Below are positions 1 through 64,000 of a stretch of 64,000 nt of DNA, piece by piece; the first letter of the stretch is position 1, and each line of letters opens with the position of its first letter. The notes beneath the pieces are model-generated. The model searched no databases, was not told the origin of the DNA, and saw nothing but the letters and a program-made list of their open reading frames with translations. A program made the position numbers and the translations under genes. The stretch lies in assembly GCF_034259205.1 (NCBI RefSeq), contig NZ_CP139487.1, positions 3,100,001-3,164,000 on the forward strand. The letters are read 5' to 3'. The stretch comes from Peredibacter starrii (lineage in GTDB: Bacteria; Bdellovibrionota; Bacteriovoracia; Bacteriovoracales; Bacteriovoracaceae).

Positions 1-986
1 CTCCCGCTCTCGAGAAGGTGGCGAAGACCTATCCGGTTTTCATTCCTCGTCGTTTAGCGGAGAAAATCAAAGTTCAAGGACCACAAAGTGTTCTGGCCCG
101 AGAGTTTCTCCCAATTGAATCTGAACTTGATCCAGATTTTAAGGGACTTGAAGATCCAATTGGGGACAAGACTTATCACAAGGCGCCTCAGCTTATTCAT
201 CGATACGAGTCTCGAGCACTTTTTACTCCTACAACCATTTGCCCGGTTCATTGCCGTTATTGCTTTCGTAAGAATGAACTGAATGTCGCTGATGAAATCT
301 TCCAGCAGGATTTTGTCGAGACCATTGCTTATCTGAAAGCACATCCTGAAGTAAGTGAGATCATCTTCACGGGTGGCGATCCGCTGACTTTATCGAATGA
401 TAAATTAGAAAAATACCTTACTGCTTTTTCAGAAGTTTCTTCGATTAAGGACATCCGTTTTCATTCACGCTATCCGGTAATTCTGCCGGAGAGAATTGAT
501 GACGGTTTTCTGGCCCTGATGGAGAAATTCAAATCCCGTTTCAGAACCATCACCCTCGCCATTCATGCTAACCATGTGGACGAGTTTGATGAGATCAATC
601 GTCAGGCGATTAAAAAGCTCACCAGCTCTTCGATGCAAATTCTGTCTCAAACGGTCCTGTTAAAGGGCATCAATGACAGCACCGAAGTTCTGCTGAATCT
701 GTATCAGGAATTCATCTCACTGAAGATTCGCCCATATTATCTTCACCACCCCGATCAGGTGAAAGGTGGTATGCATTTCTACCTTCCTTTGCGCCAAGGA
801 CGTGAAATATATCATGGACTTAGGAAGCTCATTCCGGGCTGGGCCCTGCCTCATTACGTGATCGATATTCCGGGCGGACATGGAAAAATCTCGGCCATGA
901 ACCCCGAAAGCACCACTTTTTCTGGGCAGCTCATATCCAAAGATGGCGAGTTAGTTTCGATCCAAGAGCCTGACTTTTTTATTTAA
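1..986 (+). CDS. KamA/EpmB-family radical SAM aminomutase (5' partial)
   Basis: Radical SAM enzyme of the lysine 2,3-aminomutase / EpmB family. The [4Fe-4S] motif CPVHCRYC is followed by FRKNE, the SAM-binding TGGDPL motif is present, and the C-terminal GGHGK motif holds the likely PLP lysine, as in lysine 2,3-aminomutases. The family makes beta-lysine, either free or for modification of elongation factor P. The frame is open to the left edge (codons from base 3 read PALEKVAKTYP), and the GTG at 18 has no usable ribosome site spacing, so the true start lies outside the window; roughly 20-40 residues are probably missing. The length and lack of long C-terminal extension favour an EpmB-like role, but the GGHGK motif resembles KamA, so the substrate is undecided. 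No EF-P or EpmA gene is visible here. Confidence 0.85.
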   Translation, partial: PALEKVAKTYPVFIPRRLAEKIKVQGPQSVLAREFLPIESELDPDFKGLEDPIGDKTYHKAPQLIHRYESRALFTPTTICPVHCRYCFRKNELNVADEIFQQDFVETIAYLKAHPEVSEIIFTGGDPLTLSNDKLEKYLTAFSEVSSIKDIRFHSRYPVILPERIDDGFLALMEKFKSRFRTITLAIHANHVDEFDEINRQAIKKLTSSSMQILSQTVLLKGINDSTEVLLNLYQEFISLKIRPYYLHHPDQVKGGMHFYLPLRQGREIYHGLRKLIPGWALPHYVIDIPGGHGKISAMNPESTTFSGQLISKDGELVSIQEPDFFI

Positions 987-1054
987 GTTTTAGACTTCTC
1001 TGCCTAGTGCGCAATTTTCTTGGTGATCATCCTTTACATTGTTAAGATTTTCTT

Positions 1055-2383
1055 ATGAGTCAAACAATCCTCATAGAGTCCAATGAGGCCCTGAAGAAAA
1101 TCTATTCGCTGAATCTCCACACTTTCGTTGGAACAGACGTTATTTATCGCGCTAACGCTGACGATGCTCTAGCTCTACTTCGCATTCTTCCCCAGGTTTC
1201 CTTGGTAATAACTGAGGCCAAAGTTGGTGACGAAGAAACGGCCCAAAAAATCCATGAGTTCATCAAAGAGGAATCACTCAATACCAATTTAATTGTTATG
1301 GGGGATTGCCCCTCTCTCCACAATGAAGTGGTTTGTTTGCAGGAACCTGTCAGTTGGGAAAATCTCATTCGCCAGGCCGCCTCTCACTTGGGTGTGACAA
1401 TTCAAGATTCCATCAACCGAGTGAAGCCGGATTATCTGCCGGTGGGACTTTATTACTTCTACGATATTCAACGCACTCCCTGCGATATTTACATTCGAAT
1501 CAAAAAAGGTCCGAGTGATTATCAATACGTTAAACGCATTCACTCGAAAGATGTATTTGATAAATCTGTTATCAAAAAATATGAAGATCAGGGTCTGAAA
1601 GAATTTTATATCCCGAAAGACTACATTCAATACTTCACGACCTTCGTGACCAATAATCTCGTAGCAAAGCTTGAAAAGAGTGATCTTTCCCTCGAAGATA
1701 GAATTTTGACGACGGCCAATGCTCACGACATTGTTCGGGATTCCATTCAACAAATTGGCCTGGATGAAGCGACGGTCGATCTGGCAGATGCTGGCATTAA
1801 TTCGATGGTGAAGTCGGTTCAAAACTCTCCAGAGGTCGCGAACCTCCTGAAGTTTTTGTTCTCGAACAAGGTTTCCTACGCCTATCAACACTGTCACCTC
1901 CTGGCGCTCATGTGCCATTACGTTCTTTCTAAACAGAGTTGGTACAAGGAAGAACATCTTCAAATTTTGAGCTTTGTTTCCTTCTTCTCAGATGTGACTT
2001 TGAAATCTCATCAACAAATGCAGATTTCAAGCATGAGAGAGTTGGCAGAATCCAATTTGACTGATGAAGAAAGACATCAGGTCATGACTCATGCCCTGGA
2101 AGCAGTGAAAATTTTGGATCAGCATCCGGACGCGGATGATTACATCAAGACCGTGCTTATTCAGTCTCATGGTAAGGTCGATGGGATTGGCTTCGCTGAT
2201 AATCCAGGGGAAGAGCTTCACCCACTTTCAAGAGTGTTTATTATCTCAGATTGTTTTGTGAAAACATTATTGAATCCTGCTCTCCCTTCTACGAAGAAGG
2301 ACATTCTGCCCATTCTGGCGGCCCGGTTTACGAATCCGAGCTACCAGAAAATCATTAAGGCCTTAGAGCAGAAATTTATCTAG
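1055..2383 (+). CDS. receiver-like plus degenerate HD-GYP-like signalling protein
   Basis: A 442-residue cytoplasmic protein. Residues about 1-115 resemble a response-regulator receiver fold (hydrophobic strands SQTILIES, LVITEAK, NLIVMGD) but without a clear phospho-acceptor pattern. The middle carries a module with YVKRIHSKD and EFYIPKDY. The C-terminal third looks like an HD/HD-GYP domain whose metal site has decayed: the place of the HD pair reads S312-D313 (FFSDV), and the GYP-region reads SHGKVDGIGF where the family has HHExxDGxGYP. It therefore probably does not hydrolyse cyclic di-GMP and may act as a binding or scaffold protein; that is inference. Its stop overlaps the convergent gene by 4 nt. 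Confidence 0.6.
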   Translation: MSQTILIESNEALKKIYSLNLHTFVGTDVIYRANADDALALLRILPQVSLVITEAKVGDEETAQKIHEFIKEESLNTNLIVMGDCPSLHNEVVCLQEPVSWENLIRQAASHLGVTIQDSINRVKPDYLPVGLYYFYDIQRTPCDIYIRIKKGPSDYQYVKRIHSKDVFDKSVIKKYEDQGLKEFYIPKDYIQYFTTFVTNNLVAKLEKSDLSLEDRILTTANAHDIVRDSIQQIGLDEATVDLADAGINSMVKSVQNSPEVANLLKFLFSNKVSYAYQHCHLLALMCHYVLSKQSWYKEEHLQILSFVSFFSDVTLKSHQQMQISSMRELAESNLTDEERHQVMTHALEAVKILDQHPDADDYIKTVLIQSHGKVDGIGFADNPGEELHPLSRVFIISDCFVKTLLNPALPSTKKDILPILAARFTNPSYQKIIKALEQKFI

Positions 2384-2748
2384 AGCTGATACTCACAATT
2401 CATCAGTACATCATATTTCTTATTCAGAAACTGACCCACAAACCATCCATCACGCCATGGTTTTCCACCCATGATGAGAATCTCAAGGCTTGAGTTATTT
2501 TCCGCTGAGACATAGGAATATTTATATTCATCATGCGTGAATTTAACTTTGTTGAATTCTTCCTTCACTCCACCGAAGCGATCTGACTTCGTATAGATCG
2601 CAAGCATGGTTTCACCCGCAATTTCTTTTACCAGAACGCCTTCAACACCTTTGTTGGTTTCGATTGGTTCACACCAGAAGATGGTTTTATCAGCAGCATA
2701 AGAAGCAAAGGCAGAGAACATCAATAGCGAGGCCAGAAGTGTTTTCAT
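2380..2748 (-). CDS. small secreted protein of unknown function
   Basis: Encodes 122 residues beginning with a clear Sec signal peptide (MKTLLASLLMFSAFASYA, cleavage after AYA expected). The mature part is about 100 residues with two cysteines (FWCEP near the start, MNCEYQL at the end) that could form a disulfide. I do not recognise the family. It is convergent with the upstream gene, sharing 4 nt, and is transcribed divergently from the next small secreted protein, which has the same architecture (short, two or more cysteines). Confidence 0.7.
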   Translation of the reverse strand: MKTLLASLLMFSAFASYAADKTIFWCEPIETNKGVEGVLVKEIAGETMLAIYTKSDRFGGVKEEFNKVKFTHDEYKYSYVSAENNSSLEILIMGGKPWRDGWFVGQFLNKKYDVLMNCEYQL

Positions 2749-2977
2749 AAAAATCCTTTTTTAAGTGAACAACCAAGATATTTTATGAAGCAGACTTCGC
2801 ATCGAAAAGATGTGTTGCGCCTGTGGCAAGGGCCAGTCATCAACAAAAGATTAATAAAGATAGAATGGCAAAGTGCCAGAAAGAATTTAAAAGCACAGAC
2901 TCGCTCCAAAAAGCGCGATTGACGGGCCTTCAGCGCAACTCTTACTTTTTTGGGCAACTAAAACCTAAGAGGTAATT

Positions 2978-3379
2978 ATGAAAGCATTGGCCGTTCTAGC
3001 AGTTTCTTTGATGATCACAAGTGCGCACGCTTCTTATATGAGAACAACTTGTTCTAACTCTGATGGATCAGTGACCTGGGAAACAGGTTACGAGAACAAC
3101 AAAATTAACCTGAAATACGCTCAGTTCGTCGAAGGCACCCTTACTCTTGATATTGATCAGGTGGACATTGAGTTCCCTAAAGAGGTCTTAATTTCCGAAA
3201 AAACGATGAGCTCTTGTGAGTACATGTCTCACTCTAGGGTTTATGCTGGAAAGGTTAAAATCTCTCCATCGGCCACCCATCCCCACGTTTTACGAGGTAA
3301 TTTCCCTGAAAATATGGTGGAAACAGAGGTGATTTGCTCGTTCCAGGCCAATAACGAGCTACCTTGCCCAACTCGCTAA
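2978..3379 (+). CDS. small secreted protein of unknown function
   Basis: Encodes 133 residues with a signal peptide (MKALAVLAVSLMITSAHA) and a mature domain with four cysteines (TTCSN, SSCEY, VICSF, LPCPT), suggesting a disulfide-stabilised periplasmic or exported protein. The start is supported by AGAGG about 7 nt upstream. No family recognised. It lies directly upstream of the tRNA-Gly promoter. Confidence 0.7.
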   Translation: MKALAVLAVSLMITSAHASYMRTTCSNSDGSVTWETGYENNKINLKYAQFVEGTLTLDIDQVDIEFPKEVLISEKTMSSCEYMSHSRVYAGKVKISPSATHPHVLRGNFPENMVETEVICSFQANNELPCPTR

Positions 3380-3407
3380 TTTTTTTCATATCTTTGAAAA
3401 AACTCAG

Positions 3408-3437
3408 TTGACAAGTTTGAGCGGGTGGCATTAATAT
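3408..3437 (+). promoter_or_regulatory. sigma-70-type promoter of tRNA-Gly
   Basis: A consensus -35 box TTGACA (3408-3413) and a -10-like TAATAT (3432-3437) are separated by 18 nt and sit about 15 nt upstream of the tRNA 5' end. This is the best promoter match that I saw in the window. Confidence 0.65.
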
Positions 3438-3451
3438 CTGATGCACTTAAC

Positions 3452-3527
3452 GCGGTTTTAGCTCAGTTGGTAGAGCGTCTGCTTGCCATGCAGAAGGTCG
3501 TCAGTTCGAATCTGATAAGCCGCTCCA
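3452..3527 (+). tRNA. tRNA-Gly(GCC)
   Basis: A full 76-nt cloverleaf. The acceptor stem GCGGTTT pairs with AAGCCGC (one G-U). The D-arm has GCTCAGTTGGTAGAGC. The anticodon stem TCTGC/GCAGA holds the loop TTGCCAT, giving anticodon GCC at 3485-3487. The T-arm is GTCAG-TTCGAAT-CTGAT. The discriminator is U73, usual for bacterial tRNA-Gly, and the CCA end is encoded. Confidence 0.96.
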
Positions 3528-3564
3528 TTAGATTCTGATGCATCCTCCGGATGCAATAAAATAG

Positions 3565-3595
3565 AAGCCCGGTCGAAAGACTGGGCTTTTTTTTT
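3565..3595 (+). terminator. intrinsic terminator of tRNA-Gly
   Basis: Ten-pair stem AAGCCCGGTC / GACTGGGCTT (one G-U) with a GAAA loop and a run of nine T. It is preceded by a separate perfect 7-bp hairpin (3539-3555, TGCATCC-TCC-GGATGCA) just after the tRNA 3' end, which could be a processing structure. Confidence 0.9.
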
Positions 3596-3686
3596 ACTTC
3601 CGCCAGCGAAAGTAAAAGCAAATTAAATACCTGATATTCGACCTGTAATAGATCACTTATCATTTTCCTCACTTCAAGGAGCGAAG

Positions 3687-4478
3687 ATGAAATTTCTAAT
3701 TATGTCCCTCATTGCCTTAACCTCAATCAATTCATTCGCCGATATCTGTGGCCAGGAAGACGATCGAGCACCAAGTTTTGATACCCGTGTGGGCCGAATG
3801 GTGAAAGCGGACGAGACACGCGGTTGTGCCGCCACTCTTGTAAGCAACAATTGTGTGATCACAATCGGTACTTGTGCGGTTTCTCGCGACTATGTTGAAT
3901 TCAATGTACCTCAATCGATTGCTGGCATTCCCCAAACTTCGGCCATTAAAGATCGCTACTACATCGACCATACTTTTGTTCGATATGAAACTGGTGGCAT
4001 TGGCCAAAACTGGGCTGTCATGAAATTGAAGAAAAACGAAGTGACTGATTTAGATGCTGGTCAGGTGCAGGGTTACTATAAAGTAGCGACTAAAAAATCA
4101 CTAAAAAACTCAACTGTAAAACTTATCTCTTACGCCTATGCTTTAAATGACCTTTACGAAATTAAAATTGGTGAGGTTCCACCTAATAAATATCCAGAGG
4201 TCCTTCACTTCTCGCAAGGGTCATCAACTGGAAAGCTGGTTAAATCTGGATTACCACTGATTCCCGCCATTCTTGAGCATACAGCAGATACAACAATTGG
4301 CAGCTGGGGCGCTCCAATCATTGATGAAAAATCAAATGAAGTGATTGGGATTACAACTCACGGTGGATGTCGTGCAACCTATATCAACCCGATTGGTGCT
4401 CGTTTCACAAACTCTGGTACATCAATTACTGGTTCGAAGAAATTTAAAGAAGCTGTGAATAAGTGTATGTCGATCTAA
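3687..4478 (+). CDS. secreted trypsin-fold pseudoprotease
   Basis: A 263-residue protein with a signal peptide (MKFLIMSLIALTSINSFA). It has the layout of the trypsin/V8-like S1 family: GCAATLVSNNCVIT, the charged strand NWAVMKL, and DTTIGSWGAPIID near the C-terminus. All three catalytic positions appear replaced. The histidine position (TAAHC in active enzymes) reads TIGTC, the aspartate of DIALLKL reads N (NWAVMKL), and GDSGGP reads GSWGAP with Trp at the serine. It is therefore most likely catalytically dead, acting as a binding protein or inhibitor decoy (inference). Ribosome site AAGGAG lies 8 nt upstream. Its terminator was interrupted by the adjacent IS. Confidence 0.75.
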   Translation: MKFLIMSLIALTSINSFADICGQEDDRAPSFDTRVGRMVKADETRGCAATLVSNNCVITIGTCAVSRDYVEFNVPQSIAGIPQTSAIKDRYYIDHTFVRYETGGIGQNWAVMKLKKNEVTDLDAGQVQGYYKVATKKSLKNSTVKLISYAYALNDLYEIKIGEVPPNKYPEVLHFSQGSSTGKLVKSGLPLIPAILEHTADTTIGSWGAPIIDEKSNEVIGITTHGGCRATYINPIGARFTNSGTSITGSKKFKEAVNKCMSI

Positions 4479-4481
4479 AAT

Positions 4482-4497
4482 AAAAAAGGCCTCTTAA
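4482..4497 (+). terminator. left half of an IS-split bidirectional terminator
   Basis: AAAAAAGGCCTCT (4482-4494) followed by TAA (4495-4497) is the 5' arm and loop of a 13-bp hairpin whose other arm is at 5861-5873. The insertion sequence separates the arms by 1360 bp plus the duplicated loop. It originally served the pseudoprotease gene and the convergent phospholipase D-like gene. Confidence 0.8.
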
Positions 4498-4515
4498 TGA
4501 TCTGAACCCCATTTT
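4498..4515 (+). repeat. IS left terminal inverted repeat
   Basis: TGATCTGAACCCCATTTT. Part of it also pairs with GGAAAATGGGTT at 4544-4555, giving a 15-pair internal hairpin with one bulge just upstream of the orfA ribosome site. Confidence 0.85.
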
Positions 4516-4578
4516 CTAGACAAGCATAAAAAACCGCTTTTCTGGAAAATGGGTTAAAATCCTAACAAGGAGCAGATC

Positions 4579-4956
4579 ATGAAGGGCCTTTCTAATTCCG
4601 ACCTAAAAGTTCTAAAATCTAGCCCATACGTGGCAAAAATTACTGAGAAACAGATTGTTTTTACCGAACACTTCAAGCGACTTGTCCTTGATTCTTTAAT
4701 TGAAGGCATGACTCGAGAAGAAACCTTCAACAGAACACTTGGAGTTAACTGCTTCGACAAAAAGTTTGTTGATACTTGTTTGGGACGCTGGAGGCGCAAG
4801 GTTAGAGCAGTTGGAGACTTACACCCTGAAAAAAAGGGGCGAAGGAAGTCACTTGAAAATATGACCTTTGAAGAAATGAAGGCTGAGATTGCCTATCAAA
4901 AAGAGGTTATTGCTCACCTAAAAAAGTTGAAGGGCCTTGCGGACGACGAACTATAG
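4579..4956 (+). CDS. IS3-family transposase OrfA
   Basis: Encodes 125 residues: a helix-turn-helix DNA-binding region in the first 80 residues (VLDSLIEGMTREETFNRTLG) and a C-terminal heptad-like coiled coil (FEEMKAEIAYQKEVIAHLKKL) that normally mediates multimerisation. Ribosome site AAGGAG lies 8 nt upstream. The 0-frame ends at TAG 4954-4956 shortly after the slippery site CTA AAA AAG, so most ribosomes make OrfA alone and a fraction slip to make OrfAB. Confidence 0.92.
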   Translation: MKGLSNSDLKVLKSSPYVAKITEKQIVFTEHFKRLVLDSLIEGMTREETFNRTLGVNCFDKKFVDTCLGRWRRKVRAVGDLHPEKKGRRKSLENMTFEEMKAEIAYQKEVIAHLKKLKGLADDEL

Positions 4957-5831
4957 CTTTTGAATTAATCCACAAGGCAATTACATCATCTCCCTCACTA
5001 AAACTCCAAGCTCTATGCAGGGTCGCTGGAGTTAGCAGAAGTGGTTTTTACTATTATCTCAAAAACAATGAAAACAGATTAAAACGAGATCTATCCTCTC
5101 TCGAAATAATACAAAAGTTCTTCGATAAGAGTCGAAAGAAGGGCGGAACTCGAACAATCGATATGATGATTCGAAACTCGGGAATCAAACCGATAAATCA
5201 TAAAAAGATTCAACGGATAAAGCGTGAGTATGGTCTTATTACTAAGATCAGAAGGAAAAATCCTTATAAGAGTCTACCTACTTCGGAGAATGCTTTTGTA
5301 CCCAATCTTCTCAGGAGAGAATTTGTAACCCCACTTCCTAATTCCATTTATTCAACAGATATGACTTTTTTATTTTATGGATCTGGAGAGAAAGCTTATC
5401 TATCGGCAACTAAAGACTTGGGAACAAATGAGATCGTATCCTATAAACTGATGCGTTCTCCATCTGTAAGTCAGTTCACTGAAGAGTTCAAATCGCTTTT
5501 AGGAACCTTATCTCCTAACATTAGAAGCTCTTTAATTATACATTCTGATCAAGGCTTCCAATACACACATGAAGCGTTCCGAAATCTCCTTAAAGAATTT
5601 GGTGTCACACAGTCAATGTCTCGAAGGGCCAATTGTTATGACAATGCTCCAATAGAAAGCTTTTTTGGACACTTCAAAGATCTGTTAGAACTTAAAAAAT
5701 GCAAAACGTTTGAAGATGTAAAAAACGAAGTTAAGGAAGTAATGGAATATTACAACAATGAAAGACCACAAAAGGCCTTAAATAATAAAGCCCCGGCTTG
5801 TTACCGGGGCTTTATTAGCGGTCATTTTTAG
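4920..5831 (+). CDS. IS3-family transposase OrfB (made as OrfAB by -1 frameshift)
   Basis: The -1 frame is open from about 4887 to the stop at 5831. Its first ATG is only at 5163, but homology-like sequence starts before it (LCRVAGVSRSGFYYYL, typical of the IS3 OrfB N-terminus), so translation most likely enters through the A_AAA_AAG heptamer at 4920-4926. The integrase core carries the DDE triad in STDMT, HSDQG and IESFFGHFK. The last codons contain a perfect 14-bp hairpin. No internal stop was seen. Confidence 0.9.
   Translation, partial: KKVEGPCGRRTIAFELIHKAITSSPSLKLQALCRVAGVSRSGFYYYLKNNENRLKRDLSSLEIIQKFFDKSRKKGGTRTIDMMIRNSGIKPINHKKIQRIKREYGLITKIRRKNPYKSLPTSENAFVPNLLRREFVTPLPNSIYSTDMTFLFYGSGEKAYLSATKDLGTNEIVSYKLMRSPSVSQFTEEFKSLLGTLSPNIRSSLIIHSDQGFQYTHEAFRNLLKEFGVTQSMSRRANCYDNAPIESFFGHFKDLLELKKCKTFEDVKNEVKEVMEYYNNERPQKALNNKAPACYRGFISGHF
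5783..5817 (+). other. perfect 14-bp hairpin inside the 3' end of orfB
   Basis: TAATAAAGCCCCGG (5783-5796), 7-nt loop, then CCGGGGCTTTATTA (5804-5817). It codes for part of the NNKAPACYRGFIS tail of OrfB and ends with a T-rich arm, so it could attenuate transcription leaving the element. Confidence 0.7.
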
Positions 5832-5839
5832 CTGTACAA

Positions 5840-5857
5840 AAAACGGGGTACAGATTA
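5840..5857 (-). repeat. IS right terminal inverted repeat
   Basis: Read on the minus strand from 5857: TAATCTGTACCCCGTTTT. It is followed on the plus strand by the TAA target duplication at 5858-5860. Confidence 0.85.
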
Positions 5858-5873
5858 TAAAGAGGCCTTTTTT
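5858..5873 (-). terminator. right half of the IS-split terminator
   Basis: TAA duplicate of the loop (5858-5860) and the arm AGAGGCCTTTTTT (5861-5873), complementary to 4482-4494. The stop codon of the minus-strand phospholipase-like gene begins 2 nt further on, so transcripts of that gene now run from this half-stem into the IS. Confidence 0.8.
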
Positions 5874-5874
5874 A

Positions 5875-7536
5875 TTATCTAACGCTTTTCAATCCTACTT
5901 GTCTGTCTTCTGGATCGCCGCCCGCTTCATCATCCCCTCCGAATTTATTTCGACGAGCACCTTCTTCAGCTACTGTGCCAGGAGAATGCTCCACCAAATA
6001 CTTTACCATTCCATCAACTGCATCACTTAGTTTTCTATCTCTGAAAACCAGAATCTGTTCATTGTTCGATTCCGCACCTTCTGAAAAGTTAAACGACGTT
6101 CCCATAATGGCATAGTTTTCTGTCGCGAGAATTTTGTGGTGAATTTTGGCATTTACCTTCACTTTTTTGCCAGCCACGACTGCCCAGTTATTACCGTAAA
6201 CCTTCGGCGCAATATAAACCTTTTTCTGGATTTCATTTACTCTTTCAGTTCCAAGTCTTTTCACCCATTCATTCTCAGGATCTGCCAGATAAGTTTTCTT
6301 TTTATTGGCATCCTCCACTCGCTTCATCCCAGACATGATCAAAAAGCGACTCCACTCCCTCATGGCAAACGGCGTATCACCCACACTCAGAAAATCAAAA
6401 GTCTTTGTTCTCTGATAATCACTTTCAGCACGCTCAAGGAGGGCCTTATCAACTTCAGAAGATGAGTAAGCGAATTGCAGCATCCGGATTCGGCCTTTCT
6501 CTTGCTTTACAAAATGAGCGATCATATTTTTATTCACACTCTTCATCCCGCCACCAGGAGTGAAGCTAATTGTGAGTGATGGTTCTGGATAAGCTTCATA
6601 GGTATAAGGGTCAACACCAGGACCAGTGATCTGATAAGAACCATTCAAAGGATAGGCCTTACCGCGCAAAAGATATTCTGAACTTAAAGTCTTTGTTAGT
6701 TCATGGTGAACGAGATTGGCCAAGAGCCAGCTCTTCATCGTGATAAAGTGGTTCGCATTAGGAACAGACTCTTTCGGCAGAGGCACAGTTCCTTTCAAAT
6801 CACCTTGAGGCTCAAGACATGATCGGGTCAAATTTCCTGACGAAAAGAGGACCGATGCCTTCTTCGGATTAGACCAATCAATGGCAGTAATTTTTTGATG
6901 GTTAAGCCCCACTGGGATCACACCTGTCACATGCACACCATTCTCGATTAATCGGTCACTGACAGCTTTTACTTCTGCTCTAACATCAATCACACTCTTC
7001 TTATCAATCCCGACTTGAACATAGAGTCCACGATGGGCCTGCTCAATCAAAGCATCTGCCACTTCTTCCAAGTCAAAATCAAAAACATTCAGAATGATTT
7101 CTTTCTCGGCCGATAGAATGAATTTTCTCCAAACTTCGATAAGGTTCGTTGGTTGAACTAGCACGCCATTTTGATAGTATGGGTGATTCACATACAACTT
7201 CATGTCCGAATACCCTGGAAGACCCGGAGGAGGAATAAGCCTTGTATGCTTCGTGAGATCAGGCGTCTTAGGTGCGTGAACGGTAATTTCTTGAATCAGA
7301 TCCTGTTTAGCTTTGGCGAGTAATTCAGGATGATCTTGAAACTCTCCAATCACATAATGTTCAGGAACGTTTTTGAATTCCTTACTTGCAGGAATCAATA
7401 GCTCTCGGGATTTCTTAAATAGCGCCGGATAGTCAGGGGCCTCTCCAGAACTTGGTTTTCGAACCGCGAGTTCAGGACTTGCACAGGCAGAGAGGAAAAG
7501 AACTAAGAACCAAAAGTTGAGGATTTGATTTTTCAT
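5875..7536 (-). CDS. phospholipase D-like lipoprotein
   Basis: A 553-residue protein starting with a lipoprotein signal (FLVLFLSAC, lipobox LSAC). It has two HKD-type motifs: HQKITAID near residue 213, a full HxK(x)4D, and HHKILATE near residue 465, in which the aspartate position is Glu. These define the PLD superfamily (phospholipases, cardiolipin synthases, nucleases), which works through paired HxK motifs. As a lipoprotein it should act at the envelope or outside. The C-terminal 30 residues are charged and low-complexity (GGDDEAGGDPED). Substrate cannot be read from sequence; for a predator, attack on prey phospholipids is a plausible inference. Confidence 0.82.
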   Translation of the reverse strand: MKNQILNFWFLVLFLSACASPELAVRKPSSGEAPDYPALFKKSRELLIPASKEFKNVPEHYVIGEFQDHPELLAKAKQDLIQEITVHAPKTPDLTKHTRLIPPPGLPGYSDMKLYVNHPYYQNGVLVQPTNLIEVWRKFILSAEKEIILNVFDFDLEEVADALIEQAHRGLYVQVGIDKKSVIDVRAEVKAVSDRLIENGVHVTGVIPVGLNHQKITAIDWSNPKKASVLFSSGNLTRSCLEPQGDLKGTVPLPKESVPNANHFITMKSWLLANLVHHELTKTLSSEYLLRGKAYPLNGSYQITGPGVDPYTYEAYPEPSLTISFTPGGGMKSVNKNMIAHFVKQEKGRIRMLQFAYSSSEVDKALLERAESDYQRTKTFDFLSVGDTPFAMREWSRFLIMSGMKRVEDANKKKTYLADPENEWVKRLGTERVNEIQKKVYIAPKVYGNNWAVVAGKKVKVNAKIHHKILATENYAIMGTSFNFSEGAESNNEQILVFRDRKLSDAVDGMVKYLVEHSPGTVAEEGARRNKFGGDDEAGGDPEDRQVGLKSVR

Positions 7537-7627
7537 TCTATGATTCTAGCAACTAAGGGCCTTTTCCCTCTCACGGAAAAGTTTTCTGAATAAAATAGCT
7601 GACTAATCAAGTTCAACCAATTGCAAG

Positions 7628-8500
7628 CTAACTAAGTTGCTTGATTTCCGAAAGTAGCTCCTTTAACCAGCTGGCACTTGAGATGTCCTTCCGGTAACAG
7701 AGGTGAAACTTTCGATTAAACGAAGAACTCATCGTGACCGGAATCACATGGTTTAAGGTCTCATCTATGGCCGTATGGGACGGTAGCAATGCCCAGCCCT
7801 GCCCTTCAGACACCATGCGGGCAAGAGTTGTATAGTTCGGATAGGTTCGATGTACGTTAAGCTCTTCAAACGTCATCTTCCAGGACTTAAGAAGATTCTC
7901 AATCACTGGATCGTGCATTTTATAAAGTAAGCAAGGAAGGCCTTTTAGTTTTTCAGTCAGGTCTTCTGCTTTCGGTTTCGTTTTTAAGAGGCCCTTAGAG
8001 ACCGCAATTCTGAACTCATTTAAAATAAACGGCTTCATCACAATTTCAGTTGAATCAATTCCAGTATGAACGATGGCAAGTTCGGCCTTGCGTTGAAGAA
8101 CTGCCTCAAGTGCCGATTCATTGTTCATAGGAAGAAAAGTAATGCGGCCATTAAACTTTAAATTAACCGCCAGGATATCTAAGAACTCCCCTCGCCCACA
8201 AATCCTCACATGAACGTTTTCCGGTTGGGAAAACAATAGTGAAGTCTGTTCAATCAACTCCTGCGTCTGGGCGAATTTTGGCTTGAGTGCTTCATAAAGG
8301 GAAGATCCATAACTTGTCAGAACCTTTTTGCGGCCATCAAAAGCGAACACTTTATGTGGCAACAACTCTTCAAACATAATCATCTGTTTTGAAAGAGTCG
8401 ATTGAGTAATCTGCAGTTTCTCAGCGGCCTGCTGAAGTGAAGGCTCTTCGGCAGCAGTGATAAAAGATTCGATTAAGTAGTGTGGGATTCTATTATTCAT
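7628..8500 (-). CDS. LysR-family transcriptional regulator
   Basis: N-terminal winged HTH (SLQQAAEKLQITQSTLSKQM) followed by a LysR substrate-binding domain; 290 residues from the start chosen. An upstream in-frame ATG at 8518 would add six residues (MYELIH), but the ATG at 8500 gives the usual LysR spacing to the HTH, and the extra codons coincide with a repeated palindrome that looks like an operator. It is divergent from the cluster of tiny ORFs, CNNM and ZIP genes, which are its most likely targets. The effector is unknown. Confidence 0.85.
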   Translation of the reverse strand: MNNRIPHYLIESFITAAEEPSLQQAAEKLQITQSTLSKQMIMFEELLPHKVFAFDGRKKVLTSYGSSLYEALKPKFAQTQELIEQTSLLFSQPENVHVRICGRGEFLDILAVNLKFNGRITFLPMNNESALEAVLQRKAELAIVHTGIDSTEIVMKPFILNEFRIAVSKGLLKTKPKAEDLTEKLKGLPCLLYKMHDPVIENLLKSWKMTFEELNVHRTYPNYTTLARMVSEGQGWALLPSHTAIDETLNHVIPVTMSSSFNRKFHLCYRKDISSASWLKELLSEIKQLS

Positions 8501-8531
8501 ATGAATTAATTCATACAATACATGAATTAAT
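8495..8531. promoter_or_regulatory. candidate LysR operator: repeated AT-rich palindromes
   Basis: ATTCATATGAAT (8495-8506) and ATGAATTAATTCAT (8501-8514) are perfect palindromes. The 10-mer ATGAATTAAT occurs at 8501 and again at 8522, exactly 21 bp (two helical turns) apart, at the start of the LysR gene and in front of the divergent cluster. A third copy is at 8843. Confidence 0.5.
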
Positions 8532-8594
8532 ATGAATTGTTAATCCAAGTTTAAGATTCTAAAACCTCTCCTATAAACTTTACAGGAGTTCCAC

Positions 8595-8666
8595 ATGTTA
8601 AAGCTTGCACTATGCGCCCTGGTACTCGCCGGCTACGCTATGGCAGGCATGCTCGGTGGACGCTAA
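8595..8666 (+). CDS. tiny hydrophobic protein, 23 residues
   Basis: ATG at 8595 preceded by AGGAG 7 nt upstream; reads MLKLALCALVLAGYAMAGML and ends GGR. It is a single hydrophobic helix, similar in shape to small membrane subunits or to a bare signal peptide. First of three consecutive tiny ORFs in the 430-nt gap between the divergent LysR gene and the CNNM gene. The good ribosome site is the main evidence that it is real. Confidence 0.45.
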   Translation: MLKLALCALVLAGYAMAGMLGGR

Positions 8667-8680
8667 CAATGAGGTCACGG

Positions 8681-8782
8681 ATGAAATTGCCCCCTTTATG
8701 GAGCTGTATTCTAACTGAAATTTCGCTCTTTATTTTCCTCTTCAGCGGCGGGGCCTTATTTATCTTTGGCCTTAATGTTTAA
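8681..8782 (+). CDS. tiny membrane protein, 33 residues
   Basis: ATG at 8681 with GAGG 6 nt upstream (an in-frame ATG at 8669 is also possible). It has a short basic head, MKLPPLW, then one long hydrophobic helix (LTEISLFIFLFSGGALFIFG). It lies 14 nt after the first tiny ORF and 17 nt before the third. No family recognised. Confidence 0.45.
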   Translation: MKLPPLWSCILTEISLFIFLFSGGALFIFGLNV

Positions 8783-8799
8783 AGAAAGGAGAATGATTT

Positions 8800-8925
8800 A
8801 TGAAAGAAATGTGCGATTTGACGCCTCTCTCTATCGAAATGTATGAATTAATCCTAAGTGCGGCGGAATCACCTGCCCCGACAGAGAAAGAAAGTTTACT
8901 TATTAAGGGCCATACCAGAAAATAG
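8800..8925 (+). CDS. small soluble ORF, 41 residues
   Basis: ATG at 8800 with AAGGAG 8 nt upstream; starts MKEMCDLTPLSIEMYELILS and ends with a charged tail GHTRK. The stop is 4 nt before the start of the CNNM gene, so it would be translationally linked to it. It contains the third copy of ATGAATTAAT (8843-8852). Function unknown; could be a leader peptide. Confidence 0.45.
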   Translation: MKEMCDLTPLSIEMYELILSAAESPAPTEKESLLIKGHTRK

Positions 8926-8929
8926 GGCC

Positions 8930-9970
8930 ATGCTAGATTTTCTGATAGTTGCCGCCTGTCTTGTTGTTAATGCCTTCTTCTCCGCCTATGAAATGGCCTT
9001 TGTGACCATCACAAGAGAAGAGATTGATGAACTTGAAGACCAAAAAAGTATCCATAAAAGACTTACATTTTTTAAAAAGAAACCAGAACGTACACTGTCT
9101 GTCATTCAAATCGGAATTACACTTGTTGGTGCCATTGCTGCGGCGGTGGGGGGTACTGGCGCGGTAGAATCACTTGAACCATACATTGTTAAAAATTACG
9201 GTGTTTCAAACTCCGTGGCCGAAGCAATCGCGGTAATGGTTGTAATTGCACCATTAACATACTTTAGTGTTGTATTCGGTGAACTTGTTCCAAAGACCAT
9301 CGCTCTAAAAGTTCCTTTGAAGATCATTGCGTTAGGAACACCCATCCTTGCCTTCATCGACAGTTTCCTTTCTCCCATTGTGACCTTCCTTGAAATCTCT
9401 ACCAACTTCCTTCTAAAACTTATCGGAATGAGTGAGGCCAATGAGGAAGATGAAAGTATGGGTCAGTCAGTTGAGATCGGAAATCTTCCTGAGTATCACC
9501 AAAAATTTGTACAGAACCTGGTAGCACTTAAAGGAAGAAACGTTTCAAAGGCCATGCTTCCTTGGGAAAAAGTTTCTTACTTAAATTTTAGCGACACGGA
9601 AGAAGAGGTTCGATCAAAGCTGTCGACGATTCCACATTCTCGCTTTCCGGTTGTGGATGGTGATGTTGTCGTAGGAATTTTATTGAAGAAAGACCTTCCT
9701 GATTCACAAAATCAAACTCAGATTCCTTGGTCTGGGAATCTACGTTCGGCACTCAAAGTTTCTGATTCGGAACGTGTACTAGAGGCATTTCTTCGCATGC
9801 AGGAGAAACAAACTCAGCTTGCAGTGGTAGTGAATAAAGAAGAACAATATGTCGGAATCATCACTATTGAAGATATCATTGAAGAAGTTGTGGGTGATAT
9901 TAATGACCGCGCGGACTCCATGACTTCAAGAATCCTTTCAAACCGTCCGAAGATCAACCTTAAAAAGTGA
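8930..9970 (+). CDS. CNNM (DUF21) and CBS-domain membrane protein
   Basis: 346 residues from ATG 8930; an upstream in-frame ATG at 8858 would add 24 residues overlapping the preceding tiny ORF and destroy the N-terminal transmembrane start MLDFLIVAACLVVNAFFSAY. The DUF21/CNNM core is recognisable from SAYEMAF, RTLSVIQIGITLVG and FGELVPKTIAL, then a CBS pair (HSRFPVVDGDVVVGIL; VGIITIEDIIEEVVGDI). The C-terminal CorC/HlyC domain is missing. Family members are linked to Mg2+/Co2+ efflux or are called hemolysin-like. It is 7 nt upstream of a ZIP-like gene, so the pair probably handles divalent metal. A paralogue is at 57.4 kb. Confidence 0.85.
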   Translation: MLDFLIVAACLVVNAFFSAYEMAFVTITREEIDELEDQKSIHKRLTFFKKKPERTLSVIQIGITLVGAIAAAVGGTGAVESLEPYIVKNYGVSNSVAEAIAVMVVIAPLTYFSVVFGELVPKTIALKVPLKIIALGTPILAFIDSFLSPIVTFLEISTNFLLKLIGMSEANEEDESMGQSVEIGNLPEYHQKFVQNLVALKGRNVSKAMLPWEKVSYLNFSDTEEEVRSKLSTIPHSRFPVVDGDVVVGILLKKDLPDSQNQTQIPWSGNLRSALKVSDSERVLEAFLRMQEKQTQLAVVVNKEEQYVGIITIEDIIEEVVGDINDRADSMTSRILSNRPKINLKK

Positions 9971-9977
9971 TACTTAT

Positions 9978-10709
9978 ATGAATCAATGGATCATTGCAGG
10001 TTTTTGGGGATGGCTTGCAGGGTCAGCTCTCCTAATCGGTGCGGCCATTGGTTATTTCGTCAAGCTTCCCCAAAAAGTCATTTCCGCAGTCATGGCCTTT
10101 GGCTCAGGTGTTCTCATATCCGCCATTTGTTTTGAATTGATGGATAAGGCCGTTCAGAACGAACACTTCCTCTACCCTTCATTCGGATTTCTTGCCGGAG
10201 CCATTGTATATTCGCTCGCTGCAAAGATTGTTAGCTCTAAAGGCGGGAAGCACCGCAAACGATCAAATAAGCAGGACACTGGAAGCGGGATGGCAATTGC
10301 CATTGGAGCTCTACTTGACGGCATCCCTGAATCAATCGTCATTGGTTTAACAATACTTACTGGTGGCTCTGTTAGTTCCGTCGCTGTTTTTGCTATTTTT
10401 CTTTCTAATCTTCCAGAAGGAATCTCAAGTTCTAGCGGAATGAGAAATGCCGGTCGCTCGAAAGAATATGTTTTTGCGCTCTGGCTGGGAATTGCCCTTC
10501 TTTCAGGAATCGCTTCAATTGCTGGATACACCCTCTTTGGCCATTTCAGTGACGATGTTATTGGCGCCATTACATGTCTGGCCGCTGGGGCCATGCTTGC
10601 GATGATTGTCACGACCATGATTCCCGAGGCCTATGAAGAAGACCGGGATTGGAGTGGCATCATCACTGTTATGGGCTTTCTGGTTTCATTTATCGCCTCA
10701 CATATTTAA
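9978..10709 (+). CDS. ZIP-family-like metal transporter
   Basis: 243 residues with about eight hydrophobic segments and a short basic loop (GGKHRKRSNK). The ZIP signature helices are visible: DGIPESIVIG and the following SNLPEGISSS, which correspond to helices IV and V that form the metal path; the histidines common in ZupT (HNxPEG) are replaced here (SNLPEG). Predicted inner-membrane divalent cation transport. It starts 7 nt after the CNNM stop, so the two are cotranscribed. Confidence 0.75.
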   Translation: MNQWIIAGFWGWLAGSALLIGAAIGYFVKLPQKVISAVMAFGSGVLISAICFELMDKAVQNEHFLYPSFGFLAGAIVYSLAAKIVSSKGGKHRKRSNKQDTGSGMAIAIGALLDGIPESIVIGLTILTGGSVSSVAVFAIFLSNLPEGISSSSGMRNAGRSKEYVFALWLGIALLSGIASIAGYTLFGHFSDDVIGAITCLAAGAMLAMIVTTMIPEAYEEDRDWSGIITVMGFLVSFIASHI

Positions 10710-10793
10710 TCAAAGATTAAAGCACTGAAAGTTATTTTGCCCTCAATCTGATGGTGATAAGCTTCATTATATAACTTCAGATTTAGGAAAATT

Positions 10794-11576
10794 ATGCGTT
10801 CCCTTCTCGTCCTGATGACACTTTGTTTTGCTTTCAATGCCTATGCCATTAGACAAAACCCTCAGGAAACAATTGAGGCCATTTTTGGAACACCCGAGAA
10901 TCAAAAATTTTCATTTCATCAGCCAACGTATTTTGTATTTGGTCAGGAAGATCTAAAACTTCAATTTAGTTTTAAATATCGATTAGCAAAATCATTTCCC
11001 ATTTATTTTGCTTATACCCAGCTGATGTTTTGGGACATCTATGAAGAGTCGAAACCATTTGAAGACATTAACTACAAGCCAGAAATTTTCTATCGTTTAA
11101 TTGAGAATGATTCAAAATCCTTCAAGACATTGGACATGGGTTACCTTCATACTTCCAATGGCCGTGATAAAGAATTCTCGCGTTCATTGGACCGCATCTA
11201 TCTAAGATCAAATTACATCACAAAGGTCAATCGTCATTATCTTGATGTAAATCTCATGGTGTACAAGATTTTCAATGAAGATGACACAAATAAGGACATT
11301 GTTAACCATCTTGGTTATTGGGATTTGACCATGATGTTAACAGACCTGATCCTCATCAATGATCAAAGTATTGATTTAGAATTTAGAACATATGCTGGTT
11401 CCAAAGGTTATGATTTTGATCAAGGAGCGGCCCAGGTAGGTCTTCTCTATAACTTCGGTTCAGATAACTTCAATCCATCACTCTACCTACAGTGGTTTGA
11501 GGGTTATGGAGAAAGCCTGATCCGTTATAATAAAAAACGCTCTGAGATCCGTCTGGGTTTTATGCTCTCATTCTAG
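10794..11576 (+). CDS. pldA: outer membrane phospholipase A1
   Basis: 260 residues with a signal peptide (MRSLLVLMTLCFAFNAYA) and alternating beta-barrel sequence ending in a C-terminal Phe (LGFMLSF), as in outer-membrane proteins. The OMPLA signature reads GYLHTSNGRD and SRSLDRIY: His119 and Ser121 match the catalytic His142 and Ser144 of the E. coli enzyme. The third residue, Asn156 in E. coli, corresponds here to Asp133 at identical spacing. Calcium-dependent hydrolysis of outer-membrane phospholipids is the family role. A lone transcription unit. Confidence 0.88.
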   Translation: MRSLLVLMTLCFAFNAYAIRQNPQETIEAIFGTPENQKFSFHQPTYFVFGQEDLKLQFSFKYRLAKSFPIYFAYTQLMFWDIYEESKPFEDINYKPEIFYRLIENDSKSFKTLDMGYLHTSNGRDKEFSRSLDRIYLRSNYITKVNRHYLDVNLMVYKIFNEDDTNKDIVNHLGYWDLTMMLTDLILINDQSIDLEFRTYAGSKGYDFDQGAAQVGLLYNFGSDNFNPSLYLQWFEGYGESLIRYNKKRSEIRLGFMLSF

Positions 11577-11595
11577 GAGTTGCATGCCCTGAAAA

Positions 11596-11982
11596 TTATT
11601 TAGTCTCGCAAAGTGCTTCTTCTTCCAACTTCATTCGTTGTAATTCTTTAGGCAGGGTCAGAAGTAATGCTCCTCTTTTTGAGTGCAAACTCTCATAATA
11701 CTCTTCGCCATCTAAGATAAATTTAAAATACTCAGGGGCGCCTGATTTTTGCAGAGGACTAGATTTCAAGACACTGTTCAAGCGGATGATAAACACTTCA
11801 ATAATATCTGAGTTACATTCAGTTCTCGTGAGACTCAAGTCGACTTGAGGGCCCTTAAGGGAGACCAACCCAGCATCATATTTAAGTTTGAATGTTGACT
11901 GCCGAGAAATAACCATCATCTCTTTAGCAAAGAGCGAAGTTGACATCAAGAATGTCAGAATCAAACTTAATCTTAATAACAT
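11596..11982 (-). CDS. small secreted protein, partner of the HExxH protein
   Basis: 128 residues with a signal peptide (MLLRLSLILTFLMSTSLFA) and two cysteines in the mature part (TECNS, ALCETK). Its start overlaps the end of the upstream 640-residue HExxH protein by 10 nt, so they are translationally coupled. The family is not recognised. A role as chaperone, inhibitor or cofactor of the coupled peptidase-like protein is inference from the overlap. Confidence 0.65.
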   Translation of the reverse strand: MLLRLSLILTFLMSTSLFAKEMMVISRQSTFKLKYDAGLVSLKGPQVDLSLTRTECNSDIIEVFIIRLNSVLKSSPLQKSGAPEYFKFILDGEEYYESLHSKRGALLLTLPKELQRMKLEEEALCETK

Positions 11983-13895
11983 GGTTCAAACCTATAGAGG
12001 TCTTTATTCGCATTCACCAGTTCTTTACAACTTGCCGGAAGCGCCCTCCGCTTATGAATCGCCTCTTGAAGCACTCTCATTAATCCAGATGAATGAGTAT
12101 CTGAGTTTCTGCTATTCAATAGCTCGAGATTTTCAAAACTCTTACCATCCTCGCTCACTTCTAAAAGTGTGCAATTTGAAATAAGTGATTTGTCAGGAAT
12201 GGTCATATAACCAATCAGATCAGCAGTGTCTTCTTCCACTCTGAAGCGATCTTGGTCGTGAACAAAGCTTGCTGGCGCCTCATAATCGTTCTGAACTTTA
12301 TATAGGCCATTAGCGCAGCTTCTGAGGTTCATATACTCTTTATAACTTTTCTCGCTGAGCTTGTTCTCAAGGAAGGCCCAACTTAAGGCATGCCCTAGCT
12401 CATGGGCCACGATGTTTTTTCCGTGTTCTTGGTTAGTACACGAAAAAATTGAAATGTTGAGATTGTCTTTCTCAGGATCTTGTCCCGCATATTCATCAGG
12501 TGGGGCCTGGGGATCTCTGAAAGACTTCGGGGTGAAATTGTCCCAGGCAACATAACTTAAGGATTCACTACATAAACGCATTTGTGAAAGAGGCGCCGTA
12601 TTACCATCGTAATCCACGTATCCCATTAGATCTAAAGTGCGATCAATGAGAGAGGACGCTTTTGTCTCGGTAGATCGAGATTTACTTTTCTCAAAATTCA
12701 CTGTTCTTTTAACTTCCTGGATGAACTCCCCTGCCACGCTCTTTACGGGTTTGGTCGAAAATTGAACTTGCTTATCCAGATAATCTTTGAACTCTTTCTG
12801 AGATTCTTTACTATAACCAGACATCACATTTTTAAAGAGGGCCGCTTTGATTCCTGGAATCATCTTAATCAGTTTGTCTTTTTGATAAGAATTGATGGAG
12901 TCCATGGCAAATTGCGACTTACAGTAGGCCATCTTTTTCTTGGTCAAAAGCTTCTTGTCTTTGAGCTTATTTTGAAGAGATTGAAGAATACCTTTGTGAT
13001 CATAGCGATCCATTTCTTCAAAGATCGCCTTCTTACAATCGGCCTGACAATGATTAAAAGGAACATCGGGCCACTTCCCTAAAACTTCACTCTGCAAACC
13101 ATCGCTCAACTGTTGTAACGAACCGGCCATATTTTCATAGTTACCATTCTCTTCGAAAGAAGGGTCTTTCAGGTCTTGAGTGAAATTTTCAATCTGATCG
13201 GCGAAGGACTTCATGCTTTCAGGATTTGTTTTTTTCCTTTCCTCTAGGGCCTTATTAAATTTATCCCATTCAGCTTTTAAGATTTTCTTACTCTCTTCAG
13301 GTGTATAAAGACCCTCCTGAATTCCTACGGAGTAACTCGAAAGCGAAGCACTTTTGCGATGGTTGATATATGAATCAAGGCCCTTCTTCAGGACATCACT
13401 AGCATCAGAAGGTAGCTGAAGAGAATAAGTTAACCTCTCTTCAAGTGGTTTTGTGTAGTCAGTGCTTACTTGAAAGAAAGGATACAAGAATCTGCTGGCC
13501 AGATTTTCCATCTGCCATGGCTCGGCACTTTCAATTTCAGCTTTCAACTTCTCACGATCAAAATCTTTTTTCAGCCCTTGTACCAACCCATTAGTTCGAT
13601 CAATTTCCATTTCTACAAGTTTCTGAAGATCATCTTTAATTTCCGCAAATCTCTGCATGTCCTTCGGTTGAACATACTTATTGAAGCTTCGATCATTTAA
13701 AGAATCGCTTGGAAGATTTTCAGGTCGACCACAAAGATCAATCGCGCATCTATCCATCAATATAGATTGCTCAGTACACTGATTAGAATTCACTCCCCCA
13801 TTGAGCTCATTAATAACAGCAATCCCACTCTGGATTTCATCAGTGGCAAAAACATTCGTGAATAAGAGAGGGAGAAGAAAGAGGTAAACCATCAC
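11973..13895 (-). CDS. secreted HExxH putative zinc metallopeptidase
   Basis: 640 residues with a signal peptide (MMVYLFLLPLLFTNVFA). The zinc-binding motif HELGH lies near residues 497-501 in VAHELGHALSWAF, and about 50 residues later EEDTADLIGY gives acidic candidates for the third ligand, so a gluzincin-like site is likely. The N-terminal 450 residues are mostly charged helix-rich sequence with several cysteines (GVNSNQCTE, DLCGRPE, NHCQADCKK). No established family recognised. First gene of a two-gene unit with the small secreted protein at 11.6 kb. Function in protein degradation outside the cell is likely but unproven. Confidence 0.75.
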   Translation of the reverse strand: MMVYLFLLPLLFTNVFATDEIQSGIAVINELNGGVNSNQCTEQSILMDRCAIDLCGRPENLPSDSLNDRSFNKYVQPKDMQRFAEIKDDLQKLVEMEIDRTNGLVQGLKKDFDREKLKAEIESAEPWQMENLASRFLYPFFQVSTDYTKPLEERLTYSLQLPSDASDVLKKGLDSYINHRKSASLSSYSVGIQEGLYTPEESKKILKAEWDKFNKALEERKKTNPESMKSFADQIENFTQDLKDPSFEENGNYENMAGSLQQLSDGLQSEVLGKWPDVPFNHCQADCKKAIFEEMDRYDHKGILQSLQNKLKDKKLLTKKKMAYCKSQFAMDSINSYQKDKLIKMIPGIKAALFKNVMSGYSKESQKEFKDYLDKQVQFSTKPVKSVAGEFIQEVKRTVNFEKSKSRSTETKASSLIDRTLDLMGYVDYDGNTAPLSQMRLCSESLSYVAWDNFTPKSFRDPQAPPDEYAGQDPEKDNLNISIFSCTNQEHGKNIVAHELGHALSWAFLENKLSEKSYKEYMNLRSCANGLYKVQNDYEAPASFVHDQDRFRVEEDTADLIGYMTIPDKSLISNCTLLEVSEDGKSFENLELLNSRNSDTHSSGLMRVLQEAIHKRRALPASCKELVNANKDLYRFEPCY

Positions 13896-14084
13896 CTTAT
13901 TTTCTAATTTCTTAAGGCAGATTAATAGAGAGCCAAGAATGCCTAATCTAGAGCGCTACAGTCTGTTTTCCATTGTTACAAGAGGTTGAAACTTCTAAAG
14001 ACTCATTTAGTGAGTTTAGATTCTGTCCGCCTTTAATCCTAAGCCTTCCCTCCCTACTCTAACTATAGTCAAAGGAGTCTGCTC

Positions 14085-16136
14085 ATGAAATTAAAACAAA
14101 TTCAAGTCGCCTCTTTAGCGGTTCTTCTCGCTGCACCTTATGTGACAGCGGCAACCACCAAAAAAACGACATCAACTAAGAAAACAACCACCTCTTCCAT
14201 TGAGGCCGGGAAGGTCACGGCGAAGACCAAAGAAAAAAATGCGGCAGTGTTAAAAGAACTTAATTTTAACGATAACGAAAGTTTTGATTTCGCCACCCGA
14301 GGATTAGTCGCTACTTTGCCCGACACCAAAATCATTGATCAAACAGGCAGAGTTGTTTCAAGTGGTGACTACTATATATTCACCCAAAACAAATCGGCAC
14401 CGGACACTGTTAATCCAAGTTTATGGAGACAATCACAGCTAACAAGTCAGCACGGTCTCTATAAAGTTGCCGATAAAATTTATCAATTCCGAGGTTACGA
14501 TATCGCCAACATGACATTTATTGAAGGTTCCTCTGGTTGGATTGTTATCGACACAACTGCCGCCGCAGAAGTGGCCGCGGCCGGTTTGAAACTTCTCAAT
14601 GAAAAAGTCGCAAAGAAACCTGTGAGCGCTCTCATTATTACTCACTCACATGCTGATCACTTCGGGGGAATGTCAGGAGTACTTACGGCCGAACAAGTAA
14701 AATCTGGAAAAATTCCAATCATCGCACCAGAAGGTTTTATGGAAGAATCCATTTCTGAAAACCTTTACGCAGGAAATGCGATGGGAAGAAGAGCTCGTTA
14801 CTCTTATGGTGATGGACTTGAAAAAGATCCGAAAGGTCTGGTAGGAACTGGACTTGGACCAGGACTTGCTCAAGGTAACATCGGAATTCTTCCTCCAAAT
14901 AAATTCATCACTAAGTCAGGTGAGAAAATGACCATTGATGGAGTGGATATTGAATTTCAAATGGCCCCTGGTACTGAGGCCCCTGCAGAAATGTTGATGT
15001 TCTTTCCTCAAATGAAAGCACTCCACCTGGCAGAAGATGCTACATACAATATGCATAACCTTTATACCTTAAGAGGTGCTAAGGTTCGTAGTCCACTCGT
15101 TTGGGCCAATGCACTTAACTCGACACTTGAGATGTTTGGCGACAGAGCTGAAGTCGCAATGGCGTCTCACCACTGGCCAACATTCGGTAAGGATAAGATC
15201 CGTGATTTTGTGACCAAACAAAGAGATATGTATAAGTTCATCAACGATCAAACTCTTCGTATGGCCAATATGGGATATGATGCTGAAGAGATCGCTGAAA
15301 AGTTAAAATTGCCTGAACCTCTTGCCAAGGAATTTTACAATCGTGGCTATTACGGCAGTCTAAGCCATAACGTGAAGGCCACTTATCAATACTATCTTGG
15401 GTTCTTTAACGGAAATCCAGCAACTCTTAATCAACATCCAAGAACTGTGGCGGCAAAAAAATATGTTGAAGCAATGGGTGGTGCAGATAAGGTCATTAGT
15501 CTTGGAAGAAAGGCCTTTGATAAAGGGGATTACCGATGGTCAGCAGAGCTGTTAAACCATGTCGTGTATGCAAATCCAGAGAATAAAAAGGCCAAAGATC
15601 TTCTTGCCTCTACTTACGAACAATTAGGTTTCCAGGCCGAGTCTGCAACGTGGAGAGGTTTTTATTTAATGGGTGCCAACGAGCTTAGAAATGGAATCAA
15701 AGTTGGTGCAATTCCATTAGTAGGATCTACGAGTGCTCTTCCGGCAAAAATGGTTGTCGACTACGCAGCAACTCTTCTCGATCCTCAAGAGTCGGCCGGT
15801 AAATCAAAACGTATTGGGCTTGAACTAACAGATACTAAAGAAAGATATACTTTAACTCTTGGTAACTCTGTTCTCTTCCTGGGCAAACCTCAGAAAGAAG
15901 AGCGACTAGACTCAACGTACACCATGACTTCAGCGGATTTCGGCAAACTTCTAACAGGAATGACAAGAGGTAGTGACCTTGCGGAAAATGGTTCAATCAA
16001 GATCACAGGAGAAACCGGTGCCCTTGATGAAATTGCCGGAATGCTAACTCGTCCAGATCCTATGTTCCCACTTGTAACACCAGTAAAAGATAAATCTCAA
16101 TTCCCTTCCACTATGGAAGCTCAGGAAGAGAAGTAG
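14085..16136 (+). CDS. secreted alkylsulfatase-like metallo-beta-lactamase-fold hydrolase
   Basis: 683 residues with a signal peptide followed by a Thr/Lys-rich stretch. The MBL motif is THSHADH (His187, His189, Asp191, His192); further metal-site regions are EDATYNMHN and ASHHWP. The order MBL core, helical dimerisation domain (about 430-560) and C-terminal SCP2-like domain (about 570-680) matches SdsA1/BDS1-type alkylsulfatases, which cleave primary alkyl sulfates such as SDS; the 650-680 residue length also fits. Some homologues act on other esters, so the substrate is inferred. Ribosome site AAGGAG is at the right spacing. Followed by a strong terminator. Confidence 0.85.
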   Translation: MKLKQIQVASLAVLLAAPYVTAATTKKTTSTKKTTTSSIEAGKVTAKTKEKNAAVLKELNFNDNESFDFATRGLVATLPDTKIIDQTGRVVSSGDYYIFTQNKSAPDTVNPSLWRQSQLTSQHGLYKVADKIYQFRGYDIANMTFIEGSSGWIVIDTTAAAEVAAAGLKLLNEKVAKKPVSALIITHSHADHFGGMSGVLTAEQVKSGKIPIIAPEGFMEESISENLYAGNAMGRRARYSYGDGLEKDPKGLVGTGLGPGLAQGNIGILPPNKFITKSGEKMTIDGVDIEFQMAPGTEAPAEMLMFFPQMKALHLAEDATYNMHNLYTLRGAKVRSPLVWANALNSTLEMFGDRAEVAMASHHWPTFGKDKIRDFVTKQRDMYKFINDQTLRMANMGYDAEEIAEKLKLPEPLAKEFYNRGYYGSLSHNVKATYQYYLGFFNGNPATLNQHPRTVAAKKYVEAMGGADKVISLGRKAFDKGDYRWSAELLNHVVYANPENKKAKDLLASTYEQLGFQAESATWRGFYLMGANELRNGIKVGAIPLVGSTSALPAKMVVDYAATLLDPQESAGKSKRIGLELTDTKERYTLTLGNSVLFLGKPQKEERLDSTYTMTSADFGKLLTGMTRGSDLAENGSIKITGETGALDEIAGMLTRPDPMFPLVTPVKDKSQFPSTMEAQEEK

Positions 16137-16148
16137 TTACTGGCAATA

Positions 16149-16179
16149 GACACGCCTCCTTCGGGAGGTGTGTCTTTTT
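16149..16179 (+). terminator. intrinsic terminator after alkylsulfatase-like gene
   Basis: 11-bp stem GACACGCCTCC / GGAGGTGTGTC (one G-U), TTCG tetraloop and five T. Confidence 0.9.
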
Positions 16180-16192
16180 CTAAGGAGAATTC

Positions 16193-16417
16193 ATGAAGCT
16201 GATCATTTTGTGCTTTCTAATTTCTCTTCCTGTATTTGCCCAAGAAGTAAAGGACACTCCAAATGATGATACTGATCAGGCGAAGCCTTCTCTTCCTCAG
16301 AACTCTGAACAAGAACAAAAACAAGAAGAGGAGCAAGAGTTTCTTGGGCCCTATGATCGCGAGGGCAATTACAAGGTTCAGATCAAGAAACCAGAAGACG
16401 AACAGAATTCCGATTAG
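16193..16417 (+). CDS. small acidic secreted protein
   Basis: 74 residues: signal peptide MKLIILCFLISLPVFA, then a short, very acidic Gln/Glu-rich tail (EQEQKQEEEQE) and a final GNYKVQIKKPEDEQ. It begins 14 nt after the terminator with a good AAGGAG site. Likely disordered in part; no family recognised. Confidence 0.6.
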   Translation: MKLIILCFLISLPVFAQEVKDTPNDDTDQAKPSLPQNSEQEQKQEEEQEFLGPYDREGNYKVQIKKPEDEQNSD

Positions 16418-16545
16418 ATAAAAAGCTCAGGTAATTTTTCCTTTACATTAATTGCTGTTAATCAACTCTCTCATTAACGGCAGTTAGCTTACTGGGAAAA
16501 TAGTGCTTAATGCTTTTAAGTTTTCATGATCTCTATAATCAGGTC

Positions 16546-17265
16546 ATGAAGACTCTCATTTTCATTATTACCCTCCTTCTCTCCTCTCAAACCTGGGCCT
16601 GGGGCCTGAAAGATCTAGGTGAAGAGATGGCCTCACCGGTCACTACAGATGCAAAATATGTTCTTTATGGAGGAGCGGCCCTCACACTTACCTTCGTTAT
16701 TTTCGAAGATGCGGTTGTTGACCCTTTTCAAGAAAAACAAGTTAGAAATGATACTCTCGGAGATGCATCTCGCTGGGGAGATTGGATGGGACAAATGATT
16801 CCCAACATTCTTTATGCCGGTGGTATGGGTATAGCGAGTTACTTTCATGATCCAAAGGCCTATGACCGTGCCATGGGTATGATTAAGGCCACGGCCTACT
16901 CAACAATTGTAACGAGTGCGCTTAAGTACACTATTCGAGAACCTCGTCCGAATGCTGCTAATGAAAAGAATTCATTTCCATCTGGTCACAGCACGACTGC
17001 CTTTGCATTCAGTGGTTATGTTGCCGCTGAACATGGCTGGGGATGGGGATCCGCTGCCCTTCTTCTTTCAACCTTCACTGCTTATTCTCGTATTAATGAT
17101 AATCGACACTATCTCCATGACGTTATGGCCGGTGCTACAATTGGTTGGGTCTACGGTTGGGGCATCTCACGTCACCAAAGACAACAAAGAGATAAAGAGA
17201 CGGCCATTGTTCTACCACTTCTTGATTCAAAAACTGCCGGTCTGGCCCTCTACAAAGAGTTTTAG
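16546..17265 (+). CDS. PAP2-family membrane phosphatase
   Basis: 239 residues from the ATG at 16546, which opens a signal peptide or first helix (MKTLIFIITLLLSSQTWA); an in-frame ATG at 16510 would put 12 polar residues before it. All three PAP2 motifs are present: KYTIREPRP (KX6RP), PSGH, and SRINDNRHYLHDV (SRX5HX3D). The family dephosphorylates lipid phosphates such as undecaprenyl pyrophosphate, phosphatidate or lipid A. The exact lipid cannot be told. The active site faces the periplasm in this fold. Confidence 0.85.
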   Translation: MKTLIFIITLLLSSQTWAWGLKDLGEEMASPVTTDAKYVLYGGAALTLTFVIFEDAVVDPFQEKQVRNDTLGDASRWGDWMGQMIPNILYAGGMGIASYFHDPKAYDRAMGMIKATAYSTIVTSALKYTIREPRPNAANEKNSFPSGHSTTAFAFSGYVAAEHGWGWGSAALLLSTFTAYSRINDNRHYLHDVMAGATIGWVYGWGISRHQRQQRDKETAIVLPLLDSKTAGLALYKEF

Positions 17266-17371
17266 CGGCAAAAAGTTTCAATAATACCTGATGACTCAAC
17301 TTGGTCTGCTTTTTCCTTTTCAATTCCCCGATAAGTAAAAAGACGTAGTGAACCCTGAGCTCAGGACTTTT

Positions 17372-20300
17372 ATGAAGCAATGTTTTATTCTCCTTACCCT
17401 TCTTTTGACCGCAGTGGCCTGTAGTCAGAAAGGCACAGAAGTTGGTCTGAAAGTAAGCCATAACTTTGTGATGGGCGGATCGAATACAAGTGCGATTGCT
17501 GGTGGTGGATTAATCATTTGGGGTCAAAGTACGACCGGAAAAAGTTTCGCTCAACTCCTCCAAGATAAAGATGAATTAAAACTAAGCCTAGATAATACAA
17601 GTTGGACGTTTTATGCCATGGCGTGGGACGGCTCCAAAGATTATGAAGGTGCCGCCAATTCGAGTAATAACACTCCCTTTGGAGGAATTGTTCGTTGTGG
17701 AATCAGTCAGCCAACAATTCTGACTGGCGAACCAAAATCAATTGAGCTTTCGATCACAAATCCCAATTGTTCAAACTCAGTATTCGCAGGTCCAGCAGGA
17801 ATGAATGGAGGCAATCTTTCGTCTGTGAAGATGCAGTTCTGTTCTTCAATTGTAGGAGTGACCGGCAATACTAATCTTTGTACTGATACATATAATGATC
17901 CAAACAAGAAGTCTTACAAGGCCCCTATTGGTAGTTATCGATTCTCAGCCCTCACACACGTAAATGGAATTGATAATGGATCATTTGCCGGTAAATGTGT
18001 TTCTACGACGACCTCATTAGAGCAGCAAGGACTACCGGCCGGCGGACCTGGTCTTCCGTTCAGATTTTTACTCGAAATGTTTCCTGGTTCAACTGATTGT
18101 GATGCCACGATTGGAAGACGTGGAGCTGAGAAAATTATTTATTCAAACGGAACAGCAGCGGCACCATCAGTTGCTACGAAAGTTTATAATGGTCTTTATA
18201 AAACTCATCACTACATCGAAATAACGCCTGCTCAAATTTGTTTGGGAAGAACAGGAACCAATCTTGGAGATCACCCATTCGCAGCAGGAACCGGGCACCC
18301 CCAGCACCCTTACACAATTTGTGATGTTCCTCAGTTCTATGGAATTAACTTTCATACACAATTCTCTAGCTCCTACAAACTTCAGGCCAATCTGGACTTC
18401 AATCCCTTCTCAGTGGGAATTGCCAACACTCCATTACCACAGGCCCCATGTCTTGAACTAGGAACGAACTTTATTCCAATTGGTTATGCTTATGCTACCT
18501 GCTCTGGAAGCACAATCATCTGGGACAATATCAATACTTTCCTTGGAAATTTTTTTGGTAATGGTTTCTCTTTAAAAAATCTCAGACTTCGTGACAGTGA
18601 TAGAAGTCATCTTGGGCTATTTGCTCATGTACAAGGTACTGGAATTTACATTGGTGACTTTTCAATGGAAAAACCGGAAATTGAAGCTCGTTTCCGTGTA
18701 GGTGCTGTAGCGGCCGAATCGACTGGATCAAGTTCACCGGCAGATATCATTTATCATAATATTAAAATCAAAGACGCTGAAATTCAGGGCCGCCCTGAGT
18801 TTGGTGACAATGTTGGTAAAACAGATGTGGGTGGACTTATCGGATATCTGCATTACGGAACACTTCAACAAATCTCTATTGTGAATAGTAAAGTCAGAGG
18901 TGATTCTTCTCAAGTTGGCGGGGTCGTGGGCCTACTCACCTTTGCTGATGTTAAAAAAGTCATTTCTGAAGTTGATGTCGAAGCAAGGTCAGGACAAAGT
19001 ATTCAAGACGTGGGAGGAATTGCGGGCCGTGCAGAAAATTCCGTCTTTGATTGGGTAAAGCACGAGGGCGAGATTAAAACGGACGGAAAACAAGTTGGTG
19101 GTATTGCGGGATCATCAAATACCTCCTCTCTTACAAATTTCTACACTATCTCTAATATCAATTCTAATTCATCAGATCTTTATAATTATACAGGTGGAGT
19201 TATTGGTTACTGGACCGGCGTTGGTAATTTATCTACCGGTTATTCTCTGGCCAACATTCAAACTGGTTGTAGCACAGGTTGTAAACAAGGAGCTATTGTT
19301 GGTTACGCAGAATCAGGAACTCCAAGTGTAGCCTCGACGGTTTATAACCTTTACCCCTCAGATTCTGGAGAGCAAGCAACAAACCTCTCAAGCTCATTTG
19401 TTCTCCGGTCACTCGGGGATTTCAGAATTCTGAGTTCAATGACGGCCTTGACAGATACAACTTCGGACGACTGGAAAATGGTGAATGGGGTTTATCCTCG
19501 CTTTGATTTTGAATACCATCCTTGTTCATCAATTGCTCTACCATCGGGAACTGGTACAACTGATTCGCCAATCCTTATTTGTAATGAAACTGATTATCAA
19601 AGCTATGCCTCAACTGGTCTCAACATCAAGCTAATGGGAAATATCAGACTCCGAAATCTAGGGACTGCTCCATATGATATTCCTACTTTCAGTTCGAAAC
19701 TGGAAGGAAACAACAAGGCCTTAATTGGAGGTAATGTCGATTCTGCTGGAACTACAGGCACTGCCCACATTGGAACTCTTACTGGTGAGATCAAAAATTT
19801 AAAAATTTATGGTATGAGACGTACTAATACCTCGGCCAACTCTATGGCATCTCCTTCTGCGGTTTTCGTTTTTCAAAACAACGGAAAGCTTCTAAATATG
19901 AAGGTTTCCACGATCGGTAGATTTAGTGGGTATGCAGCGGGGTTTGTTGGAAAAAACGCTGGCACAATTCAAAATGTAAAGTTTGATGGAAATGTTTCGG
20001 GAAGCTATGCCATTTCAACTCTCGTGCATACCAATCAATCCACGGGAAAGATCTACGATTCAAGAGTTGGTGGCCAGCTAGGTTGTTATCATCCATCCAA
20101 CCCACTACTCTGCGACTTCTTTGCGGGCCTGGCCTATAGGAACGAAGGGGAGATCGCTCGAACTGAAATGAATGTACATTTCTGGGATAACGGTAGCTTC
20201 GTTAGTAATAATGTCTCAATGCTAGTAGACGAGAACGTTCCAAACGCAAAAATCATTGATGTGGTCGTTCCCAATCATGCAAGTTTTCTCACTCGAGGAA

Positions 20301-20986
20301 ATGGAACTTTCTATTTCAGCAGAATTAACAACGGAATCTATCAACGAGTCATTAATCTAGGTAAACTTCTCGCTGGAGACCTTTCAACGTCGGCCCTCAA
20401 TGGTTTTCCAGGCCAGGGAAATCCGGTCCTAGGAAATAACAACGGCATCATGACCGATGTCTTTCGCGGTGGTATCTCCGGAAAATTGCTTCTAGAAAAT
20501 GTTCCTTATACATGTGCTAATGGAAATACTTTAGATATTCCGGCCTGGTCAACTCTCTCATCCTGGAATTCTTATAGCTCTGGTTATTTTAGTCTACCTA
20601 TCACAGATAAAAAGCTCGTTGTCATTTATAAACCTGATAGCGGATTACCACAGTATCAACAAGTCACAAACATAACCGGTACGCAATTATCAACAGTCAT
20701 GGCCGCTTGTAACACAAGCGGAAAAGTTAGCGTTGTAATGACCTCAGATCTATTTGTTTCTCCCGGTACAACTCTCCCAGAAGCGAATGTCATTCTTCCG
20801 CAACATGTGGCCTTGACCGGTAGATATGGCGCAGGCTGGACTTCTATCATGTGGGACATGAACAATCCTGACGATGAACAGAAGATGCTTGACTACCACG
20901 CTTACAAAATGGGTCTATCATCTACGCCGGTTCCTCGCGCAGTTTGGCAACTAGAAGACGAAGGTCCTCGCTTGTTCGAGGACTAA
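17372..20986 (+). CDS. giant GLUG-repeat surface lipoprotein
   Basis: About 1204 residues from ATG 17372 (a GTG at 17348 would add eight residues ahead of the signal). The signal LLLTAVACSQKG ends in lipobox AVAC. The middle (about residues 485-620) holds GLUG-type repeats: VGGLIGY, VGGVVGL, VGGIAGR, VGGIAGS, TGGVIGY, spaced 30-40 residues and predicted to stack as a beta-solenoid. Two copies of a typical GLUG-protein module, GTGT...PYxIC followed by YxLxxN(L/I), occur near residues 310 and 735, so the passenger looks duplicated. Such proteins are large adhesin-like surface molecules. It converges with the EF-hand lipoprotein gene, overlapping 4 nt. Confidence 0.78.
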   Translation: MKQCFILLTLLLTAVACSQKGTEVGLKVSHNFVMGGSNTSAIAGGGLIIWGQSTTGKSFAQLLQDKDELKLSLDNTSWTFYAMAWDGSKDYEGAANSSNNTPFGGIVRCGISQPTILTGEPKSIELSITNPNCSNSVFAGPAGMNGGNLSSVKMQFCSSIVGVTGNTNLCTDTYNDPNKKSYKAPIGSYRFSALTHVNGIDNGSFAGKCVSTTTSLEQQGLPAGGPGLPFRFLLEMFPGSTDCDATIGRRGAEKIIYSNGTAAAPSVATKVYNGLYKTHHYIEITPAQICLGRTGTNLGDHPFAAGTGHPQHPYTICDVPQFYGINFHTQFSSSYKLQANLDFNPFSVGIANTPLPQAPCLELGTNFIPIGYAYATCSGSTIIWDNINTFLGNFFGNGFSLKNLRLRDSDRSHLGLFAHVQGTGIYIGDFSMEKPEIEARFRVGAVAAESTGSSSPADIIYHNIKIKDAEIQGRPEFGDNVGKTDVGGLIGYLHYGTLQQISIVNSKVRGDSSQVGGVVGLLTFADVKKVISEVDVEARSGQSIQDVGGIAGRAENSVFDWVKHEGEIKTDGKQVGGIAGSSNTSSLTNFYTISNINSNSSDLYNYTGGVIGYWTGVGNLSTGYSLANIQTGCSTGCKQGAIVGYAESGTPSVASTVYNLYPSDSGEQATNLSSSFVLRSLGDFRILSSMTALTDTTSDDWKMVNGVYPRFDFEYHPCSSIALPSGTGTTDSPILICNETDYQSYASTGLNIKLMGNIRLRNLGTAPYDIPTFSSKLEGNNKALIGGNVDSAGTTGTAHIGTLTGEIKNLKIYGMRRTNTSANSMASPSAVFVFQNNGKLLNMKVSTIGRFSGYAAGFVGKNAGTIQNVKFDGNVSGSYAISTLVHTNQSTGKIYDSRVGGQLGCYHPSNPLLCDFFAGLAYRNEGEIARTEMNVHFWDNGSFVSNNVSMLVDENVPNAKIIDVVVPNHASFLTRGNGTFYFSRINNGIYQRVINLGKLLAGDLSTSALNGFPGQGNPVLGNNNGIMTDVFRGGISGKLLLENVPYTCANGNTLDIPAWSTLSSWNSYSSGYFSLPITDKKLVVIYKPDSGLPQYQQVTNITGTQLSTVMAACNTSGKVSVVMTSDLFVSPGTTLPEANVILPQHVALTGRYGAGWTSIMWDMNNPDDEQKMLDYHAYKMGLSSTPVPRAVWQLEDEGPRLFED

Positions 20987-21801
20987 TCCCACCAATCTCG
21001 CCAGCGCTCTCGCCACCGATTCCATCGATCATACATTCTCTCCCACCAGGAATCCGGTTCGGGTGGTCTTGGTGGAGGTTCAGGTGGTGGTGGCTCAGGC
21101 GGTTCTCGCCTTGGCCTTGGTCTTGGCCTTCTAACTGTGTCGTCTCTTTCCTCCCATTCATTATCATCAGGATAGGAACTCGTTTTTGCTAACACTCCAC
21201 AAGCAATAGGTATTTCACTATTTGCGAGGGCCGCCGGTAATTTTTTGGGTTGACCGTAGATGACAACCACTCTTCCATCAAGTGGTAACTCGACCCCATC
21301 GAGTTTTACCATCGAGTCACCTTCAGCATCATCCGGCTGTTTCAAATCACTTAACATCAATGAATAAGAGGTGCTCTTTTTGTACCTGTAATCACCACCA
21401 GGGAAGACATGATTGCCTGCGATTTGAGAACTTAAGTCGTCATCAAAAGGCACAAGCTTACGGCCAATGCTCTTTTGAGCTTCGTTATAATCCACATAGC
21501 CATCCCGATTGGCGTCTGCGTTCATGATCGGACATTCAATGCCTGTGTGTAAGTGTTGAGGATGGATTCCTCCACCACCTTTAGAAAGTTTAATGAGAAC
21601 TTCGAATTGATCGCCAAGCTTAATCACCCTCACCTTCCCGGTGACATTGGGTGCGACCTTATCGTTGATGGGAAATAGTAAAGCGGTATAGGTGCCGTTA
21701 GGTGGTTCCTCATATTGGATTTCATCATCAACTTTAGTGTTCTTACCGCAAGCGGCAAGGAACAGGATGATCCCAAATTTGAGTAAGAGAATTTTCTTCA
21801 T
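20983..21801 (-). CDS. EF-hand lipoprotein with Pro/Arg- and Trp-rich tail
   Basis: 272 residues from the ATG at 21801, which opens a lipoprotein signal (MKKILLLKFGIILFLAAC); an ATG at 21843 would add 14 polar residues. A canonical EF-hand loop, DANRDGYVDYNE, lies near residue 110, after HPQHLHTG. The C-terminal 55 residues are extraordinary: Pro-Arg-Glu repeats (PRPRPRREPPEPPPPEPPP) and then a Trp/Arg-rich end (DRWNRWRERWRDWWD). The tail may bind membranes or negatively charged surfaces; this is inference. No family recognised. Confidence 0.72.
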   Translation of the reverse strand: MKKILLLKFGIILFLAACGKNTKVDDEIQYEEPPNGTYTALLFPINDKVAPNVTGKVRVIKLGDQFEVLIKLSKGGGGIHPQHLHTGIECPIMNADANRDGYVDYNEAQKSIGRKLVPFDDDLSSQIAGNHVFPGGDYRYKKSTSYSLMLSDLKQPDDAEGDSMVKLDGVELPLDGRVVVIYGQPKKLPAALANSEIPIACGVLAKTSSYPDDNEWEERDDTVRRPRPRPRREPPEPPPPEPPPRPPEPDSWWERMYDRWNRWRERWRDWWD

Positions 21802-21865
21802 GGCACTCTCATCAATGCACTGATTCTTCACCATTGCTGACAATCATTACAATGCTAAGAGCGCC

Positions 21866-21891
21866 AAAAAAAAGGGACCCTTAGGGTCCCT
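21866..21891 (-). terminator. intrinsic terminator after the 75-residue secreted protein gene
   Basis: On the minus strand, 8-bp stem AGGGACCC / GGGTCCCT with a TAA loop and a run of seven T. Confidence 0.88.
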
Positions 21892-21901
21892 GTGTGGTGA
21901 A

Positions 21902-22129
21902 TTATTTAGAATTTGCGCGGTAGAGAGATTTACAATCTTTACTCACCTTGCCGTTAATATTCTTTTCAATACAAGAGAAGTTCGGCTCACCTGTGTTACT
22001 TACACATTTTGCCGCCACTGCTTGTTGATGACATTTAACTTCCAGGTTTTGATCAAATTCAATCTGAGTCGATTCCGCGAAGGCCAAAGTTGTTAAAGAG
22101 AGGGCCATTAAAACTGCAATTTTTTTCAT
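21902..22129 (-). CDS. small cysteine-containing secreted protein
   Basis: 75 residues with a signal peptide (MKKIAVLMALSLTTLAFA). The mature 57 residues contain four cysteines (VKCHQ, AKCVS, FSCIE, KDCKS), suggesting two disulfides. It follows the metzincin gene by 15 nt and is probably cotranscribed with it, ending in a strong terminator. Possible partner or pro-peptide-like inhibitor of the protease, by position only. Confidence 0.65.
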   Translation of the reverse strand: MKKIAVLMALSLTTLAFAESTQIEFDQNLEVKCHQQAVAAKCVSNTGEPNFSCIEKNINGKVSKDCKSLYRANSK

Positions 22130-22144
22130 TGATTACTCCTTAAA

Positions 22145-22720
22145 TTAATACTTCGGTGCTAGTTCATTCATGATTTTACCAAGCGCGTATGGCACAGAGT
22201 AAATTCGGCTAGATGTGTAGTACGAAGTATGGCTGTAACCCAACTTATGCATCCATTCGTGCATCATATTGTGAGCAACCTCTGAAGAGGTGTACTTGTT
22301 AAAGAACTTCGTGTTCATGTTAATGACTTTACTGGAAGTCGTTGTGTAACCCACTGTGCTTGAATTTTGGTAATACAACTTAACAGTGATATCCATCGCA
22401 TTGTTCTTTGTCGGCGTCAGCTTTTCTGCTCCTTCCAGAATTTTTTGATAGATCTGAGCATTAGTTAGACCATTGTTACTCAAAAACTGTTTCTTGCCGG
22501 CGTATGTGTGATTAAGAACGCGGGTACGGAATTCTTCAGAACCAATGACTGCGCGAATTTTTCTTTCGGCCGACTGAATTTTTGATTCCTGTGAACTGGT
22601 CATGCCTACAGTTGTAACATTGGTGTCAAAGGTCTTGGCCAAGGTTGGCACCGCTGCGAGTGAAGCTTCTACAGAGAACAAGCCGACTGCAAGCGCGAGA
22701 GGAAGTACCGATTTCGTCAT
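22145..22720 (-). CDS. short secreted metzincin-like metalloprotease (paralogue A)
   Basis: 191 residues with a signal peptide. The C-terminal part has the full metzincin zinc motif HEWMHKLGYSH (His154, Glu155, His158, His164; HExxHxxGxxH). Ten residues on, the conserved YSVPY takes the place where metzincins have the Met-turn, but without Met. Shared blocks with the proteins at 45.4 and 49.3 kb include EFR.RVLNH.Y.GKK.F, NAQIYQKIL, EKL.P..NN.M, VGYT and NTKFFN, so the three are paralogues. No inhibitory pro-domain is obvious. Predicted exported peptidase; possibly cotranscribed with the small Cys protein downstream. Confidence 0.78.
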   Translation of the reverse strand: MTKSVLPLALAVGLFSVEASLAAVPTLAKTFDTNVTTVGMTSSQESKIQSAERKIRAVIGSEEFRTRVLNHTYAGKKQFLSNNGLTNAQIYQKILEGAEKLTPTKNNAMDITVKLYYQNSSTVGYTTTSSKVINMNTKFFNKYTSSEVAHNMMHEWMHKLGYSHTSYYTSSRIYSVPYALGKIMNELAPKY

Positions 22721-22958
22721 GAAAACTCCTTACTGTTTTTGTTTTTTGCCTTTCCATGGGCAAACCTAAATTTTCTCTAAAGGAGTTCGTATTTTCGACG
22801 GAACGATATTTGATGCAACAAGAGGTTGGTGCGCGAAAGAAATGAAAGTTTGAAGATTTCTATGAATTCAATTTTCTGGGAAGAGATTTTTTCCGGAGAC
22901 GGAGTGTTTAAATGCAGAATGAATGATGGGAGTTTTATTCCGGAATGCGGGTAAAAAC

Positions 22959-22983
22959 AAAAAGGCCACTCTCTCGAGTGGCC
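22959..22983 (-). terminator. intrinsic terminator after the 207-residue protein gene
   Basis: Minus strand: 8-bp stem GGCCACTC / GAGTGGCC, GAGA loop, five T. The 240 nt upstream of it (22721-22958), between this hairpin and the metzincin start, hold only a doubtful 30-codon ORF. Confidence 0.88.
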
Positions 22984-22991
22984 CTCATTAA

Positions 22992-23615
22992 CTAATCTTT
23001 TCTAGCGTACTCGGTACAAACGTCTGCGTAACCGCAAGTTGTATAAGTTTGTGGAAATGTACATGTCGTACTTCCATAGTATGTTGGCCCGTAATAAACC
23101 TGACCATTACAAGTATTGTATGTGTTACATACATATTGATTCTCATAAGCAACACACTCATGGTTTGCATCCCACCAAGCGCCATACACAAGAAGAGCAA
23201 CCACGATACCACCAGCGATCCACGGGAAGATCACGTAGCCGTTCCAACTAGCACCTTGAGCATATAGTTCTTTTGTCGCCTCTTTCACAACTTGAGCAAG
23301 TTCTTCAGATGAGGCGTTCTTCGCAAGAAGCGAAAGCTTCAGTTTAAGCGCTTCAACTGCTTTATTATTGTTTACACGTTTTTCAACGAGCGTCTGAATT
23401 TCTTTTTGAGAAAGACCAGCTTCGATAAGTTTAGACATTTTCTTGAAAAAGATTTGAGTATGTTCTTCATAGAACTTTTCATCTTTTTGGTCCCAATCAA
23501 CTGTTAAAGCATATTGATATTCATCAATGCTTCTTTCAAGTTCTTGGATTGTTCCGGTTGACGCCATCACATTTAGTGAAAAGCAGAATGCGACTAATAG
23601 AGAAACGAATTTCAT
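22992..23615 (-). CDS. exported membrane protein with Cys-rich C-terminal tail
   Basis: 207 residues: signal peptide (MKFVSLLVAFCFSLNVMA), a helical charged region (about 20-130, with KEATKEL and KLKLSLL patterns suggesting coiled coil), one transmembrane helix (FPWIAGGIVVALLVYGAWW, about 145-163) and a Tyr/Cys-rich tail with seven cysteines (ECVAYENQYVCNTYNTC onward). The tail probably lies in the periplasm with disulfides. No family recognised. Confidence 0.65.
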   Translation of the reverse strand: MKFVSLLVAFCFSLNVMASTGTIQELERSIDEYQYALTVDWDQKDEKFYEEHTQIFFKKMSKLIEAGLSQKEIQTLVEKRVNNNKAVEALKLKLSLLAKNASSEELAQVVKEATKELYAQGASWNGYVIFPWIAGGIVVALLVYGAWWDANHECVAYENQYVCNTYNTCNGQVYYGPTYYGSTTCTFPQTYTTCGYADVCTEYARKD

Positions 23616-23695
23616 GTTGAGCTCCTTTCAGGTAAGAGATGCGCCCTTGTAGCAAAAGGAATTCAACATGAAAACCCAAGGAAACTGGATTTCGT

Positions 23696-24859
23696 CTAAA
23701 GGGCCCGGCGCTTAACGAGTAGTAAGTAAGCTAAATAAGATAAGACCCCGCAAATACACATGATTGCAGTCATTGTGAGGATGGTCCCGTTATGAAAATG
23801 GCTGACGAGACTTGAGATTATCCCCGCAACTGCAAATTGGATGGTGCCCATTAAGGCCGAGGCACTACCTGCGTGTTTTTTCTGATGGGCCAAAGCACAG
23901 GCAGAAGTATTCGGAGCAATTAGACCCATATTTGAGATGATAAGGAACAAACATCCGCACATGGCCCAAATCGGCCCGTTAGTTAGACCTACGATTAAAA
24001 TCATGACACCAAAGATAGTCACGAAAGGAAGAGCACGAACCAGGATTTTTTCCGGCGGATGCTTTCGAAGAATGCGTCCATTGATTTGAGAAAAAGTAAT
24101 GAGCCCGCATGCATTTGCTCCGAACACCCATGCATACTGAGCAGGAGTTAATCCATAGTGATCAATGAACACAAAGGGCGATCCCGTGATGTAGGCGAAC
24201 ATTCCTGCGTAGACCAAACTCATCGACAAAGTATAGCCGGTGAAATTCTTATCTTTAAAAATACCAATGTAGTTGCGGAAGATGTCCTTCACTCCATACT
24301 TAACATCGGGTTTATGAGTTTCCGGTAAAAACTTATACACACAAAATAGCGCCATTAAACTAATGACTGTCAGGATCCAGAAAATAGAGCGCCAACCGAA
24401 TGCGGTAGTGAGAATTCCGCCCATAACAGGAGCAAGAATTGGGGCCACCCCCATAATGAGCATTAATAATGAAAATACTTTCGCGGATTCATGGGACTGA
24501 TAAAGGTCCCTGACCATGGCACGGGTAATGACCATACCGGCACAAGCACCCAGGGCCTGCATGAATCGGTAAAAGATGAGTCCATTTACGTCAAACGTTG
24601 AAGCACAAGCAAATGAGGCGAGAGCGTAAGTGATCAAACCAACATAAAGAGGTTTCTTCCTTCCCCATCGATCGGTGATGGGACCATAGAAGATCTGGCC
24701 CAAAGCAATCCCAACCAGAAACGAGGCAAGAGATAACTGAACAGATGCCAATGGCACAGCAAAGTCTTTCGCTATTCCCGGAAGCGCCGGAAGGTACATA
24801 TCGATTGAAAGAGGACCAAAAGCGGTCAAAAGACCAAGGATCAAGATAGTGAGGTTCAC
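23696..24859 (-). CDS. Bcr/CflA-type MFS drug efflux transporter
   Basis: 387 residues with about 12 transmembrane helices. The N-terminal sequence FGPLSIDMYLPALPGIA and the motif-A loop GPITDRWGRKKPLY are characteristic of the Bcr/CflA group of the DHA1 family, which exports drugs and sometimes sulfonamides or cysteine by proton antiport. Length matches the group. It is divergent from the FMN reductase gene with an 84-nt shared upstream region. Confidence 0.88.
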   Translation of the reverse strand: MNLTILILGLLTAFGPLSIDMYLPALPGIAKDFAVPLASVQLSLASFLVGIALGQIFYGPITDRWGRKKPLYVGLITYALASFACASTFDVNGLIFYRFMQALGACAGMVITRAMVRDLYQSHESAKVFSLLMLIMGVAPILAPVMGGILTTAFGWRSIFWILTVISLMALFCVYKFLPETHKPDVKYGVKDIFRNYIGIFKDKNFTGYTLSMSLVYAGMFAYITGSPFVFIDHYGLTPAQYAWVFGANACGLITFSQINGRILRKHPPEKILVRALPFVTIFGVMILIVGLTNGPIWAMCGCLFLIISNMGLIAPNTSACALAHQKKHAGSASALMGTIQFAVAGIISSLVSHFHNGTILTMTAIMCICGVLSYLAYLLLVKRRAL

Positions 24860-24943
24860 GATTAACTCTTTTTAACAGGAATCAAACAATACAGGGGTCT
24901 TTTTTTATCGCCATTACACACTCTCTTCAATAGAATTTTATCC

Positions 24944-25456
24944 ATGGAAAAGAAAAACATTGTGATCCTCACTGCTAGTGAAGTTAAAAACTTGGAACTC
25001 GCTCAAAAATTCAAAGAAAGCCTTGAATCTCAGAATGCCAACGTTTCAATCATCAATATGGTCGAACTTGATCTCCCTCTGTACTCTTCGAGAACTGAAT
25101 CAAAATTTACTGGGGCCGAACTTTTAAAGGGTCAAATGCCCCTTCTTGAGCAGGCCCATGGATATGTGTTTATCGCTCCGGAGTACAACGGAAGTACACC
25201 TCCGGTGTTCAATAACTTTCTGGCCTGGCTTAGCCGCTCAAGCAAAGACTGGAGAAATTGCTTAAACGGTCGCCCTGCTGCCATCGCAACTTTCTCTGGC
25301 GGAGGCGGCTTTAACGTCCTGCTTGCCATGAGAACACAACTCGCATTTATTGGTATGAATGTAATTGGGCGCCAAATCCTCACTCATAGTAATAAAGTAT
25401 TGGACGAGAAATCGTTATTATCGGTCAGTCAGGAATTAGTTAAACTATGCCTCTAA
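24944..25456 (+). CDS. NADPH-dependent FMN reductase-family flavoprotein
   Basis: 170 residues, a complete flavodoxin-like domain. APEYNGSTPPVFNNFLAWLSR matches the FMN-binding PEYNxSxPxxLKNxxDxxSR motif of the family, followed by GRPAAIATFSGGGGF. These enzymes reduce quinones, azo compounds, chromate or free FMN. Single-gene unit between the MFS pump and a secreted hydrolase. Confidence 0.85.
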   Translation: MEKKNIVILTASEVKNLELAQKFKESLESQNANVSIINMVELDLPLYSSRTESKFTGAELLKGQMPLLEQAHGYVFIAPEYNGSTPPVFNNFLAWLSRSSKDWRNCLNGRPAAIATFSGGGGFNVLLAMRTQLAFIGMNVIGRQILTHSNKVLDEKSLLSVSQELVKLCL

Positions 25457-25531
25457 TCCTGTCTGTTGCCCCACTGCAAAATTCAAGTAAAAAAAATCAT
25501 GCCATAATATTAGGTACTGGAGTTAATAATC

Positions 25532-26386
25532 ATGGATCGATTATTGTTGCTCATTTCATTCGTATTTTTGGTTAACGTTCAAGCTGTTGCCGAAGACAAG
25601 GATGTCCTGACCCGTTTTTTTAGAATTTTGCCCGAGGCCCAATCTCATGCGGTTTATGGATCTGCTCGAGATCGCTTCTTCAAACCTGAATCAATTAAAG
25701 TGTTCGTCTGGAACATCAAAAAGGGTCTAGAGTTTAATTGGGAACCGGAATTCAAAAAGTTTGCTGAAGGCCGTGACTTGATTCTTCTTCAAGAGGCCTA
25801 CAGAACTCAGCTTTTTAATAACACCACTTCTGCTTTTGATGGAATCCGTTGGGACATGGGAATTGGTTTTCTCTATCGCATGTATAATGATCAGGCGACG
25901 GGAACCATGATCGGCTCTAATGTTGATCCTACTGAAGTGATCGTGAAGCATTCAGTGGACGATGAGCCCGTGACCGGCACTCCTAAGGCCATGACTTTCG
26001 CCAAATATCCTATCGAAGGTCGCCAGGATGAACTATTAGTGATCTCGGTTCATGGAATCAATCTCACCAGTCACGCGACTTTTGTGAGACACATGAATCA
26101 GGCACAGGCCATTATCGATCAACATACTGGTCCTGTTCTTTTTGCAGGCGACTTTAATACTCGTACTCAAATGCGCACAAAATATCTTCTGAACATGATT
26201 CAGAAGAACGGTTTCAAGACTGTGACTTTCAAGAATGGTCACCTTCGCATGCGCTTCAAATTTACAAATAACTACCTCGATCATGCCTTTGTTCGTGGCC
26301 TTTCTGTAAGTAACGCTGAAGTTATTGGCCAGGTATCTGGAAGTGATCACAGGCCGCTTTTTCTCGAGATGTCAGTCGATCAATAA
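25532..26386 (+). CDS. secreted endonuclease/exonuclease/phosphatase-fold hydrolase
   Basis: 284 residues with a signal peptide (MDRLLLLISFVFLVNVQAVA). EEP-family motifs are in order: VWNIKKG (Asn), LLQEA (metal-binding Glu), VHGIN, AGDFNT (Asp/Asn) and SDHRPL (Asp-His). The fold includes secreted DNases, sphingomyelinases and phosphatases acting with Mg2+. The exported location suggests use on extracellular nucleic acid or lipid; the substrate is not determinable. Confidence 0.83.
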   Translation: MDRLLLLISFVFLVNVQAVAEDKDVLTRFFRILPEAQSHAVYGSARDRFFKPESIKVFVWNIKKGLEFNWEPEFKKFAEGRDLILLQEAYRTQLFNNTTSAFDGIRWDMGIGFLYRMYNDQATGTMIGSNVDPTEVIVKHSVDDEPVTGTPKAMTFAKYPIEGRQDELLVISVHGINLTSHATFVRHMNQAQAIIDQHTGPVLFAGDFNTRTQMRTKYLLNMIQKNGFKTVTFKNGHLRMRFKFTNNYLDHAFVRGLSVSNAEVIGQVSGSDHRPLFLEMSVDQ

Positions 26387-26429
26387 TTGATTCGGCACTC
26401 ACTTTGCAAACTCCATTCATAACGACTTG

Positions 26430-26466
26430 CTCCCGCATATACTTGCGGGAGTTGGTCCATTTTTTC
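26430..26466 (+). terminator. possible terminator after the EEP-fold gene
   Basis: 8-bp stem CTCCCGCA / TGCGGGAG with a 6-nt loop. A T-run follows only 8 nt later, so efficiency is doubtful. A second small hairpin (CCCC-ATCAC-GGGG) lies between it and the next gene. Confidence 0.5.
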
Positions 26467-26496
26467 CCCATCACGGGGTAAAACAGGAGCAATGCT

Positions 26497-27252
26497 GTGA
26501 GTGAATTGAACCCAAGACAATTTGCCGTTATCACCGGAATTTCAAGCAAACTTGGTATGGAAATGGCACGGCAATTTGCTTCACACGGTTATGATCTTCT
26601 CATCACTTCTCCAAGTGACGGCATCGCCAATGCAGAAGATGATCTTCGAACTTACGGCACTCAAGTTATTGGCCTGGAAGTGAAACTAGAAACTTATCGA
26701 GGGACCGAAAAACTTTACGAAACAATCAAATCCTTTAACCGCCCTGTTGATGTTCTCGTCATGACTTGCATTGATGGTGTGAGTGGTGAATTTAATGAAA
26801 CAGCTTTGAAAAGAGAGATCCATCTTATCAATCACAATATCGTTTCCGTCATTCATCTCACTAAGCTCATGTTGAGAGACATGATGGGTGAGGGCCAAGG
26901 AAAAATTCTTCTCGCTTCTGCTTTTCCGGCCGCTAACTCCTCACCTCTGGAAACGATCTATGGAGCGAGCATGGCGTTTCTCACGAGTTTCGTTGATTCT
27001 ATTCAACACCTCGCTCGAACGAATGGAGTCACGGTCACCACTATGATTCCAGTCATCGGAGAGGAAAATCAGTTTGAAAATGATGTCGTTGCTCATGCCC
27101 GTGAAGGGTATGAGGCCCTAGTAAGTGGTCGAAGTAAGGTATTTGAAGCGAGCTTGAAAAATAAACTTCAAAATTGGGCCAATCAAATCATTCCAGATAA
27201 GATTAAAACTGAGTTTCAACGCCGCGTTAATGAGGCCAATTCCAGACAGTAA
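26497..27252 (+). CDS. atypical short-chain dehydrogenase/reductase family protein
   Basis: 251 residues, GTG start with AGGAG 9 nt upstream. The Rossmann start is VITGISSKLGMEMARQF, where the usual TGxxxGIG has Lys in place of the middle Gly. The catalytic Tyr is present (ETIYGASMAF), but the YxxxK lysine is Met. With the lysine and a nucleotide-loop glycine both altered, normal NAD(P)H oxidoreduction is doubtful. Relative to neighbours it stands alone, ahead of the siderophore promoter. Confidence 0.72.
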   Translation: MSELNPRQFAVITGISSKLGMEMARQFASHGYDLLITSPSDGIANAEDDLRTYGTQVIGLEVKLETYRGTEKLYETIKSFNRPVDVLVMTCIDGVSGEFNETALKREIHLINHNIVSVIHLTKLMLRDMMGEGQGKILLASAFPAANSSPLETIYGASMAFLTSFVDSIQHLARTNGVTVTTMIPVIGEENQFENDVVAHAREGYEALVSGRSKVFEASLKNKLQNWANQIIPDKIKTEFQRRVNEANSRQ

Positions 27253-27307
27253 AAACTTCACGTTTTCGCATCGAATAAATTAAAAGCGTTTAAAAACTTA
27301 AACCTCT

Positions 27308-27339
27308 GTTTGACTTATCAAACTCCCCTCTGGTACAAG
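27308..27339 (+). promoter_or_regulatory. candidate promoter and operator of the siderophore operon
   Basis: TTGACT (27310-27315) and TACAAG (27334-27339) are spaced 18 nt. The -35 box is embedded in a perfect inverted repeat GTTTGA-CTTA-TCAAAC (27308-27323). It is not a clear Fur box, although siderophore genes are normally Fur-controlled, so the regulator is open. Confidence 0.4.
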
Positions 27340-27374
27340 TCATTTCAACAACCAAAAAACTCTTTTGATTTAAG

Positions 27375-28553
27375 ATGTTTCAATTACCTTTTGGCCTAAA
27401 AAAATTAGTTCTAAATTTCAACCTTTTGACTTTCGGGGCCAATCAACTTCTCTTGTTTTCTTTGTTCCCGATTTTGGCGATGAAACTTGGCCTTTCAATT
27501 TCCATCATTGCCCTCGCCTTTTCTTTTGGAACATTGATCTTCTTATGGGGATCACCTTATTGGTCAAATCGCGCTGATTTAGAAAATCCCCATCGTGTTC
27601 TCTTCATCAATGTAACAGGCCTATTTGTATCTCTGGTTTTTGCTTCTCTCATTTTCTTTCTTGAGAAGTCTTTCACCATGACAACGGCACTGATGATTCT
27701 TCTTATGGGAAGAATCTCTTACGGCGCTCTTGCTTCTGGAATTCCTGCGATTTCTCAAAGTATTCGTCTTTCGTATGGTCAGGAGATGATGAAGAGCATG
27801 TTCTCTCACTCTGCCTACCTAAATGTTGGTCGCACATTAGGACCTTGCCTTCTCCTACTTCCGTTCAGTACTCAGACCATCATTCACGGTCTCACAATTT
27901 GGGGAGCTGTTCTTTGGTTTTTGAATCTCATTGTGATGATGAGTGAAAAAGAACCAAGTGAACCAAAAACTTCAAAAAAACGTCCTTCTCCATTCGTAGT
28001 TTCAAAAGAACTTATACTTCCAATTGCTCTCACCATGAGCTTTGGTCTCTATACCGGAATGCTACATTCAAGTCTTGGACAAAAGATCAGTTTGGATCTC
28101 GCTTTGAATGCCGAAGCGGCAAGCACATTTATGGCAAAACTTCTTTTAAGCGGAACCATCATCATGGCGGTGGTTCAAATCGTCGGCAGTACCCTTTTTA
28201 AAAATAACTGGCGAGTTCCGCTTTCTGTGGGAATTCTTGCTATGACTGTTGGTGCTCTTCTTATCTCATTTCTGCCGAGTGAGCTTAGTTACTGGGCCGG
28301 TATTGCGGGCATCTCTTTGGGAATTGCATTCCTTCAACCAAGCAACATCACATTTATGGAAAGTCTTGGTCTAGGTGGTGAAACTCGTGGTCAACGCTTG
28401 GGACAGCTTGCTTCATTCAATACACTTTCATACGCCCTGGGTGGAATTCTCGCGGCAATTGGTAATCATCAGTTAGTTTCGGTTCTTATTCTGGGGCTTC
28501 TCATTGTGAGTGGAGTTAGAATCTTGACTCAAGTCGAGGTCAAAGTATGTTAG
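27375..28553 (+). CDS. shiF: MFS transporter, ShiF-like aerobactin exporter
   Basis: 392 residues with about 12 transmembrane helices and no large loops. It opens an operon whose next four genes match iucABCD in order and size. In enterobacterial aerobactin loci the gene just upstream of iucA is shiF, an MFS protein of about the same length implicated in aerobactin export, so the assignment rests on family, position and size. Its last 7 nt overlap the start of the iucA-like gene. Secretion of the finished siderophore across the inner membrane is the predicted role. Confidence 0.72.
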   Translation: MFQLPFGLKKLVLNFNLLTFGANQLLLFSLFPILAMKLGLSISIIALAFSFGTLIFLWGSPYWSNRADLENPHRVLFINVTGLFVSLVFASLIFFLEKSFTMTTALMILLMGRISYGALASGIPAISQSIRLSYGQEMMKSMFSHSAYLNVGRTLGPCLLLLPFSTQTIIHGLTIWGAVLWFLNLIVMMSEKEPSEPKTSKKRPSPFVVSKELILPIALTMSFGLYTGMLHSSLGQKISLDLALNAEAASTFMAKLLLSGTIIMAVVQIVGSTLFKNNWRVPLSVGILAMTVGALLISFLPSELSYWAGIAGISLGIAFLQPSNITFMESLGLGGETRGQRLGQLASFNTLSYALGGILAAIGNHQLVSVLILGLLIVSGVRILTQVEVKVC

Positions 28554-30259
28554 CCTCATTACATTCGGCCACATGTTTTTATAATTCTCTCTTCCTCGAA
28601 TGGAGACAGCAACGCCTCGGAACTTTCCAGGGTCAGAATGCTTTCTTCGTTCTTTTAAATCCAGAACAAGAACTTGTGATTCCTCTTAAGCGTCACTCTC
28701 GCTTGGGCCGTCATGAGTATCAAGGAACTTTCTTCATTGGTACCAAGGGCGACTATTCATCGGTTTCTTTCTCTCAGTCAGTTGAGCTAATGCTAAATGT
28801 TTTGGCAAAAACTGAAGACGAGATTCAAAACATTAAAAACTTTGTTTCCCGTGTGAAAGACAGTGAAGAGAACATTCGATTCTCACTGAAACTTCGTAAG
28901 AGCGATTTTGAATCAATCTTTACTTCATTGCCTGACTTCAAAGACGCTGAACGCGCTTTATTTGTGGGTCATGCTTTTCATCCAGCACCAAAAAATAAAA
29001 CCGGCTTTAATCAGATTGATGCTAAGTTATTTTCACCTGAATGTGGTGGCCAGTTTCCTCTACGTTGGTTCTGGGTCGCCAATGATATGATCTATCAAAA
29101 ATCATCTGAGGTGTTTGAAGATCTCGGCTGGTTAAACAAGATGTGGAAGGAAGAATTCCCGCATCGGCCGGCGATTGAAGGTTACCAGGCCTTCCCAATG
29201 CATCCTTGGCAAGCTCAGCATATTCTTTCTATGCCGATTATTCAGACCTACATGAAAGAAGGTCGCATGATTGAGATGAATGAAACGGGTCCAGACTGGT
29301 ATCCAACGACTTCTCTTAGAACGATTTACCGCGAGAACGCGGACTACATGCTGAAGTTTTCACTCAATGTGAAACTCACAAACTCTATGCGCCACCTTCT
29401 TGAGCACGAATTACTTCGAGGTCTTCAAGTGCATGAGGTGTTCAACACAACTGAAGGAAAAACGCTTCTAGAGACTCATCCTGGTTTCAATGTGGTGTTT
29501 GAGCCTTCGTATTACGCAATCAAAGACGAGAATGGTGCTCCGATCAAGGAGACCTTTGTTGTATGTCGTGAGAATAGTTTTAAATCTGATAAAGTGAAGC
29601 ATGTGGTTCTAGCGGTGTTAACTCAGGACCATCCAGACTTTAAAGAGAATCTTCTTCAGACTCTGATTAAAAAATATGCTGAAGAAAATAAAACTGATTA
29701 TGCTCAAGCTTCTGAGAAATGGTTTGAACTGTATTTGAAAAATGCAGTGGCTCCAATGCTTGATGCTCAGAAGAACTTTGGAATCCTTCTTGGGGCCCAT
29801 CAGCAAAACCTCATTATAGGGATTGAAAACAATCTTCCTGTGAAGGCCACTTTCCGCGATTGTCATGGAACTGGTTACTCTCCTCTTGGATTTGAATTAT
29901 TCGGAAAATCTGTAAAAAGCATTGATATCGATAATGGGAACATTCTTAATTATGAGATCGCGAACTACTTGTTCACTTACTATCTCATCATTAATTCGAC
30001 CTTTAATGTCATGACGGCCATTGCTCAAGGAAATGCTGTTTCGGAAGAAAAACTCATTCACCAAATGAGAAGCTTCCTGGAAGCTACCCTGGCAGAGGAC
30101 CCTAAAGATCCAAGCTGCATTCAGTACTTACTTAATGACAAAGTTTTACAACATAAAGGGAACTTCCTGTGTAGTCTCAGAAACATTAACGAGAACACGG
30201 CCAAGAACCCACTGGACATCTATGTCCAAATCCCTAACCCATTCTTAGTAGGAAAATAA
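28547..30259 (+). CDS. iucA: IucA-like NRPS-independent siderophore synthetase
   Basis: 570 residues (E. coli IucA is about 574). Family landmarks include HPWQAQH near residue 222, PTTSLRT, KFSLNVKLTNSMR and GAHQQNL near residue 415, the ATP/citrate-binding region of IucA/IucC synthetases, with a C-terminal FhuF-like part. Predicted to adenylate citrate and join it to one N6-acetyl-N6-hydroxylysine. It overlaps the exporter gene by 7 nt and is 2 nt from iucB. Assignment as IucA rather than IucC rests mainly on gene order. Confidence 0.87.
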   Translation: MLASLHSATCFYNSLFLEWRQQRLGTFQGQNAFFVLLNPEQELVIPLKRHSRLGRHEYQGTFFIGTKGDYSSVSFSQSVELMLNVLAKTEDEIQNIKNFVSRVKDSEENIRFSLKLRKSDFESIFTSLPDFKDAERALFVGHAFHPAPKNKTGFNQIDAKLFSPECGGQFPLRWFWVANDMIYQKSSEVFEDLGWLNKMWKEEFPHRPAIEGYQAFPMHPWQAQHILSMPIIQTYMKEGRMIEMNETGPDWYPTTSLRTIYRENADYMLKFSLNVKLTNSMRHLLEHELLRGLQVHEVFNTTEGKTLLETHPGFNVVFEPSYYAIKDENGAPIKETFVVCRENSFKSDKVKHVVLAVLTQDHPDFKENLLQTLIKKYAEENKTDYAQASEKWFELYLKNAVAPMLDAQKNFGILLGAHQQNLIIGIENNLPVKATFRDCHGTGYSPLGFELFGKSVKSIDIDNGNILNYEIANYLFTYYLIINSTFNVMTAIAQGNAVSEEKLIHQMRSFLEATLAEDPKDPSCIQYLLNDKVLQHKGNFLCSLRNINENTAKNPLDIYVQIPNPFLVGK

Positions 30260-30261
30260 AT

Positions 30262-31221
30262 ATGAACTCAGAAGTAGTTTACTCACCTCTAGTCTCAACC
30301 GATTCATTCAAGGCCATCCTTAATGAAAATGAAATCACGGTACAATCAACTCGTGACCAGAAACTAACCGCCACTTTTACGATTACGGATAATGAACTTT
30401 CATTATTTTTCAAAGATTCAAATGCCACAGATCTCAAAGAGTTGACTGACATTGCCCTTGAGCACTTGTTTGGTTTTTATTCACACGTCACTCGCATTCA
30501 ACTTTTCCAGTTCACTCTGGCAGATAAAGACATTTTCCGTTCTGAGTTTTATCAAAATCCGGCCCTATGGACCTACAAGAAGAAACATACCATTACTCCG
30601 GAACGTTGGACGGAAACAAAAGGTCGCGCTCATCCTGTAAGACCTCGCCTTCCTTCTGGAACTCTCTACCGCCGCTACTATCCAGCAGCTGGTAAGACTC
30701 TCTCATTCCGTTTAATCACGATGGATGATCTGGATATTTTCCATAATTGGCATAATCAATCGAGAGTTGCCCATTTCTGGGAACTCGCAAAACCAAAAGA
30801 AGAGCTTCGTGAATATATTCAGAATGGGTTAAATGATCCTCACCAGTTCCCAATCATTATCGAGTCAGATGGTAGGCCGGTTGGTTACTTCGAATTCTAC
30901 TGGGTGGCAGAAGATCGTCTAGGTCCTTACTATGAAAGTGAGGCCTTCGATCGTGGCTTCCACTTCCTGATTGGCGAACCAAGTTTCCTTGGCGGCTTTA
31001 ATACAGATTCGGCCATCAAGTCTGTTCTTCACTTCTTCTATTTGGATGATCCTAGAACTCGTAAGGTCATGGCAGAACCTCGTCACGATAATGCAAAAGT
31101 TCTTAAATACGCTCAGGCCTCTATTGGTTGGACGAAACTTAAAGAGTTCGACTTTCCTCACAAAAGGGCCGCTCTTCTTGAAAACCGTCGCGAAGTGTTC
31201 TTCGGGAGACATGCTCTGTGA
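30262..31221 (+). CDS. iucB: IucB-like N6-hydroxylysine O/N-acetyltransferase
   Basis: 319 residues (E. coli IucB about 315). The C-terminal half is a GNAT domain: FRLITMDDLDIFHNWHNQ, VGYFEFYWVAEDRLGPYY and MAEPRHDNAKVL match the siderophore acetyltransferase subgroup (IucB/RhbD type). It acetylates N6-hydroxylysine using acetyl-CoA. It lies between the two synthetase genes as in iucABCD and overlaps the next start by 4 nt. Confidence 0.85.
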   Translation: MNSEVVYSPLVSTDSFKAILNENEITVQSTRDQKLTATFTITDNELSLFFKDSNATDLKELTDIALEHLFGFYSHVTRIQLFQFTLADKDIFRSEFYQNPALWTYKKKHTITPERWTETKGRAHPVRPRLPSGTLYRRYYPAAGKTLSFRLITMDDLDIFHNWHNQSRVAHFWELAKPKEELREYIQNGLNDPHQFPIIIESDGRPVGYFEFYWVAEDRLGPYYESEAFDRGFHFLIGEPSFLGGFNTDSAIKSVLHFFYLDDPRTRKVMAEPRHDNAKVLKYAQASIGWTKLKEFDFPHKRAALLENRREVFFGRHAL

Positions 31222-32945
31222 TCAAAACCTGGAACACTGTTAATCAGGAGCTGGTAGCAAAATCCATCGGTGAACTTACCTTTGAGGAAGTGCTACGTCC
31301 TGAACCAAATGGCACTCACTTCGAATTTACCACGAAGTCTGGAGTGAATTACCGTTTCGAGGGATGGAAGACCGTATGGGAATACCTACGTGTTAAACCA
31401 TCTACACTTATGAGAAATGGCGAATCGGTTGTAAGTGCTGCCCAGTTCTTTTGTGACATCCAGCCTGAAACTGGAATGAATGATATTACCTTGGGGAATT
31501 TCTTCGAGGAAATGCACAATACACTTTATAGCGATACTAAGCTTAAACATAAAAATGCCAATGCCTTGGTGAAAGAACTAGCTCATTGGAGTGGTGAGAA
31601 GATTCAAACCATTCTCAATGGCCATCCAAAAATCCTTTTGAACAAGGGTCGTGTTGGATGGAACACTGAAGACCTTGATAGATATTCACCTGAGGCCCAT
31701 CAACCATTTAAACTTTTCTGGATCGCAGTTAAGAATGAACTTCTTAATGTGAATCTTGCTCCAGGCATGACAGCTGAGAAGATTTTGGAAGAAAGTTTCG
31801 ACGCTAACGATCTTCAAGCATTCAAGTCCACTCTGATAAGTAAGGCAATTGATTCCAACTTCACGGTTCTGCCGGTTCACCCTTGGCAGTGGAAACGTTA
31901 TATACAGATCCAGTTCGCGGCCGATATTGCCGCCGGCTCCCTTATCCCGGTTGGTGAATATGGAGATGACTACTGTCCTCAGATTTCCATTCGCACACTT
32001 TCAAACGTTTCTCGTCCTGAAAGAATGGATGTGAAGCTGCCCCTCAGTATTCTCAATACTTCATGCATCCGTGGTCTTCCTGCTAAGCATGTTGAAATGG
32101 GTCCTTCCCTTTCAGCAAACCTCGAGGCCCTGTGCCATACAGATGAAACGCTGAAAGATATTGTGATCTTGAAAGAAGCGGCCGGTATGACTTTTGTACA
32201 TCCAGGCTACAAGAAAGTGGAAAAGGCCCCTTACCGCTATCATGAGTTTTTGGGTGCTGTTTACCGCGAAAGTTCGATGAGTAAAATCGCCGCCAATGAA
32301 AAGGCGATCCTCACTGCAAGTCTTTTCCATCAAGATGAAAATGGGCATTCCCTTATTGGTGAATATATCCGTGCTTCTGGTCTGAGTTCTGAGCTATGGC
32401 TTCGCTCGCTTTTTGAAACTGTTGTGGTTCCTCTATATCATTTACAGCTTAAATATGGTGTCGGTCTGGTTGCTCACGGTCAGAACATTGTGCTGATTCT
32501 AAAAGATCACCGCCCTCATCGTATGATCTTAAAAGACTTCCATGGTGACATGAGACTTTTAAATGAACTCCCAGAAGTGAGCCAAAAGTTTTTTAGCGCT
32601 CTTCAAAAAGATATTACTAAGCTTCCTCCTCACTATCTCATTCATGATCTTATTACTGGTCACTTTGTGACGGTGTTGAGATTCATATCCGCCGTCATGA
32701 AAGAAAGTGAAGACATGGAAGAAGGCCGTTTCTACGGCATTCTTTCAGATGTAATCGAACTTTATAAAAAATCCCATCAGGTCGAAGTCGATTCACAAAT
32801 TGATTTACTTCAACCGCAGATTAGTCGTGTGCTCTTGAACAAAGTCCGATTCAATATCGGTTACGGCGATTCAGATGCCCGTCCTCTTCCAATCTTGGGT
32901 TCACCTCTCAATAACCCTTTAGTTAAACAAGCGAGTCAATTATGA
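31218..32945 (+). CDS. iucC: IucC-like aerobactin synthase
   Basis: 575 residues (E. coli IucC about 577). Landmarks of the IucA/IucC family: HPWQWKRYIQ near residue 219, SIRTLSNV, KLPLSILNTSCIRG, VAHGQNIVLI near residue 414 and DFHGDMR. Predicted to add the second acetyl-hydroxylysine to the citrate monoamide, completing aerobactin. Overlaps of 4 nt at both ends show translational coupling. Start GTG at 31218 inside ...CTGTGATC. Confidence 0.87.
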   Translation: MIKTWNTVNQELVAKSIGELTFEEVLRPEPNGTHFEFTTKSGVNYRFEGWKTVWEYLRVKPSTLMRNGESVVSAAQFFCDIQPETGMNDITLGNFFEEMHNTLYSDTKLKHKNANALVKELAHWSGEKIQTILNGHPKILLNKGRVGWNTEDLDRYSPEAHQPFKLFWIAVKNELLNVNLAPGMTAEKILEESFDANDLQAFKSTLISKAIDSNFTVLPVHPWQWKRYIQIQFAADIAAGSLIPVGEYGDDYCPQISIRTLSNVSRPERMDVKLPLSILNTSCIRGLPAKHVEMGPSLSANLEALCHTDETLKDIVILKEAAGMTFVHPGYKKVEKAPYRYHEFLGAVYRESSMSKIAANEKAILTASLFHQDENGHSLIGEYIRASGLSSELWLRSLFETVVVPLYHLQLKYGVGLVAHGQNIVLILKDHRPHRMILKDFHGDMRLLNELPEVSQKFFSALQKDITKLPPHYLIHDLITGHFVTVLRFISAVMKESEDMEEGRFYGILSDVIELYKKSHQVEVDSQIDLLQPQISRVLLNKVRFNIGYGDSDARPLPILGSPLNNPLVKQASQL

Positions 32946-34222
32946 GTCAGCACTATCATTTAATTGGTGTTGGTATCGGTCCATTCCATCTCTCACTAGC
33001 TGCCCTATTAGATAAGGTCAAAGATCATGAAGTTAAGTTCTTCGATCAAAAACCACATTTCCAATGGCATCCGGAACTTTTATTCAATGATGCTGATATG
33101 CAGACTTCTTATTTAAAAGATCTGGTGACGGCGGTTGATCCTACAAGCCCTCATTCTTTTTTAAATTATCTGGTTCAAAACGGGCTTTTCTATACGTTCA
33201 TGAACACTAACCGCAAGGTCATCACTCGTTGTGAATTTGAGCTCTATTGCCAATGGGTAAGTAAAAATATTCGTGGTCCACTTGCTTTCAACTCTTCGGT
33301 CCAGGACATTGAGTTCGTAGACAATAAATTTGTAGTTACGACAAATGGAGAGACCCACACTTCTACGCACCTCTCGATTGCCACTGGTCTAACTCCAAGA
33401 ATTCCAGAATTCTCTAAACCTTTTCTGGGCACGAGCGTTTTCCACGCAAAGTCCCCTCTTCTAATGTCTCAAGACTTCACAAATAAGAAAGTTTTGATCA
33501 TTGGTGGTGGTCAAACTGGTGTGGAAATTTTCCGTAACGGAATTCAGGGCAAATGGGGAAAACCGGCCGAGATTAAACTTTTCTCGCGTCGCCAGAACCT
33601 TGAGCCACTAGATGAATCTCCATTTACGAATGAATACTTCAACCCAAAGTATGTTGAGCAGTTCTTTGCCATTGATCATAAAGAGAAGGCCGGCATCGTT
33701 CAGAGTCAAAAACTCGCTTCAGATGGAAATACTCCTCAGTATCTTGAGCTTCTTTACAATGATCTTTACCGTTTGAATCACATTGAAAAGAACACTCAGC
33801 TTGCGAAGATCCTGCCGAAACGAACACTGATTGGAATTGAGAAAAACGCTGCTGGTGGATATAAAGCAATCTTCGATAACAGCTTCCTTTACGAGAAGGA
33901 AAGCTTTGACGCTGATATCATCATTTTAAGCACAGGCTTTGTCTCGACACTCCCTCCTGTCTTAAATAAGATTAAGCATCTTTTGGAGCTTGATACTGAA
34001 CAACGGTTCAAACTTGACCGCTCTTTCCGTGTGAAATGGAAAGGCCCTGCGGAAAACAAGATTTACGCCCTAAACTTCAGTCGTCACCTTCACGGGATCG
34101 CAGAGCCTCAAACCAGTCTTATGGCCTGGAGATCTGCAACTATTATTAACGATCTGATGGATAAAGAGATTTATAAACCACAAGAAGTGGTTCCTACGTT
34201 TATCCAGTACGGAAGAGAATGA
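32942..34222 (+). CDS. iucD: IucD-like L-lysine N6-monooxygenase
   Basis: 426 residues (E. coli IucD about 425-445). FAD-binding GVGIGPFHLSLAALL, then FQWHPELL and DMQTSYLKDLV (the substrate region of N-hydroxylating monooxygenases), NADPH-binding IIGGGQTGVEIF, and the C-terminal signature LHGIAEPQTSLMAWRSA, almost the same as the E. coli protein's HGIAEPQLSLMAWRSA. It hydroxylates lysine at N6, the first step of aerobactin synthesis, using FAD, NADPH and O2. Joined to its neighbours by 4-nt overlaps. Confidence 0.9.
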   Translation: MSQHYHLIGVGIGPFHLSLAALLDKVKDHEVKFFDQKPHFQWHPELLFNDADMQTSYLKDLVTAVDPTSPHSFLNYLVQNGLFYTFMNTNRKVITRCEFELYCQWVSKNIRGPLAFNSSVQDIEFVDNKFVVTTNGETHTSTHLSIATGLTPRIPEFSKPFLGTSVFHAKSPLLMSQDFTNKKVLIIGGGQTGVEIFRNGIQGKWGKPAEIKLFSRRQNLEPLDESPFTNEYFNPKYVEQFFAIDHKEKAGIVQSQKLASDGNTPQYLELLYNDLYRLNHIEKNTQLAKILPKRTLIGIEKNAAGGYKAIFDNSFLYEKESFDADIIILSTGFVSTLPPVLNKIKHLLELDTEQRFKLDRSFRVKWKGPAENKIYALNFSRHLHGIAEPQTSLMAWRSATIINDLMDKEIYKPQEVVPTFIQYGRE

Positions 34223-35325
34223 GTAAGAAGAAGCTCTATAAAGTTCACAAAATTGCAGGTCTTACCCTGGGATTTTTTATTTTCCTCCTCGCCTTAAGTG
34301 GTGTCTTCATCACGTTCCGCGCTGAGATCATGCCCATGGTTTATCCAGAGTTCCATGTAACTCCAGGGCTTAAAGAACTTCCGGTAGAGACTCTTCTTTT
34401 TAATTCGAAAGAACACTTGGGTGATACCAAGCTCATCACGAATCTTTATACTGCCGAAGACAAGGAATCTGCTTACCTCGTTCTCTTTAAAGATCCTGAG
34501 GCCGCACTTCCTGGAATTCTTGCCATCAATCCTTATACCGGAAAAATCACCGGCGAAATGGCGGCCTGGCAAAATGCTTTTGCCGTTATGCTCTTTTTCC
34601 ACGCGAACTTCTTCTTAGGGAAATTTGGTGGCTACCTGGTTGGACTCTTAGGTGTAGTTCTGATGTTTTTCGTTATCTCCGGAGTTTATATTTGGCTCCC
34701 GAAGCACGGAACTTCCGCAAAGCTCAAGCGTTTACTTACTTTTAAGAGTAAAAACCAACCTCAAAACATCCACCATGGGATTGGTTTGGTTTTAGGTCTT
34801 CCTATATTTATCAGTGCGATTACTGGATTTCTCACGATCTTTGATCTTCTTTACCCAGTGGGGAAAATGATCAATAAGGATCCGGCATACGTTGAAGAAC
34901 TGGTGAAACAAGGAACATGTAACTTCCGTCGTGAAGTTCAGGCCCTGAATATTCTTTCAGAAAAACAAAGGGAAAATCTCATTTCGATTCACCTGTGCGG
35001 GAAAAAGAACTCGCTAGTGAAAGCGACTTACGGCCTTCACGACCGCCATTTCCTTTTGGGTTATGGACGAATTCTGATTGATGCTGAAACAAATGAAATA
35101 GTTCAGACCTTTAATTCAGCGACAGATCCGAAAAGTTGGAACATTAAGCGCCTGATCGTATTCCCGATTCACTCTGGTGAATATTTCGGAACGCCAGGTA
35201 GAGTAATCAATCTTATTACTGGTCTGGGTCTTATGGCCGTATTCTGTTCGGGAGTTTGGTTGTCAGTGAAGAGAAGAAGAAAATTGTCCCCAACTCTAGA
35301 AGAGTCAGGGACATTAGAAAATTAG
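34219..35325 (+). CDS. PepSY-TM membrane protein, probable ferric-siderophore reductase
   Basis: 368 residues with four main transmembrane helices (LTLGFFIFLLALSGVFITF; LVGLLGVVLMFFVISGVYIW; IGLVLGLPIFISAITGFLTI; ITGLGLMAVFCSGVWLSV) and a PepSY-containing periplasmic region. Conserved membrane-edge histidines (VHKIAG, HANFF, HHGIG, HSGEY) could bind haem, as in PepSY reductases such as FoxB that release iron from ferric siderophores. It ends the aerobactin operon through a 4-nt overlap with iucD, in the place of iutA. That link makes an iron-release role likely. Confidence 0.8.
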   Translation: MSKKKLYKVHKIAGLTLGFFIFLLALSGVFITFRAEIMPMVYPEFHVTPGLKELPVETLLFNSKEHLGDTKLITNLYTAEDKESAYLVLFKDPEAALPGILAINPYTGKITGEMAAWQNAFAVMLFFHANFFLGKFGGYLVGLLGVVLMFFVISGVYIWLPKHGTSAKLKRLLTFKSKNQPQNIHHGIGLVLGLPIFISAITGFLTIFDLLYPVGKMINKDPAYVEELVKQGTCNFRREVQALNILSEKQRENLISIHLCGKKNSLVKATYGLHDRHFLLGYGRILIDAETNEIVQTFNSATDPKSWNIKRLIVFPIHSGEYFGTPGRVINLITGLGLMAVFCSGVWLSVKRRRKLSPTLEESGTLEN

Positions 35326-36641
35326 ATTTGAAGAGTTAGACCAACACCAGCGTAATCGCCGTAGTCAAAACCACTTGTCAGACCAGCTGGCGCAGTACCT
35401 GTTGGCTCCTTATGAACTAAGTTGTTACCATCGCCATCTTGTTTCACGTAGTGGACATAAAATTTGTATCTATTTTGATCCAGGTACCAGTTAAGACCAA
35501 CGTCTACTGTTAAATCACGCCCGGTGTAATCTGAACCTTGTTCACCATAGAATCCACTCACCATAACTGCTGGTTCAAGAACTGTTCCGTTATTTAAGAA
35601 AAAGTTATAACCACCACGTAAGTGACCGGTACGAGCACGAGCGTAGTCCTTTTCACCTCTGTTCTTTTTATAAATATAGAAGAACTCTCCATCTATCTGC
35701 CAAGCGCCCCAGTTAAAAAGAATATCTCCACCGATTACATCGTTAGCAGAGTATTTAGGCGTTCTATCTTGAGAAGAACCATTAATTGCAACTGTTAGAC
35801 CTTTACGCTTACCGAAATAGTTAATGTTGTAGCTAAGGCCATACTTATCCATTTCTTTGTCACCAAAGTTCCAGGCAGCACGACCCACGTATACTAAAGA
35901 AGCTGAATCTGAACCTTGGGTCTCACCTAATGTTGTCCCACTACCACCAGTTGGAACAACTTCACCTGTTGTAACTTTGTTGAACACACCCACGTTATAG
36001 TTGAACCCACCCTCTGACATACCACCTACGTTGATACCAGTTCCACGACCGAAGCCGCGACCGATGACTGCTTGTCTTACGTAGTTTTGAGAAGGAGCTT
36101 TTTCAAATGAGTTAACGTTAAAGGCCGCAGTGATACTTTCACGAGAAATTTGCGGACGGAAATAACCAAAAGTAACGTGATACATGTCTGAGTTATCTGC
36201 AACCTTCCAACTAAGGATGGAATCCCAAATACCTACAGTTGCGGGACCACCTGATGTTGAACCATTACTTGAAGTTGCGGGAAGAGTCGTAGCACGTGTT
36301 GATGCTTGAGAATCATGACCAGCGTTATCGTAGTACATACTGATTTGATAACTTAAATTCTTATAAGGCTTTCCTCTGAATCCAAGTCGAGCTCGACGGA
36401 AGAAAAGATTCAAACGAGGATCAGTTTTATCCAAGGCCACATCACCGTCATTTTGGGCGGAGCGATCCATTGAATACACAGCCCACCCTTGTAACTGGGC
36501 ATATGGTTCAATCTTAAAATCAGGCGTTTTGAGCGCGAAGGGCGCGGGATTTTTATCTTTCTTTTCTGCTGTTTCTACAGTGGTCTGAGCGAAGACTAAC
36601 GAAGACGATAACAAGGCGATAGCACCAATCGATTTACGCAT
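35322..36641 (-). CDS. OprP/DcaP-like outer-membrane porin
   Basis: 439 residues with a signal peptide (MRKSIGAIALLSSSLVFA). The first strand region EPYAQLQGWAVYSMDR, RRARLGFRGKPYKNLSYQISMYYDNAG and the beta-rich remainder resemble the porin O/P (DcaP-like) group. No TonB plug is present, so it is not the missing aerobactin receptor. It is convergent with the PepSY gene, overlapping 4 nt. The start has CAGGAG at a good distance. Confidence 0.75.
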   Translation of the reverse strand: MRKSIGAIALLSSSLVFAQTTVETAEKKDKNPAPFALKTPDFKIEPYAQLQGWAVYSMDRSAQNDGDVALDKTDPRLNLFFRRARLGFRGKPYKNLSYQISMYYDNAGHDSQASTRATTLPATSSNGSTSGGPATVGIWDSILSWKVADNSDMYHVTFGYFRPQISRESITAAFNVNSFEKAPSQNYVRQAVIGRGFGRGTGINVGGMSEGGFNYNVGVFNKVTTGEVVPTGGSGTTLGETQGSDSASLVYVGRAAWNFGDKEMDKYGLSYNINYFGKRKGLTVAINGSSQDRTPKYSANDVIGGDILFNWGAWQIDGEFFYIYKKNRGEKDYARARTGHLRGGYNFFLNNGTVLEPAVMVSGFYGEQGSDYTGRDLTVDVGLNWYLDQNRYKFYVHYVKQDGDGNNLVHKEPTGTAPAGLTSGFDYGDYAGVGLTLQI

Positions 36642-36742
36642 AACACTCCTGAAAATATATTAATTAGAGTGTCATGGAGAATTTAGGTAGAAACAAGGTT
36701 TGCTAAATTTGCCTAGTACGTAGTTTCCGCAGAATTCCCGAC

Positions 36743-37900
36743 TTATTTCTTCGGCTTCTCTTCCTGGGCCTCTCGGATTCCATGATGTGCTTCACCATCT
36801 TCTAACTGAATTCTGTTCTCGATGCCGGGTTTGATGTTTTGCTTGGCCTTATGTTCAACCGCTTTTTTAAGCGGCGGAATAATTTCATATTTCATTTTGT
36901 TCGTAAAAGTAAAAGGAAAGACGGTCGCAAGGGTCTTGGCCTCTGAATCAGTCAGGAGTAGCTTCACCAGATTCCCACCCTCTTTAGCAGCGGAACCTTT
37001 AAAATCAAATCCACCCTCTGGAGTGTCCATTTTGAATTTACTCACAAAAGGTTTCACATAACCTTCAATTTTCCCCATCTGGGATTTTGCCTCTGCATAA
37101 AGATCCAACTTACCCTTATGGATATAGGCCTTAACTTTCTCTCTCACTAACGGATTGAGAGTTCGTAGATCAAATTTCTTGAGCTCACTATTCACGTCCC
37201 ATTGCAAAGGCTCAGTTTTAAGAGTTGCGATTCCTCCGACCTTCAAAGGCGCAGGACCAAATACATCGGCCGTCATCACAAAGTTTGTGACTGGATTTTT
37301 ATCTGAGGGAGTGAGATTAGACGCAATAACATTGATGTTCGAAATCGTTCTCGTTTCTTTTCCTTTGAAGCTAAGAAGATCCTGGATCGTTATATTAGAA
37401 TCATTCAGTTTAAAGACTTTAACATTCAACCGAGACTCTTTCTTTTTATCATCTTCGTCCTTGTCCTTGTCCTCTTTCTTTTTTTCCGCCAGGAGTTCTT
37501 TAATTCGCGTTTTTTCTTTTTTTGCCGTATCGATAAGTTTTTGAGAAGCGGTTACATTCATGCGATTCACAACAATATCAGTAATGATTTTCCCATCGAA
37601 GATATTTTTCCATGGTACATCTGCATTCACGGAACTAATGCTCATAAACTGCTGGCCGTTTGACTTCATCGTTCCTGTTATCCCTTCAATCGTGTATTTA
37701 CCTTTAATAATGGCCAGATCGATATCATCTATATGAAATGAGAAATTAGGGGATTCTTTTTTTAATCGATTATTGGCCACAGCGACCATCAGTGAAGGTA
37801 GGATCATTCTCAAAGCGACCATAAAACCCAGAATCAAAAAAACAATGAAGAACCAGGTGCGCTTATAAAATGGTTTAGGACGATGAAAGAAAAAACGCAT
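36743..37900 (-). CDS. DUF748/AsmA-like membrane-anchored protein
   Basis: 385 residues: an N-terminal transmembrane anchor (TWFFIVFLILGFMVALRMIL) preceded by basic residues, then a long periplasmic region of repeated short beta segments such as INVIASNLTP and FKMDTPEGGFDFKG, plus a Lys/Asp-rich insert (KKKEDKDKDEDDKKK near residue 150). The pattern fits DUF748, a bridge-like AsmA relative associated with lipid transport and outer-membrane upkeep. The C-terminus is charged (REAQEEKPKK). Confidence 0.68.
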   Translation of the reverse strand: MRFFFHRPKPFYKRTWFFIVFLILGFMVALRMILPSLMVAVANNRLKKESPNFSFHIDDIDLAIIKGKYTIEGITGTMKSNGQQFMSISSVNADVPWKNIFDGKIITDIVVNRMNVTASQKLIDTAKKEKTRIKELLAEKKKEDKDKDEDDKKKESRLNVKVFKLNDSNITIQDLLSFKGKETRTISNINVIASNLTPSDKNPVTNFVMTADVFGPAPLKVGGIATLKTEPLQWDVNSELKKFDLRTLNPLVREKVKAYIHKGKLDLYAEAKSQMGKIEGYVKPFVSKFKMDTPEGGFDFKGSAAKEGGNLVKLLLTDSEAKTLATVFPFTFTNKMKYEIIPPLKKAVEHKAKQNIKPGIENRIQLEDGEAHHGIREAQEEKPKK

Positions 37901-37985
37901 TTCAACCTGCCAGTTAATTAGTTTCCCTCCAAGAGTTCCATACTCCTACTAAGAGATCATTTTGCTGACTGAAATGTTTTGAATC

Positions 37986-38627
37986 TTAAATTTGGATCGC
38001 ACCAATAACTGAGACAGGTCTCGTACTTTGAATGGCTTCTTCCAGCATGCGACTGGCCAACACATCGACAGATGTCATGGCCCGCTTCCTGATTCCATCA
38101 GGCAGATATTTGCCAACACCATTCATAACATTGATGGCAATTTTCTCGCCCAAACGAAATTCTTTTCTCTCCCCCATGAGGAGACTAGGTCGCATAATAA
38201 CGAGATGATTGAGATTTAAATTTTTCAGTGCTTCTTCCACCTCACCTTTTACTCGGGAGTAAAAGATCTTAGAACGGGCATTGGCGCCTTCCGCTGAAAT
38301 AACAACGAAGGACTTGGCATCATGGGATTTGGCTATTTTCCCAAATTCTAAAACCGCATTGTAATCTACTGCCCGAAATTTTTCCTGACTCCCGGCCGTT
38401 TTAATCGTAGTTCCAAGACAGCAGAAATAAATATCCCCCTTGAGCTCATGGGCCTTGATTGAAAGATCTTTAAAATCAGAACAGATGACTTCTTTCAATT
38501 TGCTTGAAGTAATCCGGAGTGACGATCGGGAAACAGAAACCACTTCCTTAATGCGTGAATCATCCAGAAGTTTATGAATGAGGTGAGATCCAACTAAACC
38601 AGTGGCACCACAAATAACAGCAATCAT
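37986..38627 (-). CDS. NAD(P)-binding HTATIP2-like oxidoreductase
   Basis: 213 residues with an N-terminal nucleotide fold VICGATGLVGSHLI (GxxGxxG) and the NAD(P)H-binding layout YFCCLGTT, VVISAEGAN, YSRVKGEVEEAL (YxxxK), VIMRPSLLMGER. This fits the atypical SDR subgroup that contains HTATIP2/TIP30-like and YbjT-like proteins. Substrate unknown. It precedes the small lipoprotein gene in an unrelated unit. Confidence 0.78.
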   Translation of the reverse strand: MIAVICGATGLVGSHLIHKLLDDSRIKEVVSVSRSSLRITSSKLKEVICSDFKDLSIKAHELKGDIYFCCLGTTIKTAGSQEKFRAVDYNAVLEFGKIAKSHDAKSFVVISAEGANARSKIFYSRVKGEVEEALKNLNLNHLVIMRPSLLMGERKEFRLGEKIAINVMNGVGKYLPDGIRKRAMTSVDVLASRMLEEAIQSTRPVSVIGAIQI

Positions 38628-38651
38628 AGAAGTTCCTTTTCATTCATCTTA

Positions 38652-39044
38652 CTATTGAACAGGGACTCTTTGAAAGAAAGATTCACGCTTTCCCTCAACC
38701 ATGAGGTCCACTTTCACATTGAGGACTTTATCGCCTCTAGTATCAATATTTCCAATAAGCGCATCACCACTTTTTCCGAGGTCCTCTACGGGCCAGTCAC
38801 TCTTTGAAAGAACGGAACTATATTTGGCGCGTGCTCCTTGTACTGGAAGTGGTTCAAGTTTCTTGCCTGTGTCTTGTAAGGGATAAAGTTTTATTTCGTC
38901 TGGTGTTACCACCACTTCAAGGTAATGCTCTCTACCTTTAAGAAGTGTGCCTCCATGCTGAGAGGTCAGTTTTTGGGCAGGTGTGGATGTCTCGCTGGCG
39001 CAAGCACCAATGATGAGAAACACGATGAACAATGATAGTTTCAT
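38652..39044 (-). CDS. small lipoprotein
   Basis: 130 residues from the ATG at 39044 (ribosome site AGAGGT 6 nt upstream; an upstream ATG at 39071 would spoil the signal). The signal LSLFIVFLIIGAC has lipobox IGAC. The mature part is predicted beta-rich (HYLEVVVTPDEIKLYPL). Family not recognised. Confidence 0.68.
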   Translation of the reverse strand: MKLSLFIVFLIIGACASETSTPAQKLTSQHGGTLLKGREHYLEVVVTPDEIKLYPLQDTGKKLEPLPVQGARAKYSSVLSKSDWPVEDLGKSGDALIGNIDTRGDKVLNVKVDLMVEGKRESFFQRVPVQ

Positions 39045-39103
39045 AAATACCTCTAGGACTGAGGTTTTCATAAAAAAAGAAAGTCAGCATGACCCAGAGG
39101 GAA

Positions 39104-39958
39104 TTATTTGAAAAACTTGGGAATCTCTTTTTGAAGAACCTCAATGACAGACTTTTCCAGACGAGTAAAAAATTGTTTTTTACTATGACGGAGATACACC
39201 GGTTTTTTAAGCGATGTAAACCCACGCACGATTTTCAAATTTTTAAGCTCTTTCAAAGTATGACGAGGTTTGATCGCTCGACCTAAACCAAGCTGTACAC
39301 CCTTTAGAATTCCATTCTCATCGTGCATGAAGCTTCGATGAATCTTCTTAGGGGCATTCGTTTGGTTCTTAAAAAAATCTTCTGTCGTGGTATCGTTAGG
39401 ATTGGCGTCCAGATAAACATGAGAGCGCCCTTGCAGCGTTGAGCTCTCAATACAAATAAACTCTTCCTCTCCCATGAGAAACTGAACCACATCTTTTCTA
39501 TCGTTCTCTAAATTTGAAATAATAATGTCTGTCTTCGAATAGTTCAGCATTTCATCCAAAACAGAATTTGGTTTAACACTAAACTCCACCTGGACTTGAG
39601 GATGCTCTAAAAGAAACGGCGCCAAGGCCGGCATAACAACTTGTTCAAGAATGGATGAGTTGGAGGCAATTCGGATCAAACCTGAAAGTGAATCGCGGGC
39701 CTCTCCTCTAATATCCAGAAGAGCGTCTTGCTCCAGGGCCTTTTTATTTTTCACATACATCAAGAGCTTCTTACCGGCCTCGGTAAGCTCTACTCCCTGT
39801 GGAGTGCGATCAAAAAGGGTGAACTCAACTGTTTCTTCAAGAGACTGAAGTCTGCGCGAAAGTGCGGGTTGGGACAAGTGGAGGATTTCTGAAGCTCGAG
39901 TGAAGCTTCCCTCCATTGCCACTGTGTAAAAGGCCTCTAATTGAGAGTCATTCAACAT
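39104..39958 (-). CDS. LysR-family transcriptional regulator
   Basis: 284 residues: winged HTH LQAFYTVAMEGSF-type start with SFTRASEILHLSQPALSRRL, then a substrate-binding domain (LIRIASNSSILEQVVMPALAPFL). It is divergent from a small EamA-type membrane protein gene, its likely target, with a palindrome pair between them. Effector unknown. Confidence 0.88.
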   Translation of the reverse strand: MLNDSQLEAFYTVAMEGSFTRASEILHLSQPALSRRLQSLEETVEFTLFDRTPQGVELTEAGKKLLMYVKNKKALEQDALLDIRGEARDSLSGLIRIASNSSILEQVVMPALAPFLLEHPQVQVEFSVKPNSVLDEMLNYSKTDIIISNLENDRKDVVQFLMGEEEFICIESSTLQGRSHVYLDANPNDTTTEDFFKNQTNAPKKIHRSFMHDENGILKGVQLGLGRAIKPRHTLKELKNLKIVRGFTSLKKPVYLRHSKKQFFTRLEKSVIEVLQKEIPKFFK

Positions 39959-39970
39959 GGCTATAATATA

Positions 39971-39999
39971 AATGCATAGATATATAAAATCAATGCATT
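39971..39999. promoter_or_regulatory. candidate LysR operator between divergent genes
   Basis: AATGCAT occurs at 39971-39977 and again within AATGCATT at 39992-39999, exactly 21 bp apart, separated by AT-rich sequence (GATATATAAAAT) that may hold a -10 box. This is the same two-turn spacing seen at the other LysR gene (8501/8522). Confidence 0.45.
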
Positions 40000-40046
40000 A
40001 TCCTTATATTCGGTTATGGGGCATACTGGGCCCTAAGGAGATTCAT

Positions 40047-40463
40047 ATGTTACTACCAGTAGCACTCACCGTATTTTCTTCTGCAATTTACCACTTCATG
40101 CTGAAGCAAGCGAGCAACAAATCGCCATTTCTAATCTTATTCTGGTCTTACGGAATTGCGGCCATAGTATGTCTCGCCTTAATATTTTTTAACGAGCAAC
40201 AACTTAAATTTAGTCTTCCCTTTAAAGACCGTCCTTATCTTCCGTTTATTTTGGCACTCGCTTTAATCGGGATTGAATTAGGTTACCTTGCTTCTTATAA
40301 GAGCGGTGGAAAGATCGGACAAGTTTCGATGATGACCCAAATGGTTTCTTTGGTGGTGATGCTGACCTTAGGATTTATTCTTGCGAAAGAGCCGCTGACG
40401 TTTAAAAAGGCATTCGGTGCAGTCACCGCTCTTTTTAGTTTCTTTTTACTGTCGAGACCTTGA
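40047..40463 (+). CDS. small EamA/DMT-type membrane protein
   Basis: 138 residues from ATG 40047 with AAGGAG 7 nt upstream (an upstream ATG at 39972 lies inside the operator). Five hydrophobic helices, e.g. LLPVALTVFSSAIYHFML, YLPFILALALIGIELGYLA and SMMTQMVSLVVMLTLGFILA, equal to one half of a two-EamA-domain transporter, so it probably dimerises. Its 3' end overlaps the convergent gene by 29 nt. Confidence 0.75.
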   Translation: MLLPVALTVFSSAIYHFMLKQASNKSPFLILFWSYGIAAIVCLALIFFNEQQLKFSLPFKDRPYLPFILALALIGIELGYLASYKSGGKIGQVSMMTQMVSLVVMLTLGFILAKEPLTFKKAFGAVTALFSFFLLSRP

Positions 40464-40827
40464 TCACATGAGTGCGCATGAACTGCACAAAAAGACATGA
40501 CGTAAAGGCCGCAAAACCAAGCGCCCCGCCAAGTCCTACATTGAAAGGTAATACGTAGTTAAAGATAAGCGCGTAAACAAGACTCGCCCAGAATAGTCTC
40601 TTTTCGGACATCTTCCCTGTTTCGCTCATACCTACGAAGGTCGCGCCCAGGAAGGCCGATTGAAGCAGAAGCTTGTGTTCAAATTCAAAGGGAACAGTCA
40701 TTAAATAGAAAGCAAGAGTCAGCATCGTGGAAGTCCTGATCGGACTAAGTTCCTTCTCTTTAATGATCCAACGTGTGAGCTGAGTGCTGATGATCGAGAC
40801 ACTCATAATTAAAATGAGTTTCACCAA
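40435..40827 (-). CDS. small membrane protein, homologous to its upstream neighbour
   Basis: 130 residues with about four hydrophobic segments. LQSAFLGATFVGMS and GLGGALGFAAFTSCLF align with LHSAIYAGTFAGMCSP and GIGGKLGTISFISSLIFF of the neighbouring 127-residue protein. The genes overlap by 7 nt, so the two look like separated halves of one membrane unit. Family not recognised. Confidence 0.65.
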   Translation of the reverse strand: MVKLILIMSVSIISTQLTRWIIKEKELSPIRTSTMLTLAFYLMTVPFEFEHKLLLQSAFLGATFVGMSETGKMSEKRLFWASLVYALIFNYVLPFNVGLGGALGFAAFTSCLFVQFMRTHVIKVSTVKRN

Positions 40828-41204
40828 GCGCCCTTACTTAAAAAGAAAATAAGACTTGAGATGAAAGAAATGGTCCCAAGCTTTCCACCGATGCCTTTTA
40901 CATAAGGCATGCTTAATAAATAAAGGGTCACTCCAATTAAAGACAGAACACAAACATGATAATGGTTTTCAAGAACCTGTGGTGAGCACATGCCTGCAAA
41001 GGTTCCAGCATAGATCGCGGAATGAAGTCCATTCTTTTCATAGAAGCGAGGAAAATGCAGAAAAGAACCAACGAACCCAGTACTGGCCGATGCCACTACC
41101 GCAGAAAATCCAAATTCCTTCTGGAGCATGCAACAGATAAAGCATCCCCCAAAAAAGGCGAAGAATTTCGAGATGAAAAGTTTTTTATCCAATACCTGAT
41201 TCAT
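40821..41204 (-). CDS. small membrane protein, first of a homologous pair
   Basis: 127 residues with about four hydrophobic segments (FFAFFGGCFICCML, VCVLSLIGVTLYLLS, LGTISFISSLIFFLS). Conserved GTFAGMCSPQ and GIGGKLG motifs are shared with the following gene. Starts in the upstream half of a two-gene unit. Likely assembles with its partner as a heterodimer (inference). Confidence 0.65.
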   Translation of the reverse strand: MNQVLDKKLFISKFFAFFGGCFICCMLQKEFGFSAVVASASTGFVGSFLHFPRFYEKNGLHSAIYAGTFAGMCSPQVLENHYHVCVLSLIGVTLYLLSMPYVKGIGGKLGTISFISSLIFFLSKGAW

Positions 41205-41255
41205 TGGGAGCCATTATCCAGCGAATCCGACATTTTAAAAATAAATTTTTATAGG

Positions 41256-41283
41256 AAAAAAAAGGCCGCCTGAACTGGCGGCC
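41256..41283 (-). terminator. intrinsic terminator after the 278-residue secreted protein gene
   Basis: Minus strand: 7-bp GC stem GGCCGCC / GGCGGCC with AGTTCA loop and a run of eight T. Confidence 0.88.
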
Positions 41284-41289
41284 AAATGG

Positions 41290-42126
41290 CTAATTTCTTT
41301 TTGAGTAGCATGTAACTTCTGGCATCCAGCGATTTCCGACTGGACAAATTCCTTTCATAAAGAGCTCTTCCAGGTGCCTCATCCATGAAACATCGAAGAC
41401 CGTGATCTGGCCCTTACCCAAAAGTGCTAAATCCTGGAGCATCTCTGCCTGCTTATACGGTGAATACTTATTGATAAACTCACCATCCACTTCTTTAAGA
41501 TTAATGGTCTTACGTGAAAATGGAATATTGATCTTTTTATATTCTTCATCATAGTCGCCATTATAATAAGCGATCACTTGATTCATTTCTTTTTCGTTCA
41601 GAAAGGTCTTAGCAAATAAGAAGTTCGTTACATCAAGCTCAGATCTTCCCATTCGGTCGAAAAGTTGAACTTTTCCTGGAAGAATATCATGAAGACCTCT
41701 CATTGCCGCTTGCTCAGTGTTTGTTACACCTTCATCAAGTCCCTCAACTGGAAAGCTCATTCCTACCAATCGCTGAAATGAATCTTTCACCATTCCATGA
41801 AACAATTTAACTGTTCTCTTACGAGCATTCTCTTCAGTATGCCCCGCTTTAAGAAGCGAATCATAATGATTCACAAGAGTCATTGTTACGGTATAAACTG
41901 GAGCATTCTCAGCGTTCTTAGGGTTCCCCCCCTGCTTCCAACGCTTACCACCCTCATATTCAAAAATCGTCGTTAAATCCAGACGACCATTTTCAAGATT
42001 AAGCTCTTGTTTCTTGTCCCATGTGAACATGTCGTGAGAAGCGAGTCCGATCACTCCCACGTCTTTTAAAAGAACTTCAGCGTGAGCAACTGAAGCGAGC
42101 AACATAAGTGCTACTATAAGTTTCAT
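41290..42126 (-). CDS. secreted protein of unknown function
   Basis: 278 residues from ATG 42126, where AAAGGA has proper 6-nt spacing (ATG 42132 would abut it). Signal peptide MKLIVALMLLASVAHA. The mature protein contains HDMFTWDKK, VTMTLVNHYDS, HDILPGKVQLFDRMG and a last segment with two cysteines (GICPVGN, VTCYSKR). No family or catalytic motif recognised. Its 5' leader contains a long hairpin (42178-42221). Confidence 0.68.
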   Translation of the reverse strand: MKLIVALMLLASVAHAEVLLKDVGVIGLASHDMFTWDKKQELNLENGRLDLTTIFEYEGGKRWKQGGNPKNAENAPVYTVTMTLVNHYDSLLKAGHTEENARKRTVKLFHGMVKDSFQRLVGMSFPVEGLDEGVTNTEQAAMRGLHDILPGKVQLFDRMGRSELDVTNFLFAKTFLNEKEMNQVIAYYNGDYDEEYKKINIPFSRKTINLKEVDGEFINKYSPYKQAEMLQDLALLGKGQITVFDVSWMRHLEELFMKGICPVGNRWMPEVTCYSKRN

Positions 42127-42177
42127 TGTCATTCCTTTGATAAATATTTTTTAATCATCCAATTTAAAATTCGGTTT

Positions 42178-42221
42178 GTCCCCTAAAGAGAAAGTGGCCA
42201 CTTGCTCTCTTTAGATGGGAC
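42178..42221 (-). promoter_or_regulatory. hairpin in the leader of the secreted-protein gene
   Basis: GTCCC-CTAAAGAG on the left pairs with CTCTTTAG-AT-GGGAC on the right; the perfect 12-mer palindrome AAGTGGCCACTT (42192-42203) lies inside. It is about 50 nt upstream of the minus-strand start and has no T-run, so it may be an operator or an RNA element rather than a terminator. Confidence 0.4.
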
Positions 42222-42329
42222 ATTTGATGGGTAATAAAGACGGGACAATCGATAGGTCTAACAGACAGGCTAAGGGTTTTTAAGATCAAGTCTGGCCACT
42301 TTAAAATCAAATAAATTGATGTTTTCATT

Positions 42330-42371
42330 ATTGTTTGATTATTAAAACATTGGTTTTAATTGTCAAACAAT
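42330..42371 (-). repeat. AT-rich long inverted repeat at the end of the Kef-type gene
   Basis: ATTGTTTGATTATTAAAAC (42330-42348) pairs with the arm ending TCAAACAAT (to 42371) at 17 of 19 positions. It overlaps the last codons of the antiporter gene. There is no T-run, so terminator function is uncertain. Confidence 0.5.
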
Positions 42372-44180
42372 ATCTTCAGTGGGCTGCGCGTTACTTGTCT
42401 TTGGTTCAAAATAGGATTGGCTCGTTTCATCATTAAGAACTTGCATCAACTGGGCCTGTGCCTGTTTAGAAACACTCACGAACATCTTATCGTCTTTGCG
42501 AACTTTAAATTGTTCATGAAGCATAAGCTCGTCGTGTTTTCTAAATCTCGTCACCATTTCTTTGGCGCGATCTTTATCCACTCCCATTTCAACCAAAAGA
42601 TCTCCGATAAAGAGAATACTTGAATCGATGGTTTCACGTTTTACGTGGGTAATCCCAAGTTCCATTAACTCAAAGGCGTGACCTCTGTTACGTGCACGAG
42701 CAAAGATATGCAGATGAGGAAAATGATCACGCAGAAGCTTTGCAGTTTTTAACGAGGCCTCCATGTCATCAATGGCGAGAACAAAATACTTTGCTTTTTT
42801 TGCACCCGCGGCCTCAAGTAGATCTAAACGAGAAGCATCTCCATAGTAGACCTTGTGGCCAAATTTACGAATGAGTTCAATTTGTTCAGAATCATGGTCA
42901 ATGGCAATGAAGGGAATACTTTGTGAACGAAGCATACGACCAAACATTTGACCGAAACGACCAAACCCAGCAATGATGACTTCCGGTGATTCATCTTTAA
43001 TCGAATCATATTTCGGTTCAACTGCTTCCTTGTATCTCATGGCGTTCCATTTATCGAGACCCAGAACCAGGAAAGGACTCATGGCCATAGAGAGTGTCAC
43101 TACCGCAGTCAGAAGATCCACAGTTGCTTGAGGCGCAAGTTTTGAACTTGTTACAATTCCAAAAATCACAAAAGCAAATTCCCCGCCCTGAGCAAGGTTA
43201 ACTGCCATTTGTCTTGAGTTCTCATGGTCGAAGCGAAAAATTCTTCCGGCGGTATAGAGCACCAGCATTTTGAGAAACACATACGCGATGGCAAGGCCAA
43301 TGACGAAGAATGGTTTTGAAGCGATGAGATCAAGACTCACTCCCATCCCTACTGCAATGAAGAAGAGACCCATTAGTAAGCTCTTAAATGGATCGATATT
43401 TGCTTCCAGTTCATGACGATATTCAGAATCGGCCAGAAGAACTCCGGCGATAAACGAACCAAGAGCGGCAGAAAGGCCAACTTTCATCATGAGAGATGCA
43501 ACCCCCAGTACAACGAAGAGAGTTGCGACTGTGAAAATCTCTTTGGCGTTAATGGAAGCAATTCCACGGAAAATTGGTCTAATTAAAAAACGGCTAGCAA
43601 GAAAGCCGAAGATCAAAAATGAAGGAAGGAAGATCATAACACTTCCAAGAGAAGCGTTTGATTCACCTGTTGCCGCCAATGCTGGAATGATCGCGAGTGC
43701 AGGAATGGCAATTAAGTCCTGCATGAGAAGAATAGAAAAACTCGCCTGACCAAACTCAGTTCTGAATTCATTTCGTTCAGTGAGGGTTTGAACCGTGAAA
43801 GCGGTTGATGAAAGAGAAAGGGAAAAGCCAATAACCCCTGCGGCCAAAGGAGAAAGCCCACTCATGAGACCAATCCCCATAAAAATGGCACTGGTTAAAG
43901 CGACTTGAGTTCCACCAAGTCCCAGGAGATTTCTGCGCATCGACCAGAGCTTGGGAGGTTGAATTTCCAAACCAATGATAAAGAGAAGAAGCACCACTCC
44001 CAGTTCCGCGAAGTGCAAGACACTTTCTGATTCACGGATGAGTTTAAGTCCAAAGGGTCCCACGAGAATTCCTGCGATGAGGTAACCCAAAACAGAACCG
44101 AATCCTAATCTATTAAAGATGGGAACCAGGACAACAGCTGAACCGATAAATACAAGAGCTTGGTCTAAATAATTAGTCAT
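42363..44180 (-). CDS. Kef-type K+/H+ antiporter with RCK (TrkA-N) domain
   Basis: 605 residues. The first 380 form a CPA2 cation/proton exchanger: GYLIAGILVGPFGLKLI, LLLFIIGLEI, SLSSTAFTVQTL, MQDLIAIPAL. Residues from about 405 are a Rossmann RCK domain, VIIAGFGRFGQMFGRML with GDASRLDLLEAAGA, which binds nucleotide or glutathione adducts and gates the transporter. Length and layout match KefB/KefC. The 50-residue C-terminus is polar. Roles: potassium efflux, pH and electrophile stress. Confidence 0.88.
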   Translation of the reverse strand: MTNYLDQALVFIGSAVVLVPIFNRLGFGSVLGYLIAGILVGPFGLKLIRESESVLHFAELGVVLLLFIIGLEIQPPKLWSMRRNLLGLGGTQVALTSAIFMGIGLMSGLSPLAAGVIGFSLSLSSTAFTVQTLTERNEFRTEFGQASFSILLMQDLIAIPALAIIPALAATGESNASLGSVMIFLPSFLIFGFLASRFLIRPIFRGIASINAKEIFTVATLFVVLGVASLMMKVGLSAALGSFIAGVLLADSEYRHELEANIDPFKSLLMGLFFIAVGMGVSLDLIASKPFFVIGLAIAYVFLKMLVLYTAGRIFRFDHENSRQMAVNLAQGGEFAFVIFGIVTSSKLAPQATVDLLTAVVTLSMAMSPFLVLGLDKWNAMRYKEAVEPKYDSIKDESPEVIIAGFGRFGQMFGRMLRSQSIPFIAIDHDSEQIELIRKFGHKVYYGDASRLDLLEAAGAKKAKYFVLAIDDMEASLKTAKLLRDHFPHLHIFARARNRGHAFELMELGITHVKRETIDSSILFIGDLLVEMGVDKDRAKEMVTRFRKHDELMLHEQFKVRKDDKMFVSVSKQAQAQLMQVLNDETSQSYFEPKTSNAQPTEDIV

Positions 44181-44203
44181 GGTTTACATTAGCAGTCCTC
44201 GCA

Positions 44204-45316
44204 TTAAATGTCTTCCTTGAGCTTCAATCGTTTTTTTACGATGTAGGCCCCTCCCCACCAAAAGATAGAAACACATAATCCAATGAGAACAACCACCAAT
44301 GCCAAAAACCAAACCGATGCTCGGAATTCTTCCTTCAGAGCCTGTAACATCTGGGCCCTTTGAGGTTGATGATTATTGATCTGAGTTAGCATGCTGTTTA
44401 AAGTATTCACTATTCCATGGGCCTCTTTTAAATCATCACTCCAATTGGCCCCACCTGAGGCTGCCTTTGGAAGTTTGCCTGCTAATTGTTTAGTGTTCAG
44501 AACTAATTCATTAAGCTGGGCAACCAATCCGGTAAAATCATTCACTACAGGTTGAGTCTCATTAATTTTGCTCCAAAGATCCTGAGACTTTGACATGCGG
44601 ATTGAAACATCATCCATGATCTCGTTGGTACCTAGTCTTGCCTGAAGTCGAATGAGCCCAGGAAGATGTTGGGCCAGAAATATTCCTCGGTTTGCCACTA
44701 AGACCATTTGGTCCACCGCCTTAACGGTGCTTTTAGTTCCAACCAGCAAGTTGGAAATCGACAACGTCTCCAGAAAATTTCCAGCGCCATTATTGACCTT
44801 CGAGGCGATTCCAGAGAAATCCCCAATTCTTATTTTCTCTACTCTAAACTGCCCTGGATTTTTTTTAAACCACTGCCGAGCGAGTTCATCCACTTGCTTT
44901 AACTGCTCATCAGTCATGAGTTTCTTTGCAATGGCCTCAATATCATCCTCGGAGACTTGAAACGCTTTCCAAAGTTGATTACCGGCCTTCCCATAATGTT
45001 TGGGAATCCAGTAGTCACGAATCACAACCTTATTGAGTTTTATAAAAACCAACATATCCAGAAGATTCACTTCAGGATAAGGACCGGTTGCGATTTTTAA
45101 AGACTCAGATTCGTAAAGAAGGTATTCACGTAGTGAGGTTTCACCGAGCTCGGTAGTGCGATACATCTCAGGATTGTAGTAGGCCTGAACGACCCTCTCC
45201 ACAAAACGACTAAAAAAGCGTTGAACATCTTCCTGTAATTCAAGCTGGTCCATCTTTGGACGGGCCAATGTAGAGCATGAAATACAAAAAATTAAAAAGA
45301 AGAACAGCTTCTTCAT
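44204..45316 (-). CDS. exported membrane protein with coiled-coil region
   Basis: 370 residues from ATG 45316, which opens a signal sequence (MKKLFFFLIFCISCSTLA); an ATG at 45352 would add 12 residues. A mostly helical periplasmic region ends in a C-terminal transmembrane helix (FLALVVVLIGLCVSIFWWGG) with a basic cytoplasmic tail (KKRLKLKED). Near residue 290 QLNELVLNTKQLAGKLP suggests coiled coil. Single conserved-looking unit 23 nt downstream of the antiporter start (same strand), so possibly cotranscribed. Family not recognised. Confidence 0.65.
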   Translation of the reverse strand: MKKLFFFLIFCISCSTLARPKMDQLELQEDVQRFFSRFVERVVQAYYNPEMYRTTELGETSLREYLLYESESLKIATGPYPEVNLLDMLVFIKLNKVVIRDYWIPKHYGKAGNQLWKAFQVSEDDIEAIAKKLMTDEQLKQVDELARQWFKKNPGQFRVEKIRIGDFSGIASKVNNGAGNFLETLSISNLLVGTKSTVKAVDQMVLVANRGIFLAQHLPGLIRLQARLGTNEIMDDVSIRMSKSQDLWSKINETQPVVNDFTGLVAQLNELVLNTKQLAGKLPKAASGGANWSDDLKEAHGIVNTLNSMLTQINNHQPQRAQMLQALKEEFRASVWFLALVVVLIGLCVSIFWWGGAYIVKKRLKLKEDI

Positions 45317-45365
45317 GATGAAAGCATATTCAGAAGCAGAGTTTCTTAACAAGACCCGTGGGAAT

Positions 45366-45390
45366 AAAAAGGCCCATCCGAAGATGGGCC
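45366..45390 (-). terminator. intrinsic terminator after metzincin paralogue B
   Basis: Minus strand: 8-bp stem GGCCCATC / GATGGGCC with TTCG loop and five T. Confidence 0.9.
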
Positions 45391-45419
45391 GACCTTTAGA
45401 AAAAAATCAGGAAAACAGT

Positions 45420-46241
45420 TTAAAGTGAATTCCCAATGGAACTGATCATTCGTCCGATTGCGTAAGGAACAGAGTAATCACGGCTCGTCGAGTAAGATGT
45501 AGCGTGACCAAAGCCAATTTTGTGCAACCATTCATGGAACAAGTTTGCAGCGACTCCACCTGTTGAGTTTGTATTGAAGTACTTAGTGTTCACCCAAATT
45601 CGCTTGCTGTTTGCGTAAGTATAACCCACAGTCGTTGTGGCGGCGTAATACAACTCAACTTCCATATTCATCGTATTGTTTTTTTCCGGGAAAAGTTTTT
45701 CAGCAGCTTCCAGGATCTTTTGATAGATCTGTGCATTTGTAAAACCACCATTATCGACGAAAGTCTTCTTTCCGTTGTATGTGTGATTTAAAACTCGGCT
45801 GCGAAACTCTTCAGTTGCCACTACGGCCTTAATCATCTCAATGGCCTTATCAAACTTGGCCTGCTGAGTAGAAGTTGTATTTACAAAAAGAATGTCGGTA
45901 TCAAATGTGTAGGCCTCAGTAGGAAGACCACCTGTTGTGCCGCCAGTAGTTGAACCGCCAGTTGTAGATCCTGTTGTTCCACCAGTGGTAGATCCAGTCG
46001 TGCCACCTGTTGTTGAACCAGTAGTTCCACCACCAGTTGTAGTACCTGTAGTTGAACCAGTTGTGCCTCCGTCAGTTGAGCCAGTTGTTTCACCGGTCAC
46101 TGGTGGTTGAGTCACTGTACAATCAGTTGAACCCGTTTCCTCTGCTTGCGCTGTATCTGTACAATCACTTCCCGATCCGTCGTCTTTATTACAAGCGACG
46201 AGGAAAAGAGATAAAAATAATAGGGCCCAGATTTTGCTCAT
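45420..46241 (-). CDS. lipid-anchored metzincin-like metalloprotease (paralogue B)
   Basis: 273 residues: lipoprotein signal LLFLSLFLVAC, then a linker of about 75 residues made of Gly-Thr-Thr-Gly-Ser repeats (after TGETTGSTDGG), then the catalytic domain. The zinc motif is HEWLHKIGFGH (His236, Glu237, His240, His246) followed by RDYSVPYAIG. Shared blocks EFRSRVLNHTYNGKK, NAQIYQKILEAAEKL and NTKYFN tie it to the proteins at 22.1 and 49.3 kb. The long flexible tether would let it work away from the membrane surface. Repeat length is likely variable between strains. Confidence 0.8.
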   Translation of the reverse strand: MSKIWALLFLSLFLVACNKDDGSGSDCTDTAQAEETGSTDCTVTQPPVTGETTGSTDGGTTGSTTGTTTGGGTTGSTTGGTTGSTTGGTTGSTTGGSTTGGTTGGLPTEAYTFDTDILFVNTTSTQQAKFDKAIEMIKAVVATEEFRSRVLNHTYNGKKTFVDNGGFTNAQIYQKILEAAEKLFPEKNNTMNMEVELYYAATTTVGYTYANSKRIWVNTKYFNTNSTGGVAANLFHEWLHKIGFGHATSYSTSRDYSVPYAIGRMISSIGNSL

Positions 46242-46362
46242 GTACCTTCCTTGGTTTTGCTACAGACACTTCCCTGTCTCTGCATTCGTTGATGTGTAAA
46301 GTGATCCTCACACAGAGCATTTTGGTGTTTAAGGTAGGCAAGAAATTCGAATATGCAGGGAT

Positions 46363-46394
46363 TGTGGAAGGAAAATGGGCCTCCACACTTTTTT
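46363..46394 (+). terminator. orphan terminator-like hairpin in a gene-poor gap
   Basis: TGTGGAAGG and CCTCCACA pair with one bulge, followed by CTTTTTT. No plus-strand gene precedes it; the 319-nt gap 46242-46560 otherwise shows nothing convincing, so a short transcript may end here. Confidence 0.35.
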
Positions 46395-46560
46395 AAGATT
46401 TGTGGGTTATAAAAGTGCCCGCTCTTTTGGAAAAAGCCTCTAATTACCTAGAAACCTATTCTTCCCCTCATAGTAAAAGGAGAAACTCACTAAGTTAGGT
46501 ATTCAGACTTTATTTAATCTTTAGCAAATAAAGGAAGGTAGAAGTGTTAAAATATCAACT

Positions 46561-46683
46561 ATGGAACTCTGGCTATTGGTTCTCTATGCTTTAACCATCT
46601 ATGCCCTTTACATCACAATCGAGAATGATGATGAAGGAATTGATGATCAAGATGAAGATGAATATTTCGTTGATTCAATGTGA
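46561..46683 (+). CDS. small membrane protein with acidic tail, 40 residues
   Basis: Reads MELWLLVLYALTIYALYITI (one transmembrane helix) and then an acidic tail rich in Asp/Glu (ENDDEGIDDQDEDEYF). The architecture is convincing for a single-pass regulator-like protein, but the ribosome site is weak (GAAG about 15 nt upstream). Function unknown. Confidence 0.42.
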   Translation: MELWLLVLYALTIYALYITIENDDEGIDDQDEDEYFVDSM

Positions 46684-46805
46684 TGTGATTTTTTACATGC
46701 CTGATTGTCTTCAAAACTAATTCGAAATAGAAAGCTTCAACCACCAACAGGCGTATCTCACGCGAAGGATTTGAACTTTCACATTCCCCTCTCACAGGTC
46801 TTTAG

Positions 46806-46836
46806 TTTGGGCCGGAGCTCTCACTCCGGTCCCAAA
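46806..46836 (-). terminator. hairpin downstream of the trans-sulfuration gene
   Basis: TTTGGGCCGGAG pairs with CTCCGGTCCCAAA with one bulge. The stem is strong but the T-run is missing, so it is a hairpin of uncertain terminator strength. Confidence 0.45.
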
Positions 46837-46839
46837 TTC

Positions 46840-47985
46840 CTAGGCAAGTGCTGCTTCTAAATCCCTGATCAAATCCTCTGCGTCCTCAAGTCCGACTGAT
46901 AGTCGAACTGAATATGGTGTGAGTAGCATCGATTCACGCTCTTCTGGTGTGAGATCGAGCCCAAAGAATGCGAGCGTAGGTGCGATGACTGATTCAGTTG
47001 AACCAAGACTTGCTGCCAATTGAATGAGTTTTAATTTGTGACAAAAATTATCCGCACTTTTTGCAATAGAAGGATCCACTTCAAATGAGATGGTACTTCC
47101 CATGTCTCTCATCTGTCTTCGGGCAAGTTCTGAATTAGGATATCTCACCCATTTAATTTTCGGATGGGATTCAAGAAACGTTACAATCTTTTGGGCCGTT
47201 TCAGTCTGTCGAGCATAGCGAAGCATATAGGTCTTAAGGCCCCGAGTAATAAGGTAGGCAGCATGAGGATCAAGGGCCGCACCTAACTGCAGACACATCT
47301 CACGAATTTGCTTAAGGACAATGCTCTTACCAGCAATACAACCGGCGATAACATCTCCGTGACCATTACCAAATTTGGTGAGACTATGGATCATGATGTC
47401 TACATCGAATTGAGTATGCTGATGAAGGCCCGCAAAGGTTCCGTCCATACTTACTAGTACATTATATTTTCGGGCGACACTAATGATCTTCTCAATATCA
47501 GCGATCTCAAGGTTGGGATTAGAAGGACTTTCAAAATGAATGAGCTTGGTCTTTCCAGATACAATGGCACTTTCTAGCTGATTCATCTCCGTCAAACTTA
47601 GAAACGTTGAGGTAATTCCAAAGTGAGAAAGACTGTCACGGATAAACACACGGCTGGGACGATAAGACTCTTTAAAAGAGATGATATGATCTCCGGTTTT
47701 AAGAAGCCCCAGAAAAGTTCCAGTCAAGGCCGCGACACCTGATCCAACCACCATACAATCTTCACGCTTTTGAATTTCAGCGAGAGTCAATTCCAACTGT
47801 CGTGTGGTGGGATTCGAGACCCGAGAATACATAAACTGTTCAAAGTAAGGTTGAGATTCACTTGGATAATATTTTGCCGACAGAAAAATCGGTTGAATCA
47901 AAGGTTTATTGCCTTCCGGAATTTTAATTTCTACCGGGTGATTAAGCTTGGTGTTTACGTTCCATTCAGATCTATTTTTTTGCAT
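46840..47985 (-). CDS. PLP-dependent trans-sulfuration enzyme (cystathionine synthase/lyase-like)
   Basis: 381 residues of the Cys/Met metabolism PLP family. YSRVSNPTTRQLE is the hallmark entry motif, GSGVAALTG holds the phosphate site, VSMDGTFAGL and HSLTKFGNGHGDVIAG contain the PLP lysine (Lys in SLTK). Length matches cystathionine gamma-synthase or gamma-lyase. The family converts homoserine esters, cystathionine or cysteine/methionine; the exact reaction is not readable, and no other sulfur genes are adjacent. Confidence 0.85.
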   Translation of the reverse strand: MQKNRSEWNVNTKLNHPVEIKIPEGNKPLIQPIFLSAKYYPSESQPYFEQFMYSRVSNPTTRQLELTLAEIQKREDCMVVGSGVAALTGTFLGLLKTGDHIISFKESYRPSRVFIRDSLSHFGITSTFLSLTEMNQLESAIVSGKTKLIHFESPSNPNLEIADIEKIISVARKYNVLVSMDGTFAGLHQHTQFDVDIMIHSLTKFGNGHGDVIAGCIAGKSIVLKQIREMCLQLGAALDPHAAYLITRGLKTYMLRYARQTETAQKIVTFLESHPKIKWVRYPNSELARRQMRDMGSTISFEVDPSIAKSADNFCHKLKLIQLAASLGSTESVIAPTLAFFGLDLTPEERESMLLTPYSVRLSVGLEDAEDLIRDLEAALA

Positions 47986-47997
47986 ATTTCCCTCGCA

Positions 47998-48888
47998 TTA
48001 AAATGCGTATCCCATAATTCCACTGAAAGTAAGCGCGATATCATTCGCATCCGCCAGGACCCCTTCGTCATCTTTGACATGTAGGTAAAGCCCACCAATC
48101 CCTGCTCCAAAAGTAAATCCACTTCTAAAGAGCCAATTCGCGGAGAAGTCGGCCTTCATGACCAGCCCTAAGTCTCGATCAAAAGAAGTTCCTCCCATAA
48201 GATCAAGCTTTGCAAAGATTGAATTATTAAAATCAATCTTATCCCCCACCATGAGAGTTGGCCCTACTAACCAGTAGGCCCCTTCTCTGCGTACTTCAGA
48301 GCTATCAACACTGACTGTATCTTCTTTGGTTGAATAATAACCGGACTCAAAAGAAAGTCCCTTCTTAATGGAGCTAGCTTTTTCAATCTCTTCAACAAAT
48401 ACGGAGTAACGGGCCCCTAATAGACCCCCGTGCCGTGCTGTTTGCTCGTCACCCTCGCCGATAATCGTTGTTCCTTGTAACGTCGCCATTTGAGATATTT
48501 GGAATTTCTCCTTATCACCAGTGGCATAGTCATAAAAGAGAACGGGGACATAGGGAATCCAGGCAACAACCACCACCACTCCAACGATGGCGAAAATGAC
48601 AAGTGCTGCGTCCTTCGTTCCACCAGTACCAAAATCGGTAAAGATATCAGCAAAGTTATTGGCGTCATTACTGGCCTTCTCTAGACGCTCCTCTTCTTTT
48701 TTCTTTTTGATTTTTTCTTCGTCGGTTTGTGAAAGATGAATTTGGTGGGCCTTGCCGCTTTTTACAAGGTGCTCAAATACCTCGGGTGAAACCTCTCGCA
48801 CAACAGGGCCTTTCTCCGCAGCAAAGGATACTTTCGGCAAAAGAAGAAGACACAAAAGCAAGGAAAGGCATGATTTCAACATACCCAT
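47998..48888 (-). CDS. exported membrane protein with beta-barrel-like C-terminus
   Basis: 296 residues: signal peptide (LLLCLLLLPKVSFA), a charged helical segment (DEEKIKKKKEEERLEK), a transmembrane helix (ALVIFAIVGVVVVVAWI) and a C-terminal half of beta-hairpin type strands (FAKLDLMGGTSF, FSGIMGYAF) with aromatic C-terminus. Unknown family. It follows the trans-sulfuration gene upstream in the same direction with 12 nt between. Confidence 0.62.
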   Translation of the reverse strand: MGMLKSCLSLLLCLLLLPKVSFAAEKGPVVREVSPEVFEHLVKSGKAHQIHLSQTDEEKIKKKKEEERLEKASNDANNFADIFTDFGTGGTKDAALVIFAIVGVVVVVAWIPYVPVLFYDYATGDKEKFQISQMATLQGTTIIGEGDEQTARHGGLLGARYSVFVEEIEKASSIKKGLSFESGYYSTKEDTVSVDSSEVRREGAYWLVGPTLMVGDKIDFNNSIFAKLDLMGGTSFDRDLGLVMKADFSANWLFRSGFTFGAGIGGLYLHVKDDEGVLADANDIALTFSGIMGYAF

Positions 48889-48917
48889 ATTTGATCGTAA
48901 CCATCGGCATCTGTAAA

Positions 48918-49274
48918 TTAATGAATCAGGTTAAACTTTTGCTTTTCTTCTTCTGTGTATCCGTAATCCACAGTTATCTCTTCGCCGGATTTAATTTCTC
49001 TCAGGGATTCGATGCACAGAAGCTTCTTTCGATAGTTAAAGTAGAAACGACTATTAGGTTGGTTCGAATGGTTATAAAGAGAGCCATTCCCGAGGGCAAG
49101 CGCAACTAACTTTTTGCTGTATTGATAAACATAGCCCTCTAACGTAGGACCGACTTCATGCAGATCCATCAGAAGTAGTTCACATTCTTCAATGATTTGT
49201 TGTTTCTCAATTTTCTGATCGGCAAAAACACCACGACCCTTCTTCGGGTCATGTTCAATGAAGACCTTAATCAT
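48918..49274 (-). CDS. SET-domain protein (putative lysine methyltransferase)
   Basis: 118 residues from ATG 49274, which shares the sequence ATGA with the stop of the upstream metzincin gene, so this start is preferred over the TTG three codons earlier. The minimal SET fold is complete: GRGVFADQKIEKQQIIEEC, LYNHSNQPNSRF (SAM-binding NHS/NP motif) and GEEITVDYGY (catalytic Tyr). SET proteins methylate protein lysines. It is an unusual partner for a secreted protease, because it has no signal peptide and should act inside the cell. Confidence 0.82.
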   Translation of the reverse strand: MIKVFIEHDPKKGRGVFADQKIEKQQIIEECELLLMDLHEVGPTLEGYVYQYSKKLVALALGNGSLYNHSNQPNSRFYFNYRKKLLCIESLREIKSGEEITVDYGYTEEEKQKFNLIH

Positions 49275-49846
49275 AGTTTCCAAGGCTTTCTTGCGAGTTC
49301 CCTTACAATGTATCCAATGCCATAAGGAACAGAATACTGTCGCTTCCAGGTCGCCTTATAGTCATGATCGAACCCTAGTTTATGAAGCCATTCATGAGTA
49401 AGATTTGAAGCAACATTCGCTGGGGTATGGCGGTTAAAGAATTTGGTGTTCATCCAGATACGTTTGCTACGGGGAAGTGTGTAGCCCATCACTTTCGAAT
49501 CATGATCAGTATAAAGTTCCAACTCAAGATCCATAGCATTGTTACGCATAGGTTTTAGCTTCTCGACCCCGGCCAGAATGGCATTATAAATTTGTAAATT
49601 GCTCATGCCGCGGTTATTCGCAAATCCCTTTCTGCCGTTATATCGATGATTCAAAATTCTTCTTCTGAATTCAGGCGAAGTGAATACTTTACGAAGAAGT
49701 TCAATTGCCTCATTTACTTTATCTTCTCGAGTCCGACTCATTCGAAGCATTTTTACATTAAATTCAAATGTATAAGCGGCCTCGGGAACAACAGCAAATG
49801 AATTGAACGAAAACAGTAAAGTTAAAAGAAGAAATAGTGATCTCAT
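49271..49846 (-). CDS. short secreted metzincin-like metalloprotease (paralogue C)
   Basis: 191 residues with a signal peptide (MRSLFLLLTLLFSFNSFA). Zinc motif HEWLHKLGFDH (His151, Glu152, His155, His161) followed by RQYSVPYGIG. Blocks EFRRRILNHRYNGRKGF, EKLKPMRNNAMD, GYTLPRSKRIW and NTKFFNRHTPANVASNL link it to the two other paralogues. Its stop overlaps the SET-domain start by 4 nt (ATGA), so the two are made together. Confidence 0.8.
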   Translation of the reverse strand: MRSLFLLLTLLFSFNSFAVVPEAAYTFEFNVKMLRMSRTREDKVNEAIELLRKVFTSPEFRRRILNHRYNGRKGFANNRGMSNLQIYNAILAGVEKLKPMRNNAMDLELELYTDHDSKVMGYTLPRSKRIWMNTKFFNRHTPANVASNLTHEWLHKLGFDHDYKATWKRQYSVPYGIGYIVRELARKPWKL

Positions 49847-49922
49847 TCAGGCTCCTTTTCGAGGAGCCTAGTCTGGCATAAAAAATCGACAAATGAATAC
49901 TAATGGCGGCAATTGCCCCGCA

Positions 49923-50657
49923 CTAGTTTTCCGCGACTTTTAAAGTTGCTGAAAAAACGACTTTTTGATCCTGTGTTCTGAATCCCTGAAATTGGAATTT
50001 GTCCTCTGACAAAGCACCACCGTAAATCACGATCGTGTCATTTGACATGGTCTCTGCGATGAAATTCACCTCATATTCTTTCAAGGTATATTGGCGATGC
50101 TTGGCCTCTGAAATGGAATCCAAAATCCATTGAGCATAACGAGTATTATTAACGTGTCCATTGAGATCGAGATCGCTATTGCGAACTTGGAACTGGGCCA
50201 TTTCTTTTAAATCATTTTTGAGATGGATCTTCCCTGCTTCCAAAAAGGGTGGCGCGTCCATGCGGAATTGACCTTGATCCTGCAGTCCAACTGCGGCAGG
50301 TTTTCTGGTCTTTAAATCAAGGATCAGCCATTGAGTGGTACATTCACCGAACTTCTCACCTTGATCTAGAATCTCAAAATCCCGAACGGCAAAAATGCCA
50401 TTGATAGGACGGACCCAGGTCCTGAGTTCAATATCGTCACCCCACTTGGGCCAACGGTTCATACTAAGTTTTTGTCTTGTGAGCACCCAAGCGGTCTGTT
50501 CCTGAATCATCGCCTCATAACCGTGTCCCAGATGAGTGGCATGAATCCAGGCGGTGTCCTGAAGAAGATTCAAAAGACCATAAAGTCCTAACTTCTTCTG
50601 AGGATTCACCAGAAAAGTATTAACATTGTATGTTTGGGTCCAGATAGTTTCTTTCAT
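49923..50657 (-). CDS. acyl-ACP thioesterase
   Basis: 244 residues with a double hot-dog layout: WTQTYNVNTFLVNPQKKLGL at the start and DLDLNGHVNNTRYAQWILDS near residue 175, the NxHVNNxxY catalytic region of acyl-ACP thioesterases. AWIHATHLGHGYEAM and WVRPINGIFAVRDFEI also fit. It releases fatty acids from acyl carrier protein. It is the last gene before a terminator-containing gap. Confidence 0.85.
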   Translation of the reverse strand: MKETIWTQTYNVNTFLVNPQKKLGLYGLLNLLQDTAWIHATHLGHGYEAMIQEQTAWVLTRQKLSMNRWPKWGDDIELRTWVRPINGIFAVRDFEILDQGEKFGECTTQWLILDLKTRKPAAVGLQDQGQFRMDAPPFLEAGKIHLKNDLKEMAQFQVRNSDLDLNGHVNNTRYAQWILDSISEAKHRQYTLKEYEVNFIAETMSNDTIVIYGGALSEDKFQFQGFRTQDQKVVFSATLKVAEN

Positions 50658-50669
50658 AGATATAAAAAT

Positions 50670-50697
50670 AAAAAGGCCATCCTAAGACGGCCTTTTT
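50670..50697 (-). terminator. intrinsic terminator after the response regulator gene
   Basis: AAAAAGGCC (50670-50678) and GGCCTTTTT (50689-50697) form a 9-bp stem with flanking T/A runs and work in either direction; on the minus strand it follows the response regulator by about 100 nt. Confidence 0.8.
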
Positions 50698-50800
50698 AAT
50701 CCAGCTTGGTTATCAGTTTTGATTTTACTCTCAACTGTTTCATCTGAACAAGATCAGAATATGAAAATTAGGCCCAGATGTGAAGAAACTTATTCTCATT

Positions 50801-51436
50801 TTATCCGCAAGAAACAAGCTTGTAGCCAACTCCACTAATGGATTTAATCTGCAACGCCTCACCGGCCACATTAGCAAGTTTTTTACTGAGGAGTTTGATT
50901 CTTTCTTCAGTCAAAAGTTTATCTGCCCAAGCGATTCTTCCTGCTTTACGCGCTAAGATGACCATAATATCCATCTCTTTTTTCCCTAGAGAAAGAATTT
51001 TATCTTTCACAGTCACAAGACTTCGCGCTAGATCAATCCGCAGATCACCATATACAATCGGTCTTGCCATCAGACGTTTTCTCTCCAGTTGTTTATTGAG
51101 AATCATCTTAAGCTCAGACATGTTGAATGGTTTTAAAATATAATCATCCATTCCTGAATACATGCCATGCAAAATAGAAACTTCATCATAGCATTCACCC
51201 ATTACCACCATGGCGGCACCTGAGCCGCAATGTCTGAGTTCTTTACAAAAGTCCAGGCCATTACCTTCACGAAATTTATAATCGAGTAATATCAGATCAA
51301 AGTGAATTTCTTGCAGGTATTTCCAGGCATGGTCCAATGTGGGAGCTGCTTCGACAATGAAACCATTGTAAGTTAAAGTATAGTTGAGCATTCTTGCAAA
51401 CTGCTCGTCATTCGAAACAACTAAAATCTTTGTCAT
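50801..51436 (-). CDS. OmpR/PhoB-family response regulator
   Basis: 211 residues from ATG 51436, chosen because AGGAGG lies 6 nt upstream and the receiver begins at once (MTKILVVSNDEQFARMLNY); an ATG at 51535 would add 33 residues. Receiver: LILLDYKFREG with Asp near 53, YILKPFN near 102. C-terminal winged helix from about residue 127 (IVYGDLRIDLARSLVTV, SISGVGYKLV). It is downstream of the histidine kinase gene by 95 nt and is its likely partner. Confidence 0.88.
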   Translation of the reverse strand: MTKILVVSNDEQFARMLNYTLTYNGFIVEAAPTLDHAWKYLQEIHFDLILLDYKFREGNGLDFCKELRHCGSGAAMVVMGECYDEVSILHGMYSGMDDYILKPFNMSELKMILNKQLERKRLMARPIVYGDLRIDLARSLVTVKDKILSLGKKEMDIMVILARKAGRIAWADKLLTEERIKLLSKKLANVAGEALQIKSISGVGYKLVSCG

Positions 51437-51531
51437 AACATCCTCCTGGTAAGAAGAGAGTGCCATAATTTCGCAGTCACTAAAACCGAGGTAACGGTTT
51501 CCAAAAAATGGATTCCATACTTTTTCCAATA

Positions 51532-52902
51532 TCATTGAATGGAGAAACTTTCATAATTCACTCCTCTCGCGCCTCTCTCATCCATTGGTAATTCAATTAG
51601 GAAGGTTGTATGAGGAGCATTTGGAACATATGAAATGTTTCCACCATGTTTGTGAAGAATGGCATTGATGAGTGTAAGACCCAGGCCCGTGCCCTTGTTG
51701 CCTTTGGTAGAAAAGAACGGCTCCATCATGTGCTCGACCACTTCAGGTGAAATACCATTGCCTGAATCCTTGAAATAAATATCAATGTATCCGTTTCTTT
51801 GCACAGTCGATAATTCAATCCATTTTTCGTTCTCACCATCAATGGCATCAAGAGAATTGTTAACGAGGTTTACGAATACCTGTTCCAACTGAACTTCATG
51901 TCCTCTAAGATAAATTCCTTCAACTTCACTTAATCGCAGTTCAATGCCATGGTTTTGTAAGCGCTGGCCGCAAAAAACCAATACATTATCAAGCAGGGTT
52001 TTAAGTTCTATCCGTTCGTAAGGAAGTTGATCCTGCTGATAGAAAACGTTACGAACACTCTTGATGGTGCGGTCTATGCGGTCAGTGGTATAAAGAATTT
52101 GCTGCAGTCCTTGAGCGAGTTCTTTTTGCTGTTCAGGGTTTCGATAAATTCTAAGAAGCTGTGTAGTTCGGGCCTGGATAATAGTCAGTGGATTATTAAT
52201 CTCATGAGCGATACCGGCCGACATCATGCCAAGTTCAAAAAATTTTGCCTTATCCAAAAGATCCTCCTCATGTATGAAAGGTTTTTCCTTTCGATGAGGA
52301 TTAAGAGTAGCGAACAGTGAGGTCACCCCCATGATTATCAGTATTATGGTGTTACTCACTAGACTTAAATTCATAATCTGATCACTTACTTCCCAAAAAG
52401 GGACGATTATCTGAAGGGCCGAAAAAAGCGTAAACATTAACATCGTCCCTCTTACATCTTCTGAGACCTTGATCATGGTTTTGAGTGTGTTCCATACAAA
52501 CACTAATCCACTGACACAAAAACCTACGAAGAAAGGTAGAGAGAAAGTCACAAAGGGATAACCCATCATTATGTATATGAGACTCATTAATGCCCCGACC
52601 AGAAGAATGACCCCCGGGGTCTTTCTCAACCCCACGTGAAAAGAATCGAGATAGCGCCACATTCCCCGCATCGGCCATAACCAACTGATCATCATGAAAG
52701 GGGAAGACTCCCTGTCCAAGTCAATGGCCAATAAGATAAACAGATGCATAAAAGCAAAAGACAACCATAACTCTACCAAGGGAGAAAATCTGATTTGTTT
52801 GTCTTCTCTACTTTGTATGGCCGCAAAAATCGCAATCAGGAGAGAAAAAGCACTGAGTATTGATAAAAGAATTACAAAACTCTTCATGTAATGATTGTAC
52901 AT
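51532..52902 (-). CDS. membrane histidine kinase
   Basis: 456 residues: six or seven hydrophobic helices in the first 190 residues (for example GVILLVGALMSLIYIMMGYP), then a HisKA domain with GIAHEINNPLTIIQA (phospho-His H-box) and a HATPase domain with NLVNNSLDA (N box), KDSGNGIS (G1) and GTGLGLTLI (G2). The sensor part resembles the multi-TM sensors that read membrane or small-molecule signals. Alternative start at ATG 52887. Same-direction partner of the response regulator. Confidence 0.86.
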   Translation of the reverse strand: MYNHYMKSFVILLSILSAFSLLIAIFAAIQSREDKQIRFSPLVELWLSFAFMHLFILLAIDLDRESSPFMMISWLWPMRGMWRYLDSFHVGLRKTPGVILLVGALMSLIYIMMGYPFVTFSLPFFVGFCVSGLVFVWNTLKTMIKVSEDVRGTMLMFTLFSALQIIVPFWEVSDQIMNLSLVSNTIILIIMGVTSLFATLNPHRKEKPFIHEEDLLDKAKFFELGMMSAGIAHEINNPLTIIQARTTQLLRIYRNPEQQKELAQGLQQILYTTDRIDRTIKSVRNVFYQQDQLPYERIELKTLLDNVLVFCGQRLQNHGIELRLSEVEGIYLRGHEVQLEQVFVNLVNNSLDAIDGENEKWIELSTVQRNGYIDIYFKDSGNGISPEVVEHMMEPFFSTKGNKGTGLGLTLINAILHKHGGNISYVPNAPHTTFLIELPMDERGARGVNYESFSIQ

Positions 52903-53092
52903 AGTGCAGTAGAATTTCTTTCTTGATAAATCCGTAATTTTCTATACTGCATTAGAACGGTTATGGCACACATCTATCTTGAACTACGCATACCAGAGAG
53001 ATTTGCTTTTCAAAAAATGATATTCGTGTCACTCTTGTTGGAATGTCCTCTGGGACGAGGGCAAGGAAGTTTACTCTAATACAGGATGCAAG

Positions 53093-54196
53093 ATGCGTAT
53101 GTTTCAGTTTCTCATGTTACTTTTTATTTCTTCAACAACGTTGGCCAATGTAGTTGAAGACAATCAAATTTCTAAAATCACTAAGGACATGAGTTTCGGT
53201 GGTTTCTTAGACACCTACTATGCTTATGACTTCAATCAACCGAAAGATCACGAAAGACAATTCACAACTCAACCTGTTCGTCATAATGAATTCAACATTA
53301 ACCTTGCTTACGTTGAAGCAATCTTGAAGAAAGAAAAATCACGTGGTCGTCTTGCCCTTCAATACGGTAACTCCGTTACGAAGAATTATTCGAGCGAACC
53401 TACTCAAGGTGCTACTTCAGGTCCGAATGATTCAAAGATTTTCCAAGAAGCTTATGTCGGTACAAAGATCGGAGAAAGAACCTGGATCGACATGGGTATT
53501 TTTCTAGGGAACATCGGGGCGGAGTCTTGGATCTCAAAAGATAACTGGATTTACACTCGTGCCCTTTCTCTCGATTACGTTCCTTATTATTCTTCAGGAG
53601 CGAGACTTGAGCACTTCATCGATAACAACCAAAGCTTCCAGCTTCAGCTACTAAACGGCTGGCAAACAATCTCAGAAAACAATCAAGGGAAAGCGATCGG
53701 GATGCAGTATAAGAATGCTGTTACTCCGGCCTTCACCTTCACTTACAATAACTTCTTCGGTGATGAAGAAGTCGTAAGCCAGAGTTCTCGTTTCCGCGCT
53801 TACCACAATTTCATTTTCCAGTGGCTTCAATCAGATGCCTGGCAGTACATCTATACTTTTGATATTGGTCACCAATCTCAGCAAGAAAATGATGGCGTCG
53901 ATGCCTGGTTTACAACAGCATTTACAGTGAGACACCCGCTTGATCAGAAACGCACGGTTGCCATGAGAGCAGAATACTACGCTGATCCACATCAGGCCAA
54001 CGTAGTGACGAGTACTCCAAACGGCTTCCGCGTAACTTCTCTTGCAACAGGTTATGATCAAAAACTAGATGAAAACACCATGTGGAGAACAGAGCTTCGT
54101 GGCTTCTATTCCCATGATAGAATCTATCCGCAAGGCTCGGCCGGCAAAAACCGCCTTGAAGGATTTCTTGTGACTTCTTTATCGATGTGGTTTTAA
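53093..54196 (+). CDS. BBP2-type beta-barrel porin
   Basis: 367 residues with a signal peptide (MRMFQFLMLLFISSTTLA). GGFLDTYYAYDFNQPKDHERQF near the N-terminus, then FNINLAYVEAILKK and regularly alternating strands, ending in an aromatic residue (LVTSLSMWF). This matches the putative beta-barrel porin 2 (OmpL-like) group. It ends by overlapping 4 nt with the convergent sixA-like gene. The 190-nt region upstream separates it from the divergent kinase gene. Confidence 0.78.
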   Translation: MRMFQFLMLLFISSTTLANVVEDNQISKITKDMSFGGFLDTYYAYDFNQPKDHERQFTTQPVRHNEFNINLAYVEAILKKEKSRGRLALQYGNSVTKNYSSEPTQGATSGPNDSKIFQEAYVGTKIGERTWIDMGIFLGNIGAESWISKDNWIYTRALSLDYVPYYSSGARLEHFIDNNQSFQLQLLNGWQTISENNQGKAIGMQYKNAVTPAFTFTYNNFFGDEEVVSQSSRFRAYHNFIFQWLQSDAWQYIYTFDIGHQSQQENDGVDAWFTTAFTVRHPLDQKRTVAMRAEYYADPHQANVVTSTPNGFRVTSLATGYDQKLDENTMWRTELRGFYSHDRIYPQGSAGKNRLEGFLVTSLSMWF

Positions 54197-54687
54197 AAGT
54201 CTAACTTAGTTACCATTCGGGGCGAAAGGATTGTAGTGAGTTTCAACTCCTCAAGACTTTCCCCCGCTAAAACTGCTACTCCCCCCTTCTCTAATTCAAT
54301 TCTAATCTCACAGTTTTTATTCAAGAGATAATTCATAGACTGAGAAAGCAAAGGCTCATGTCCCACAAAACAATACACACCATCTGTATCAAGGTCATTG
54401 ATTGAGTTTTTGAATTCCTTGGGTGTCGAGAATGGATCCAGGGTGGTCAGAATTTCGTATTCACTCTTGTGGTTTTCCGAATAAACGATGTTCGCCGTCT
54501 GAACGGCACGAAACAAGGGACTGGTATAGATCACGTCAATTTTACGAAAAATAAAGTGAAGAGAGTGAACCATCTCCTTTACTTCCTGGGCCCCGTCCTT
54601 TGTTAGGCGACGCTTAAAATCATCCATCTCAGTTTGATTTTTCTTTTTATCTTCTGCAGTACCATGTCTTACAAAAATGAGTTTCAT
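54193..54687 (-). CDS. sixA: SixA-like phosphohistidine phosphatase
   Basis: 164 residues of the histidine phosphatase (phosphoglycerate mutase-like) family, starting IFVRHGTAE with the catalytic RHG, plus DVIYTSPLFRAVQTA (second basic/His region) and VGHEPLLSQ (GHxP). SixA removes phosphate from histidine of HPt-type or PTS-linked proteins. Here it is the last gene of the ornithine-lipid/arginase unit, overlapping arginase by 4 nt; its tie to that pathway is unclear. Confidence 0.8.
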   Translation of the reverse strand: MKLIFVRHGTAEDKKKNQTEMDDFKRRLTKDGAQEVKEMVHSLHFIFRKIDVIYTSPLFRAVQTANIVYSENHKSEYEILTTLDPFSTPKEFKNSINDLDTDGVYCFVGHEPLLSQSMNYLLNKNCEIRIELEKGGVAVLAGESLEELKLTTILSPRMVTKLDF

Positions 54688-55649
54688 AAATAACGACCTG
54701 AAGTTGTTCTTGCCTCTAACATGGCAGGCATTGGTTTCTTTTCTTTTCCAGCGTGAAAGACCTGGCCCAAGGTGGCCTCCACGAACTCTAACACTAATGC
54801 AATAGAGCGTTCTACACTGGCCGCATCACCAATTTGAGGATTAAGTTCCACCAAATCCATGCTCTTTAAACGTCCGGTTTCTGCAAGAACACCACCCATC
54901 AAAAAGAGCTCTTCTAGCTTCGGTCCATAGGGAACTTTAGTGCCAGTTGAGTCAATGTCCATTTGATCAAAGACGTCCACGTCAAAACTTAGGTGAATGG
55001 GGCAAATACCAAAAGGATCTGCCTTATGGAGCGCCATCTCAATGACTTCTTTAGCACCTAAACGATTGATGTCTTCAGATGAGTAGTACTGAATGTTATG
55101 ACGAGCGATGATGTCTTTTTCTCCTTCATCGAGATCTCGTGGACCGAAGAAGATAAGTTTATTCGGAAGTAGCTTGCGACGGATCCAACCAAAGTGAGGG
55201 TGCTGAGACAGACCCAATAAAAACGCTAAAGGCATTCCGTGAAAGTTCCCACTGGGAGAAGTTTCCGGAGTGTTAATGTCTCCATGAGCATCGGCCCAAA
55301 CCACCACACTTTCCGGATGATGTGAAAGAAGACCATGGATTGTTCCTAGACCCAATCCATGGTCTCCACCGACGTTAAGGAGAAAACTTTTCGACAAGTC
55401 TTCCTCTTCTAAACGATCACTAATGGCCTTTGTTCCGAGACCAGCACCAAGAGAATGCTTAATGTATTTATCTTTCTTGGCCTCGACTAATTTGAAAGGA
55501 AAAATGATGTCGCCCAGATCTTCAGTCTTCACAATATTCTGAAGACGAGGAATAAGATTGGCCTCTCTTAGAACATGGGGAGCGAGCCTTACACCAATGT
55601 GGTCCTGACCAAAATCAAAAGGGATACCGATAACTTTAATATCTTTCAT
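54684..55649 (-). CDS. arginase (ureohydrolase family)
   Basis: 321 residues. Mn-binding motifs are in order: GGDHGLGLG, WADAHGDIN (DAHGD) and SFDVDVFDQ (DxDxxD), with PSGNFHGMPLA (substrate loop) between. This pattern and length fit arginase rather than agmatinase, producing ornithine and urea from arginine. The gene sits between a PlsC-like acyltransferase (14-nt overlap) and sixA, after an OlsB-like acyltransferase, so ornithine could feed the lipid made by the two upstream enzymes. Confidence 0.87.
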   Translation of the reverse strand: MKDIKVIGIPFDFGQDHIGVRLAPHVLREANLIPRLQNIVKTEDLGDIIFPFKLVEAKKDKYIKHSLGAGLGTKAISDRLEEEDLSKSFLLNVGGDHGLGLGTIHGLLSHHPESVVVWADAHGDINTPETSPSGNFHGMPLAFLLGLSQHPHFGWIRRKLLPNKLIFFGPRDLDEGEKDIIARHNIQYYSSEDINRLGAKEVIEMALHKADPFGICPIHLSFDVDVFDQMDIDSTGTKVPYGPKLEELFLMGGVLAETGRLKSMDLVELNPQIGDAASVERSIALVLEFVEATLGQVFHAGKEKKPMPAMLEARTTSGRYL

Positions 55650-56427
55650 AAGTGGTCCGAATCATATCCTGGGTGGTTTTTGCCAAGTAAAAGCGATCAT
55701 CCCCCTTCACTTCAGGAAGGCGAATGACGTGAGCATAAATTTCTTTTTGCATACAGAGGCGAAAAAGATGATCCGGGAAAGTCATCTTTCCATACCATGG
55801 CACCGCTTCACTTCCTGCTCCTGAATAAGAAAGAGTTAAAGGAAGCACCGGAATATTCGCTTCAACTGCGAGTTGGAAGAAGGTCGATTTAAACGGAAGC
55901 ACCTGACAACCATCTGAACTTGTTCCTTCCGGAAACAGAAAGATGTTGTGGCCATTTCTTAACTTCTCAGAGATGTCGTTTAATTCATTTTGCTTAGTAT
56001 GTTCTGTGCGTTTAATTTTTCTTCTTTCGACAAAGAAACAACCGGCAAGATTCGTTAACTGACCCAACAAGAAAGTCTCTCGAATTTCAACTGAGGTAAT
56101 AAAAAGCGATGGGTAAAATGCCGAGAGGATCAAAACGTCAAGGTAAGAGAGATGATTGGCCACGATGAGCCTTTGTTTTACTTCGCCTCTTGTACCATCT
56201 AGGGAGACCTTGACGTTCAGGATCAATAATCCAAGCTGAGCAAAGAAAGGAATGCTCTTAAGGTAAACCTTCAAACGCTTCTTTTCGTTTGTAATAAAGA
56301 AGGCCATTAGTGAATGAACCACTAAGAAAGACATGATCACAAGAAAGAAGGCAAGAAAACGGAACAGACCAATGAACACATAAAGTGGATTTGTTAGTTC
56401 TTTTTTCTCAATGCTTTCTGAAATCAA
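55636..56427 (-). CDS. PlsC/OlsA-like 1-acyl-glycerol-3-phosphate-type acyltransferase
   Basis: 263 residues with an N-terminal membrane helix (FRFLAFFLVIMSFLVVHSLM). Acyltransferase motif I VANHLSYLDVLIL (HX4D), motif III FLFPEGTSSDG and AGCFFVERR are present. Next to an OlsB-like gene it may be OlsA, which attaches the second fatty acid to lyso-ornithine lipid, but phosphatidate synthesis is an equal possibility by sequence. Overlap of 4 nt with the upstream gene and 14 nt with arginase. Confidence 0.82.
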   Translation of the reverse strand: MISESIEKKELTNPLYVFIGLFRFLAFFLVIMSFLVVHSLMAFFITNEKKRLKVYLKSIPFFAQLGLLILNVKVSLDGTRGEVKQRLIVANHLSYLDVLILSAFYPSLFITSVEIRETFLLGQLTNLAGCFFVERRKIKRTEHTKQNELNDISEKLRNGHNIFLFPEGTSSDGCQVLPFKSTFFQLAVEANIPVLPLTLSYSGAGSEAVPWYGKMTFPDHLFRLCMQKEIYAHVIRLPEVKGDDRFYLAKTTQDMIRTTYERY

Positions 56428-57269
56428 GCAAACCTCCGTTCAAAAGATGCCGGGAGTTCATTCATATCCATCAATGTGAACATGTCCAGGCAATCCATTT
56501 CAGCATCATAGGCCAAGGTGCGACCTAATTTTGCTCCAGCAAGAAGGTACATGTGCATGAGCGAGCCCATGGCCTTCCCACCAGACTTCTCTGCATTTAC
56601 TGGAAGACTGAATTTCAACTTGTACTTCGCCTGAACTCCCACTTCAAAGTTTGCAATGAAACTGTTTTGTTTTTCGAGTTGTTCCATCATTTCCGCCACA
56701 CTACCAAAGTCCTTTCGGTTAATGCTTGAGCACCCGAACATATAACGAGTGCCGGATTTTTTGGCGTATTCAATCAGACCTTTCCATAGAAGCGAAATCA
56801 CCGCGCCTTTACGATAGTCTTTGTGAACGCAGGCCCTGCCTAGTTCCAGCTTATGCCCCGGGGCCTTCAAGAGCTCATCAATTTGAAACTCCCCTTCTGA
56901 GTAAAAGCGTTTAAAGGAACGATCAGTATTTGTGGACAAGAGTCTATAACATGCCACGACCTTATTCAGGGCCTTGTCCTTCACAATCAAATGGTCACAA
57001 ACGAAATCGTGCATATCTACGTCATAGGGAAACAAGGAGAATGTCACCTTCTGAGTAGAGAACTCTCTAAAGAACACTTCAAAACGAAGCGCCAACACTT
57101 GGGCAAGTTCTTCAGGATGGTTAACGGTCTTCACCTGATAGTAATCGTTCTCAAAATCGATCTGATAGGCCGGACGAAGGATCTTGCCTTCAAGGCTTTT
57201 AAGCTTTAGATAGTGAGGTACTCTTCCGATGGTAAACTGGGTGTTAAACCATAATGCGCCGACTTCCAT
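56424..57269 (-). CDS. OlsB-like ornithine N-acyltransferase (GNAT fold)
   Basis: 281 residues of the hemolysin-like acetyltransferase group that contains OlsB. YQVKTVNHPEELAQVLALRFEVFFRE, the DVDMHDFVCDHLIV segment and LELGRACVHKDYRKGAVISLLWKGL are characteristic of OlsB-type N-acyltransferases. OlsB joins a 3-hydroxyacyl-ACP to ornithine, giving lyso-ornithine lipid. It is the first gene of the unit and 4 nt from the PlsC-like gene. Confidence 0.78.
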   Translation of the reverse strand: MEVGALWFNTQFTIGRVPHYLKLKSLEGKILRPAYQIDFENDYYQVKTVNHPEELAQVLALRFEVFFREFSTQKVTFSLFPYDVDMHDFVCDHLIVKDKALNKVVACYRLLSTNTDRSFKRFYSEGEFQIDELLKAPGHKLELGRACVHKDYRKGAVISLLWKGLIEYAKKSGTRYMFGCSSINRKDFGSVAEMMEQLEKQNSFIANFEVGVQAKYKLKFSLPVNAEKSGGKAMGSLMHMYLLAGAKLGRTLAYDAEMDCLDMFTLMDMNELPASFERRFA

Positions 57270-57385
57270 TCACGCCCTTTGTGTAAGTTATTTACTAATA
57301 TTCTTCCAAGAGAATGGGACTTTTGGCCTGTAAAGATTGTGTCAGGATCATGTGATCAATAAATGAAGATTAAAATAGGGGCAGA

Positions 57386-58453
57386 CTATTGAGTTGCCTC
57401 TGGTCTACGATATCTTTTCCTTAAAACTCGATGGCGAAGAAATCCGACTATTCTCTTATCGGTATTCTCATCAACCATGTCTCCCAGAACTTCATCGATG
57501 ACGTCCTGAAGAGTCAGGATCCCAAGTGGAGCCTCACGTTTTCCAACAATTAAAATCTGAATCTTATTAAGTTTCATCAGACGAAGAGCGCTGAGAATTT
57601 TGGCATGAGGTTCAACCAGAGAAATAGGTCTTACAAAACTTAACCAATTGTCCCCTTCTCCAGCGTGTTGGAGTTGAAGAAATTCTTTTAGGTGAAGAAA
57701 TCCATAGACCTCGCCCTGATCCATAACAGGAAAGCGGGTGCGGCCTTTAGAAAGAATAAATTCATAGACCTCTTCTCCACTTGCCTCACTTGAAAGGAAC
57801 TCCACGTCCTTCCAGGCGACCATCGCTTTTTCTACGACCTTGGCATCAAGATCAATCAGGTTATGAATATAGATCTTATGTTCATTAAGAAGGCCATTAA
57901 GTGAGACTTCACTATCTCCATTAGTTTTCGATTCCACTTTCTCTTTAGGAAGGATGGCATCGACTATAATTGTGGTCATTCGTTCCATGGGTGTCACCAG
58001 TACACCCAGAACTTTATCGGCAATTCTAAGGGCGGGAGATAAAAACACACAAATGCCAAAGGAATATCTGATCGCGAGGGACTTTGGAACAAGCTCGCCA
58101 ATAATGACAGATAAAACCGTCAAAGGAACAACCACTAAAGTGATGGAAAGTGTCTCTGCCAGCTTCTCCTTGATCCCGAACGTATTCATTAACCAAGGAG
58201 TAAGCGATTCCTCAGCATTTGCACCACTCACCGCCGCTGAAATCATACCAACTAAAGTAATCCCTATCTGAACCACAGAAAGAATTCTTTCCGGGGACTC
58301 TTGCATGTCCAATAAAAAAGAGGCCCTCCGATTACCACCGAGGGCCTCTTTTCTAAGTTTTCGCTTATCAACTGTTACAAAGGCCATTTCTGCACAGGCC
58401 AGGACCGCGTTTAATCCAAGACAAAGGATAACAATAAAAAGTGTTAGTCCCAC
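57386..58453 (-). CDS. CNNM (DUF21) and CBS-domain membrane protein, second paralogue
   Basis: 355 residues. It matches the 8.9-kb protein: CAEMAFVTVDKRKLRKEALGG, ERILSVVQIGITLVG, IIGELVPKSLAIRY, then a CBS pair (TRFPVMDQGEVYGFL; ILTLQDVIDEVLGDM). Again no CorC/HlyC C-terminal domain. Ion transport or efflux regulation is likely. Its start overlaps the upstream 90-residue gene by 10 nt, so the two are coupled. Confidence 0.84.
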   Translation of the reverse strand: MGLTLFIVILCLGLNAVLACAEMAFVTVDKRKLRKEALGGNRRASFLLDMQESPERILSVVQIGITLVGMISAAVSGANAEESLTPWLMNTFGIKEKLAETLSITLVVVPLTVLSVIIGELVPKSLAIRYSFGICVFLSPALRIADKVLGVLVTPMERMTTIIVDAILPKEKVESKTNGDSEVSLNGLLNEHKIYIHNLIDLDAKVVEKAMVAWKDVEFLSSEASGEEVYEFILSKGRTRFPVMDQGEVYGFLHLKEFLQLQHAGEGDNWLSFVRPISLVEPHAKILSALRLMKLNKIQILIVGKREAPLGILTLQDVIDEVLGDMVDENTDKRIVGFLRHRVLRKRYRRPEATQ

Positions 58454-58716
58454 GGCTCCGTACTCTTCGGTGAAATACCCATGTTGTCGTCATCAAAACC
58501 TTTTTCAAAGGATTGCTCGAGCGCTTCCAAGATTCGGGCCGATGTTTCTAAAAGGTTTTTCATATTATGAGTTTCAGTGATCTCTGCTTCTGACCAACAA
58601 TCTTCTTTAAGTGTCGATAGAGAGTTTTTGATGGCAAGAATGCGATGGCGCATGCTCCACTCGAATCTTTCTTCTGGCTCAAAGCTGTAACCAGCATAAT
58701 CATTTTGATGTTCCAT
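58444..58716 (-). CDS. small protein of unknown function coupled to CNNM paralogue
   Basis: 90 residues, soluble, acidic and mostly predicted helical (FEWSMRHRILAIKNSLSTLK; TSARILEALEQSFEKG). Its end overlaps the CNNM start by 10 nt. No family recognised. Confidence 0.6.
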   Translation of the reverse strand: MEHQNDYAGYSFEPEERFEWSMRHRILAIKNSLSTLKEDCWSEAEITETHNMKNLLETSARILEALEQSFEKGFDDDNMGISPKSTEPWD

Positions 58717-58800
58717 AGTCTCTCCTTAGATGATGGCTATATTATCAAAACAAACCTAAAGACGTTCTTGAGTTCTTCTTTCTCTTTTTGTCATGTATAG

Positions 58801-59595
58801 ATGGCCATGAGAATTTCTGCTTGTTTAATGCTGCTTTTCTTTTTAATGTCTTGCTCCACACCTAAGGTCACATATAAGGAATCACTGCCTAAAAAAGAAA
58901 TGAAGTATTGTTTCTTTGGTGACTCGGGAAATGAAAGCTCGGCCCAACTTGCTGTAGCGAAGGCGCTAAAAGGGGAAAATTGCGACCGCATTTTTGTTTT
59001 AGGTGATGTGATTTATCAGGATGGAATTAAAAACCAAAACGATCCAGAGTTACAAAAAAAGTTTATCAATATCTATAATGACCTCAATACTCCCTTCACA
59101 CTCGTGATGGGAAATCATGATTATGAAGGTTCCATAAAGGCCTGGAAAAAAGTTTCAGAGAAATATTCATGGATCTTTTACCCAAACAATTATTTTTTGC
59201 AAAAGATCAATGATGTTTGCTTTATAGGACTGGATTCAAATCTCTATAATAGACCATGGCACGTTACTTCCGCTTTTAAACAAATGAGGTGGATCAATTC
59301 AATCAGTAAGGACCTCGCTCAATGCCGTTACCGAATTGCTCTGGCCCATCACCCTTATGTGAGCCTTACTCGACCGGCAGAAGGTTTCTTAAAACACTTC
59401 TATGAAGAAAAGGTCGTGGGGAAAGTAAATTTACTCATTACAGGTCACGACCATGTACTTCAGGATTTGGGACAAAAAGATGGAACACGATTCTTGATCT
59501 CAGGCGCAGGTGGGCAGCATGAAGATTTGGCCGGCTACCTCATTATCAAAATTAGCGACCAACTCTCCTATCAATTTAAAGAAGTTAAGGAATAA
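58801..59595 (+). CDS. lipid-anchored calcineurin-like phosphoesterase
   Basis: 264 residues. Lipoprotein signal (LMLLFFLMSCS, lipobox FLMSC). Metal-binding motifs of metallophosphoesterases: FFGDSGN (D), LGDVIY (GDxxY), GNHDYEG (GNHD), LAHHPY and ITGHDH (GHDH). The order fits acid-phosphatase-like members of the calcineurin superfamily. Exported; substrate undefined. It converges with the next gene, overlapping 11 nt. Confidence 0.84.
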   Translation: MAMRISACLMLLFFLMSCSTPKVTYKESLPKKEMKYCFFGDSGNESSAQLAVAKALKGENCDRIFVLGDVIYQDGIKNQNDPELQKKFINIYNDLNTPFTLVMGNHDYEGSIKAWKKVSEKYSWIFYPNNYFLQKINDVCFIGLDSNLYNRPWHVTSAFKQMRWINSISKDLAQCRYRIALAHHPYVSLTRPAEGFLKHFYEEKVVGKVNLLITGHDHVLQDLGQKDGTRFLISGAGGQHEDLAGYLIIKISDQLSYQFKEVKE

Positions 59596-60565
59596 GAATC
59601 GTACTACCTTTGGTGCGTCTTGATTCTAGTTCTTTGTGGGCCTCTTGAATTTGTTCTAAAGGAAACTTCTGACCGATTTGAATTTTGATAATTCCTCGAC
59701 TTACGAGATCAAAAAGTTCATTGGAAGCGGCCACTAGTTTTTCCCTGGTCGAGATATGAGTCGCCAGTATGGGTCGAGTCACATACAAAGAGCCTTTCTG
59801 CGCAAGTATCCCTAAGTTCACGCCAGTGACAGCACCTGAAGCATTTCCAAAACTCACCATCAGTCCCCTGGGTGCAAGACAATCAAGAGATGTTTCCCAG
59901 GTACTTTTTCCAACTGAATCATAGACCACTTTTACTTTTTGATTATGGGTCAGCTCTAGCACTCTCTGCTTCACATCTTCAGTGGTGTAATTGATGAAAT
60001 GAGTCGCTCCCATTTCTAAAGCAAGTTTGCCTTTCTCCTCCGAGCTGACGGTTCCAATGAGATTTACTCCCAAATGGCGGGCCCATTGACAAGCAATCAG
60101 CCCTACCCCTCCGGCGGCAGCATGAAATAAAATAGTATCGCCTTGTTTTAAATCATAGGTCTGACGAAAGAGGTATTGAACAGTGAGACCCTTAAGCATC
60201 ATGGCGGCACCTTCTTCGTAAGAAATACTTGAAGGAAGTTTCACCAACCAATGACTAGCGAGCGTTCGGTATTTTGAATAGGCACCAATTGGACTATGAG
60301 GATAGGCCACACGGTCACCAACTTTAAACTCAGTGACGTCTTCACCTACTTCCAAAACTTCTCCAGCGCCTTCAAAACCCAAACCTGAAGGAAGTTCTGT
60401 CTGATAAAGACCCGTACGATAATAGGTATCGATAAAGTTCAACCCAACTGCATAATTCTGTATAAGGACTTCGCCTTTCCCCGGAGAAGGCACGTTTAAC
60501 TTTTCAATTTTTAGAACTTCCGTTCCACCAGTTTGATGAAATCGTACGGCCAAGGTTTCTTTCAT
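59585..60565 (-). CDS. quinone oxidoreductase-like MDR enzyme
   Basis: 326 residues of the zinc-independent medium-chain dehydrogenase family. IDTYYRTGLYQTELPSGLGFEGAG, then ILFHAAAGGVGLIACQWARHL (NADPH-binding AAGGVG), VVYDSVGKSTWE and a C-terminal EAHKELESRRTKGSTIL match NADPH:quinone reductase QorA. No zinc-ligand cysteines visible. It overlaps the DOPA dioxygenase-like gene by 4 nt. Confidence 0.88.
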   Translation of the reverse strand: MKETLAVRFHQTGGTEVLKIEKLNVPSPGKGEVLIQNYAVGLNFIDTYYRTGLYQTELPSGLGFEGAGEVLEVGEDVTEFKVGDRVAYPHSPIGAYSKYRTLASHWLVKLPSSISYEEGAAMMLKGLTVQYLFRQTYDLKQGDTILFHAAAGGVGLIACQWARHLGVNLIGTVSSEEKGKLALEMGATHFINYTTEDVKQRVLELTHNQKVKVVYDSVGKSTWETSLDCLAPRGLMVSFGNASGAVTGVNLGILAQKGSLYVTRPILATHISTREKLVAASNELFDLVSRGIIKIQIGQKFPLEQIQEAHKELESRRTKGSTILIP

Positions 60566-61356
60566 AAATTTAAATTCCCAAATGAGTAAGAGGCCATCGC
60601 AACATCAAAGGCCTGATCCAAAAAAATTCTCTTTCCTACATCGTTCCTGGCCGCACCCGCAACTACCATCAGAGGAATAAGATGGTCCTCACGTGGATGG
60701 GCCAGACGAGCACCCGGTGCCTCAGTCCAATGCAGGAGATGCTCTTTTCTCGCAAGAGGCTCACTCGTAATGGCCCCGGTTAGCCAGCTCTCAAACATTT
60801 CTGAAGTCGGGCCTCCACCATGAAAAAATGCTCTTAGATTATGATAGGAAAGTCCACTTCCAATGATAAGAATTCCTTCTTCGCGTAGAGGGGCCAGAAG
60901 TTCACCCACTTTATAATGCTCGGCCGGATCAAGGTTCACTTTAAGTGACAACTGCCCGATAGGAATGTCGGCTTTCGGATACATCAGATACATGGGTACA
61001 AAAGTTCCGTGATCGAACCCTTGAAAGGGATCTTCGTTCACATGAATTCCCGCAGGAGCAAGTAGGGCCTTCACTCGAGTAGCAAGTTCAGGAGCTCCAG
61101 GGGCAGGATATTTAATTTGATAAGTGTGAGGAGGAAATCCAGAGTAATCATAAATCATGGGAGGCTCGGCAGAGGTCGCAACTGTAAACTGGTGCTCTTC
61201 CCAATGTCCCGATATGGATAGAATGGCCTTTGGTTTCAACACCTCCCCGATTCGTTTCAACCACTGTTCTGTGATTCGAAATTCTCGTCGCATATCTTCA
61301 ATCCAAGGCCAGGGTCCTCCACCATGAGAAATGAATAGCACAGGTAGTTTTTCCAT
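60562..61356 (-). CDS. LigB-type 4,5-DOPA-extradiol-dioxygenase-like protein
   Basis: 264 residues. FISHGGGPWPWIE, SGHWEEHQFTV, FDHGTFVPMYLMYP and GSGLSYHNLR are the iron-binding and catalytic segments of the LigB/YgiD group, which splits catechols such as DOPA with iron and O2. Length equals YgiD. It is coupled by 4 nt to the quinone oxidoreductase gene, which suggests a joint role in catechol or quinone handling. Confidence 0.86.
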   Translation of the reverse strand: MEKLPVLFISHGGGPWPWIEDMRREFRITEQWLKRIGEVLKPKAILSISGHWEEHQFTVATSAEPPMIYDYSGFPPHTYQIKYPAPGAPELATRVKALLAPAGIHVNEDPFQGFDHGTFVPMYLMYPKADIPIGQLSLKVNLDPAEHYKVGELLAPLREEGILIIGSGLSYHNLRAFFHGGGPTSEMFESWLTGAITSEPLARKEHLLHWTEAPGARLAHPREDHLIPLMVVAGAARNDVGKRIFLDQAFDVAMASYSFGNLNL

Positions 61357-61493
61357 ATAACCTTCCTTATTGGATACATCTTAGCCTACTGACTTGATTT
61401 GAGAAGATTCGTAGTTTCACGAAATGGTATAGGTCTTGCTCGAAATTTACTAATGGTGACCATGAGGTCGCAGACTAATTATGGAGGATTAAT

Positions 61494-62252
61494 ATGAAAA
61501 AACTCAATCTTGGAGTGATCCTAGCGCTAACTGCGGCATTAACAAGCTGTAGTATGTTCAAGTCTAGCTCACCAAGCCAATCGGGTTCGGGCACACCTAA
61601 GAGCGCCCAGGTTCAAACAGAACAGAAAAATAAAGAGGTCTATGATAAGGCCAATAGCTTAACGAACGGATGGCCACAAGCATCTATTACGGCCGCAAGA
61701 GAAATGGTTGAGAAACACGGCGATCCACAAGAAGTCACATCAGAAGAGTTGATTTGGAGGAATGTTGCCCCATTCAAGAAGATTGTGGTCCACAAAACTG
61801 TCTACAATCATAAGTTTCCTCTAATGCACCAAAATGCTCTAGAGCATGTTGTGGATTATCGAGCACCAGTTTCAAAAATTGATGATATCTGGAGATACAA
61901 CGGTTCAGTAGTGCTAGACCGTACGAAAGGTGAAATGTCATCGTTCTCAAATACTGAGGCCGGAAACATTCTCGCTCTTAACCTGGCCCACGATATTATG
62001 ACAGGTAAGCGTGGTGCAGATAATGCACGCGTGACATATGGTAAAGAAACGCTGAACTACCTTAATGGTAATAAAACTGCCATGACTCAAGTTCTAACTT
62101 TCGGTGGCCAATACGAAACTGCTGATGCTGGTGAATCTGTAACAAACAAAATTCGCTGGCAGGGTCTAGAGCCTGCTCGTCGCTCACCTGCGGCGCCACA
62201 GACTTCGACTCTCCGTCAGGCAGAAGAAGAAAGACCTAAGACAAAACGCTAG
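61494..62252 (+). CDS. lipoprotein of unknown function
   Basis: 252 residues. Lipoprotein signal LGVILALTAALTSCS (lipobox LTSC), a Ser/Gly-rich linker, then a folded domain (KEVYDKANSLTNGWPQASI; LEHVVDYRAPVSKIDDIW; GNILALNLAHDIMTGKRG) and a disordered basic/proline tail (ARRSPAAPQ, EEERPKTKR). Unrecognised family. Ribosome site GGAGG lies 7 nt upstream; terminated by a strong hairpin. Confidence 0.68.
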   Translation: MKKLNLGVILALTAALTSCSMFKSSSPSQSGSGTPKSAQVQTEQKNKEVYDKANSLTNGWPQASITAAREMVEKHGDPQEVTSEELIWRNVAPFKKIVVHKTVYNHKFPLMHQNALEHVVDYRAPVSKIDDIWRYNGSVVLDRTKGEMSSFSNTEAGNILALNLAHDIMTGKRGADNARVTYGKETLNYLNGNKTAMTQVLTFGGQYETADAGESVTNKIRWQGLEPARRSPAAPQTSTLRQAEEERPKTKR

Positions 62253-62261
62253 TCTCTTTAA

Positions 62262-62290
62262 AGGGCCGCCTGAGGGTGGCCTTTTTTTTT
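62262..62290 (+). terminator. intrinsic terminator after the lipoprotein gene
   Basis: GGCCGCC (62264-62270), TGAG loop, GGTGGCC (62275-62281, one G-U) followed by nine T. Confidence 0.9.
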
Positions 62291-62293
62291 ATC

Positions 62294-62566
62294 TTATTGG
62301 GTTAAGCGACCAAAATACATTCCACCCAAGTAACCTACGGCCAGGATGCAAAAGGTATTCACGAACACAGACAAGATTGAATGAGAAACGACCAGGTGAA
62401 AGAGGACAAACGGAACAATAAAAGAAGAAAGTAGATAGAGAGTGATGAAATACTTATTGTAATTCATTTTCAGAGTGGCACCACAAGAACATTTAAACTC
62501 TCGTTTAAAGAGATCACTCCATTTGAAAACATATTCGCTTTGGCACTGAGGACAGTGTTTATTCAT
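62294..62566 (-). CDS. small membrane protein with a zinc-ribbon-like N-terminus
   Basis: 90 residues. CPQCQS (CxxC) and CSCGA (CxC) about 20 residues later suggest a zinc ribbon; the rest has two hydrophobic helices (FITLYLLSSFIVPFVLFHLV; SILSVFVNTFCILAVGYLGG). Function unknown. Confidence 0.62.
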   Translation of the reverse strand: MNKHCPQCQSEYVFKWSDLFKREFKCSCGATLKMNYNKYFITLYLLSSFIVPFVLFHLVVSHSILSVFVNTFCILAVGYLGGMYFGRLTQ

Positions 62567-62642
62567 AATAATACTGTCAAATCGTTTGGTTATTTTTGAA
62601 AGTCAATTTTTGTTGAACCATAATCTATCGCTCCAAAATTGA

Positions 62643-62678
62643 GGCGGAATGGATGACCTCATAAGATCATTTTCCGCC
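62643..62678 (-). terminator. hairpin after the cheW gene
   Basis: Minus strand: GGCGGAA outer stem with TTCCGCC, inner TGATCT / AGGTCA pairing around a TATG loop, then only four T, so it is a weak terminator or processing structure. Confidence 0.5.
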
Positions 62679-62693
62679 CCTATGATTTAAATT

Positions 62694-63143
62694 TTAAGCG
62701 GCCTCTTTCACCAGCACAACATCATTTTCAGAAACAAAACAATTCTTGATATCAATCAAAAGCACAAGAGCATCTTCAAGCTTTCCAATGGCCCTTACGA
62801 AACCACCGTTCTCTGTCTCATGCAAAGTACTGTCGATTTGACTGTCAGTCAAATCGGTGACTGTGTTAACGGAATCTACGATGAGACCCATTCTGCGAGA
62901 ATCGCTTTCTACCACGATGATGCATGTGTCTTTAGTAAATTGAGTCTCTTCGACGCCTAGACGAATTCTCAGATCCATAATCGGAATGATATGGTCCCTC
63001 AAATTGATGACTCCCACCATATAAGGTGGCACATCCGGAAGGGCCGAAACTGGCTGCATGTGCTTAATCTCTCTCACCGAACGAATTTCAAGGCCGTACA
63101 CATTCTGCTTTATTTTGAACGTGAGGTATTGTCCTGCTTTCAT
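62694..63143 (-). CDS. cheW: CheW chemotaxis coupling protein
   Basis: 149 residues. LTFKIKQNVYGLEIRSVREI, VSALPDVPPYMVGVINLRDHIIPIMDLRIRLG and MGLIVDSVNTV are the characteristic CheW blocks of the SH3-like domains. CheW links methyl-accepting proteins to the CheA kinase. Its start shares one base with the MCP stop (TAATG), so the two form a unit. Confidence 0.93.
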   Translation of the reverse strand: MKAGQYLTFKIKQNVYGLEIRSVREIKHMQPVSALPDVPPYMVGVINLRDHIIPIMDLRIRLGVEETQFTKDTCIIVVESDSRRMGLIVDSVNTVTDLTDSQIDSTLHETENGGFVRAIGKLEDALVLLIDIKNCFVSENDVVLVKEAA

Positions 63144-64000
63144 TAGAATCCCTCCGCTTTACCAACTGATGGAGCATCGTCATCCATTGGGAAGAAATCA
63201 TCTTTAGCTTTCTTAGTGTGGATACTTGAGACTACCTTAAGCTTAGGTGACGATTTAGTTCTTGAAGGCGCCTTGGCAACGACTGTTTCGGCGTCTGAGC
63301 TCTTACCTTCAATGAACTTCTTCATGTCAAATACCAGTTCAGATAAGCAGTCTGCCTGAGAAGACATCTCCGCCGCAGATGAGGCCACTTCTTCAGAAGA
63401 TGAAGCGTTACTTTGGATGGCCTGATCAAGATGATTCATTGCTTTCGAAATTTGTTCAATACCGCTTGCTTGCTCTTGAGAAGCAGCAGCAATTTCTGAG
63501 TTAAGATCGGCCACTTTCTTCACTGAATTTAAGATGTCCTTCAATGATGTTCCTGATGTGTCAGCAATATCCACACCCTCTTCCGTCTTCTCAACGTTTT
63601 CTTTGATAAGAGTATTGATGTCTTTGGCAGCAGAAGCTGAACGCTGAGCGAGGTTTCTTACTGCATCCGCTACGACCGCAAAACCTTTACCTTGTTCACC
63701 TGCACGAGCGGCCTCTACAGCAGCGTTAAGGGCCAGAAGATTCGTTTGGAAGGCAATATCATCAATCACATTGATGATCTCTTCGATCTTCTTAGATGAT
63801 TTTGACATGTCACCCATGGCAGTAATTAAACGAGAAATATCTCTTTCACCTTGTTCGGCCGAAGTCAGTGACTTTTGAGAAAGAGAGTTTGCTTCTTTGG
63901 CGTGATCAGAGTTTAGCTTCACCATCGAAGAAAGCTCTTCAAGTGAGGACACTGTTTCTTCCAATGAGGCCGCTGATTCTGTGGCCCCTTGAGAAAGTTG
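63143..64000 (-). CDS. methyl-accepting chemotaxis protein (N-terminus outside window)
   Basis: The reading frame continues to the right edge: the first visible codons read [20 protein letters not shown], an MCP signalling-domain sequence. The core signature [20 protein letters not shown] type segment ([20 protein letters not shown]) and the tip [20 protein letters not shown] are intact, followed by [14 protein letters not shown] and a C-terminal tail with charged residues. The sensor and membrane part are missing. Followed by cheW. Confidence 0.93.

Follow-up and report, generated by a model that had tools for sequence, protein, structure and literature searches.

A gene for a predicted exported zincin and an overlapping gene for a vSET-like SET-domain protein are kept together within the genus of Peredibacter starrii

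The pairing of a gene for a zinc peptidase of the zincin type with a gene for a SET-domain protein in Peredibacter starrii is real and conserved within one genus. Both genes are located in a 64-kb window, i.e. the whole stretch of 64,000 nucleotides of contig NZ_CP139487.1 analysed here (positions 3,100,001 to 3,164,000), and the genome that was surveyed comprises 4.15 Mb on a single contig. The inference that the data support best is that a peptidase destined for export is produced together with a methyltransferase that stays in the cytosol. The explanation that we tentatively favour is that the SET protein is a cytosolic protein-lysine methyltransferase that is co-expressed with the secreted protease, probably without acting on it, as part of a conserved operon-like block. 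The pair and its diagnostic sites are as follows:

49271..49846, minus strand: gene of the predicted exported zincin (191 aa; "metzincin C" of the sequence-only reading), Sec-type signal peptide by eye, AF2 model with pLDDT 92.5
48918..49274, minus strand: gene of the SET-domain protein (118 aa), vSET-like, without signal peptide, PF00856 with E 2.2e-14, AF2 model with pLDDT 90.5, top PDB fold vSET (3kma)
49271..49274, minus strand: ATGA overlap of the SET start codon ATG and the zincin stop codon TGA
49364..49396, minus strand: codons of the zinc site HEWLHKLGFDH (H151-H161), all three His in 103/103 sampled zincins
49053..49073, minus strand: codons of the SET catalytic motif NHSNQPN, with N68, H69 and N74 invariant and P73 at least 90% conserved in 23 aligned SET sequences

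The sequence-only reading had described the two genes as overlapping by ATGA, and this is borne out by the coordinates: the last two bases of the SET start codon are shared with the zincin stop codon, and the SET stop codon ends at 48918. The first start codon of the SET open reading frame is a TTG at 49283; the ATG at 49274 was chosen because it gives the ATGA overlap and agrees with the starts in the relatives. The proposed combination of an exported protease with an intracellular SET protein also holds, as the zincin carries a hydrophobic N-terminus (MRSLFLLLTLLFSFNSFA) that is typical of a Sec signal when judged by eye and the SET protein has none; the zincin is thus presumably exported. 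The ATGA overlap alone is ordinary, because 9 of the 43 same-strand neighbour pairs in the window can overlap by exactly 4 nt (13 overlap at all), including the response regulator and the histidine kinase just upstream of the zincin/SET pair. The two-gene overlap was dismissed as evidence by itself, being too common in the window.

More than chance is needed to explain that four further species retain both the gene order and the overlap; their zincin and SET proteins share 51-64% identity with those of P. starrii. This SET type is present in six of the 26 congeneric genomes, and in five of them (P. starrii, G002, G003, G007 and G008) the SET gene starts inside the end of the zincin gene. Absence of the pairing from all close relatives, which the sequence-only reading had named as the finding that would speak against it, is not observed, because the four congeners keep the pair with an overlap of 17 nt, compared with 4 nt here. 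Moreover, the conserved unit is larger than the pair: in all five species a small operon-like block comprises a response regulator, the zincin, the SET protein, in most cases an outer-membrane-like protein, and a PLP enzyme. Its further members in the window, named by their predicted functions, together with one additional gene, are:

50801..51535, minus strand: OmpR-type response regulator (PF00072, E 1.2e-17), preceding the zincin in each of the five paired species
49923..50657, minus strand: acyl-ACP thioesterase (PF01643, E 6e-23), separating the regulator from the zincin in P. starrii alone and absent from that position in the four relatives
47998..48888, minus strand: predicted exported outer-membrane-barrel-like protein (barrel by eye), no Pfam match over cut-off, next gene in four of the five paired species
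46840..47985, minus strand: Cys/Met-metabolism PLP enzyme (PF01053, E 7e-96), downstream in all five paired species

Of all the genes in the block, the outer-membrane-like one is the least consistently kept: an in-frame stop interrupts it in G007 (L041:9335-10129), and G003 lacks it. Between G002 and G008, the two closest species, dN/dS amounts to 0.12 for the SET gene and 0.09 for the zincin gene, documenting purifying selection on both genes in this species pair. The link between the two genes is not obligatory, as either occurs without the other. The SET gene of G001 stands alone, adjoining a chemoreceptor-like gene with no zincin there, and zincin orthologues without SET are found in G005, where roughly 3 kb separate the orthologue from the PLP gene, and in G009 and G010, where it is located elsewhere, next to genes homologous to the arginase, acyltransferase and GNAT genes of the window (54684-57269). 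In the tree of 103 zincins all five SET-linked copies and the SET-free orthologues of G005, G009 and G010 form one clade (100/99). Zincin orthologue and SET co-occur above expectation among the 26 genomes (Fisher p 0.0045), a value that ignores shared ancestry, includes several incomplete genomes and relies for some genomes on orthology judged by match scores rather than by the tree.

The identity of the SET protein is well supported. It matches the full PF00856 profile (1-105/105) with 54.2 bits at a cut-off of 22.4, and its motifs KGRG (GxG), NHSNQPN (NHSxxPN) and EITVDYG (E-x(3)-[DN]Y) are intact, with a core that is invariant or nearly so among the 23 sequences. The AF2 model adopts the SET (beta-clip) fold and matches vSET 3kma with E 3.1e-11. 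We are confident from these sequence comparisons that the protein is related to chlorovirus vSET, consists of a single domain and has kept its catalytic motifs. In the alignment its C-terminus lacks the WF segment found in relatives from other phyla, and for this reason its substrate or cofactor site may differ from theirs. The six copies of the genus form one clade in the SET tree (94/98), far removed from the other SETs detected in genus and family. Outside the genus, the closest matches stem from Paceibacterota, Uhrbacteria, Bacteroidota, Cyanobacteria and others, which suggests, without proving it, a horizontal gain of the gene. The nearest named relatives carrying it are "Bacteriovoracaceae bacterium" MAGs. 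SET proteins as such are not as uncommon in this lineage as had been assumed, given that a PF00856 domain of any type was detected in 19 of the 26 congeners and, across the family, in 35 of 129 genomes. Several family members (G046, G068, G071, G100) harbor two SET genes that lie no more than about 0.5 kb apart. A family of vSET-like proteins of about 120-140 aa (L067-L083), characterised by the motif ALGNGSLYNHSYxPNA and by WF at the C-terminus, occurs in Bacteroidota, Patescibacteria, Cyanobacteria, Chloroflexota and one archaeon, in varied genomic contexts.

This phylogenetic picture is compatible with another history, in which the SET gene, perhaps gained horizontally, lodged directly behind the zincin gene and uses the zincin mRNA for its translation, while the two products are functionally unrelated. 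The five related species would then keep the arrangement because of shared descent. We regard this account as possible and almost as likely as co-expression, close behind it: the genus copies are monophyletic with their nearest external matches in other phyla, an HExxHxxG zincin was found near the SET gene in 0 of the 17 loci examined from outside the family, each gene is found without the other, and 4-nt overlaps are common in the window. It fits less well with the persistence of adjacency and overlap at the observed protein divergence, while the genes flanking the block have changed.

According to the explanation favoured here, namely co-expression within the block, the first product would be a zinc peptidase that is exported and belongs to an unnamed, aspzincin-like family, and the second a minimal vSET-like SAM-dependent protein-lysine methyltransferase, presumably catalytically active, that stays in the cytosol. 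Ribosomes that terminate on the protease gene would start the SET gene via the overlap, so that the two proteins would be synthesised jointly, probably under conditions in which the upstream response regulator is active. The target of the enzyme would most likely be a protein of the bacterium's own cytosol and not the protease. Evidence counted for this proposal comprises the overlap kept at different lengths, the five-species block, the intact SET motifs and the vSET match, and furthermore the low dN/dS, the single zincin clade and the co-occurrence. Counted against it are the solitary SET gene of G001, the solitary zincin orthologues of G005, G009 and G010, and the missing WF segment.

The sequence-only reading had proposed to test whether the SET protein methylates the protease or a secretion component. 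In a related form of this idea, the zincin or a different exported block protein would be methylated in the cytosol, ahead of its export, as a mark of protection or maturation. If the SET protein acted directly on the zincin, it would have to do so before export; the overlap of the genes and the cytosolic location of the enzyme would permit such a meeting, and the adjoining gene encodes an exported protein with a lysine-rich stretch. However, a comparison of the five SET-linked with the SET-free orthologues revealed no zincin lysine that is common to the former and absent from the latter, and the neighbouring exported protein is missing in G003 and broken in G007. Methylation of exported block proteins is accordingly unlikely in our view, and the same holds for the protease itself as a substrate, a proposal whose support comes from the gene order and which is further weakened by the occurrence of the two genes apart from each other. 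A dedicated protease-methyltransferase module, in which the vSET-like enzyme would mark lysines of exported or envelope proteins before export and thereby set what the partner peptidase cuts, is still less probable. If true, it would provide a SET protein with a physiological role inside the bacterium that is linked to proteolysis.

Eukaryotic enzymes of the SET type methylate histones, and the bacterial SET proteins that have been studied best target host chromatin. The lineage of P. starrii includes predators of other bacteria, and delivery of the SET protein into another cell, where it would methylate proteins, therefore deserves mention. Prey bacteria are mostly without histones, and this argues against such a route, as do the lack of a signal peptide on the SET protein and of recognisable secretion genes in the block. 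There is precedent in the chlamydial SET protein NUE, which is delivered into another cell (PMC2904774), and tested bacterial SET proteins often act on host histones (PMC3980110), but we consider delivery very improbable here. No PF00808 match was obtained in this genome, and one partial match was found in another congener; with no histone fold detected in the genome, histones are not an obvious target, and a histone substrate was dropped. A substrate inside the bacterium looks likelier than one in a host because no histone was detected, the SET gene is under purifying selection and the block to which it is tied is conserved. The searchable literature yielded no earlier report of a zincin paired with a SET protein and no matching paper on SET proteins in Bdellovibrio, and the Bacteriovorax HI3 paper (PMC12827227) makes no mention of such a protease.

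The zincin belongs to a family claimed by no Pfam or NCBIfam model at its cut-off and represented by ten copies in this genome and by two to ten copies in each of the 26 congeners. At least one copy is present in 48 of 129 family genomes and in 44 of 291 genomes of a phylum sample that includes the family. Four of the ten copies lie within about 52 kb (22145-22720, 45420-46241 and 49271-49846 of the window, and genome positions 3173725-3174225, about 9.7 kb past the window end); the one at 45420-46241 starts with a lipoprotein-like N-terminus and contains a long linker of Gly/Thr/Ser repeats. A tandem pair is located at genome positions 1884039-1885307, and similar tandems occur in G002, G003, G007, G008 and others.

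Comparison with known peptidases qualifies the earlier assignment of this protein to the metzincins. Like matrixins and astacins, it possesses the HExxHxxGxxH motif, whose third His is universal among the sampled copies; unlike metzincins, it lacks the Met-turn methionine, since only 5 of 103 copies have a Met in the stretch from the third His to VPYxxG and no Met column of that stretch is invariant or near-invariant. Matrix metalloproteinase folds reach Z scores of 5 or less; these and astacin folds stand low in the structural list, a rank that counts against them without being decisive. The nearest solved folds of the model are the aspzincins of family M35 (AsaP1 2x3c, GfMEP 1g12, deuterolysin 1eb6), with Z 9.7-8.8 over 132-140 residues at 10-13% identity, and no Foldseek match at E<=0.001 was obtained. 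The PF14521 (Aspzincin M35) score of P0002 is 13.1 bits, below the cut-off of 30. In M35 the third zinc ligand is the Asp of GTxDxxYG, whereas the zincin here exhibits SVPYxxG at that stretch (P174, Y175 and G178 invariant) and the His of HExxHxxGxxH. We file it under neither family because the third His is universal, the Met-turn is missing and SVPYxxG replaces GTxDxxYG; it looks like a zincin family between the two, with a metzincin-like ligand set and an aspzincin-like predicted fold.

For the SET protein, a prokaryotic precedent is provided by Go1-SET of Methanosarcina mazei, an archaeal enzyme that methylates the organism's own DNA-bound chromatin protein MC1-alpha (PMC3980110); by analogy, our best guess for the substrate is one of the bacterium's own cytosolic proteins. 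Set7 of fission yeast (PDB 5h6z) is the second-best match by sequence and fold and differs in being eukaryotic, longer and, according to its PDB title, a histone methyltransferase. The best match by both sequence (5.5e-17) and fold is vSET (PBCV-1 A612L; PDB 1n3j / 3kma), a viral methyltransferase of histone H3 Lys27. Although the bacterial protein is encoded beside a predicted exported protease in a genome without a detected histone-fold protein, it resembles vSET in consisting of a single SET domain of nearly the same length (118 versus 119 aa), with 36% identity over 102 columns and a TM of 0.80/0.90.
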